A stretch of DNA of 33,143 bases, from contig CAJXRS010000001.1 in NCBI GenBank assembly GCA_913060555.1, forward strand, positions 68,231 to 101,373. Direction: 5' to 3'. The notes under the pieces are model-generated. The model was not told where the DNA came from. It did not search any database and saw only the letters and a list, made by a program, of their open reading frames with translations. This DNA is from an uncultured Gammaproteobacteria bacterium. Lineage in GTDB: Bacteria > Pseudomonadota > Gammaproteobacteria > Pseudomonadales > Porticoccaceae. A program made the translations under genes and the position numbers. This document shows positions 1 through 33,143 of the stretch, piece by piece. Each line of letters opens with the position of its first letter. Position 1 is the first letter of the stretch.

Positions 1-1
1 C

Positions 2-208
2 ACCGCTTTCCTGGCCTCGGTAGCCCTGGCTCCCCTGGCTTCTGCCGCAGAAAACCCCTTCCAACTCGATCGTCTCGCCGGCGGCTACAACCTGGCAGAG
101 AAAGGCGATGCCGAGGGCAAGTGCGGTGAAGGCAAGTGCGGCGAAGGCAAGGCCAAGAGCGAAGGCGAGGGCAAGTGCGGTGAAGGCAAGTGTGGTGGCA
201 GTAACTGA
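2..208 (+). CDS. hvfA: HvfA/bufferin-type RiPP precursor (5' end missing)
   Basis: Precursor of a secreted, post-translationally modified metal-binding peptide; 68 residues are visible and the start lies before the window. The visible part opens with the end of a signal peptide (hydrophobic Ala/Leu stretch, then LASAAENPF with a likely signal peptidase I site). A short linker follows, then a Gly/Lys/Glu/Cys tail with four EGKCG units and one degenerate EGKAK unit. In characterised HvfA/BufA peptides, the MNIO enzyme encoded next door converts the Cys of EGKCG motifs into oxazolone/thioamide or thiooxazole groups that bind copper. It is followed 30 bp later by the MNIO gene and then hvfC, the canonical order. 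Identity is secure from repeats plus context; the metal bound here is inferred. Promoter and start are off the window. Confidence 0.9.
   Translation, partial: TAFLASVALAPLASAAENPFQLDRLAGGYNLAEKGDAEGKCGEGKCGEGKAKSEGEGKCGEGKCGGSN
113..196 (+). repeat. EGKCG-coding tandem repeats in hvfA
   Basis: This stretch codes for EGKCG, EGKCG, EGKAKSEG, EGKCG, EGKCG. A 28-base block beginning GAGGGCAAGTGC at 113 recurs at 167 with a single base change (TGC to TGT in the last Cys codon). The modified tail therefore seems to have grown by duplication of a two-unit module around a Cys-less spacer. It is a coding repeat, not a CRISPR array. Confidence 0.85.
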
Positions 209-238
209 TCGCCGAACTCGCCCGATCACGGTGACCGG

Positions 239-1078
239 ATGACAGTGGTCGCCGGCATTACCGGTGCCGGCCTGGGTTTACGGCGGTCCCTGTTGGGGCC
301 GCTGCAATCCTGGCACGGACCCACACCGGACTTTCTCGAAGTCGCTCCGGAGAACTGGATGCGCGTCGGCGGCAGGCTGGGGCGCAGGTTCCGCGAGTTT
401 ACCGAGCGCTATCCTTTCGTGTGCCACGGACTGTCGCTGTCACTGGGCTCCACGGATCCCCTCGATCTGGATTTTCTCGCCGAACTGCGAGTATTCCTGC
501 GCAAACATGGGGTGCGTTGCTATTCCGAACACCTGAGCTACTGCAGCCACCAGGGTCATCTGTACGATCTGATGCCGATCCCCTTTACCGAGGCGGCGGT
601 ACGCCATGTCGCCGGTCGCATCCGCCAGGTGCAGGATGCGCTGGGGCAGCGGATCGCCATAGAGAATGTCTCCTACTACGCCGCGCCGGCCCGTGAAATG
701 ACCGAGCTGGAATTTCTCAATGCAGTGCTGCGGGAAGCGGATTGCGAGCTGCTGCTCGACGTCAACAATGTCTACGTCAACTCCGTCAATCACGGCTATG
801 ACCCCGACAGCTTTCTGGCTGGGATTCCGGCATCGCGCATCGCCTATGGCCATGTCGCGGGGCATTTTGTCGAGGCCGAGGATCTGCTGGTCGACACCCA
901 TGGCGCCGAGGTCGTGGATCCGGTATGGCGGCTGTTGGCAGCCGCGTATCGCCGGTTCGGTCGCTTCCCCACGCTGTTGGAGCGCGATTTCAATATTCCG
1001 CCAGTGGCGACCCTGATGGCCGAACTCGCGCAGATCTCGAGCGCTCAGGTGGTGGCATCAGAGCCGCAGCCGGCGTGA
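239..1078 (+). CDS. hvfB: HvfB/BufB MNIO-type RiPP maturase (DUF692)
   Basis: Multinuclear non-heme iron oxidase of the DUF692 TIM-barrel family, 279 aa. It is predicted to oxidise Cys residues of the HvfA peptide in the cytoplasm before export. Family motifs are present in order: CHGLSLSLG (His63), SEHLS (Glu97-His98), IENVSYY (Glu142-Asn143), LLLDVNN (Asp174), YGHVAGH (His205, His209), VDTHG (Asp219, His221) and LLERD (Glu248). These are the conserved His/Asp/Glu positions that hold the iron cluster in MbnB-like enzymes. ATG at 239 is the first start after the hvfA stop; its ribosome site is weak (GGTGACC). The last four bases overlap the GTG start of hvfC, implying translational coupling. 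Function is confident by family and context; the exact modification is inferred. Confidence 0.93.
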
Positions 1079-1845
1079 ACGGCGCGGCGGATTTCGCCAG
1101 GCTGCAGGCCGACTTCGCCGGCCACCTGCGCGATCCCGGCGGCCAGCCGCCGCCGGCCGGCATCGAGCCGCGGCGCATGCAGGTCTACCGGGAACTCGTC
1201 TTCAACAATATCGCCGGCTTCATCCGCAACGGTTTTCCAGTGCTCTGGGGGCTGCTCGGCGACGCCAGGGGAAATCGCCTGGTGCGGGATTTCATGGTCC
1301 GTCACCGCGCCGAGACCCCCTATTTTCTGGAGATCAGCCGGGAGTTTCTGGCCTATCTGCAGGAGGAGTACCAGCCCGAACCCGAAGATCCCGATTTCCT
1401 GCGGGAACTGGCCCACTACGAATGGGTGGAGTTGGCGTTGGACGTTGCCGACAGTGAGCTGCCCCGGGAGGGCTTGGATCTGCACGGAGATCTGCTCAGC
1501 GGCCGCCCGGTGGTGTCGCCCCTGGCCTGGGTGCTGTCCTATCGTTACCAGGTCCACCTGCTGGGCCCTGGGTTCCGGCCCACCGAGCCGCCGCCGGCGC
1601 CCACCCATCTGGTGGTGTATCGCAATGGCGCCGACGAGGTGAATTTTCTGGAGATCAATGCGGTGACCGCGCGGTTGCTGCAGCTGCTGGGTTCGGATCC
1701 CGAATCCCGGCCCACCGGCGAGGGCGCCCTGGCGGCGATCGCCGCCGAACTCGGTCAGGCGGATGCCGGGCCCGTGATCGCGACGGGGCGGCAGATCCTG
1801 CTGCAGCTGCGCGAACTCGAGGTGTTGCTGGGCACTCTCGCCTGA
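1075..1845 (+). CDS. hvfC: HvfC/BufC-family RiPP maturation partner (DUF2063)
   Basis: Partner protein that in HvfB/HvfC-type systems forms a complex with the MNIO enzyme and is thought to present the precursor peptide. It is 256 aa from the GTG at 1075, which overlaps the hvfB stop as GTGA. A longer reading frame exists upstream but would run inside hvfB. The N-terminal DUF2063 domain is recognisable from [14 protein letters not shown] and [13 protein letters not shown] (residues about 35-65), followed by the [13 protein letters not shown] helix and [13 protein letters not shown]. The C-terminal half ([19 protein letters not shown]) resembles the winged-helix-like part of the family. No DoxX-family membrane gene (HvfX/BufD), often found in such operons, follows; the next gene is on the other strand. 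Confidence 0.88.
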
Positions 1846-1854
1846 GCGGTCCGC

Positions 1855-1875
1855 GGAGGCGTGCCGCACGGCTCC
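1855..1875. terminator. Possible hairpin between convergent hvfC and the LapG-like gene
   Basis: GGAGGCGT and ACGGCTCC form an 8-bp stem with one internal mismatch around a 5-base loop. It lies in the 31-base gap between the hvfC stop and the stop of the minus-strand gene. There is no T-run on either side, so it is at best a weak bidirectional pause or terminator signal. Confidence 0.3.
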
Positions 1876-1876
1876 G

Positions 1877-2566
1877 TCAGGGTAGCAGGGCCCGCGGCGC
1901 GATCGCCTCGCGCAGGTGCGGATCGAGACGGGCCAGCATCTCCCGCCAGCGCTGCAGTTGCCCCGGATGCCCCGCGCGCTGCTGCTCGTGCCGGGAGCGG
2001 GCCAGCCACAGGCTTTCGGCATTGAAGCTGTAGATCGGACGCAGATCGGGGCGCTCGGTCGCCGGCAGGATGTGGCGGTTGAGATTGTCGAGGATGAGGG
2101 GTTCCGACCGCGGCTCCGGATAATAGGCCAACACCATGTGCGCCTGCTGCAGGGATTCCACCTTCACGTAGGTTATGCGCAACTTGTCCGGCGCCACGCC
2201 CATGGCCTTGAGGGTGAAGTACTTGGCGATCGCGAAGTCCTCGCAGTCGCCCGCGTCCCGCAGCAGAAACTCGTCGGGCGTCGCCCAGTAGTCGGCGACT
2301 TGCCACAGCTCCCGGTCATCGACAAAGCGGGCGCCATTGAAAAAATCGTTGACCGCGATGAGCTGTTCCCGCTCTGGCGCCGTACGTTTGTCGCTCATCA
2401 GCGCGCGCCATTGTTGCAGCCGGCGGTCGCCCATGTTGGCCCACGATGCCTCGGCGCTTGCCGGGCTGGCCGGCATTGCGATCGCGAGCAGGGCACAGAG
2501 CGCCGCGCACCCCAGTCGCCGGAGGATGGCGGAGCGGTGACCCGGATTAGAGGGCGTGCTGTCCAT
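1877..2566 (-). CDS. LapG-like periplasmic transglutaminase-like cysteine protease
   Basis: 229 aa with an N-terminal signal peptide (basic start, hydrophobic residues about 18-33, ASPASAEA cleavage region), so it acts in the periplasm. The bacterial transglutaminase-like cysteine peptidase triad is visible: Cys108 in GDCEDF, His143 in QAHMVL and Asp160 in LILDN. Spacing is close to LapG. The acidic residues around the Cys (Asp107, Glu109, Asp110) match those used for calcium binding in LapG. LapG cleaves the N-terminus of large RTX-type adhesins such as LapA to release biofilm, under control of the c-di-GMP receptor LapD. Neither lapD nor an adhesin gene is in the window, so the substrate is unknown. 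It is divergent from the transporter at 2839 and convergent with hvfC. Confidence 0.82.
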   Translation of the reverse strand: MDSTPSNPGHRSAILRRLGCAALCALLAIAMPASPASAEASWANMGDRRLQQWRALMSDKRTAPEREQLIAVNDFFNGARFVDDRELWQVADYWATPDEFLLRDAGDCEDFAIAKYFTLKAMGVAPDKLRITYVKVESLQQAHMVLAYYPEPRSEPLILDNLNRHILPATERPDLRPIYSFNAESLWLARSRHEQQRAGHPGQLQRWREMLARLDPHLREAIAPRALLP

Positions 2567-2838
2567 GCCCGGATGCTAGCAGCGGGCGGCACCGGCTCCA
2601 TGGGCGCGCTTCCGGAACTGTGAACCAGGCCTCATAGTCTTTTCCAATCCAGAGATGAGCCTGAACATGGGCAGCGGGTCAGCCTGCTCAGGCGGCCGGG
2701 TTTTGGGGTTTGTGGAAGTTGCGATAGGGCGAATTGTGGGGGTGTCTCGGGTCGCGCGCAGCCCCGGGCGCTCAGCACTGATTTCGTCATAGAATCGCGC
2801 TGCACGGCCCTGGCGATAGGCAGGCCGAGGGAGAGCGC
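2567..2838. other. Divergent intergenic region (LapG-like / symporter)
   Basis: A 272-base gap holding the upstream regions of two divergent genes. CAGGCCTCAT (2626-2635) and ATGAGCCTG (2656-2664) are inverted with a single-base bulge and 20 bases between. GCCTG-CT-CAGGC (2683-2694) is a short palindrome. A -10-like TAGAAT is at 2790-2795, 43 bases before the symporter start, without a good -35. A GAGGGAGAGC ribosome site precedes the ATG at 2839. No credible small gene was seen. Confidence 0.4.
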
Positions 2839-4194
2839 ATGGGTTCGGGACAGTCCATTCACGGTCAGTGGTCTTCACGGCTGACCTTCATTCTGGCCGC
2901 GACCGGTTCGGCGGTGGGCCTGGGCAATATCTGGCGCTTTCCCTATGTGGCCGGGGAAAACGGCGGTGGCGCCTTCGTGCTGGTATATCTGTTGTGCGTG
3001 CTCGTCATTGGTCTGCCGATCATCATGGCCGAGATCCTGGTGGGACGGCGCGGCCGCCGCAATCCGATGGATTCGATCCGGGTGCTTGCCCTGGCCGAGG
3101 GGCGCAGCCCCCATTGGCAGTGGGCGGGTCTGCTCGGAGTACTGACCGGCACCCTGATCCTTTCTTTCTACGCCATGATCGGCGGCTGGACCCTGGCCTA
3201 TCTCGCCGAGGCCGCGCGTGGCGCCTTCGTTGACATCACCCCGGCGGCGGCCGAGCGCATGCTCGGCGACCTGTTGGCCGACCCCTGGACCATGCTGTTC
3301 TGGCACAGTGTATTCATGGGGCTGGTGACCGCGGTGTCGGTACGCGGGGTCGAGGGAGGGCTGGATCGGGCGGCGCAGTTGCTCACCCCGGGGTTGTTGC
3401 TGATCCTGCTGGCGATGGTCGGCTATGGCCTGAGCACTGGCGATGTCGGCCGGGCAGCGCATTTCCTGTTCGCGCCGGATTTTTCGCGATTGGACGGCGA
3501 GGCGGTGTTGGCTGCCATGGGGCAGGCGTTCTTCAGTCTTTCCCTGGGCATGGGCGCCATCATGATCTACGGATCCTATCTGCGCTCCGACACTTCCATT
3601 CCCGGATCTTCGCTGGCGATCGTGGCCATGGACACGGCGGTCGCGCTGGTTGCCGGGCTGGCCTTCTTTCCGGTGGTGTTCGCCAATGGTCTCGACCCCG
3701 CCGAAGGTCCGGGGCTGGTGTTCGTGACCCTGCCTTTGGCGCTCGGCCAGATGCCTTTCGGCAGCGGCTTTGCGGTGGCGTTCTTCCTGATGCTCGCGGT
3801 TGCCGCCTGGACCTCGGCCATTTCGTTGATGGAGCCGGCGGTGGCCTGGCTGGTGGAGCGCCGGGCGCTGTCCCGCCTGCGCGCCGGGCTGATCGCCGCC
3901 GGCGCCATCTGGGCGCTGGGGATCCTGTCGATCCTGTCGCTGAACCTGTGGTCGGGCTACACCATCGCCGGGCGCACGGCCTTCGAGGCCCTCGATTACC
4001 TCACCAACAATATCCTTCTGCCGCTGGGGGGCATGGCGGTGGCGGTCTTCGCGGGCTGGACGCTGTCGCGCGCGGTGACCGCGGACGAACTCGATGCCGC
4101 CGCGCCGGCCTACAGCGCCTGGCGATTGCTGGTGCGCTATGTGTCCCCGCTGGCGGTCGGGGTGGTGCTGGTCGGGAAACTGCTGGGCGGCTAG
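2839..4194 (+). CDS. Sodium-dependent transporter, neurotransmitter:sodium symporter (SNF/NSS) family
   Basis: Inner-membrane secondary transporter of 451 aa that uses the sodium gradient to import amino acids or related amines. The diagnostic first helix is present: GSAVGLGNIWRFPY (residues about 23-36), with the unwound Gly-rich region that binds Na+ and substrate in LeuT, then ENGGGAF and GLPIIMAEILVGR. About eleven hydrophobic segments can be counted by eye, typical of bacterial members. SLSLGMGAIMIYGSYL corresponds to the helix 6 region. The ATG at 2839 has a good ribosome site (GAGGGAGAGC). It stands alone: divergent from the LapG-like gene and 112 bases before comEC. Substrate cannot be read from sequence. 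Confidence 0.92.
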   Translation: MGSGQSIHGQWSSRLTFILAATGSAVGLGNIWRFPYVAGENGGGAFVLVYLLCVLVIGLPIIMAEILVGRRGRRNPMDSIRVLALAEGRSPHWQWAGLLGVLTGTLILSFYAMIGGWTLAYLAEAARGAFVDITPAAAERMLGDLLADPWTMLFWHSVFMGLVTAVSVRGVEGGLDRAAQLLTPGLLLILLAMVGYGLSTGDVGRAAHFLFAPDFSRLDGEAVLAAMGQAFFSLSLGMGAIMIYGSYLRSDTSIPGSSLAIVAMDTAVALVAGLAFFPVVFANGLDPAEGPGLVFVTLPLALGQMPFGSGFAVAFFLMLAVAAWTSAISLMEPAVAWLVERRALSRLRAGLIAAGAIWALGILSILSLNLWSGYTIAGRTAFEALDYLTNNILLPLGGMAVAVFAGWTLSRAVTADELDAAAPAYSAWRLLVRYVSPLAVGVVLVGKLLGG

Positions 4195-4241
4195 TGGGCC
4201 TGCCGCCGCGGGCAGCGGTGCCCGGTGCCGGCGGATCGGCC

Positions 4242-4247
4242 TATACT
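4242..4247 (+). promoter_or_regulatory. Possible -10 box upstream of comEC
   Basis: TATACT lies in the 112-base gap after the symporter gene, 59 bases before the GTG start of comEC. No convincing -35 hexamer is seen at 16-18 bases. It may be a promoter for the envelope cluster. Confidence 0.3.
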
Positions 4248-4306
4248 GGATTCACCGGTCGCAGCAAGGGGACGCGGCGGACGGTTATCGCGACACAGGG
4301 AAGTGT

Positions 4307-6628
4307 GTGCCTTATCTACTCTTTGCTTTCGCAGCAGGCAGTTTCTCTTCCGCGCTGTGGCCGGCATTGCCGCCGCCGGCGCTGATCTGGCTGACCCTGC
4401 TGGCGGCGATTCCCGCCTCGCTGGCGGCACGGCGTTGGCCCGGCTCGCGCCGTATCTGCTGGCTGGCGGCGGGGTTGTGGTGCGGTATGGCCTGGGCGGC
4501 GCACTGGGGTGAGGCGCGGCTCGAAGCTCGCCTGCCGGCTGCGCTCGACAAGAGTGATTGGCTGGTGTCCGGTGAGGTGGTGGGTCTGCCGGATCGCGAT
4601 CGCCGCCGGCAGCGATTCGAACTCCGGGTGCTGGACCTGGAGCCCCTGGTGCCCATGTCGCAGGTTCCGCCGCTGCACAGCTTGCGGCTGAGTTGGTACG
4701 GACAGGCGCCGGAGGTGCGGCCCGGCCAGCAGTGGCAGTTGCGCGTGCGGCTGCGCCATCCCCGCGGCTTCGCCAATCCCGGCGGCTTCGATTACTCGGC
4801 CTGGCTGTTTTCCCGCGGTATCTCCGCGACCGGTTATGTACGCGACCACCCGCAAAACCTGCTCCTGGGGGAGGCGGATGGTTGGTCGATCGACGCCTTC
4901 CGCTGGCGGGTTGCCGAACAGATCGCGGGCCTGCCTCTCGCGGCTCCGGTACGCGGGCTGTTGCGCGCGCTGACGGTCGGCGACGGCAGCGGGCTGAGCG
5001 CAACGGACTGGACGCGCCTGCGCGCGGCCGGTGTGTTGCATCTGGCGATAGTTTCCGGGCTGCATATCGGCCTCGCCGCGGGCTTCGGCATGCTGCTGGG
5101 CAGCTTGGCCGGACGCTTACTGCTGGCACTGGGAATGCGGGTGCCGGCACGCCACTGCGGGGCCCTGACGGCCTGGCTGACGGGTGGTTTTTACGCGCTG
5201 CTGGCGGGCTTCGGGTTGGCCACGGCGCGGGCTTTCGCGATGCTTTCGGTGCTGCTCGCGGTCTATCTGTTGCGGCGCCGGGCGGCACGCATGGCGGGGT
5301 TTCTCTGGGCGCTGGCGGCGATCGCGCTGCTGCAGCCCCTGGCTCCCCTGAGCCCCGGTTTCTGGCTGTCGTTCGGCGCAGTGGCGGTTCTGCTGTGGTA
5401 CTTCGGGACACGGCCCGGGGGTGGTTGGCTGTCGACCGCGGTGCGGGCGCAGTGGGTGGTGCCCCTGGGTACCACGGTGGGTCTGCTCTGGTTCCAGGGG
5501 GAGATCCCCCTGCTGGCGCCGCTGATCAACCTGGTGGCAGTGCCCTGGGTGGGGATGTTGGCGGTGCCCGCGGGGCTGGTCGGCGTCGTGCTGCTGCCGG
5601 TCGCGCCGGCGCTGGCCGATGTCGTCTGGCAGTTCGCCGGGGCAGTGCTGCACGCGTTCCACCTCGCGCTCACTGTGCTCGAGACCACGGTGGGTGCATT
5701 GCGCTGGCAGCCCGCGGCCGGAGTGCGGGCAGAGGTGCTGGTGCTATTGGTCTTGGTCGGGTTGTGTCTGTTGGGCCCGCCCGGGCTGGGGTTGCGGAGG
5801 TATGCGCTGATCGCCCTGGCCGCTGTGGTGCTTGCGGGAGCGCCGCCGCGGCCGCCGCTGCAGGTGACGGTGCTCGATGTCGGTCAGGGTCTGGCGGTGG
5901 TGGTGGAGACCGCACAGCATGTGCTGGTGTACGACACCGGACCGGCGCTGAGTGAGCGCTTCGACGCCGGTGCCGCGATCATCGCCCCCTATCTGCGCAG
6001 GCGCGGCTGGCCCAGGCTCGACGCCCTGGTGGTGAGCCACGAAGATCTGGATCATGCCGGCGGCGCGGCCGGCCTGGCGCGCGAGTATCCGCCGCGCCGG
6101 GAGTTGCGCGGCGGCGAGGGGGCGGATCAGGATCCCCGGATCACCTCCTGCCGTGCCGGTCAGCGCTGGCGCTGGGATGGCGTGGATTTCCGCATCCTCC
6201 ATCCCCGCGGCGATGAAGTGCGCGAAAACGATCGCTCCTGTGTGCTGCTGGTGGAGGCCGGGCAGGTCCGGGTTCTGCTGCCCGGGGATATCGAGGCCGG
6301 CGCCGAAGCCCGGCTGCTGGCCGCCGGGGCTGCCCCGGCGGCCGTGACCCTGCTGGTAGCGCCACACCACGGCAGCAAAACCTCCTCATCGGCGCAGTTC
6401 GTGGCCCGGATGCGGCCAGAGCACGTGATCTACGCCGCCGGTTACCGCCATCATTTCGGGCATCCGCACGCTGCGGTGGTGGCCCGCTACCGGGCCCAGG
6501 GCGCCAAGGCCTGGCACACGGCGGCCGAGGGCGCGTTGCGCTTCGTATGGCGGGATCCGGTGCAGCCTGCGGTGGTCGAGGTGTTCGCCGCGCGCCGTGG
6601 GCGCCGGCACTACTGGGACGGCGGCTGA
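4307..6628 (+). CDS. comEC: ComEC/Rec2 DNA internalisation channel
   Basis: Polytopic inner-membrane protein of 773 aa that translocates single-stranded DNA into the cytoplasm during natural transformation. Order: N-terminal membrane helices and DUF4131-like region (about 1-200), the competence domain with many membrane segments (LHLAIVSGLHIGLAAGF near residue 245 is a family hallmark), then a metallo-beta-lactamase-like domain from about residue 525. That last part has VTVLDVGQGLAVVVE, the metal motif SHEDLDHAGG, LLPGDIE and APHHGSKTSSS. The GTG at 4307 was chosen because PYLLFAFAAGS begins the family there and AGGGA lies about 6 bases upstream. The open frame upstream runs inside the symporter gene. 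It heads the exbB-exbD-msbA-lpxK cluster, as in pseudomonads. Confidence 0.95.
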   Translation: MPYLLFAFAAGSFSSALWPALPPPALIWLTLLAAIPASLAARRWPGSRRICWLAAGLWCGMAWAAHWGEARLEARLPAALDKSDWLVSGEVVGLPDRDRRRQRFELRVLDLEPLVPMSQVPPLHSLRLSWYGQAPEVRPGQQWQLRVRLRHPRGFANPGGFDYSAWLFSRGISATGYVRDHPQNLLLGEADGWSIDAFRWRVAEQIAGLPLAAPVRGLLRALTVGDGSGLSATDWTRLRAAGVLHLAIVSGLHIGLAAGFGMLLGSLAGRLLLALGMRVPARHCGALTAWLTGGFYALLAGFGLATARAFAMLSVLLAVYLLRRRAARMAGFLWALAAIALLQPLAPLSPGFWLSFGAVAVLLWYFGTRPGGGWLSTAVRAQWVVPLGTTVGLLWFQGEIPLLAPLINLVAVPWVGMLAVPAGLVGVVLLPVAPALADVVWQFAGAVLHAFHLALTVLETTVGALRWQPAAGVRAEVLVLLVLVGLCLLGPPGLGLRRYALIALAAVVLAGAPPRPPLQVTVLDVGQGLAVVVETAQHVLVYDTGPALSERFDAGAAIIAPYLRRRGWPRLDALVVSHEDLDHAGGAAGLAREYPPRRELRGGEGADQDPRITSCRAGQRWRWDGVDFRILHPRGDEVRENDRSCVLLVEAGQVRVLLPGDIEAGAEARLLAAGAAPAAVTLLVAPHHGSKTSSSAQFVARMRPEHVIYAAGYRHHFGHPHAAVVARYRAQGAKAWHTAAEGALRFVWRDPVQPAVVEVFAARRGRRHYWDGG

Positions 6629-6631
6629 CAG

Positions 6632-6655
6632 CGATCGTTTCGATCGGTGTTTTTT
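6632..6655 (+). terminator. Possible intrinsic terminator after comEC
   Basis: CGATCG-TTT-CGATCG forms a 6-bp stem with a 3-base loop, followed by GTG and six Ts (6650-6655). It starts 4 bases after the comEC stop and ends 41 bases before the exbB start. The stem is short, so termination may be partial, but the T-run is rare in this GC-rich DNA. Confidence 0.45.
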
Positions 6656-6696
6656 CTGGCGTAACATGCATTCGGTTCGGATGCGGAGGACGAGGC

Positions 6697-7332
6697 TTGT
6701 ACGAACTCATGGTCGCCGGCGGCTGGCTGATGGTGCCCCTGCTCGGTTGTTCCGTACTGGTGCTGGTGATTGCGGTGGAGCGCTTCCTGGCGCTCCGCCC
6801 CGAGCGCGTGGTGCCGAGCCAGTTGTTGCCCCAGGTGTGGCAATGGATACGCCAGGAGCAGATCAGCCGCGATCGCCTCCAGGAACTGCGCCAGTCGTCA
6901 CCTCTGGGCCAGGTGCTGGCCACGGCGCTGGCCAACTCCCACCACGGCCGCGAGGTGATGAAGGACAGCGTCGAGGAGGGCGCCGGCCAGGTGACCCATG
7001 AGCTCGAGCGTTTCATCACCGCGCTGGGCACGGTGGCCGCCATCGCCCCGTTGATCGGTCTGCTGGGTACGGTGTTCGGCATGATCGAGGTCTTCACCGC
7101 GATGGTTCAGGTGGGCACTGGCAATGCAGCGATGCTCGCCGGCGGTATTTCCAAGGCGTTGATTACCACCGCGGCCGGCTTGATGGTCGCCATCCCGGCG
7201 CTGATCTGTCACCGGTATTTCGAGCGCCGCATCGATGGGCTGGCGGTGGCCATGGAGGAACAGGCGATTCGCCTGGTCGACGCCATGCACGGTGATCGGC
7301 TGCCGCCGGGTGATGGCGGAGCCGGCCGGTGA
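6697..7332 (+). CDS. exbB: MotA/TolQ/ExbB-family proton channel protein
   Basis: Inner-membrane subunit of a proton-driven motor, 211 aa, that with the next gene (ExbD/TolR) energises a periplasm-spanning partner. The start is TTG at 6697, preceded at ideal distance by GGAGGA (6686-6690 region). The ATG at 6709 is too far from that site, and the longer frame overlaps comEC. Visible features: first membrane helix GGWLMVPLLGCSVLVLVIAVERF (about residues 8-30), cytoplasmic loop, then LGTVAAIAPLIGLLGTVFGMI (about 111-131) and ISKALITTAAGLMVAIPALI, the conserved TolQ/ExbB membrane pair with the pore-lining Thr and Pro. It overlaps exbD by 4 bases. TonB is not present, so the outer partner is unknown. 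Confidence 0.9.
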   Translation: MYELMVAGGWLMVPLLGCSVLVLVIAVERFLALRPERVVPSQLLPQVWQWIRQEQISRDRLQELRQSSPLGQVLATALANSHHGREVMKDSVEEGAGQVTHELERFITALGTVAAIAPLIGLLGTVFGMIEVFTAMVQVGTGNAAMLAGGISKALITTAAGLMVAIPALICHRYFERRIDGLAVAMEEQAIRLVDAMHGDRLPPGDGGAGR

Positions 7333-7757
7333 ATGCGCGCCGCCGCCGCCGCAATGCCTCTGTCGAGGTGAACATCACGCCGCTGATCGATGTGGTGTTT
7401 CTGCTGCTGATCTTTTTCATGGTATCCACCACCTTCACCAAGGAGTCGCGATTGCATATCACCCTGCCCACCGCGGATGCCGAGCGCGGCGAGGCGCCTC
7501 CCGAAAGCATCGAGATCGTCATCGACCGGGAGGGCAGCTACGCCATCAACGGCGTCGCCCTGATCAACCGGCAGCGCGATACCCTGGTGCGCGGGCTGCG
7601 CGAGTTGGCGGCGGGCAACCTGGACGTCCCGGTGACCATTACCGCCGACGCCCGCACCGCTCACCAGGCGGTGGTGACCGCCATGGAAGCCGCCGGCAAG
7701 GCGGGGTTCGCTCACCTCAACATCACCAGTCAGTTGCCCGACGGCGGTGAGGAGTAG
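7329..7757 (+). CDS. exbD: ExbD/TolR-family biopolymer transport protein
   Basis: 142 aa. A basic cytoplasmic N-terminus (RRRRRN) leads to one membrane helix, VNITPLIDVVFLLLIFFMVS. It carries the essential Asp of the family (Asp in PLID) that conducts protons in ExbBD/TolQR motors. A periplasmic domain of about 100 residues follows. The GTG at 7329 overlaps the exbB stop as GTGA, so the two subunits are probably translated together. It ends 3 bases before msbA. In pseudomonads the same pair sits between comEC and lpxK, and its role there is not fully settled. Confidence 0.92.
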   Translation: MNARRRRRNASVEVNITPLIDVVFLLLIFFMVSTTFTKESRLHITLPTADAERGEAPPESIEIVIDREGSYAINGVALINRQRDTLVRGLRELAAGNLDVPVTITADARTAHQAVVTAMEAAGKAGFAHLNITSQLPDGGEE

Positions 7758-7760
7758 CCG

Positions 7761-9629
7761 ATGACCGCGCGGCCGCCTGCGCAGCACAGCAGCCTGCGCA
7801 TCTACCTGCGCCTGATGGGTTATGTGCGCCCCCACATTCCCGTGTTTCTGCTGGCAGTTGTGGGACTGTGGTTGTTCGGCGCCATGGAAGTGGTGTTCAT
7901 CGACGTCTTCGGCTACCTGATCGACGTGCTCACCCGGGTCACCGGCGAGGCCGTGGACACCGGCGGTCTGGGCATGTCGGTGAGCGAATCGGGGATCACC
8001 GCGCGGGTCGCCGAGCATCTGGTCGGCGGCGAGGATCTGCTCGCCCAGGCCCGCTTCGTGCTGCCCTTGATGCTGGTCGGGATCGCATTGATCCGTGGCC
8101 TGGGCTTTCTGCTCGGCAACTACGGGATGAGCTATGTGGCCCAGTCGGTGGTCCACCGGTTGCGAACCCAGGTGTTCGACAAGTACACCCGGATGCCCGC
8201 CGCCTATTTCGACGGCAATATGTCCGGCCACCTGGTGGCCCAGCTGACCTACCACGTCTTTCAGGTGATGGGTGCCACCACCAGCGCCCTCAAGGTGATC
8301 ATTCGCGAGGGCTTTCTGTCCATCGTCCTGCTCGGTTACCTGATCTGGCTGAACTGGCGGCTGGCGCTGATCTTCCTCATCCTGATGCCCGTTGTTGCCG
8401 CCATCATCGGCGCGGTAAGCGCGCGGTTCCGCCGTCTGGGCAAGAAGATCCAGGCGGCGATGGGCAGCGTCACCCAGATCGCCAACGAGGCAGTCGGTGG
8501 ACAGCGCGAGATGCACCTCTACGGCGGCGGTGACTATGAGCGCCGGCGGCTGCTGCGCGCCAGCGCCGCCAATCGCCGCCAGAGCCTCAAGCTGGAGTTG
8601 ACCGAAGGTCTCTCGACGCCTGTGGTACAGCTGCTACTGGCTGCAATCATGGGGCTGTTGATGTGGCTGGTGCTGACGCCGACCATGCTCGCCGACATGA
8701 CCGTTGGCGGCTTCGTGAAGTTCCTGTTCGCGGCGGCCATGCTCGCCAAGCCGGTGCGCCAGCTCACCCAGGTCAACGCCGTGGTACAGCGCGGCATCGC
8801 CGCCGCCGACACCCTGTTCCAGACCCTGGATGCGGAGGAAGAGCCGGATGAGGGCACCCTGGACGTGGCGCGGGTCGCGGGACGTTTCGAGTTCGACGGC
8901 GTCGGCTTCGCCTATCGCGACAATGCGCCCCGGGTTCTGGAGGACCTTTCCTTCCGCGTCGCAGCCGGCGAGACGGTGGCGCTGGTCGGCTCTTCGGGTA
9001 GCGGCAAGACCTCCCTGGTGAGTCTGCTCCCGCGCTTCTACAACTACCAGCAGGGCCGGATTCTGCTCGATGGCCGCGAACTCAAGGAATACCGCCTGGC
9101 TGCCCTGCGTCGCCAGATCGCCTTCGTCAGCCAGCACGTGGTGCTGTTCAACGATACCGTCTACAACAATATCGCCTACGGCGAACTGGCCGCGCGCACG
9201 CCGGAAGCGGTGCGGGACGCCGCGCGCCGGGCGCGAGCGCTGGATTTCATCGAGGCGCTGCCGCAGGGCTTCGACACACCCATCGGCGATGACGGCGTAC
9301 TGCTCTCCGGCGGCCAGCGCCAGCGCCTGGCGATCGCCCGGGCGTTGCTCAAGGATGCTCCGGTGCTGATTCTCGACGAGGCGACCTCGGCGCTGGATTC
9401 GGAATCGGAGCGGCATATCCAGGCGGCGCTGGAGGTGGCGATGCGGGGCCGCACCACCTTCGTGATCGCACACCGGCTGAGCACCGTGGAGAAAGCCGAT
9501 CGCATTCTGGTACTGGAGTGCGGGCGGATCGTGGAGGAGGACAGCCACGAACGGTTGCTGGCGCTGGGCGGTCGTTACGCCAGCCTGTATCGCCAGCAGT
9601 TCGAGCCGGAGGCGCAGGCCGCCTCGTGA
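7761..9629 (+). CDS. msbA: Lipid A export ATP-binding/permease MsbA
   Basis: Homodimeric ABC flippase of 622 aa that moves core-lipid A across the inner membrane. The N-terminal six-helix domain (about 20-340) is followed by the nucleotide-binding domain. Walker A is GSSGSGKTS (410-418), signature LSGGQRQR (515-522), Walker B VLILDE (535-540), then ATSALD and the H-loop IAHRLST. It is longer than the about 582-residue E. coli protein, mainly through an insertion in the first external loop (about residues 58-97, Gly/Glu/Ser rich). ATG at 7761 follows exbD by 3 bases. lpxK and kdsB downstream supply the same lipid A pathway, supporting MsbA over a generic exporter. Confidence 0.93.
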   Translation: MTARPPAQHSSLRIYLRLMGYVRPHIPVFLLAVVGLWLFGAMEVVFIDVFGYLIDVLTRVTGEAVDTGGLGMSVSESGITARVAEHLVGGEDLLAQARFVLPLMLVGIALIRGLGFLLGNYGMSYVAQSVVHRLRTQVFDKYTRMPAAYFDGNMSGHLVAQLTYHVFQVMGATTSALKVIIREGFLSIVLLGYLIWLNWRLALIFLILMPVVAAIIGAVSARFRRLGKKIQAAMGSVTQIANEAVGGQREMHLYGGGDYERRRLLRASAANRRQSLKLELTEGLSTPVVQLLLAAIMGLLMWLVLTPTMLADMTVGGFVKFLFAAAMLAKPVRQLTQVNAVVQRGIAAADTLFQTLDAEEEPDEGTLDVARVAGRFEFDGVGFAYRDNAPRVLEDLSFRVAAGETVALVGSSGSGKTSLVSLLPRFYNYQQGRILLDGRELKEYRLAALRRQIAFVSQHVVLFNDTVYNNIAYGELAARTPEAVRDAARRARALDFIEALPQGFDTPIGDDGVLLSGGQRQRLAIARALLKDAPVLILDEATSALDSESERHIQAALEVAMRGRTTFVIAHRLSTVEKADRILVLECGRIVEEDSHERLLALGGRYASLYRQQFEPEAQAAS

Positions 9630-10642
9630 CCGTGCTGGCAGGGCTCTGGTACCGGCGCGGCGGCTGGGGTTGGCTGCTGGCACCCCTGGGCCTGTTGTTC
9701 GCTGCGGTCGCCGGCCGGCGCCGGCGGGTCCTCCAGTGCCGTTACCAGGGTCGGCCGTTCGCCGCGCCCGTGGTGGTGGTGGGCAACATCAGCGTCGGCG
9801 GCACCGGCAAGACGCCGCTGCTCATGGCTCTGGCGCAGCGGCTGTCGGCGCGGGGCCGGCGGCCGGGAATCGTCAGCCGCGGCTATGGTGGCAAGCCGGG
9901 GCCGACACCCGTGCTGGTGACCCCTGCGCATCTGCCTGCGGTGGTCGGCGACGAACCCAGGCTCATCGCCCAGACGACCGGTTGCCCGGTGGTGGTGTGT
10001 GCCGACCGCCGCGCGGCGGTGGACTGGCTGCTCGCCAACTGTGATTGCGATCTGGTACTCAGCGACGACGGCCTGCAGCACTATCGCCTGCACCGGGATT
10101 TCGAAATCGCCGTGCTCGACGGCGAGCGCGGCCTGGGCAATGGCCGCTGCCTGCCGGCCGGGCCCCTGCGTGAACCCCCGGGGCGGCTCGCCGAGGTCGA
10201 TGCCGTGGTCGTCAATGGTGGCGACTACCGGGCCCCGGTGGCGGCCTTGCGGATGGCGCTGCGCCCGGTGGCATTCCGGCACCTGGCCAGTGGACGCCAT
10301 TATCCGGCCGGCCTGCTGCCGCCGGAATGGGGGAAGGACGGGCGGGTCCATGCGGTGGCCGGCATCGGTAACCCGGAACGCTTCCGCGCTACCCTGGAGA
10401 CCCTCGGGGTGAACGCGGATCTGCGTCCGCTGCCCGACCACCACGCATTGAGTGCCGCGGACCTGCGCTTTCCGGATGCCCTTCCCGTGGTCATCACCGC
10501 CAAGGATGCGGTCAAATGCGAGAGGCTGGCCGACCCGCGCCTGTGGGTGCTGGAAGTGGTGGCCGAACTGACCGCCGAGGATTGGGAAAAGCTGCTCGAC
10601 CAAATTGATGGATTGATTGGACAAACCCATTCAACACGATGA
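9626..10642 (+). CDS. lpxK: Tetraacyldisaccharide 4'-kinase LpxK
   Basis: Phosphorylates the 4' position of the lipid A disaccharide precursor using ATP at the inner membrane, 338 aa (E. coli about 328). Motifs: an N-terminal hydrophobic anchor (WGWLLAPLGLLFAAVAG), Walker A GNISVGGTGKTPLL (about residues 53-66), SRGYGGK, VGDEPRL, LSDDGLQHYRL (catalytic Asp region) and the late ITAKDAVKC motif. The GTG at 9626 overlaps the msbA stop as GTGA; the upstream frame lies inside msbA. Unlike in E. coli and Pseudomonas, no small Trm112/YcaR-like gene separates it from kdsB; the gap is 7 bases. Confidence 0.96.
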   Translation: MTVLAGLWYRRGGWGWLLAPLGLLFAAVAGRRRRVLQCRYQGRPFAAPVVVVGNISVGGTGKTPLLMALAQRLSARGRRPGIVSRGYGGKPGPTPVLVTPAHLPAVVGDEPRLIAQTTGCPVVVCADRRAAVDWLLANCDCDLVLSDDGLQHYRLHRDFEIAVLDGERGLGNGRCLPAGPLREPPGRLAEVDAVVVNGGDYRAPVAALRMALRPVAFRHLASGRHYPAGLLPPEWGKDGRVHAVAGIGNPERFRATLETLGVNADLRPLPDHHALSAADLRFPDALPVVITAKDAVKCERLADPRLWVLEVVAELTAEDWEKLLDQIDGLIGQTHSTR

Positions 10643-10649
10643 AAGAGCT

Positions 10650-11411
10650 ATGTTCTACTGTGTAATCCCAGCCCGTTACGGAGCCTCCAGGCTGCCCGGC
10701 AAGCCCTTGCTGGAGATCGCTGGCGAACCCATGGTGGAGCACGTGCGCCGGGCCGCGCTGGCCAGTGGCGCGCGCGCGGTCGTGGTGGCAACCGATCATG
10801 CGGAGATCCGCGATCGGGTGCAGGCCGCCGGTGGTAGGGTCTGCATGACCGCGGCCGGACATGCCTCGGGTACCGACCGCCTCGCCGAGGTCGCCGAACT
10901 GTGCGGCTGGCAGGATGACGATATCGTGGTCAATGTGCAGGGTGACGAACCTCTGCTGCCGCCGGCGGTCATCGATCAGGTGGCGGCCGACCTGGCGGCA
11001 AGCCCCGACTGCGGAGTGGCCACCCTGTGCGAGCCCATTGCGGATCCGCAGGTCCTGACGGACCCCAATGCGGTCAAGGTGGTGGTGGCGCAGGAGCGCG
11101 CGCTCTACTTCAGCCGAGCAGCCATTCCCTGGCCCCGGGATCTGGCACTGCGCGGGGAACCGCCACTGGATCCGCGCTGTCTGCCATTGCGTCACATCGG
11201 CCTGTACGCCTACCGGGTGGCGGCGCTGCGCCGCTTCAGCGACTGGCCCGTGGCGCCGCTGGAGGCGGTCGAGGCATTGGAGCAGCTGCGTTTTCTGGCC
11301 AACGGCGTCGCGATTCGGGTGGCGCTCGCGGCTGCGCCCGTGCCCGGTGGTGTCGATACCCCGGACGATCTGGCGCGGGTGCGGGAATACTTTCGGAGCC
11401 GGATGTCGTGA
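10650..11411 (+). CDS. kdsB: 3-deoxy-manno-octulosonate cytidylyltransferase KdsB
   Basis: Activates Kdo with CTP to CMP-Kdo for attachment to lipid A, in the cytoplasm. It is 253 aa, close to the 248 of E. coli. The family signature appears at the very start: CVIPARYGASRLPGKPL (residues 4-20), then ATDHAEI, SGTDRLAE, VNVQGDEPLLPP (metal/CTP site), ALYFSRAAIPWPR and RHIGLYAYR. ATG at 10650 was chosen because it puts the signature at residue 4. GAAAGAG lies only about 3 bases upstream, and an alternative TTG at 10617 would overlap lpxK. It overlaps the phosphatase gene downstream by 4 bases. Confidence 0.96.
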   Translation: MFYCVIPARYGASRLPGKPLLEIAGEPMVEHVRRAALASGARAVVVATDHAEIRDRVQAAGGRVCMTAAGHASGTDRLAEVAELCGWQDDDIVVNVQGDEPLLPPAVIDQVAADLAASPDCGVATLCEPIADPQVLTDPNAVKVVVAQERALYFSRAAIPWPRDLALRGEPPLDPRCLPLRHIGLYAYRVAALRRFSDWPVAPLEAVEALEQLRFLANGVAIRVALAAAPVPGGVDTPDDLARVREYFRSRMS

Positions 11412-11899
11412 ACGTGGAGCGCCCCCTGTCGGTACTCTTCGTATGCCTGGGCAATATCTGCCGATCGCCCACGGCGGAGGCGGTGTTCGCCGCGCGGGTT
11501 GCCGACGCCGGCCTTTCCGACCGGATCCACAGCGATTCCGCGGGTACCGGGGACTGGCATCTGGGGCGGCCGCCCGATCCCCGCACCAGACGCGCCGCCC
11601 GTGCCCGCGGGTACGACCTGGAGAGGCTGCGGGCGCGGCAGGTGGTGCCGGCCGACTTCCGCGACTTCGACTACATTCTGGCGATGGACAATGCCAACCT
11701 CCGCGATCTGCAACTATTGCGCCCGCAATGGTATGACGGCCGCCTGGACCTCTTCCTGCGCGCCGCCGGGAACGCCGCAGTCGCGGAAGTGCCCGACCCC
11801 TATGCCGGCGATGCCGGCCACTTCGAAGCGGTGCTGGACCTGATCGAGGGCGGCGTCGACGGGCTGCTTGCTGTTCTGCGGCACCGTCATTCGGTGTGA
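11408..11899 (+). CDS. Low-molecular-weight protein-tyrosine phosphatase
   Basis: 163 aa. The C(x)5R(S/T) phosphate loop sits at residues 13-20 (CLGNICRS), and the catalytic Asp is in VPDPYAG near residue 130, both needed for the LMW-PTP reaction. Relatives such as Wzb and PtpA dephosphorylate tyrosine kinases controlling polysaccharide synthesis, but no such kinase is in the window. The GTG at 11408 overlaps the kdsB stop as GTGA. Position between kdsB and murB is the same as in Pseudomonas, suggesting an old association with envelope synthesis rather than a chance insertion. The real substrate is unknown. Confidence 0.92.
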   Translation: MNVERPLSVLFVCLGNICRSPTAEAVFAARVADAGLSDRIHSDSAGTGDWHLGRPPDPRTRRAARARGYDLERLRARQVVPADFRDFDYILAMDNANLRDLQLLRPQWYDGRLDLFLRAAGNAAVAEVPDPYAGDAGHFEAVLDLIEGGVDGLLAVLRHRHSV

Positions 11900-11902
11900 C
11901 GC

Positions 11903-12931
11903 TTGGACATCCATCACCACTTCGACCTGAGTTCCCGCAATACCTTGGCGCTGGCCGCCCGGGCGCGCCATTACGTCAGCGTCTCCGACCTGGACAGCGC
12001 CCGCGCGGCGCTGCAGTTCGCCCGCGATCGGCGCCTGCCGATCACCGTACTGGGCGCCGGCAGCAATGTGGTACTGGCCGGCGATCTGCCCGGGCTGGTG
12101 ATCCATATGGCAATCCGCGGCCGCCGTGTAGTTGACGAGCGCGCCGGTCAGCTCGAACTCGAGGTCGGCGCCGGGGAGGATTGGCACGACACCGTGGAGT
12201 ACTGCCTGCAGCGCGGCTGGTACGGGCTCGAAAACCTGGCGCTGATCCCGGGCACCGTGGGAGCGGCTCCGGTGCAGAATATCGGCGCCTACGGTGTGGA
12301 ATTGGAGAGCCGCTTGCAGTGCCTGACCGCGCTCGAGCTGGCCACCGGCCGGATACGGCATTTCGATCGTGCCGCCTGCGGCTTCGGTTACCGGGACAGC
12401 GTCTTCAAGCGCGAGGAGCGCGACCGCTGGCTGATCGCCTCGGTCCGGCTCTCGTTGCGGCGGGTGCCGGCGCCGGTACTGGATTATCCGGCGCTGCGCG
12501 ACGCCCTCGGCGACCGCCCCGCGGGGGATATCTCCCCCGAAGAGGTGGCCCGGGCAGTGATGGCATTGCGCCGCGAGCGGTTGCCCGACCCCGAGCAGAC
12601 CCCCAACGCGGGCAGTTTCTTCAAGAATCCGGTGGTGACGGAGGCCAGGGCCCGGGCCCTGGGGGTCAGGCATCCGGGGCTGGTGACCTTTCCCGCTCCC
12701 GGGGGCGGCGTCAAGCTTGCCGCTGCCTGGCTGATCGAGCGCTGCGGCTGGAAGGGCGTACAGCAGGGCGGGGCGGGGGTCCATGAGCGGCAGGCGCTGG
12801 TGCTGGTCAATCGCGGCGGCGGTGCCGACGCCTTGCTGGCGCTGGCCGGTGCGGTGCGCGCCTCGGTCGCCGAGCGCTTCGGGGTGGAACTGGAGGTGGA
12901 GCCCAGGATCCTGGGAGGGCAATGGCCGTGA
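11903..12931 (+). CDS. murB: UDP-N-acetylenolpyruvoylglucosamine reductase MurB
   Basis: FAD enzyme that makes UDP-N-acetylmuramate with NADPH, second step of peptidoglycan precursor synthesis. It is 342 aa, the length of the E. coli enzyme. FAD-binding part: LPITVLGAGSNVVLAGD (about 47-63) and LIPGTVGAAPVQNIGAYGVE (about 115-134). The catalytic Ser lies in NAGSFFKNPVV (about 234-244) and the C-terminal Glu in EVEPRIL. The extra YRDSVFK region marks the type I class. The proposed start is TTG at 11903, 3 bases after the phosphatase stop; NTLALAARA aligns with the family N-terminus. Its end overlaps the alkB start by 10 bases. Confidence 0.95.
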   Translation: MDIHHHFDLSSRNTLALAARARHYVSVSDLDSARAALQFARDRRLPITVLGAGSNVVLAGDLPGLVIHMAIRGRRVVDERAGQLELEVGAGEDWHDTVEYCLQRGWYGLENLALIPGTVGAAPVQNIGAYGVELESRLQCLTALELATGRIRHFDRAACGFGYRDSVFKREERDRWLIASVRLSLRRVPAPVLDYPALRDALGDRPAGDISPEEVARAVMALRRERLPDPEQTPNAGSFFKNPVVTEARARALGVRHPGLVTFPAPGGGVKLAAAWLIERCGWKGVQQGGAGVHERQALVLVNRGGGADALLALAGAVRASVAERFGVELEVEPRILGGQWP

Positions 12932-13581
12932 CCTTGTTGGCCGGCCTCGGTGGCAGGGAGCGGCTGCCGCTGCCCGATGCCGAACTCTGCTGGTGGCCGG
13001 GCTGGATGCCCAGCGAGGAGGCCGCGGAATGGTTTGCCCTGCTCGTTGGGGAGACACCCTGGGAGCAGAGCGAGATCACCATTGCCGGGCGCAGGCTGCG
13101 GATTCCGCGCCGCAACGCCTGGTACGGTGATCCCGGCGCGGGTTACGGGTATTCCGGAACCCGGCTGGCGCGCAATCCCTGGACCCCGGCACTGGCCACC
13201 TTGCGCGCACGCATCCAGCACACTACCGGACAGTCCTTCAACAGCGCACTGCTCAACTGGTACCGCACGGGCGCCGACAGCGTCGCTTGGCACAGCGACG
13301 ACGAACCCGAACTCGGACCCCGCCCGGTGATTGCGGTGCTCAGCCTGGGTACCGCGCGCCGCTTCGAGTTACGCCATCGCCGGCGGCCGGAGCTGCGCCG
13401 CAGCCTGACGCTGCACGACGGCTCGCTGCTGCTGATGGGCGGCGCCATGCAAAGCCATTGGCGCCATCGGATTCCCAAGCAGCCGGGCGTGGAAGGCGCG
13501 CGGATCAGCGCGACCTTGCGTCTGGCGCGGCCTCCAGGCTCCCCGCGTGGCCCACTAGCCGATCCCCGCGCGCGGTGCTAG
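12922..13581 (+). CDS. AlkB-family 2-oxoglutarate/Fe(II)-dependent dioxygenase
   Basis: 219 aa. The fold's metal and cosubstrate residues are present: His124 and Asp126 in WHSDDE, His182 in HWRHRIPK, and the 2-oxoglutarate-binding Arg194/Arg200 in ARISATLR. Together with LNWYRTGADSVAWHSDDE and LSLGTARRFELRHR this matches the ABH2/ABH3-like branch that removes methyl groups from alkylated DNA or RNA by oxidation. The ATG at 12922 lies inside the end of murB, so it is probably cotranscribed. Neighbouring uvrC also acts in DNA repair. Base and strand preference cannot be read from the sequence. Confidence 0.9.
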   Translation: MAVTLLAGLGGRERLPLPDAELCWWPGWMPSEEAAEWFALLVGETPWEQSEITIAGRRLRIPRRNAWYGDPGAGYGYSGTRLARNPWTPALATLRARIQHTTGQSFNSALLNWYRTGADSVAWHSDDEPELGPRPVIAVLSLGTARRFELRHRRRPELRRSLTLHDGSLLLMGGAMQSHWRHRIPKQPGVEGARISATLRLARPPGSPRGPLADPRARC

Positions 13582-13591
13582 GCTTGCGGCC

Positions 13592-14272
13592 ATGACCAGT
13601 CTGGCACCCCTCGAGCAGCCACACCTGAAGGTGCTCGTCGTCGACGACCACGACGTCGTGAGGATGGGTATTTGCAGTCTCATCGAGGGTATGCCCGGGG
13701 TGCGGGTCATCGGCCAGGGCGCGAGTGGTGAGCAGGCGTTGAGTCTGGCCCGGGAACTGCGCCCGGACATCGTCATCATGGATATCCGCATGCCGGGTAT
13801 CGGTGGCCTGGAGGCGACCCGCCGCCTGCTGCTCGCCAATCCCGAGCTCAAGGTGATCGTGGTCAGCGTGTTTGCCGACGACACCTACCCGGTACAGCTG
13901 CTCAAGGCCGGGGCCATGGGCTACATCACCAAGCAGACTGACCGCGAGGAAATGCAGCGTGCCCTGCAGAGCGTGATCGAGGGCGATCTCTACGTGAGCC
14001 CGGAGATCGCCCGCCTGATGCTGGTCAACGGTCTCAAGCCGGCCGAGGAAGGGTCACCGTTCGCGAGCCTGTCGCAGCGCGAATTGCAGATCGCCCAGAT
14101 GATCAGCAGCGGTCACCGGGCCAACGAGATCGCCGCAGTGCTCAATATCAGCCCCAAGACCATCAATACCTACAAGTATCGGATCTACGACAAGATCGGG
14201 GTGGGCAACGACGTCGAACTCGCGCTGTCTGCGGTCAGGGCCGGGTTGGTGGACCCCGACGAGGTGCTGTGA
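13592..14272 (+). CDS. uvrY: NarL/FixJ-type response regulator, UvrY/GacA-like
   Basis: 226 aa. Receiver domain about 12-130: acidic pocket Asp18-Asp19, phosphoacceptor Asp64 in IVIMDIRMPG, Ser92 and Lys114. A LuxR-type helix-turn-helix follows at about 158-215: SQRELQIAQMISSG, then NEIAAVLNISPKTINTYKYR. UvrY/GacA with its sensor BarA/GacS switches on small RNAs that titrate CsrA/RsmA; the sensor is normally unlinked, as here. Position directly before uvrC and pgsA is the classic gammaproteobacterial arrangement and supports the name. ATG at 13592 has only a weak ribosome site (GCTTGCGG). Its stop overlaps the uvrC GTG. Confidence 0.93.
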   Translation: MTSLAPLEQPHLKVLVVDDHDVVRMGICSLIEGMPGVRVIGQGASGEQALSLARELRPDIVIMDIRMPGIGGLEATRRLLLANPELKVIVVSVFADDTYPVQLLKAGAMGYITKQTDREEMQRALQSVIEGDLYVSPEIARLMLVNGLKPAEEGSPFASLSQRELQIAQMISSGHRANEIAAVLNISPKTINTYKYRIYDKIGVGNDVELALSAVRAGLVDPDEVL

Positions 14273-16128
14273 ACCGGGCCCCACCGGGCGACGATCGGGG
14301 CGCCACCGATTTCGATGCCCAGCGCTTCCTGCGTACCCTTACCGAGCGGCCGGGCGTCTATCAGATGCTCGCCGCCGACGGAGCCGTGCTCTACGTCGGC
14401 AAGGCCAAGAATCTGCGCAAACGGGTGGCGAGCTACTTTCGCGCCAGCGGCCTGGCGTCCAAGACCGCTGCGCTGGTGCAGCGCATCGCCGGTGTCGAGG
14501 TGGCGGTAACCCAGACCGAACTCGAGGCGCTGATCCTCGAGCAGAACCTCATCAAGCAGTACCGTCCAGCCTTCAATATCCTGTTTCGCGACGACAAGTC
14601 CTACCCTTACCTGTACCTGTCGGACCGGGACGAATTTCCCCGCCTGGCCATGCACCGCGGTGCCAAGCGTGCCAAGGGCAGCTATTTCGGGCCCTATCCC
14701 AACGCCCTGGCGGTGCGCGAGACCCTGGCTTTCCTGAAGAAGACCTTTCGGGTCCGCCAGTGCGAGGACAGCGTCTTCCGGCATCGCTCCAGGCCCTGCC
14801 TGCAGTACCAGATCGGTCGCTGTACGGCACCCTGCGTGGGCTATATCGAGGCCGCCGACTATGCCCGCGACGTGCAGCGCACGCGTCTGTTTCTGGAGGG
14901 CAAGGGCCGTGAGTTGACCCGGGAGCTGGAGCGGGAGATGGACGCCGCCAGCAATCGCCTGGACTTCGAGCGGGCCGCGGCGCTGCGCGACCAGATCGCC
15001 GCGCTGCGCCGTATCCAGGCGGATCAGATCATCGAGGCGGGCAGCGGCGACATCGACGTGATCGGCGTGACCGCGGATGCCGAGCGGGCCTGTGTGCACC
15101 TGCTCTATGTGCGCCGCGGCCGCATGCTCGGCAGCCGCAGTTTCTATCCGGCGATTCCTCCCGGCGCGGAGCCCGGTGAGGTGCTGGCAGAGTTCGTATC
15201 ACAGCATTACCTGGAGCGTGGCGTGGCCGTGGATATCCCCCGTGAGTTGCTGCTCGGCGCCGCCATCGAAGAGGCGGAGCTGCTGGAGTCGGCGCTGGCC
15301 GCGGCCGCCGGCCGCGCCGTGGCAATCCGCTCCCGGCCCCGCGGTGCGCGCGCGCGTCTGCTGGAGACGGCGCAGCGTACCGCCGAGCAGAACCTCGCCG
15401 GCCATCTGGCGGCATCGCGCAATACCCGCCAGCGCCTCGAAGCCCTGGCCGCGACCCTGAGTCTGACGGAGCCGCCCCAACGCCTCGAATGTTTCGATAT
15501 CAGCCACTCCAGCGGCGAGGCGACGGTGGCCTCCTGCGTGGTCTTCGGCGGTGACGGACCCCTGAAGAGCCAGTACCGGCGCTTCAATATCCAGGGCGTT
15601 TCGGCCGGAGACGATTACGCCGCCATGGAGCAGGCGCTCACGCGCCGCTATCGGCGCCTGCAACAGGGCGAGGAGCAGCTGCCGGACGTGCTGTTCGTCG
15701 ACGGTGGCCGCGGTCAGCTCGGTGTCGCCCAGCGGGTGCTGGACGAACTCGGTGTGGTGGGCGTGCAGGTGGTGGGGGTGGCCAAGGGCAGCTCCCGCAA
15801 ACCCGGACTCGAGACTCTGCTGCTCAGCGTCGCCGGCAAATCCCGGGAAGTGGTTGCGGATCCTCGCAGTCTGCTGCTCATCCAGCAGATCCGCGACGAG
15901 GCTCATCGTTTCGCGATCAGTGGTCACCGCGGCCGCCGCGAACGGGCGCGCCGGTCGTCGCGCCTGGAAGAAATTCCCGGCGTGGGACCCAAGCGGCGCC
16001 GCGAGCTGCTGCGCCACTTCGGCGGTCTGGATTCGGTGGCCCGCGCCAGTGTCGCCGATCTGATCAAGGTGCCCGGGATCGACCGCAAGGTCGCCGACGC
16101 TATTTACACCGCACTGCGCAGCGGCTAG
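14269..16128 (+). CDS. uvrC: UvrABC system protein C (excinuclease subunit)
   Basis: Makes both incisions around bulky DNA lesions in nucleotide excision repair, 619 aa. Domains in order: GIY-YIG nuclease for the 3' cut (about 24-105, PGVYQMLAADGAVLYVGKAK); a Cys-rich region with FRVRQCED, RPCLQYQIGRCTAPCVG; UvrB-binding UVR motif (about 210-245, FERAAALRDQIAALRRI); RNase H-like domain for the 5' cut (ECFDISHSSGE with Asp410, then DVLFVDGGRGQL and DEAHRFAISGHR); tandem helix-hairpin-helix at the end (IPGVGPKRRRELL, VPGIDRKVADAIY). The GTG at 14269 overlaps the regulator stop as GTGA. Confidence 0.98.
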   Translation: MNRAPPGDDRGATDFDAQRFLRTLTERPGVYQMLAADGAVLYVGKAKNLRKRVASYFRASGLASKTAALVQRIAGVEVAVTQTELEALILEQNLIKQYRPAFNILFRDDKSYPYLYLSDRDEFPRLAMHRGAKRAKGSYFGPYPNALAVRETLAFLKKTFRVRQCEDSVFRHRSRPCLQYQIGRCTAPCVGYIEAADYARDVQRTRLFLEGKGRELTRELEREMDAASNRLDFERAAALRDQIAALRRIQADQIIEAGSGDIDVIGVTADAERACVHLLYVRRGRMLGSRSFYPAIPPGAEPGEVLAEFVSQHYLERGVAVDIPRELLLGAAIEEAELLESALAAAAGRAVAIRSRPRGARARLLETAQRTAEQNLAGHLAASRNTRQRLEALAATLSLTEPPQRLECFDISHSSGEATVASCVVFGGDGPLKSQYRRFNIQGVSAGDDYAAMEQALTRRYRRLQQGEEQLPDVLFVDGGRGQLGVAQRVLDELGVVGVQVVGVAKGSSRKPGLETLLLSVAGKSREVVADPRSLLLIQQIRDEAHRFAISGHRGRRERARRSSRLEEIPGVGPKRRRELLRHFGGLDSVARASVADLIKVPGIDRKVADAIYTALRSG

Positions 16129-16158
16129 CTTGTGCCTCGCCCTGGCTGGAAGTTCCCC

Positions 16159-16761
16159 ATGGTCAATCTGCCCAACGCCCTGACCCTGCTGCGGATGCTG
16201 CTGATCCCGCTGTTGGTGGTGGTCTTCTACCTGCCCTGGAAATGGCATGCCCTGGCCAGCGCCGCGCTGTTCGGGCTCGCCGCGCTCACCGATTGGGCAG
16301 ACGGCTATCTGGCGCGGCGGTTGGGCCAGGAGAGTCACTTCGGCGCCTTTCTCGATCCGGTGGCCGACAAGCTGATCGTGGTGGTGGCTCTGGTGCTGCT
16401 GTTGCAGCGCCACGCCTCGCCGGAATTTGCGCTGCCCACCATGATCATCATCGGGCGCGAACTGGTGATTTCGGCGCTGCGCGAGTGGATGGCGGAATTG
16501 GGGCGCCGGGCCAGGGTGGCGGTCTCCGGGGTCGGCAAGCTGAAGACCAGCCTGCAGATGATTGCCATCGTGGTCCTGCTGCTGTTCCCCTCCGAAGTGC
16601 ACCCGGTGCTCAGCGCGGCCGGTTTGGTGCTGCTCTACGGCGCGGCACTGCTGACCCTGTGGTCGATGATCATCTACCTCCGCGCCGCCTGGCCGGAACT
16701 GGTACGGCCGGCTGCCCTGTCCCACGGCGCCGGGCAGCACAAGCCGCCGCCCGGATCCTGA
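16159..16761 (+). CDS. pgsA: CDP-diacylglycerol-glycerol-3-phosphate phosphatidyltransferase PgsA
   Basis: Inner-membrane enzyme that makes phosphatidylglycerol phosphate, the committed step to PG and cardiolipin. It is 200 aa. The CDP-alcohol phosphotransferase signature D-x2-DG-x2-AR-x8-G-x3-D-x3-D is complete in DWADGYLARR, then GAFLDPVADK. Several hydrophobic helices surround it. ATG at 16159 was preferred to an in-frame GTG at 16132: MVNLPNALTLLR is the usual N-terminus and GGAAG sits about 8 bases upstream. The Pro/His-rich C-terminal tail (about 15 residues) is slightly longer than in E. coli. The tRNA genes that follow pgsA in E. coli are absent. Confidence 0.96.
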   Translation: MVNLPNALTLLRMLLIPLLVVVFYLPWKWHALASAALFGLAALTDWADGYLARRLGQESHFGAFLDPVADKLIVVVALVLLLQRHASPEFALPTMIIIGRELVISALREWMAELGRRARVAVSGVGKLKTSLQMIAIVVLLLFPSEVHPVLSAAGLVLLYGAALLTLWSMIIYLRAAWPELVRPAALSHGAGQHKPPPGS

Positions 16762-16768
16762 GTCCGCT

Positions 16769-16796
16769 GTCGCCGACAGGGTATATACTCGGCGAC
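16769..16796. promoter_or_regulatory. Palindrome enclosing a -10 box upstream of the BVMO gene
   Basis: GTCGCCGA and TCGGCGAC are perfect 8-base inverted arms around a 12-base spacer that contains TATACT (16784-16789), a likely -10. An overlapping shorter inverted repeat, CTGTCG-C-CGACAG, lies at 16767-16779. This is what a dimeric repressor site over a promoter would look like. No strong -35 is visible. The monooxygenase starts 68 bases downstream. Confidence 0.5.
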
Positions 16797-16864
16797 TCTG
16801 GACCGATAACGACAACAGGTGGAGGCCCATCCGAGCCGCCGCCCGAACCCGATGGGAGACCCCT

Positions 16865-18499
16865 ATGCCGGAAACAGCCCTGCAGCGAAGTTCGGAAACC
16901 CTTCAGTTTGATGCCATCGTAGTGGGTGCGGGGATCGCCGGCCTCTATCAGCTCTACCGGCTGCGCGAACTCGGCATGCGTGTGTGCGCACTGGATGCGG
17001 CTGCCGATGTCGGCGGCACCTGGTACTGGAACTGCTATCCGGGTGCGCGGGTGGATTCCCAGTCACATGTCTACCAGTACTGGTTTTCCGATCAACTACT
17101 GCAGGAATGGGACTGGCAGGAGCGTTTCCCCGCACAGCCCGAGACAGAGCGCTATCTGAATTTCGTGGCGGACAAGTTCGACCTGCGCAAGGACATCCGC
17201 TTCAACACCCGCATCGCTTCGGCCCGTTGGGACGAGGGCACCAGAACCTGGACGCTGAACAGCGAGGCCGGGGAGTCCTTTACCGCCAGGTATTTCGTCA
17301 GCTGCGCGGGCATGCTGTCGGCACCCCTGGTGCCGCCTTTCCCCGGGCACGAGCGCTTTCGCGGCACCATCGCTCATACCGCGCGCTGGCCGCGCGAGGG
17401 TCTGGATCTGACCGGCAAGCGGGTCGGCGTGGTGGGCACGGGTGCGACGGGTATCCAGGTGATCCAGACGATCGCCAGCCAGGTGGCCGAGCTCAAGGTA
17501 TTCCAGCGCACTCCGCAATACGCGGTGGCGATGCACAACGAGCACTATGACGACGCCGGGCGCGCCGAGTTGCGCGCCCACTACCCGGAGTACCGCGAGC
17601 AGGTGCAGCACACCTTTGCCGGCTTCGCCTTCGATTTTGCCTACCAGGCGGGCGAATACTACCGGATGACCCCGCAACAACGGCGTGAGGCCCTGGACAA
17701 GCTGTGGCAGGACGGTTCCCTGGCGTTTTGGATCGGCAGTTTTCCGGAACTGGTGGTGGACGAGGCGGTCAGCGAGGAGGTCTCGGAGTTTGTGCGCGAG
17801 AAGATTCGCGCGCGAATCCAGGATCCGGAGCTGGCCGAGAAACTGACTCCCTACAGCTACGGCTTCGGCACCTACCGGGTGCCGCTCGAAAAAGGCTATT
17901 ACGACGTCTTCAATCGTGACAACGTCGAGCTGGTCGACGTCCGGGAAACCCCGATCGAGGGCTTTACCGAGCAGGGGCTGGTGGTGGGCGGCCACGAATA
18001 TCCACTGGATGTGGTAGTGCTGGCCACCGGTTTCGACGCCGGTACCGGTGCGCTGTCGCGGATGGATGTCCATGGCCGCGACGGTCGGTCGCTGACTGAG
18101 TTGTGGAACCGAGATATACGCTCGACCCTGGGACTGCAGGTGCACGGATTTCCCAACCTGTTCACGGTGGCTGGTCCGCTGGCGCCCTCCACGGCCTTCT
18201 GCAACATGACCACCTGCCTACAGCAGCAGGTCGATTGGGTCACGGACTGCATCCGTTGGCTCCGCGACCAGGGTCACAATGTCATCGAGCCGAGCGCCGA
18301 GAAAGAGGAGGAGTGGGTGCAGCACCATGATGAGGTCGCGGCGGCGACCCTGATGATGCGCACCACCTCCTGGTACACCGGCGCCAACATCGAGGGCAAG
18401 CCGCGCCGCTTGCTGTCCTATATCGGCGGCGCCGGCAATTACCACAAGATCTGCGACCAGGTGAAGGACAGCGGCTACGCGGGCTTCGAGGTCGCGTGA
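16865..18499 (+). CDS. Baeyer-Villiger monooxygenase, type I flavoprotein
   Basis: FAD- and NADPH-dependent enzyme inserting one oxygen next to a ketone to give an ester or lactone, 544 aa, usual length. First Rossmann motif GAGIAG (21-26); VGGTWYWNCYPGARVD with the conserved active-site Asp64; the BVMO fingerprint FRGTIAHTARWP (165-176, FxGxxxHTxxWP); second Rossmann motif GTGATG (191-196); and TYRVPLEKGYYDVFNRDNVE with the catalytic Arg338. All key residues are present, so it should be active. The class resembles cyclohexanone and phenylacetone monooxygenases; substrate unknown. It has its own upstream region with a palindrome at 16769-16796. Carbonic anhydrase follows after 36 bases. Confidence 0.94.
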   Translation: MPETALQRSSETLQFDAIVVGAGIAGLYQLYRLRELGMRVCALDAAADVGGTWYWNCYPGARVDSQSHVYQYWFSDQLLQEWDWQERFPAQPETERYLNFVADKFDLRKDIRFNTRIASARWDEGTRTWTLNSEAGESFTARYFVSCAGMLSAPLVPPFPGHERFRGTIAHTARWPREGLDLTGKRVGVVGTGATGIQVIQTIASQVAELKVFQRTPQYAVAMHNEHYDDAGRAELRAHYPEYREQVQHTFAGFAFDFAYQAGEYYRMTPQQRREALDKLWQDGSLAFWIGSFPELVVDEAVSEEVSEFVREKIRARIQDPELAEKLTPYSYGFGTYRVPLEKGYYDVFNRDNVELVDVRETPIEGFTEQGLVVGGHEYPLDVVVLATGFDAGTGALSRMDVHGRDGRSLTELWNRDIRSTLGLQVHGFPNLFTVAGPLAPSTAFCNMTTCLQQQVDWVTDCIRWLRDQGHNVIEPSAEKEEEWVQHHDEVAAATLMMRTTSWYTGANIEGKPRRLLSYIGGAGNYHKICDQVKDSGYAGFEVA

Positions 18500-18535
18500 T
18501 GATACAGCTCCACGACATCCGGGGCGGGGTACGGC

Positions 18536-19171
18536 ATGTCCGGCCTGCATGACCTGATCGCCGCCAACCGCGCCTGGGCGGAGGGCGTGAAGGCCAGCGA
18601 CCCGGAATTCTTCGCGCGCCTCTGCGATCAGCAGCAACCGGAGTATCTGTGGATCGGGTGCTCGGACAGTCGAGTGCCTGCCAATCAGATCGTTGGCCTG
18701 CTGCCGGGAGAAATCTTCGTTCATCGCAACGTCGGCAATCTGGTCCATCAGACCGACCTGAATTGCCTGGCGGTGCTGCAGTTTGCCGTCGAAGTGCTGC
18801 AGGTGCGCCATGTGATCGTCTGCGGTCATTACGGCTGTGGTGCCGTGCAGGCGGTGCTCGACGGCCGTCCGCTGGGGCTGATCGACAATTGGCTGCGCAA
18901 TATCGAGATTCTCTATCGGCGCTGTCCCCAACTCGATGAACTGCCCGCCGGAGAGCGTCTGGACGCCCTCTGTGAACACAATGTCCGTGCTCAGGTGCAA
19001 GCGGTGTGCGATACCACCGTCCTGCGCGCCGCCTGGGCGCGGGGCCAGGACGTGACGGTGCATGGGTGGATCTACGGGATCGCGAATGGCCTGGTCAAGG
19101 ATCTGGCGGTCAGTTGTGCGGGTCCGGAAGATCGCAATCGACTTTGCGTTCAACACCTGGCGTTGGAGTGA
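18536..19171 (+). CDS. can: Beta-class carbonic anhydrase
   Basis: Zinc enzyme interconverting CO2 and bicarbonate in the cytoplasm, 211 aa. Zinc ligands are Cys42, Asp44, His98 and Cys101, with the Asp44-Arg46 dyad in GCSDSRVPANQ and the HYGCGAVQ motif. Numbering and spacing match E. coli Can. GLIDNWLRNI and HGWIYGI near the C-terminus are also family features. The ATG at 18536 follows a GGGGCGGGG stretch. It could be cotranscribed with the monooxygenase upstream; no obvious biochemical link is known, and it may simply supply bicarbonate for biosynthetic carboxylation. Confidence 0.95.
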   Translation: MSGLHDLIAANRAWAEGVKASDPEFFARLCDQQQPEYLWIGCSDSRVPANQIVGLLPGEIFVHRNVGNLVHQTDLNCLAVLQFAVEVLQVRHVIVCGHYGCGAVQAVLDGRPLGLIDNWLRNIEILYRRCPQLDELPAGERLDALCEHNVRAQVQAVCDTTVLRAAWARGQDVTVHGWIYGIANGLVKDLAVSCAGPEDRNRLCVQHLALE

Positions 19172-19179
19172 GCCAAGCG

Positions 19180-20022
19180 ATGGACATTGGCCTGAGTATT
19201 TTTCCGACCGACTACAGCATCCAGCCGGCCGCCCTCGCCCAGGCTGCCGAGGCACGCGGTTTCGAATCCCTGTGGTTGCCCGAGCACAGTCATATCCCGG
19301 TGCGCCGTGAGTCGCCCTGGCCCGGTGGCCCGGAGCTGCCCAGCATGTACTGGGAGGTCTACGAGCCCTTCGCTGCACTGGCCGCGGCCGCCGCGGTCAC
19401 CACCAGGCTGAAGCTTGCCACCGGCATCTGTCTGGTGGTGCAGCGCGATCCCCTGTACACGGCCAAGAGCGTGGCGACCCTGGACCGGATCTCCGGCGGC
19501 CGCTTTCTGTTCGGCGTCGGCGCGGGCTGGAATGCCGAGGAAATGCGCAACCACGGTACCGAGTTCCGCACCAGGTTCGGATTGTTGCGCGAGCGAATTC
19601 TGGCCATGAAGGCGATCTGGACCCAGGAGCGGGCCGAGTTCCACGGCCGCCAGGTGGATTTCGACCCCGTACTCGCCTGGCCCAAGCCCCTACAGCGGCC
19701 CCATCCGCCGATCCATGTCGGTGGCGGGTTTCCCGGTGCCGCCCGTCGTGCCATCGATTATGGCGACGGCTGGATGCCGATCTGGGGCCGGGATCAAATC
19801 CTCGAACGACTGCCCGAGGTTCGGGCCCTGGTGCGTGAAGCCGGCCGCGACCCCGAGGCGTTCGAGATTTCGATCTTCGGGGCGCCCGCCCGGCTGGAGG
19901 TGTTGCAACAGGCACGGGATGCGGGCGTGCGGCGGGTGATCCTCCCGCTGCCGTCGGCTGCTGCGGCCGAGGTCGAACACCGGCTCGAACGCTACTGCGA
20001 GCTCATGGCGGCACTGGGTTGA
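19180..20022 (+). CDS. LLM-class (luciferase-like) flavin or F420-dependent oxidoreductase
   Basis: 280 aa TIM-barrel oxidoreductase of the bacterial luciferase superfamily. Visible motifs: MDIGLSIFPTDYSI at the start, ESLWLPEHSHIP (about 28-39), LKLATGICLVVQRDPLYTAKSVATLD, GGRFLFGVGAGWNAEEM, WPKPLQRPHPPIHVGGG and YGDGWMPI. These resemble the F420-binding subgroup named after Rv2161c, but FMN use is also possible and F420 is uncommon in gammaproteobacteria. ATG at 19180 is chosen with GGAG about 10 bases upstream. An in-frame GTG at 19168 that overlaps the carbonic anhydrase stop as GTGA is a real alternative, given how often this genome uses that arrangement. Substrate unknown. Confidence 0.85.
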   Translation: MDIGLSIFPTDYSIQPAALAQAAEARGFESLWLPEHSHIPVRRESPWPGGPELPSMYWEVYEPFAALAAAAAVTTRLKLATGICLVVQRDPLYTAKSVATLDRISGGRFLFGVGAGWNAEEMRNHGTEFRTRFGLLRERILAMKAIWTQERAEFHGRQVDFDPVLAWPKPLQRPHPPIHVGGGFPGAARRAIDYGDGWMPIWGRDQILERLPEVRALVREAGRDPEAFEISIFGAPARLEVLQQARDAGVRRVILPLPSAAAAEVEHRLERYCELMAALG

Positions 20023-20055
20023 CAGAGGTTCTTACAGCACAGAGAGGAGCACGAC

Positions 20056-20451
20056 ATGGACTATCAGGCCACCGCACAATTCATCATCCTGCTGGCTTTG
20101 ATCCAGTATTTCTTCTTTGCCATCGGCGTCGGGCGGGCGCGCGAGACCTGTGGTGTGCCGGCCCCGGCGACCACCGGTCACCCCGAGTTCGAGCGTCGCT
20201 TCCGGGTGCAGCAAAACACCCTGGAACAGCTGATCGTCTTCATTCCCGCGATGCTGCTGTTCAGTGCCTGGGTGAGTGCCGGTTGGGCCTGCCTGCTGGG
20301 CATCCTGTTTCTGATCGGCCGCTGGCAATACAGCCGCGGCTATGCCGCCGATCCCGCCCGCCGCGGCCGCGGCTTCATGATCGGGGCCATTGCCCAGATG
20401 CTGTTGCTGCTCGGCGCCCTGCTGGGGGGCCTGGGAGCCATCTTCGGTTGA
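20056..20451 (+). CDS. MAPEG-family membrane protein
   Basis: 131 aa with four hydrophobic helices. The MAPEG family (membrane-associated proteins in eicosanoid and glutathione metabolism) is indicated by FERRFRVQQNTLEQLIVFIPAMLLF (about 51-75), which contains the glutathione-site RxxNxxE pattern, and by GRWQYSRGYAADP (about 94-106). In bacteria these proteins are often glutathione transferases or peroxidases, but most are uncharacterised. AGAGAGGAG gives a good ribosome site for the ATG at 20056. It converges with the EamA gene with only 7 bases between the stops and no terminator in between. Confidence 0.87.
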   Translation: MDYQATAQFIILLALIQYFFFAIGVGRARETCGVPAPATTGHPEFERRFRVQQNTLEQLIVFIPAMLLFSAWVSAGWACLLGILFLIGRWQYSRGYAADPARRGRGFMIGAIAQMLLLLGALLGGLGAIFG

Positions 20452-20458
20452 ACTGGGG

Positions 20459-21361
20459 TCATTTCCGGCTCCGGGCATTGAGGCCGAGGGCCAGCGCGAT
20501 CATGGTCACACCGAACAGGTGATAACCCTGCAAGGCCTCGCCGAGTAGCAGGATCGCAGCGGCGATCGCGAACACCGGTGACAGATTCAGAAAGATTCCG
20601 GCGCGGGTCGGGCCCAACGCCAGCACAGCCTTGGCGTACAGGGAATAGGCGCCCAGGGCGGGCACCAGTGCCAGAAAGACGATTGCGCCAGCACCTGTGG
20701 CGCCGGCGGTGATGGCCGCGCCTGTGGACCGCTCCCAGGCGTAAACGGGCAGGGCGGTCAGTACGCCGGCCAGGCTCGTCAGGAACAGAAACGGCAGTCC
20801 ATTCAGTTCCGGCGGACTGTAGCGCAGCAGTACGGAGTACAGGCCCCAGCACAGACAGGCGGCGAGAATCCACAGGTCGCCGGTGCCGAGTTCGATGCCC
20901 AACACCGCCCCGGGATCACCACGCGCGAGGATGACGAGAACTCCCAGCAGTGACAGGCCGATGGCCGATGCCTGCCGTAGCGACAGGGGGTCCCCGGCGA
21001 TCAACCAGGCGCAGAGCGCGATCAGCAGCGGGATGCTGCTGGTGATCAGGGCGCCATTGATGGCGCTGCTCTGCTGGACGCCGAGGTAGAAAAAGCCGTT
21101 ATACAGGGTGACCGAACCGAACCCCAGGGCCGCAAGGATCGGCCAGTGGCGGCAGATCAGTGCCCGCCGGCGCCACAGGGTGGGCGCAGTGATGGGCAAC
21201 AGGATGGCTACCACCAGCAGCCAGCGCCAGAAGGTCAGAGCGAAGGGTGGGATCAGGCCCTGCATGGCCCGGCCCACCACGATATTGCCGGAAAAGCAGG
21301 CGGCGGCGCCCAGTGCTGCCAGATAGGGATGGGCGAGTTTGCCGTCGGCGGGTGGGGGCAT
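20459..21361 (-). CDS. EamA/DMT-family inner-membrane exporter
   Basis: 300 aa with about ten hydrophobic segments arranged as two EamA repeats (about 10-140 and 155-295). Features include ACFSGNIVVGRAMQG with an early membrane helix, FALTFWRWLL, GALITSSIPLLIALCAWLIAGDPLSLRQ and, in the second repeat, GPTRAGIFLNLSPVFAIAAAILLLGEAL. The family exports amino acids, purines or other metabolites; substrate unknown. The start at 21361 (ATG, MPPPADG) gives the usual length. The frame can be extended to a GTG at 21472, adding a Pro/Gly-rich 37 residues that look untranslated. It is divergent from dinB across a 209-base gap. Confidence 0.88.
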   Translation of the reverse strand: MPPPADGKLAHPYLAALGAAACFSGNIVVGRAMQGLIPPFALTFWRWLLVVAILLPITAPTLWRRRALICRHWPILAALGFGSVTLYNGFFYLGVQQSSAINGALITSSIPLLIALCAWLIAGDPLSLRQASAIGLSLLGVLVILARGDPGAVLGIELGTGDLWILAACLCWGLYSVLLRYSPPELNGLPFLFLTSLAGVLTALPVYAWERSTGAAITAGATGAGAIVFLALVPALGAYSLYAKAVLALGPTRAGIFLNLSPVFAIAAAILLLGEALQGYHLFGVTMIALALGLNARSRK

Positions 21362-21474
21362 CTGTGGTTCCAGGGTTGGGTGCGTACCCGGGCCAGGGGG
21401 TCGAAGAGCCGGGTCAATGGTCGATTCGCCGCGCCGGGACGCAGGTTGCTCGCCGGCCGTGCCGCTTTGCACCC

Positions 21475-21494
21475 CGGCAGTGTAGTGACTGCCG
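21475..21494. promoter_or_regulatory. Palindrome overlapping a minus-strand promoter for the EamA gene
   Basis: CGGCAGT and ACTGCCG are perfect 7-base inverted arms with a 6-base spacer. On the minus strand the palindrome covers TACACT (21484-21479), which has TTGAGG (21506-21501) 16 bases upstream, a fair sigma-70 match. This reads as an operator over the exporter promoter, about 115 bases before the ATG. Confidence 0.4.
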
Positions 21495-21535
21495 CGGTTT
21501 CCTCAACCCGGAAAGGTCCGGTGCGGGTCACTGTG

Positions 21536-21564
21536 CTGTCTGACGCGCTGCCCTTGGCCATAAT
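21536..21564 (+). promoter_or_regulatory. Candidate dinB promoter, positioned for a leaderless transcript
   Basis: CTGTCT (21536-21541), a 17-base spacer, and CATAAT (21559-21564, five of six consensus bases). The -10 ends 6 bases before the dinB ATG at 21571, so transcription would begin at or next to the start codon. No Shine-Dalgarno sequence precedes this ATG and no LexA box was found. Confidence 0.4.
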
Positions 21565-21570
21565 GCGAGC

Positions 21571-22668
21571 ATGTCCGGTGCCCTACCCCCACCCCGTAAA
21601 ATCATTCACTGCGATTGCGATTGCTTCTACGCCGCGGTGGAGACGCGCGACGATCCGGGTCTCGCGGGCCGGCCGCTGGCGGTAGGTGGTCGACCCGAGC
21701 GGCGCGGGGTGGTCGCCACCTGCAACTATGAGGCGCGGGCCTTCGGCATCCACTCCGCCATGGCCATGGCTCAGGCGCTGCGCCGCTGTCCCGATCTGGT
21801 CGTCCTACCGCCGGATTTTTCCCGCTACCGCCGAGTCGCCGAGCAGATCCGGGTCATCTTTCGCGACTTCACGCCGCTCGTCGAACCGCTTTCGCTCGAT
21901 GAGGCGTTTCTGGATGTCAGCGCCAGCGCGCATCAGGGTGGCAGCGCTACCCGGATCGCGGAGGAGATCCGCGCCCGGGTGTGTGCCGAGGTGGGCATCA
22001 CGGTGTCCGCCGGTGTGGCGCCCAACAAGTTCCTCGCCAAGATCGCCAGCGACTGGCGCAAGCCCGACGGGCTGTTCGTGATTCCCCCCGCAGCGGTGGA
22101 CGATTTCGTCCGCGCGCTGCCGGTGCGGCGTCTGTTCGGGGTCGGTGCGGCGACTGCGGAGCGGCTCCAGCGGCTGGGGGTCACCACCTGTGCCCAGCTG
22201 CGCGAGCTGCCGCTGCCGCTGTTGAGCGAACGCTTCGGTGCCTTCGGCCGTCAGCTCTACGAGCTGTGCAGGGGAGTTGACGAGCGCCCGGTCGAACCGC
22301 ACCGGCGGCGCAAGTCGCTGAGTGTGGAAACGACCTTCGCCCGTGATCTGCCCTCGCTGGAATCCTGTCTCGCCGCCCTCGGCGAGCTCCATGCCGAGCT
22401 CGCCGGCCGCCTGCGGCGGCTGGATCCCAGCTACGCGGTGCAGGGCAGGTTCGTGAAACTGCGCTTCGACGACTTCGCCACCACCACTCTGGAGCGCCGT
22501 CTGTCCGGGGAGGCGGACCTGGGCGGCTACCGCGAACTCTGTGCCGCGGCCTGGCATCGGCGGGCGCGCCCGGTGCGGCTGCTCGGGCTGGGGGTGCGGC
22601 TCGCCGACCGCAGCGCCGCGCTGCAGGAGGATCTGTTCGCGGAGCCGGTCACAGGCCCAGTCGATTGA
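21571..22668 (+). CDS. dinB: DNA polymerase IV (Y-family translesion polymerase)
   Basis: Error-prone polymerase that bypasses damaged bases, 365 aa. Catalytic metal residues are Asp15 in HCDCDCFYAAVE and the Asp-Glu pair in LSLDEAFLDV. Tyr20 is at the steric-gate position that excludes ribonucleotides. CNYEARAFGIHSAM binds the incoming nucleotide. VSAGVAPNKFLAKIASDWRKPDG and the helix-hairpin-helix thumb VRRLFGVG follow, then the little finger (about 240-345). The tail LQEDLF fits the beta-clamp-binding consensus QxDLF. The ATG at 21571 lacks a ribosome site and lies 6 bases after a -10-like box. The 3' end overlaps the convergent aldehyde dehydrogenase by 20 bases. Confidence 0.95.
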   Translation: MSGALPPPRKIIHCDCDCFYAAVETRDDPGLAGRPLAVGGRPERRGVVATCNYEARAFGIHSAMAMAQALRRCPDLVVLPPDFSRYRRVAEQIRVIFRDFTPLVEPLSLDEAFLDVSASAHQGGSATRIAEEIRARVCAEVGITVSAGVAPNKFLAKIASDWRKPDGLFVIPPAAVDDFVRALPVRRLFGVGAATAERLQRLGVTTCAQLRELPLPLLSERFGAFGRQLYELCRGVDERPVEPHRRRKSLSVETTFARDLPSLESCLAALGELHAELAGRLRRLDPSYAVQGRFVKLRFDDFATTTLERRLSGEADLGGYRELCAAAWHRRARPVRLLGLGVRLADRSAALQEDLFAEPVTGPVD

Positions 22669-24082
22669 GGACGCGGTAGAGCAGTTCGTGGGAGCGGCCA
22701 TAGGGCGGGTAGAACAGCTGCGGGCGGCTGACCTTGGGAAAGGTGAACACCGGTCGCAGCTTGCTCATTTCCAGAAAGCCGTCGTAGCCGTGGTAATGAC
22801 CCATGCCGCTGGCGCCGACGCCGCCGAAAGGGATGCTGTGCTGGAGCACATGGAAGATGCAATGGTTGATGGTCACCCCGCCGGAGAGGGTTTCATAGAG
22901 CACCCGCTGCTGCAGTTCGCTGTCGTGGGTGAACAGATAGAGCGCCAGCGGCCGCTCGCGGGCGTTGATGTAGTCGATGACTTGGTCGATACGGTCGTAG
23001 GGCAGCACCGTCAGCAGCGGCCCGAAGATCTCCTCGTGGGCGATGCGCATCTCCGGCGTCACGTCGAGCACCAGCTGCGGCGGGAATTTGCGCAGGGCCT
23101 CGTCGTGGTCGCCGTCGACCAGCTGCACCGCGCGGGCGCCCTTGGTCAGGGCGTCGTCCAGGGTTTCGCGCAGGCGCTGGTAGGATCTGGTGTCGATGAT
23201 CGAGGTGTAATCGTTGCTGTTGATGTCGGGATAGCGCCGGCGCATCAGCTCGCCGGCGATGGCCACGAAATCCTCCACCTTGGCGCGCGGCACGAACAGA
23301 TAGTCGGGCGCCACGCAGGTCTGGCCGGCATTGACGAACTTGCCATACAACAGACGGCTCGCCGCCTCGCGCAGGTCGAAATCGTCGCCGATGATGGTCG
23401 GTGACTTGCCGCCCAGCTCCAGGGTTACCGGACACAGATTGTCGGCCGCCGCGTGCATCACGTTGCGCCCGCTTTCCGCCGAGCCGGTATAGACCAGATG
23501 ATCGAACGGCAGGCTGGAAAACTCTCCGCCGGGCACCGCCGGCAGATAGGCCAGGGTGTCGTCGCCGAAGGCGTCCGCGCACAGGCGTTGCATCAGCCGG
23601 CACAGGTGCTGGGAATTGGCCGCCAGTTTCACCATGCAGCGGTTGCCCGCGGCGAGGCCGTTGATCACCGGGCCCACCGAGAGGTACAGCGGGTAGTTCC
23701 AGGGCGTCGCGACGCCGATCACGCCCTTGGGCTGGGGGATTACCCGGTTGGAGCCGGTGAGGAAGAGCACCGAGGTCTTGCGCTTCTGCGGCCGCATCCA
23801 GCGCTTGAGGTGTTTGCGGGTATCCCGGATCGCGGTCAGGGAGCCGAAGATCTCCACCAGTTTGGTCTCGGTCGGATTGCGGTGTCCGAAGTCGGCGGCT
23901 ATGGCTTCGGCGATGGCGTCGGCATTGTCGGCCAGCAGTCGTTCGAGGCGCCGCAGGTGCTCCAGGCGTTCCGCCAGTTCGGGGTAGGGGTTGGCCCGGC
24001 AGGCGTCGCGCTGCAGCTTGAAGATGCGCTCCGCTTCGGTCTGCGGCGCTTCGATGTGCCGGCGTTCCAGTTGTTGTGCCAT
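22649..24082 (-). CDS. Coniferyl-aldehyde-type NAD(P)+ aldehyde dehydrogenase
   Basis: 477 aa, ALDH superfamily. Conserved residues: Asn129 in TPWNYP, Glu222 in LELGGKSP, catalytic Cys256 in NAGQTCVAPDY, and EEIFGP near residue 350. The NAD-binding TGSAESGR loop and the C-terminal PFGGVGASGMGHYHG fit the CALDH branch (coniferyl/fatty aldehyde dehydrogenases). The usual KPSE is replaced by KLAANS. Such enzymes oxidise aromatic or long-chain aldehydes; with the acyl-CoA genes next door a fatty aldehyde is plausible. The ATG at 24082 has a strong GGGG ribosome site; an upstream in-frame start at 24133 would add 17 residues without one. It is divergent from the MaoC genes and shares their regulatory region. 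Confidence 0.9.
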   Translation of the reverse strand: MAQQLERRHIEAPQTEAERIFKLQRDACRANPYPELAERLEHLRRLERLLADNADAIAEAIAADFGHRNPTETKLVEIFGSLTAIRDTRKHLKRWMRPQKRKTSVLFLTGSNRVIPQPKGVIGVATPWNYPLYLSVGPVINGLAAGNRCMVKLAANSQHLCRLMQRLCADAFGDDTLAYLPAVPGGEFSSLPFDHLVYTGSAESGRNVMHAAADNLCPVTLELGGKSPTIIGDDFDLREAASRLLYGKFVNAGQTCVAPDYLFVPRAKVEDFVAIAGELMRRRYPDINSNDYTSIIDTRSYQRLRETLDDALTKGARAVQLVDGDHDEALRKFPPQLVLDVTPEMRIAHEEIFGPLLTVLPYDRIDQVIDYINARERPLALYLFTHDSELQQRVLYETLSGGVTINHCIFHVLQHSIPFGGVGASGMGHYHGYDGFLEMSKLRPVFTFPKVSRPQLFYPPYGRSHELLYRVLNRLGL

Positions 24083-24137
24083 GAATCCCCCTGCGCAGTC
24101 GGATAATGGTTGAGGGTACGCGAGAACCCCCATCCCT

Positions 24138-24156
24138 GGATCGGGTCACCGGATCC
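24138..24156. promoter_or_regulatory. Palindrome downstream of the aldehyde dehydrogenase promoter
   Basis: The 19 bases from 24138 form a near-perfect palindrome GGATC-n-GGT-C-ACC-n-GATCC, with one non-pairing position in each arm. It lies just downstream of the minus-strand -10, over the expected start of the aldehyde dehydrogenase mRNA. It looks like a repressor site. Confidence 0.4.
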
Positions 24157-24167
24157 CCTTTCACGCC

Positions 24168-24196
24168 ATTCTAACCGCTGCCCGCGCAGGTGCCAG
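24168..24196 (-). promoter_or_regulatory. Candidate sigma-70 promoter for the aldehyde dehydrogenase
   Basis: On the minus strand: -35 CTGGCA (24196-24191, four of six consensus bases), exactly 17 bases, -10 TAGAAT (24173-24168, five of six). Expected transcription start is near 24160, giving a leader of about 78 bases to the ATG at 24082. Confidence 0.5.
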
Positions 24197-24208
24197 GGTC
24201 AGTCGCGC

Positions 24209-24238
24209 TTGTGTGCCGCGGTGGATCCATGCTTATAT
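24209..24238 (+). promoter_or_regulatory. Candidate promoter for the MaoC-acyl-CoA dehydrogenase operon
   Basis: TTGTGT (24209-24214), an 18-base spacer, TTATAT (24233-24238). Transcription would start near 24245, inside the palindrome at 24241-24265. The spacing is one base above optimum. Confidence 0.4.
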
Positions 24239-24240
24239 CC

Positions 24241-24265
24241 GGCGTCAGGAAATACCCGTGACGCC
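24241..24265. promoter_or_regulatory. Operator-like palindrome at the MaoC operon start
   Basis: GGCGTCA and TGACGCC are perfect 7-base arms separated by 11 bases. The site begins 2 bases after the -10 and ends 23 bases before the ATG at 24289, the classic place for a repressor of a catabolic operon. No regulator gene is adjacent in the window. Confidence 0.5.
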
Positions 24266-24288
24266 ATAGACATCGGGCTGCAGATGCC

Positions 24289-24741
24289 ATGACCAGCAAG
24301 TTCGTTGATACCCCGATTCCGGCTCTGGTCGCGGAGGTGGAGAAATGGCAGTTGCGCTTTTTTGCCAAGGCGGTCGGCGAGACCAACCCCATCTATTTCG
24401 ATGAGGCCGCTGCCCGGGCCGCCGGCCATCCGTCGATTCTGGCGCCGCCCACCTATGCCGTGACCCTCAGCCTCTGTGAAGCCGACCCCTACGCGCGCTA
24501 CCGCAGCCTGGGCATCAACTGGTGCCGGATGCTCCACGCCCAGCAGGGCTTCGAGTATTTCGCGCCGATTCATGCCGGCGACCGCATCCGCTTCGAAAGC
24601 CGCATCGTAGATTTCATCCAGAGGCGCCAGGGTCGGCTCAAATTCCTCATCGAGGAAACCGAGGCCTGGAATCAACACCAGGTGCTCACCACCAGATTCC
24701 GCAAGACCATCGTCATCCGCGATCCGGAAGCCGAGCAATGA
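24289..24741 (+). CDS. MaoC-type dehydratase, non-catalytic N-half (FAS1-like hot-dog)
   Basis: 150 aa hot-dog fold protein of the MaoC_dehydrat_N type. The hydratase motif is recognisable but altered: VGETNPIYFDEAAARAAGHPSI, with Glu31 and Tyr36 where active enzymes have Asp and His, and APPTYA where they have the H-G dipeptide. This suggests it is the non-catalytic half of a split 2-enoyl-CoA hydratase. It would bind the acyl chain while the next gene supplies the active site, as in HadA/HadB-type heterodimers. The ATG at 24289 lacks a strong ribosome site. Its stop overlaps the next start as ATGA, consistent with equal production of two subunits. Confidence 0.85.
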   Translation: MTSKFVDTPIPALVAEVEKWQLRFFAKAVGETNPIYFDEAAARAAGHPSILAPPTYAVTLSLCEADPYARYRSLGINWCRMLHAQQGFEYFAPIHAGDRIRFESRIVDFIQRRQGRLKFLIEETEAWNQHQVLTTRFRKTIVIRDPEAEQ

Positions 24742-25184
24742 TCCTGCATGCCGGCCAGGTCGCGCTGGGCGATCGTCTGCCCACCCTGGTGAAACCACCC
24801 ATCACCCGCACGACCCTGGCGTACTTCTGTGGCGCCTCCAACGATCACAATCCGCTGCATGTCGATCCCGATGTCGCGCGCGCCGCGGGCATGGAGGATG
24901 TCTTTGCCCATGGCATGCTCAACATGGCCTACCTGGGCCAGCTGCTCACCGGCTGGGTGGATCAGTCCTGTCTGCGCGGTTTCGAGGTCAAGTTCGGCGC
25001 CATAGTCCGGCTCGGAGAGCAACTGGTCTGCAACGGCGAGGTCGTCGACAAACAGTTGCGCGACGGTGGGTGCAGGATCCTGATCCGCCTGTTGGCCACC
25101 AATCAGGCGGGCGAGGTAAAGCTCACCGGCGAAGCCGTGGTGGAGCTGCCGCTTGCCGAACCCGCACAGACCACCGGAAGCTGA
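24738..25184 (+). CDS. MaoC-like (R)-specific enoyl-CoA hydratase, catalytic half
   Basis: 148 aa hot-dog protein. The hydratase-2 motif is intact: Asp36 and His41 in SNDHNPLHVD, followed by GMEDVFAHGML with His58-Gly59. The five-residue Asp-His spacing matches PhaJ-type enzymes, which add water to trans-2-enoyl-CoA. The ATG at 24738 overlaps the upstream stop. The acyl-CoA dehydrogenase follows after 2 bases, so dehydrogenation and hydration are encoded together. The chain-length or steroid-like substrate cannot be told. Confidence 0.9.
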   Translation: MILHAGQVALGDRLPTLVKPPITRTTLAYFCGASNDHNPLHVDPDVARAAGMEDVFAHGMLNMAYLGQLLTGWVDQSCLRGFEVKFGAIVRLGEQLVCNGEVVDKQLRDGGCRILIRLLATNQAGEVKLTGEAVVELPLAEPAQTTGS

Positions 25185-25186
25185 CC

Positions 25187-26332
25187 ATGTCGAACTATGT
25201 CTCCCCATGGATGAACGAGGAACTGACGATCTTTCGGGACGCCGCCAGCCGCTTCGTCGAGCAGGAGATGGTGCCCCGGGATCCCGAGTGGCGCCGGCAG
25301 CACCACGTCGACAAGGACTTCTGGCGGTTGGCCGGCAGGCAGGGTTTTCTGTGCACCGACATTCCGGAGTCCTACGGCGGCGGCGGTGGCGACTTCCGTC
25401 ACGAGGCGGTGTTTTTCGAGGAGCAGTGGCGGCGGGGCCTGTCCGGACTCGGGCAGGGCGTGCACAGCATCACCGCGCACTACATTCTCAACCACGGCAC
25501 TGAGGAACAGAAGCAGCGCTGGCTGCCGGCGATGGCGCGCGGGGATTTGATCGGCGCCATCGCCATGACCGAACCGGGCACCGGGTCCGACCTCAAGGCG
25601 ATCCGTACCAGGGCGGTTCGCGACGGCGATCACTATGTGGTCAATGGCGCCAAGATGTTCATCACCAACGGCTATCTGGGCGAACTGTTGGCCCTGGTGG
25701 TGCGTACCGATGCCGATGCCGGTGCCCGCGGCCTGTCGATCCTGATGCTGGAGACCCGCGATCTGCCCGGCTTCCGCGTCGGCCGCATGCTCGAAAAGAT
25801 GGGGCAGAAATCCCAGGACACCTGCGAGCTGTTCTTCGAGGATGTCCGGGTTCCGGCCGCCAATCTGCTCGGCGGTCGGGAGGGGCAGGGTTTTGCGCAG
25901 CTGATGTCGGACCTGCCCTACGAGCGCACCCAGGTGGGCGTGCAGAGCGTGGCCATGATGGAGGGCGCGATCGCCGAGACCCTCGCCTACGTCAAGCAGC
26001 GCGAGGCCTTTGGCGCGCCCCTGCTGGAGCTGCAGAACACCAGATTCCGGCTCGCCGAGGCGCAGGCCACCACGCGCGTGTCACGGGTATTTCTCGATTA
26101 CTGCATCGCCGCGGTGGCGACCGGTGAGCTGGACAATGTCAGCGCCGCCATGTGCAAGTACTGGACCTCCGAGCGCCTGCAACAGGTGCTCGACGTCTGT
26201 TTGCAGATGCATGGAGGTTATGGCTACATGGACGAATACCTGATTTGCCGCATGTACGCCGATGCCCGCGTCGCGCGAATCTACGCCGGTACCAGCGAGA
26301 TCATGCTGGAAGTGATCGCGCGCGGCCTGTAA
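25187..26332 (+). CDS. Acyl-CoA dehydrogenase, LCAD-type catalytic base
   Basis: FAD enzyme forming the 2-enoyl-CoA double bond, 381 aa. Motifs: IAMTEPGTGSDL (125-136) contacts FAD and substrate; YVVNGAKMFITNG (150-162); QMHGGYGYMDEY; and RIYAGTSEIM near the end. The common C-terminal catalytic Glu is Ala here (YAGT instead of YEGT). However, Glu246 in SDLPYERTQVG aligns with the base used by long-chain and isovaleryl-CoA dehydrogenases, so it should be active. ATG at 25187 has GGAAG about 8 bases upstream. It is third in the MaoC operon. Long-chain or branched acyl-CoA is the best substrate guess. Confidence 0.92.
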   Translation: MSNYVSPWMNEELTIFRDAASRFVEQEMVPRDPEWRRQHHVDKDFWRLAGRQGFLCTDIPESYGGGGGDFRHEAVFFEEQWRRGLSGLGQGVHSITAHYILNHGTEEQKQRWLPAMARGDLIGAIAMTEPGTGSDLKAIRTRAVRDGDHYVVNGAKMFITNGYLGELLALVVRTDADAGARGLSILMLETRDLPGFRVGRMLEKMGQKSQDTCELFFEDVRVPAANLLGGREGQGFAQLMSDLPYERTQVGVQSVAMMEGAIAETLAYVKQREAFGAPLLELQNTRFRLAEAQATTRVSRVFLDYCIAAVATGELDNVSAAMCKYWTSERLQQVLDVCLQMHGGYGYMDEYLICRMYADARVARIYAGTSEIMLEVIARGL

Positions 26333-26382
26333 TCCTCCGGAGCGCCGTTCGGGGCGAGTTTCCGGCCGTTCGGTGAACCCAC

Positions 26383-26413
26383 TATGATGGCTCCGGGGCG
26401 AGGTACTTATACT
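26383..26413 (+). promoter_or_regulatory. Possible promoter(s) upstream of the GGDEF-EAL gene
   Basis: The 120-base gap has two -10-like boxes, TATGAT (26383-26388) and TATACT (26408-26413), neither with a clear -35. A 9-base direct repeat GCCGTTCGG (26344 and 26365) lies just upstream and could be an activator site. No c-di-GMP riboswitch fold was recognised. Confidence 0.3.
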
Positions 26414-26452
26414 CCCCAGGGGACGATCCCTTCGGATTGTCAAGGATTCGCC

Positions 26453-28681
26453 ATGGCGTCGCGGACGATTTCATTCCTGCGTGGTACCACGATGGAGCGG
26501 CTGCTGATCAGTCTGTGTTTCGCCCTGGGCGGGCTCTGGGTGCTCTCACGGGCCCAGTTGGCTGCCCCGGTGGCGGTGGCCTGGAGCGCGGCGCTGCTCA
26601 CCCTGTGGGCGCTGGGCTTGCTGCTGCATCAGCGCCTGACGGCGCGGCGAACCAGTGCCGGTGATCAGGCCGCCACCACCCTGGCCCTGGTCAGTCAGCA
26701 GATCCCCGTTGCCGTATGGGTGGTGGATGGCCGCGGCGTGGTGGAAGCCGTCTATGGTGGTGAAAGCGGTAAAGCGGGCATTCTTCGTAGACATTTTCTG
26801 CACCAGCAGATCGCCGCTTTGCCGGCCGACAATGCGGAGCTGGCCAAGCTGGTCCAGCGCGCGCGCGCCGGCCATCGCTGCGTCGGCGAAGCCGAGGTCA
26901 ACGGCGTGCACTATCGGCATCGCCTGTTTCCGCATTCCCAGGACGGAGACTTCTTCGGCTTCACCTGTGTCTCTGAAGACCTCACGCGATCCCGGCAGGA
27001 GGCCGCCGCGGCGCGCCTCTGGCAGACGCTGTTCGCAAGCGCGGGGGACGCGATGCTGGTGCTGGATCGCCAGCGCAAGGTGATTGCCGCCAACCCCGCG
27101 GTGGCCCAGATCACCGGCTATTCCAACGACGAAGCCCTGGGCCGGCGCGACAGCCTGCTGCTGTCTCGGCCGCCGGGCGCGAATTACTATCAATCCATTT
27201 TCGAACAATTGCAGCGCGACGGCGTCTGGCAGGGCGAGACCATGGTCCGCCACAAGTCCGGGGAGCTCCGTGAGGTGCGCATGGTGGTCTGTGCAGCGCG
27301 GGACGATGCGGGGCAGATCGCCAACTACGTGGTGATGTTCGCGGATCTGAGTCAGACCAAGAAGACCCAGGAAGAGCTGCGCCATCTGGCCACCCACGAC
27401 AACCTCACCAATCTGCCCAACCGGCGGTTGTTTCTCGACCGCCTGGATCAGGGGATTCGGCGCGCCCGGCGCGAGCAGCGGCAGCTGGTGGTGCTGTTCG
27501 TCGACCTCGATGATTTCAAGGCGATCAACGATCTTCACGGCCATCATGTCGGCGACGCGATCCTGCGCGAGGCGGCGCGGCGGCTGCGCGGTGCGGTGCG
27601 CCAGAGCGACACCGTGGCGCGGCTCGCCGGCGACGAGTTCACGGTACTCGCCGACAGTCCCAGGGAAGAGGCCGAAGCCCTGGTCGCCAAGATCGGTGCC
27701 TGCTTTGACTTGCCTTTCGCGATCGGTGAGGGGACGCTTGAGGTCTCGGCCAGCGTCGGTGCCGCGGTATATCCCGAAGATGGCGCGGATCTCGAATTGC
27801 TGATGCAGCGCGCCGATCGCTCCATGTACGACGCCAAGGCACAGCGCAGGGCGCCGGTGCGAACCGCCAAGCCGGCGCCGGCTTATGACGAGGGCCTCTA
27901 TTTTCCGTCCGAACTGCGCCTGGCCATTCGTCGCGGCCAGCTGCGGCTCGAATACCAGCCGCAAATCGATCTGTCCAGCGGCCAGCCGGTGGGCGCCGAG
28001 GCACTGCTGCGCTGGGAGCATCACTGCCGCGGCAATATCAATCCCGCCGAGTTTATGGACCTCGCCGAGGAGGCAGGTATCACCGAGGCCATCGGCAGCT
28101 GGACCCTGGGCCAGGTTGGGCGCCAACTCAAGGCCTGGCGGCGCTGGAATATGCCGGTCCAGCGGGTCGCGATCAATGTTGCGCTCTCCCAGGTCAAGGA
28201 TTCCAGGTATCCCCAGGCCGTCGCCGACGCCCTGGCCCAGCAGGGCGTGCCGACTGACGCCGTCATGCTCGAGGTCGACGAGCGCACCTGTTTGCGCAAC
28301 CCGGGTTTGTGCCGGATCTTTTTCGAGCGCGCCGCGCAGTTGGGCATCCAGCTGTGCATCGATCAGTTCGGCGCCCACACTGATCGTTACGACTATATCG
28401 GCGATCTGCCCGTGGGTGCTGTGAAGATCAACCAGAAGTACCTGCGCGGCGAAGGCGCCGGTCGTTCGGATCCGCGCTTTCTAAGGGCCCTGGTAGGGCT
28501 GTGCCGGGTCGCCGGCAAGACGGTCATCGCGGTGGGCATCGAGCGCAGTGCCCAGGAGACCGAGCTGGTGGCCGCCGGCTGTGAACTGGGTCAGGGCTTC
28601 CTGTACTCCAAGCCGCTCAGCGCCGAAGACCTGCGCATTTATCGCCCGAGCCCGCCCCGGGTGGCCGAACTGGCGTCCTGA
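26453..28681 (+). CDS. Membrane PAS-GGDEF-EAL protein (diguanylate cyclase with degenerate EAL)
   Basis: 742 aa c-di-GMP protein. Two membrane helices (about 14-32 and 38-58) are followed by two PAS-like domains (about 82-180 and 186-300). GGDEF domain (about 310-465): DLDDFKAIND with metal Asp351, active site AGDEF (392-396) and inhibitory I-site RQSD (383-386), so it is predicted to make c-di-GMP with feedback control. EAL domain (about 485-730): keeps Glu516 (EALLRW), Asn575, Glu607, Asp637, Lys658 and Gln714. It has Gln638 for the second Asp of DDFGTG and Val694 for the Glu of AEGVE, so phosphodiesterase activity is probably lost. ATG at 26453 has AAGGA upstream; Met14 is an alternative. 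It is flanked by acyl-CoA dehydrogenases. Confidence 0.9.
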   Translation: MASRTISFLRGTTMERLLISLCFALGGLWVLSRAQLAAPVAVAWSAALLTLWALGLLLHQRLTARRTSAGDQAATTLALVSQQIPVAVWVVDGRGVVEAVYGGESGKAGILRRHFLHQQIAALPADNAELAKLVQRARAGHRCVGEAEVNGVHYRHRLFPHSQDGDFFGFTCVSEDLTRSRQEAAAARLWQTLFASAGDAMLVLDRQRKVIAANPAVAQITGYSNDEALGRRDSLLLSRPPGANYYQSIFEQLQRDGVWQGETMVRHKSGELREVRMVVCAARDDAGQIANYVVMFADLSQTKKTQEELRHLATHDNLTNLPNRRLFLDRLDQGIRRARREQRQLVVLFVDLDDFKAINDLHGHHVGDAILREAARRLRGAVRQSDTVARLAGDEFTVLADSPREEAEALVAKIGACFDLPFAIGEGTLEVSASVGAAVYPEDGADLELLMQRADRSMYDAKAQRRAPVRTAKPAPAYDEGLYFPSELRLAIRRGQLRLEYQPQIDLSSGQPVGAEALLRWEHHCRGNINPAEFMDLAEEAGITEAIGSWTLGQVGRQLKAWRRWNMPVQRVAINVALSQVKDSRYPQAVADALAQQGVPTDAVMLEVDERTCLRNPGLCRIFFERAAQLGIQLCIDQFGAHTDRYDYIGDLPVGAVKINQKYLRGEGAGRSDPRFLRALVGLCRVAGKTVIAVGIERSAQETELVAAGCELGQGFLYSKPLSAEDLRIYRPSPPRVAELAS

Positions 28682-28691
28682 ACGAACGGTG

Positions 28692-28733
28692 ACCCTGCGG
28701 CCATCCCCGGAGGTGGTGCCGGCGCAGGGTTTT
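28692..28733 (+). terminator. Possible terminator after the GGDEF-EAL gene
   Basis: ACCCTGCG (28692-28699) and CGCAGGGT (28723-28730) are perfect 8-base arms with a 23-base GC-rich loop, followed by TTTT (28730-28733). It lies 11 bases after the stop, in a 91-base gap. The loop is long and the T-run short, so strength is uncertain. Confidence 0.4.
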
Positions 28734-28772
28734 GGCGACCATGCGTCCCTTTCGATCCATTTGGAGGCTTGG

Positions 28773-30515
28773 ATGAGCGGGTACCGTCCTCCCCTCGAAG
28801 AAATCCTCTTTGTAATCAATTCCGTACTGGATTACGCCGCAATCGCGGCATTGCCCGGTTACCAGGAGGCGACCCCGGAACTGGCGGCCGCGATTCTCGC
28901 CGAGGGCGCCCGCTGGTGCGAGGAGCGCCTGGCACCCAGCAACGCCGCTGCCGATCGCGAGGGCGTTTGCATGCAGTCCGACGGTGTCCAGGTGCCAGCG
29001 GCGCTGGCCGACCTCTATGGCGAGTTCTGTGCCGGCGGCTGGCCGACACTGGTCGGTGACCCCGCCTACGGCGGCCAGGGCCTGCCCCACCTGCTGGGCT
29101 TTGCCATCGACGAAATGGTGCAGAGCGCCAATCTGAGTTTTTCGCTGTTGCCGATGTTGAGTTCGGGGGTGGTTACCGCGCTCAAGCGCTTTGGCAGTGA
29201 TGCGCAGAAGGCTTTGTACCTGCCACGCCTGCTGAGCGGCCAGTGGTCCGGCACCATGAACCTGACCGAGGCCGGTGCGGGCAGCGATCTGGGAGCGGTG
29301 GGCACCAGAGCCGAGCCCTGCGGCGACCACTATCTGCTCAGCGGGCAGAAGATTTTCATCAGCTGGGGCGACCACCAGCTCACCGAGAATATTGTGCATC
29401 TGGTGCTCGCCCGTACTCCGGATGCCCCGCCCGGGGTGCGCGGCATCTCGCTGTTCATCGTACCCAAGTACCTCCACGACGACACCGGGGCCTTAGCTGA
29501 GCGCAACGATGTCCGCGCCGTGAGTGTCGAGCACAAGCTGGGTTTGCACGCCAGCCCCACCTGCGTGCTGAGCTACGGGGATCGGGGTGGCGCCGTCGGC
29601 TATCTGGTCGGCGAGGAAAACCAGGGGCTGCCCTACATGTTTGCGATGATGAACCACGCCCGCCTGGAAGTGGGGCTGCAGGGAGTGGCTGTCGCCGAGC
29701 GCGCCTATCAGCAGGCATTGGCGTTCGCCCGTGAACGCCGCCAGGGCGGGGCCCTGATTCTCCAGCATCCGGACGTGCGGCGCATGCTGATGACCATGCG
29801 CGCGCTGGCCCAGGGGGGGCGTGCACTCGCCTATTCCGCGGTAGCGCATTGGGACCATGCGCTGCGCGCGCCGGACCGGGAAGCGCGCGAGCGGCAGCAG
29901 CGGCGCGTCGATCTACTGACCCCCCTGGTGAAGGCCTGGTGTACCGACATCGGCAATGAGGTGGCGTCCCTGGGGATCCAGGTTCACGGTGGTATGGGCT
30001 ATGTCGAGGAAACCGGCGCCGCTCAGTACCTGCGCGACGTGCGCGTTGCCGCGATCTACGAAGGCACCAATGGTATTCAGGCGATGGATCTGGTGGGTCG
30101 CAAGCTGCTGCGCGATGGTGGTGAGGCAGCCCGCGAACTGTTCGCCGATCTGGAGGCCGAACTGGCACAGGCGATGGACGGTGATCTCGCAGCCTTGGCG
30201 CAAGGCGCCCGGCGCAGCCTGGACGACGCCCGGCGCGGGGTCGAGCTGTTGCTGGCCGGTGCCGGCGAGGACCCGGCGCTGCCGGGCAGCGTCGCGTTCA
30301 ACCTGTTGATGAGCATGGGCACAGCAGTGGCGGCGGCGGCGCTGGTGCGCGGCGCCCGCCTGACGCTGGTGCAGGGCGCTGCGGGGCCGGCCCTGGCCCG
30401 GGTACACACGGCGCGGTTCTTCGTGGAACAGATCGCGCCGCGTTCCGGCGCCTGGCTGCAGGCCGTGTCCAGCGGGGCGAGCGCGACCATGGCGCTGGCC
30501 GACGACCACTGGTAG
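28773..30515 (+). CDS. Acyl-CoA dehydrogenase, DmdC/FadE-like large form
   Basis: 580 aa, about 200 longer than classical acyl-CoA dehydrogenases, with a C-terminal extension (about 450-580) as in the DmdC (3-methylmercaptopropionyl-CoA dehydrogenase) and FadE5-like groups. Motifs: [13 protein letters not shown] (162-174), [20 protein letters not shown] (195-214), [13 protein letters not shown] (292-304), [11 protein letters not shown] (405-415), and the catalytic Glu430 in [14 protein letters not shown] at 28773 has a strong TTGGAGG ribosome site. A longer frame upstream overlaps the GGDEF-EAL gene and is not used. It is probably a separate transcription unit after the hairpin at 28692. DMSP breakdown is possible but other short or medium acyl-CoAs are as likely. 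Confidence 0.92.
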
Positions 30516-30517
30516 GC

Positions 30518-30530
30518 GCGCTGTCAGCGC
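30518..30530. terminator. Small hairpin between convergent acyl-CoA dehydrogenase and flavodoxin genes
   Basis: GCGCT-GTC-AGCGC, a 5-bp stem with a 3-base loop, sits in the 19-base gap between the two stops. There is no T-run, so a role in termination is only suggested by position. Confidence 0.25.
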
Positions 30531-30534
30531 TCGT

Positions 30535-31071
30535 TCAGGGCTGCCCGAATTCGCTGGCCAGCTGGCGGCACCAGGCGCGGATGCGCGCTTCGGAGAGATC
30601 GAACTCACCGACTTCGTCGAGCGCCAGGCCGAGGAAGTGGTTGCCGTCGTCGGTGAGCGCCCGGGATTGGGTGAAGCGGTAGCCTGCGGCCGGCCACAGG
30701 CCGACCAGCCGGGCGCCCCGGGCTGCTACCACGCGCGCCAGGTAGCCGAGCGCATCCTGGAACCACTCCGGATAGCCGTCCTGATCGCCCAGCCCGAACA
30801 ACGCCACCCGCTTGGTGGCCCAATCGACGCTGGCCAGGTCGGGCCAGGCGCGCTCCCAATCCTCCTGCAGTTCGCCGAAGTCCCAGGTGGGGATCCCCAG
30901 GATCAGCAGCGCATAGCGATCGGCCGTGGCGAGCGGCGTGCTCGCCACGTCCAGCAGATCCACCTCATAACCCTCCAGCGCCGCGGCGATGCGCTCTGCG
31001 GCGATCTCGGTGTAGCAGGTGGAGGATCCGTACAGCAGCCCGATCCGGGGCGGTGCGCTGGGGCCGCTCAT
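30535..31071 (-). CDS. fldB: Long-chain flavodoxin (FldB-like)
   Basis: FMN electron-transfer protein, 178 aa. The phosphate-binding loop is at residues 15-22 (GSSTCYTE, variant of T/SxTGxT with Cys for Gly). IPTWDFGELQEDWE (about 79-92) and ALFGLGDQDGYPEWFQDALG (about 109-128) bracket the isoalloxazine ring. The last contains the approximately 20-residue loop of long-chain flavodoxins (GYRFTQSRALTDDGNHFLGL). It donates low-potential electrons to partners such as ferredoxin/flavodoxin-dependent reductases or radical SAM enzymes; the partner here is unknown. The ATG at 31071 overlaps the trmL stop as ATGA, so the two are cotranscribed. Confidence 0.92.
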   Translation of the reverse strand: MSGPSAPPRIGLLYGSSTCYTEIAAERIAAALEGYEVDLLDVASTPLATADRYALLILGIPTWDFGELQEDWERAWPDLASVDWATKRVALFGLGDQDGYPEWFQDALGYLARVVAARGARLVGLWPAAGYRFTQSRALTDDGNHFLGLALDEVGEFDLSEARIRAWCRQLASEFGQP

Positions 31072-31538
31072 GGCACTGCGGCGCCGGCAAATGCCAGTTG
31101 GCGCCAGGCTTCGTAGCTGGCCACCGCGACGGCGTTGGCGAGGTTCATGCTGCGGCTACCGGGTTGCATGGGGATCCGCAGCCACTGCTCGGGCGGCAGC
31201 CGGCCGAGCACTCTGTCGCTCAGCCCCCGGGTCTCGGGGCCGAAGACGAGGCAATCGCCGGCTCGGTAATTCGGTGCGGCATGGTGGCGCCGGCCCCTGG
31301 TGGTAAAGGCATAGCAGCAGCTGTCACCCAGGGCCTGCCGGCAGTGCGCCCAGTCGGCGTGGACCCGGAGCTGCTGCCATTCGCGGTAATCCAGGCCGGC
31401 ACGTTTCAGGCGGCTGTCGTCGAGCTCGAATCCCAGGGGTTCCACGAGGTGCAGGGCGAAGCCGGTGTTGGCGCAGAGGCGGATGATATTGCCGGTATTG
31501 GGCGGAATTTCCGGCTCGATCAGGACAATATTCAGCAT
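31068..31538 (-). CDS. trmL: tRNA (cytidine/uridine(34)-2'-O)-methyltransferase TrmL
   Basis: SPOUT-fold methyltransferase that 2'-O-methylates the wobble base of some tRNA-Leu, 156 aa, the family length. Motifs: MLNIVLIEPEIPPNTGNIIR at the start, LCANTGFALHLVEPLGF, LVFGPETRGL (97-106), and the trefoil-knot SAM site RIPMQPGSRSMNLANAVAVA (121-140). The start at 31538 is the only one that begins with this conserved N-terminus. The much longer open frame upstream is the antisense of smc. It is divergent from smc, with 117 bases between. Confidence 0.96.
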   Translation of the reverse strand: MLNIVLIEPEIPPNTGNIIRLCANTGFALHLVEPLGFELDDSRLKRAGLDYREWQQLRVHADWAHCRQALGDSCCYAFTTRGRRHHAAPNYRAGDCLVFGPETRGLSDRVLGRLPPEQWLRIPMQPGSRSMNLANAVAVASYEAWRQLAFAGAAVP

Positions 31539-31575
31539 CTTGTCGGAACCTGTCGGGTTTGCCGGGGCCCTCACC

Positions 31576-31603
31576 TTGTCGGTGGGAGCGCAGCGTGTAC
31601 AAT
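31576..31603 (+). promoter_or_regulatory. Candidate sigma-70 promoter for smc
   Basis: TTGTCG (31576-31581), a 16-base spacer, TACAAT (31598-31603, five of six). It lies in the 117-base divergent gap and gives a leader of about 45 bases to the smc ATG at 31656. The word TTGTCGG or CTGTCGG occurs three times between 31541 and 31582, one copy being this -35; its meaning is unclear. Confidence 0.55.
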
Positions 31604-31655
31604 CTCCGGCGCAAACCCGCCAAGGCCGGTCTGACTCCAGGATCACCATTCCGCG

Positions 31656-33143
31656 ATGCGTCTGAAGTGTATCAAACTGGCGGGTTTCAAATCCTTTGTC
31701 GATCCCACCACCGTCAATCTTCCCGGCAACCTGTGCGCGGTGGTGGGCCCCAACGGCTGTGGCAAGTCGAACATCATCGACGCCGTGCGCTGGGTGATGG
31801 GTGAGGTCTCCGCGAAACACCTGCGCGGGGAGTCCATGGCCGACGTCATCTTCAGCGGCAGCGGTACGCGCAAGCCGGTCGCCCAGGCTACCATCGAGCT
31901 GATCTTCGACAATTCGGCCGGCACCCTCGGCGGACAGTACGCCGCCTATACGGAGATCGCCGTGAAGCGCCGGGTGTCGCGCGACGGTCAGTCGGTGTAT
32001 TACCTCAACGGCAGTCGCTGCCGGCGGCGCGATGTTACCGACGTTTTTCTCGGTACCGGGCTCGGCCCGCGCAGTTACGCCATCATCGAGCAGGGGACGA
32101 TCTCGCGGCTGATCGAATCGCGTCCCGAGGACCTGCGCGTCTATATCGAGGAGGCGGCGGGAATCTCCAAGTACAAGGAGCGCCGCCGCGACACCGAGCT
32201 GCGCATCCAGCATACCCGCGAAAATCTCGAACGGTTGACCGACATCCGGGAAGAACTGGGGCGCCAGCTCGAACGCCTGCGGCGCCAGGCCACAGCGGCC
32301 GAGAAATACCGCGAGCTCAAGGCCGAGGAGCGCCAGGTCACCGCCGAGCATATCGCGCTCAGCTGGCAGATCCGGGATGCCGAGGCGCGGGCCCGGGAAA
32401 CGGAGATCGCCGAGCAGGAAACGGTACTGGAATCCCTGGTTGCCGAGCGCGAGGCCGCGGCCGCCGGTATCGAGCGGCTGCGCGCCCGCCATCTGGAGGC
32501 CAGCGATACCCTGAACGAGGCCCAGCGCCATTTCTATGCGGTGGGTGCGGAGGTCTCCGCACTCGAACAGCGCATCGAACATGCGCGCGAACAGGCTCGT
32601 CGTCAGAGCACGGAGCTGGAGCAGGTGGATCGCAATCTGTCCGCAGCGCGCGAACATCGGCAGGCGGATGCCGACCGGAGAACGGCATGGGCGGCCGAGC
32701 TGGGCGAGCTGAGGCCGGGCAGGGCGCGTGCCGAGGCGGACCTGGCCGCCGCCGAGCAGCTTCTGGAGACCGAGGAGGCGCGTCTCCAGGACAGCCAGCG
32801 GCATTGCGAAACCGATCAGGATGAGCGCGTTCAGGTCCAGCGCCGGATTGACCAGCTCCAGGCTCGAGTCGCGCATCTCGATGCCGCCACCGCCCGGGTG
32901 GCGGAAAACCTGCGGCGCCAGCGGTCCGAGCTCGCCGGCCTGGGTGACGGGCCCAGCGAAGGCGGGCCGGCAGAACTCGCCAGCCAGCTCGCCGCGAAGG
33001 AAACGGCAATCGACGGCCGGCAGGCGGAACTGGAACGGCTCGCCGCCGACATCGAGGGCGCCCGCGCCCGCCAGACGGAGATCGCCGAGGCCCTCAACGG
33101 GGAGCGGGAGCGACTGCAACGCCTGCGGGGGCAGCGGGCGGGG
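31656..33143 (+). CDS. smc: Chromosome partition protein SMC (3' end off window)
   Basis: First 496 residues of the SMC ATPase, which with ScpA/ScpB organises and segregates the chromosome. Usual full length is about 1,150-1,200. N-terminal ATPase: MRLKCIKLAGFKSFVDPT, Walker A GPNGCGKS (31-38), IIDAVRWVMGE, the Gln loop, then FLGTGLGPRSYAIIEQGTIS and RPEDLRVYIEEAAGISKYKERR, all SMC hallmarks. From about residue 170 it is Glu/Arg/Ala-rich heptad sequence, the first long coiled coil, still running at the window end. The ATG at 31656 has a weak, distant AGGA. Hinge and C-terminal ATPase lobe are outside the window. Its presence shows SMC rather than only MukB condensation. Confidence 0.97.
   Translation, partial: MRLKCIKLAGFKSFVDPTTVNLPGNLCAVVGPNGCGKSNIIDAVRWVMGEVSAKHLRGESMADVIFSGSGTRKPVAQATIELIFDNSAGTLGGQYAAYTEIAVKRRVSRDGQSVYYLNGSRCRRRDVTDVFLGTGLGPRSYAIIEQGTISRLIESRPEDLRVYIEEAAGISKYKERRRDTELRIQHTRENLERLTDIREELGRQLERLRRQATAAEKYRELKAEERQVTAEHIALSWQIRDAEARARETEIAEQETVLESLVAEREAAAAGIERLRARHLEASDTLNEAQRHFYAVGAEVSALEQRIEHAREQARRQSTELEQVDRNLSAAREHRQADADRRTAWAAELGELRPGRARAEADLAAAEQLLETEEARLQDSQRHCETDQDERVQVQRRIDQLQARVAHLDAATARVAENLRRQRSELAGLGDGPSEGGPAELASQLAAKETAIDGRQAELERLAADIEGARARQTEIAEALNGERERLQRLRGQRAG

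Follow-up and report, generated by a model that had tools for sequence, protein, structure and literature searches.

The window, i.e. the entire stretch of 33,143 nucleotides analysed here, takes up the final 33 kb of contig C1 in a 2.95 Mb genome (199 contigs) and starts inside hvfA, the first of three plus-strand genes encoding a precursor peptide, a maturase and a partner protein. Positions 1–208 carry the 3′ part of hvfA. The earlier note had correctly placed the tail of the precursor at the window start, whereas the extent of the gene has to be corrected, as it is truncated by the window edge: the complete hvfA corresponds to L002:8191-8439, codes for 82 aa and has its start 41 bases ahead of window base 1 (= L002:8232). 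The second gene, hvfB (239–1078), encodes an MNIO (DUF692) maturase of 279 aa which matches PF05114 (E 2e-105), passes NF003818 (433.5 bits, cut-off 360) and has 3BWW as its closest solved structure (E 8.9e-73); it is the sole MNIO gene detected in the genome. The GTG start of hvfC (1075–1845) overlaps the hvfB stop, and its product, a DUF2063/RRE partner protein of 256 aa, matches PF09836 and PF22106, passes NF050145 (302.2 bits, cut-off 142) and is structurally closest to 3DEE (E 2.1e-12). All three reading frames are open. On the 3′ side of hvfC follow a minus-strand BTLCP protease-like gene and an SNF symporter gene; the earlier note had rightly seen no doxX there, although one is frequently encountered in this place. 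Scanning the window for Rfam families and tRNAs gave no match.

The identification as an HvfABC operon stands, since both HvfB and HvfC score above the cut-offs of their NCBIfam models and full-length HvfA passes the core-domain model NF050137 (34.6 bits, cut-off 19.5). Full-length HvfA scores below the cut-off of the HvfA equivalog NF050188 (31.5 of 95 bits), and we therefore refer to it only as an HvfA-type precursor and not as an NF050188 equivalog. The additional label “bufferin” (Buf1/Buf2) has to be dropped, because the maturase remains under the cut-off of the BufB equivalog NF050167 (273.5 of 310 bits) and full-length HvfA matched no Pfam family up to an E-value of 1, and hence no DUF2282. 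The window operon is an ordinary three-gene captophorin/oxazolin system.

Judged by eye against 22 relatives, the N-terminus of HvfA consists of lysines followed by a hydrophobic stretch and a likely cleavage site; an NPF-initiated stretch resembling that of the relatives comes next and leads into EGKCGEGKCGEGKAKSEGEGKCGEGKCGGSN. The latter contains the four EGKCG motifs in two near-identical 28-base modules, each encoding EGKCGEGKCG with two target cysteines, at positions 113–140 and 167–194, which agree in 27 of 28 bases, share an exact 26-base core (from 113 in the first) and are separated by a Cys-less spacer, all as noted before. Less can be made of the duplication as a special trait, given that the pairing is already part of the NCBIfam domain name KCGExKCG_twice (NF050137) and the relatives look similar; the two-plus-two layout exceeds chance and is nevertheless the norm of the NF050137 family. 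Porticoccaceae precursors contain 3 to 13 KCG units, and the window HvfA with four units and 82 aa is the shortest of 22; four EGKCG/KCG units were also counted with a rough pattern in 4 of 80 named loci (L133, L134, L150 and L173). A precursor whose four cysteines form two pairs should be accepted as substrate, as FonBC is reported to have modified a two-repeat substrate with a loss of 8 Da while leaving a single-repeat substrate unmodified (PMC13097082). The same report suspects stochastic copper binding of EGKCG products, which argues mildly against the defined paired metal site that the symmetric spacing had suggested.

The maturase motifs were described as complete, and they look so. The alignment with 3BWW indicates that Asn177, Asp219 and His221 of HvfB (N177, D219, H221) are equivalent to N175, D242 and H244 reported for HvfB of NTHi (PMC13419390). 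Each is present in 110/110 aligned HvfB sequences, i.e. the window protein plus 109 of 110 loci with some genomes represented twice; as the set was picked by a pattern requiring NN at 176–177, N177 was fixed by the selection and only D219 and H221 were freely tested.

A whole-genome search detected a single DoxX gene, with the match at G000:C120:4912-5166, and its product of 217 aa clearly passes the HvfX equivalog NF050144 (223.7 bits, cut-off 80). The statement that the operon has no DoxX partner therefore does not apply to the genome, which encodes an HvfX on contig C120. Of the two explanations offered for the missing gene, a doxX just upstream of the window is excluded by the position of the single DoxX on C120, and a lineage dispensing with DoxX is unlikely in view of the hvfX present; loss of HvfX in this lineage was likewise rejected on the basis of the NF050144 match. 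Judged by the contig ends, hvfX is at least about 31 kb away from hvfABC, and because some 31 kb separate hvfABC itself from the closer of the two ends of C1, an assembly gap between neighbouring genes does not account for the split. A common operon of hvfABC and hvfX was rejected since hvfX resides on a different contig. There, hvfX (start L003:4840) overlaps the stop of a Glu_synthase-domain flavoprotein gene (L003:3263-4843), and a DEAD-box helicase gene comes next. The Glu_synthase-domain gene also directly precedes hvfX in several other Porticoccaceae.

The split is not peculiar to the window genome. Five relatives assembled as single contigs (G024, G026, G030, G031 and G105) show hvfB and hvfX 0.4 to 1.2 Mb apart according to the record coordinates. 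In one set of 35 genomes with HvfB over the cut-off, HvfX is found beside hvfB in 1 of 24 Porticoccaceae (G016), where it has to be considered that the contig of G001 ends just after hvfC, compared with 7 of the 11 genomes that belong to other families of the same order. In the stretch around the linked hvfX of G016 (L066), tblastn with the window HvfC revealed no hvfC. A DEAD-box helicase gene is located near hvfX, within the stretch read, in 15 of 23 Porticoccaceae loci not beside hvfABC, that of the window genome included; of the eight remaining loci two adjoin a BufB gene and four were covered over no more than 4.2 to 5.7 kb.

Beyond the family, we inspected the flanks (up to 8 kb, with some contigs ending earlier) of 80 named hvfB loci, the nearest ones, taken as the best 80 among the matches listed. 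An HvfX-type gene (at least 109 bits) was found in 22, another DoxX gene (43 to 74 bits) in 7 and neither in 51, so that neither an adjoining doxX nor the lack of one can be called the rule. For the 51 genomes without a flanking DoxX, an HvfX-type gene was detected elsewhere in 36/50, among them 7 of 8 Microbulbifer and 4 of 4 Pseudoalteromonas as well as Cellvibrio, Methylobacter and Methylomonas. A helicase gene stands beside such an unlinked HvfX-type gene at 14 of the 30 loci read out of these 36 (one match being weak), including all 7 of Microbulbifer. NF050144 was passed by all nine HvfX-type proteins tested, of which seven belong to named genera and the other two to the genus of the window. 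At L119, L128, L138, L169, L175 and L183 the HvfX-type gene is positioned upstream of hvfB and not after hvfC. The published accounts of MNIO, bufferin, HvfABC and DoxX systems that were consulted do not describe the hvfABC/hvfX split in the main-text passages covered.

Co-occurrence was analysed with an HvfX profile (A1, 23 rows) drawn from the same 58 genomes it scored. It separated HvfX cleanly from other DoxX proteins, with 34 matches of at least 287 bits in 33 of the 58 genomes and no further match above 57 bits. Among 112 Porticoccaceae genomes, 55 contain both HvfB (over its cut-off) and HvfX, 3 HvfB only (G001, G010 and G021), 7 HvfX only and 47 neither; in other words, HvfX accompanies HvfB in 55/58 HvfB-positive genomes and occurs in 7/54 HvfB-negative ones. 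In one of the HvfX-only genomes (G018) a contig terminates within a fragment of hvfB, and in two of the 55 genomes with both (G096 and G116; 62 genomes are HvfX-positive) hvfX appears broken or fragmentary. Many of the genomes are incomplete MAGs. Shared ancestry was taken into account by the Pagel test on a FastTree tree of rpoB; 78 of the 112 genomes yielded this gene, and 76 of them entered the tree. The likelihood ratio is 32.8 (4 df, p 1.3e-6), 28.6 without the oddly placed G009 (p 9.4e-6) and 32.1 without G009 when two borderline hvfB genes are counted as present (p 1.8e-6); these p-values are approximate as they depend on a single gene tree, a midpoint root and a local optimiser. DoxX genes other than HvfX served as control and displayed no association, either in the tree test (LR 6.4, p 0.17) or in the raw counts (48/58 HvfB-positive versus 36/54 HvfB-negative genomes, Fisher p 0.08), and the idea that any DoxX might act as partner was rejected on these values. 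The sequence data thus suggest that Porticoccaceae tend to keep or lose the hvfABC and hvfX loci together.

A class-wide sample of 276 genomes, in which at most 11 first-look candidates were scored per genome so that some HvfX may be missed, points in the same direction: HvfX is present in 55/89 HvfB-positive versus 8/187 HvfB-negative genomes (raw counts, kinship ignored). In 41 of the 55 genomes with both, HvfX lies within 5 kb of hvfB. Leaving these aside, the ratio is 14/48 to 8/187, two of the 14 HvfX genes being located 5.7 and 7.4 kb from hvfB. HvfX was not found in 34/89 HvfB-positive genomes of the class sample, and together with G001, G010 and G021 this indicates that HvfX is not obligatory. 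HvfX-type genes moreover adjoin genes for BufB equivalogs in G007 and G034 (L098 and L099; 384.7 and 383.8 bits, cut-off 310). This neighbourhood and the occurrence of HvfX without HvfB in 7 of the 62 HvfX-positive Porticoccaceae genomes imply that HvfX is not exclusive to hvfABC, and precursors of more than one class may depend on its service.

Upstream of hvfA a promoter-like pair was recognised, composed of GGAAACTT and GGTCATA with the fixed spacing AAC-N18-TC. Scored by a held-out-genus model against doublet-preserving shuffles, it is found in 20 of 22 Porticoccaceae, each at p < 0.02, the 22 genomes including close relatives; this model replaced a first count of 19/22 (1.3 expected), for which the pattern had been defined by eye on the same sequences. 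In the window genome the motif lies at −102 (L002:8089-8121; held-out score 14.0, p 0.005). By resemblance, we take it to be an ECF-type promoter. Extension of the sequence in the upstream direction, as the earlier note had proposed in search of a promoter and doxX, has yielded the putative ECF-like promoter and not the doxX gene. Among 33 upstream stretches of hvfX, one (G039, score 10.2) carries the hvfA motif at p < 0.02; a promoter shared by hvfA and hvfX was rejected accordingly, and co-regulation is unsupported. Precedents which render an ECF-type reading plausible are the reported control of the H. influenzae operon by RpoE2 (PMC7907618) and of Caulobacter clusters, one without doxX among them, by sigma-F (PMC3511200).

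Little can be deduced from the architecture of HvfX itself. For the AlphaFold model of the C120 protein (pLDDT 82.9) Foldseek gave no match below E 0.001, and the middling VIA Z-scores of 8.9 for CD9 and 5 to 6 for VKOR fall within the range stated by the tool for helical bundles. The model suggests a helical protein with no convincing relative of solved structure, and we claim no fold-based mechanism. Across 23 HvfX proteins no cysteine position is fully conserved, and a thiol-disulfide role is less likely for this reason. The membrane step assigned to HvfX below is consequently deduced from co-inheritance and not from structure.

The co-inheritance might also be read differently, namely that hvfABC works alone while HvfX serves another membrane process, for instance together with the Glu_synthase-domain flavoprotein, and that both loci co-occur as a result of a shared lifestyle. 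Such a division would agree with the overlap between hvfX and the stop of the flavoprotein gene, the rarity of the hvfA promoter before hvfX (1/33), the 34/89 HvfB-positive class genomes without detected HvfX and the HvfX genes adjoining BufB genes in two genomes. It would also agree with the report that mmrABC without HvfX still modified MmrA in E. coli (PMC12538549), from which we conclude that HvfX is not needed for the chemistry. We nevertheless consider this reading rather unlikely, since the HvfB–HvfX association persists after correction for the tree while the control DoxX trait lacks any, HvfX is found within 5 kb of hvfB in 41/55 class genomes with both, and the Glu_synthase neighbour is seen in only a part of the Porticoccaceae.

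The immediate surroundings of the operon raise the further question of whether it is silenced or decaying. A group II intron with its RT/maturase is located upstream of the window at L002:6061-7865 plus flanks (PF00078, PF08388, RF01999 and RF00029); its host appears by eye to be an IS3-like transposase remnant, whose integrase core is matched weakly (E 0.0008, below the Pfam cut-off) and whose end, likewise placed by eye, is some 20 bases short of the hvfA promoter. In a DNA search of the upstream stretch against plasmids, the eight matches listed were group II intron genes of other hosts or unannotated. These mobile elements and the shortest precursor of 22 would fit a decaying locus. A loss of function is, however, very improbable in view of the three open frames, the retained conserved residues of HvfB and the conserved promoter, which lies intact on the operon side of the remnant. 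In G001 and G003, two genomes of the same genus, the promoter is present while inspection by eye showed nothing like the remnant over 260 bases upstream, from which we conclude that the insertion probably occurred later than the promoter arose and left it whole. The possibility that C120 is a binning contamination and the genome lacks HvfX is more remote still: C120 is short (8.2 kb, in an assembly of 199 contigs) and its first codons (L003:1-50) give the string MPSLVGSEMCIRD, in reverse LLYTSPSPRD, which is presumably a sequencing-adapter artefact, but its HvfX is closest to proteins of the same genus (82% identity to G003, 76% to G002), another of its genes is 94% identical to a G003 gene in the same neighbourhood, and five single-contig relatives are unlinked in the same manner.

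On the basis of the gene identities and family memberships, the unlinked hvfX, the co-inheritance and the conserved ECF-like promoter observed here, we propose that hvfABC makes a captophorin and that the detached HvfX probably acts in trans as its membrane partner. In this scenario the RRE of HvfC would present the leader of HvfA, and HvfB would act in the cytoplasm, oxidising the cysteines of the four EGKCG motifs to 5-thiooxazoles. The modified HvfA would be exported by means of its putative signal peptide and bind Cu(I) in the envelope. HvfX, encoded at its separate locus, would probably act in the inner membrane on the modified or exported peptide, or on the peptide being loaded. The 5-thiooxazole chemistry, to which an earlier oxazolone/thioamide assignment was revised (PMC13097082, PMC13419390), and copper binding are known from reports on relatives, and the same modification of the present product is presumed by analogy; export of the peptide is likewise predicted, and both the involvement of HvfX in the captophorin pathway and the step concerned are suggested by the co-inheritance. 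A simple copper-stress function appears less plausible, as MmrA-C were reported to be undetected in Microbulbifer with or without added copper and the authors hesitated about a copper-protective role; the protection conferred by mmrABC in E. coli was slight (PMC12538549).

While the operon is of a known type, the useful result is that its partner is detached and not lost, with a co-inheritance that is corrected for the tree. The latter provides evidence independent of gene neighbourhood that HvfX, called uncharacterized in PMC13419390 and its DoxX family named as a possible additional factor in PMC13097082, belongs to the pathway. Its role becomes testable, and Microbulbifer and Pseudoalteromonas would allow a deletion of hvfX that leaves hvfABC as it is. 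Conversely, neighbourhood mining over e.g. five genes on either side (PMC12452194) will classify split systems as DoxX-less.

Compared to known systems, bufferins (BufA1/BufA2 with BufBC) share the enzyme superfamily and the copper theme (PMC12452194) and differ from the window operon, whose precursor has no Pfam match or DUF2282 and whose maturase stays under the BufB cut-off. The fonABC/gonophorin captophorins have EGKCG repeats and an MNIO plus PME1/DUF2063 partner in common with it and 5-thiooxazoles as the reported product, although FonA has seven modification sites and the gene neighbourhoods differ (PMC13097082). With hvfABCX (oxazolin) of NTHi the window genome shares paired EGKCG motifs in HvfA and a full gene set that also comprises HvfB, HvfC and HvfX, and the ECF-like promoter fits the RpoE2 control reported for H. 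influenzae (PMC7907618); in contrast, hvfX is unlinked here and two EGKCG pairs face three AEGKCGEGKCG motifs in NTHi HvfA (PMC13419390). A further system is mmrABC (bulbicupramide) of Microbulbifer, which consists of the same three genes with di-Cys cassettes, three in the studied MmrA and altogether five to eight cysteines across Microbulbifer MmrA compared to four in the window HvfA (PMC12538549). The main text of that paper makes no mention of DoxX; in 7 of 8 Microbulbifer genomes searched, an HvfX-type gene is present at an unlinked site and always adjoins a gene for a DEAD-box helicase. Experiments in E. coli with “DoxX-less” clusters may have used incomplete systems. As a tentative generalisation, to which we give slightly less than even weight, a large part of the Pseudomonadales might possess split captophorin modules, hvfABC with an ECF-like promoter and hvfX at another conserved site beside a DEAD-box helicase gene, which are held together by selection and not by linkage; HvfX would then operate at a membrane step, and the three-gene clusters studied so far, such as Microbulbifer mmrABC, would have lacked it.
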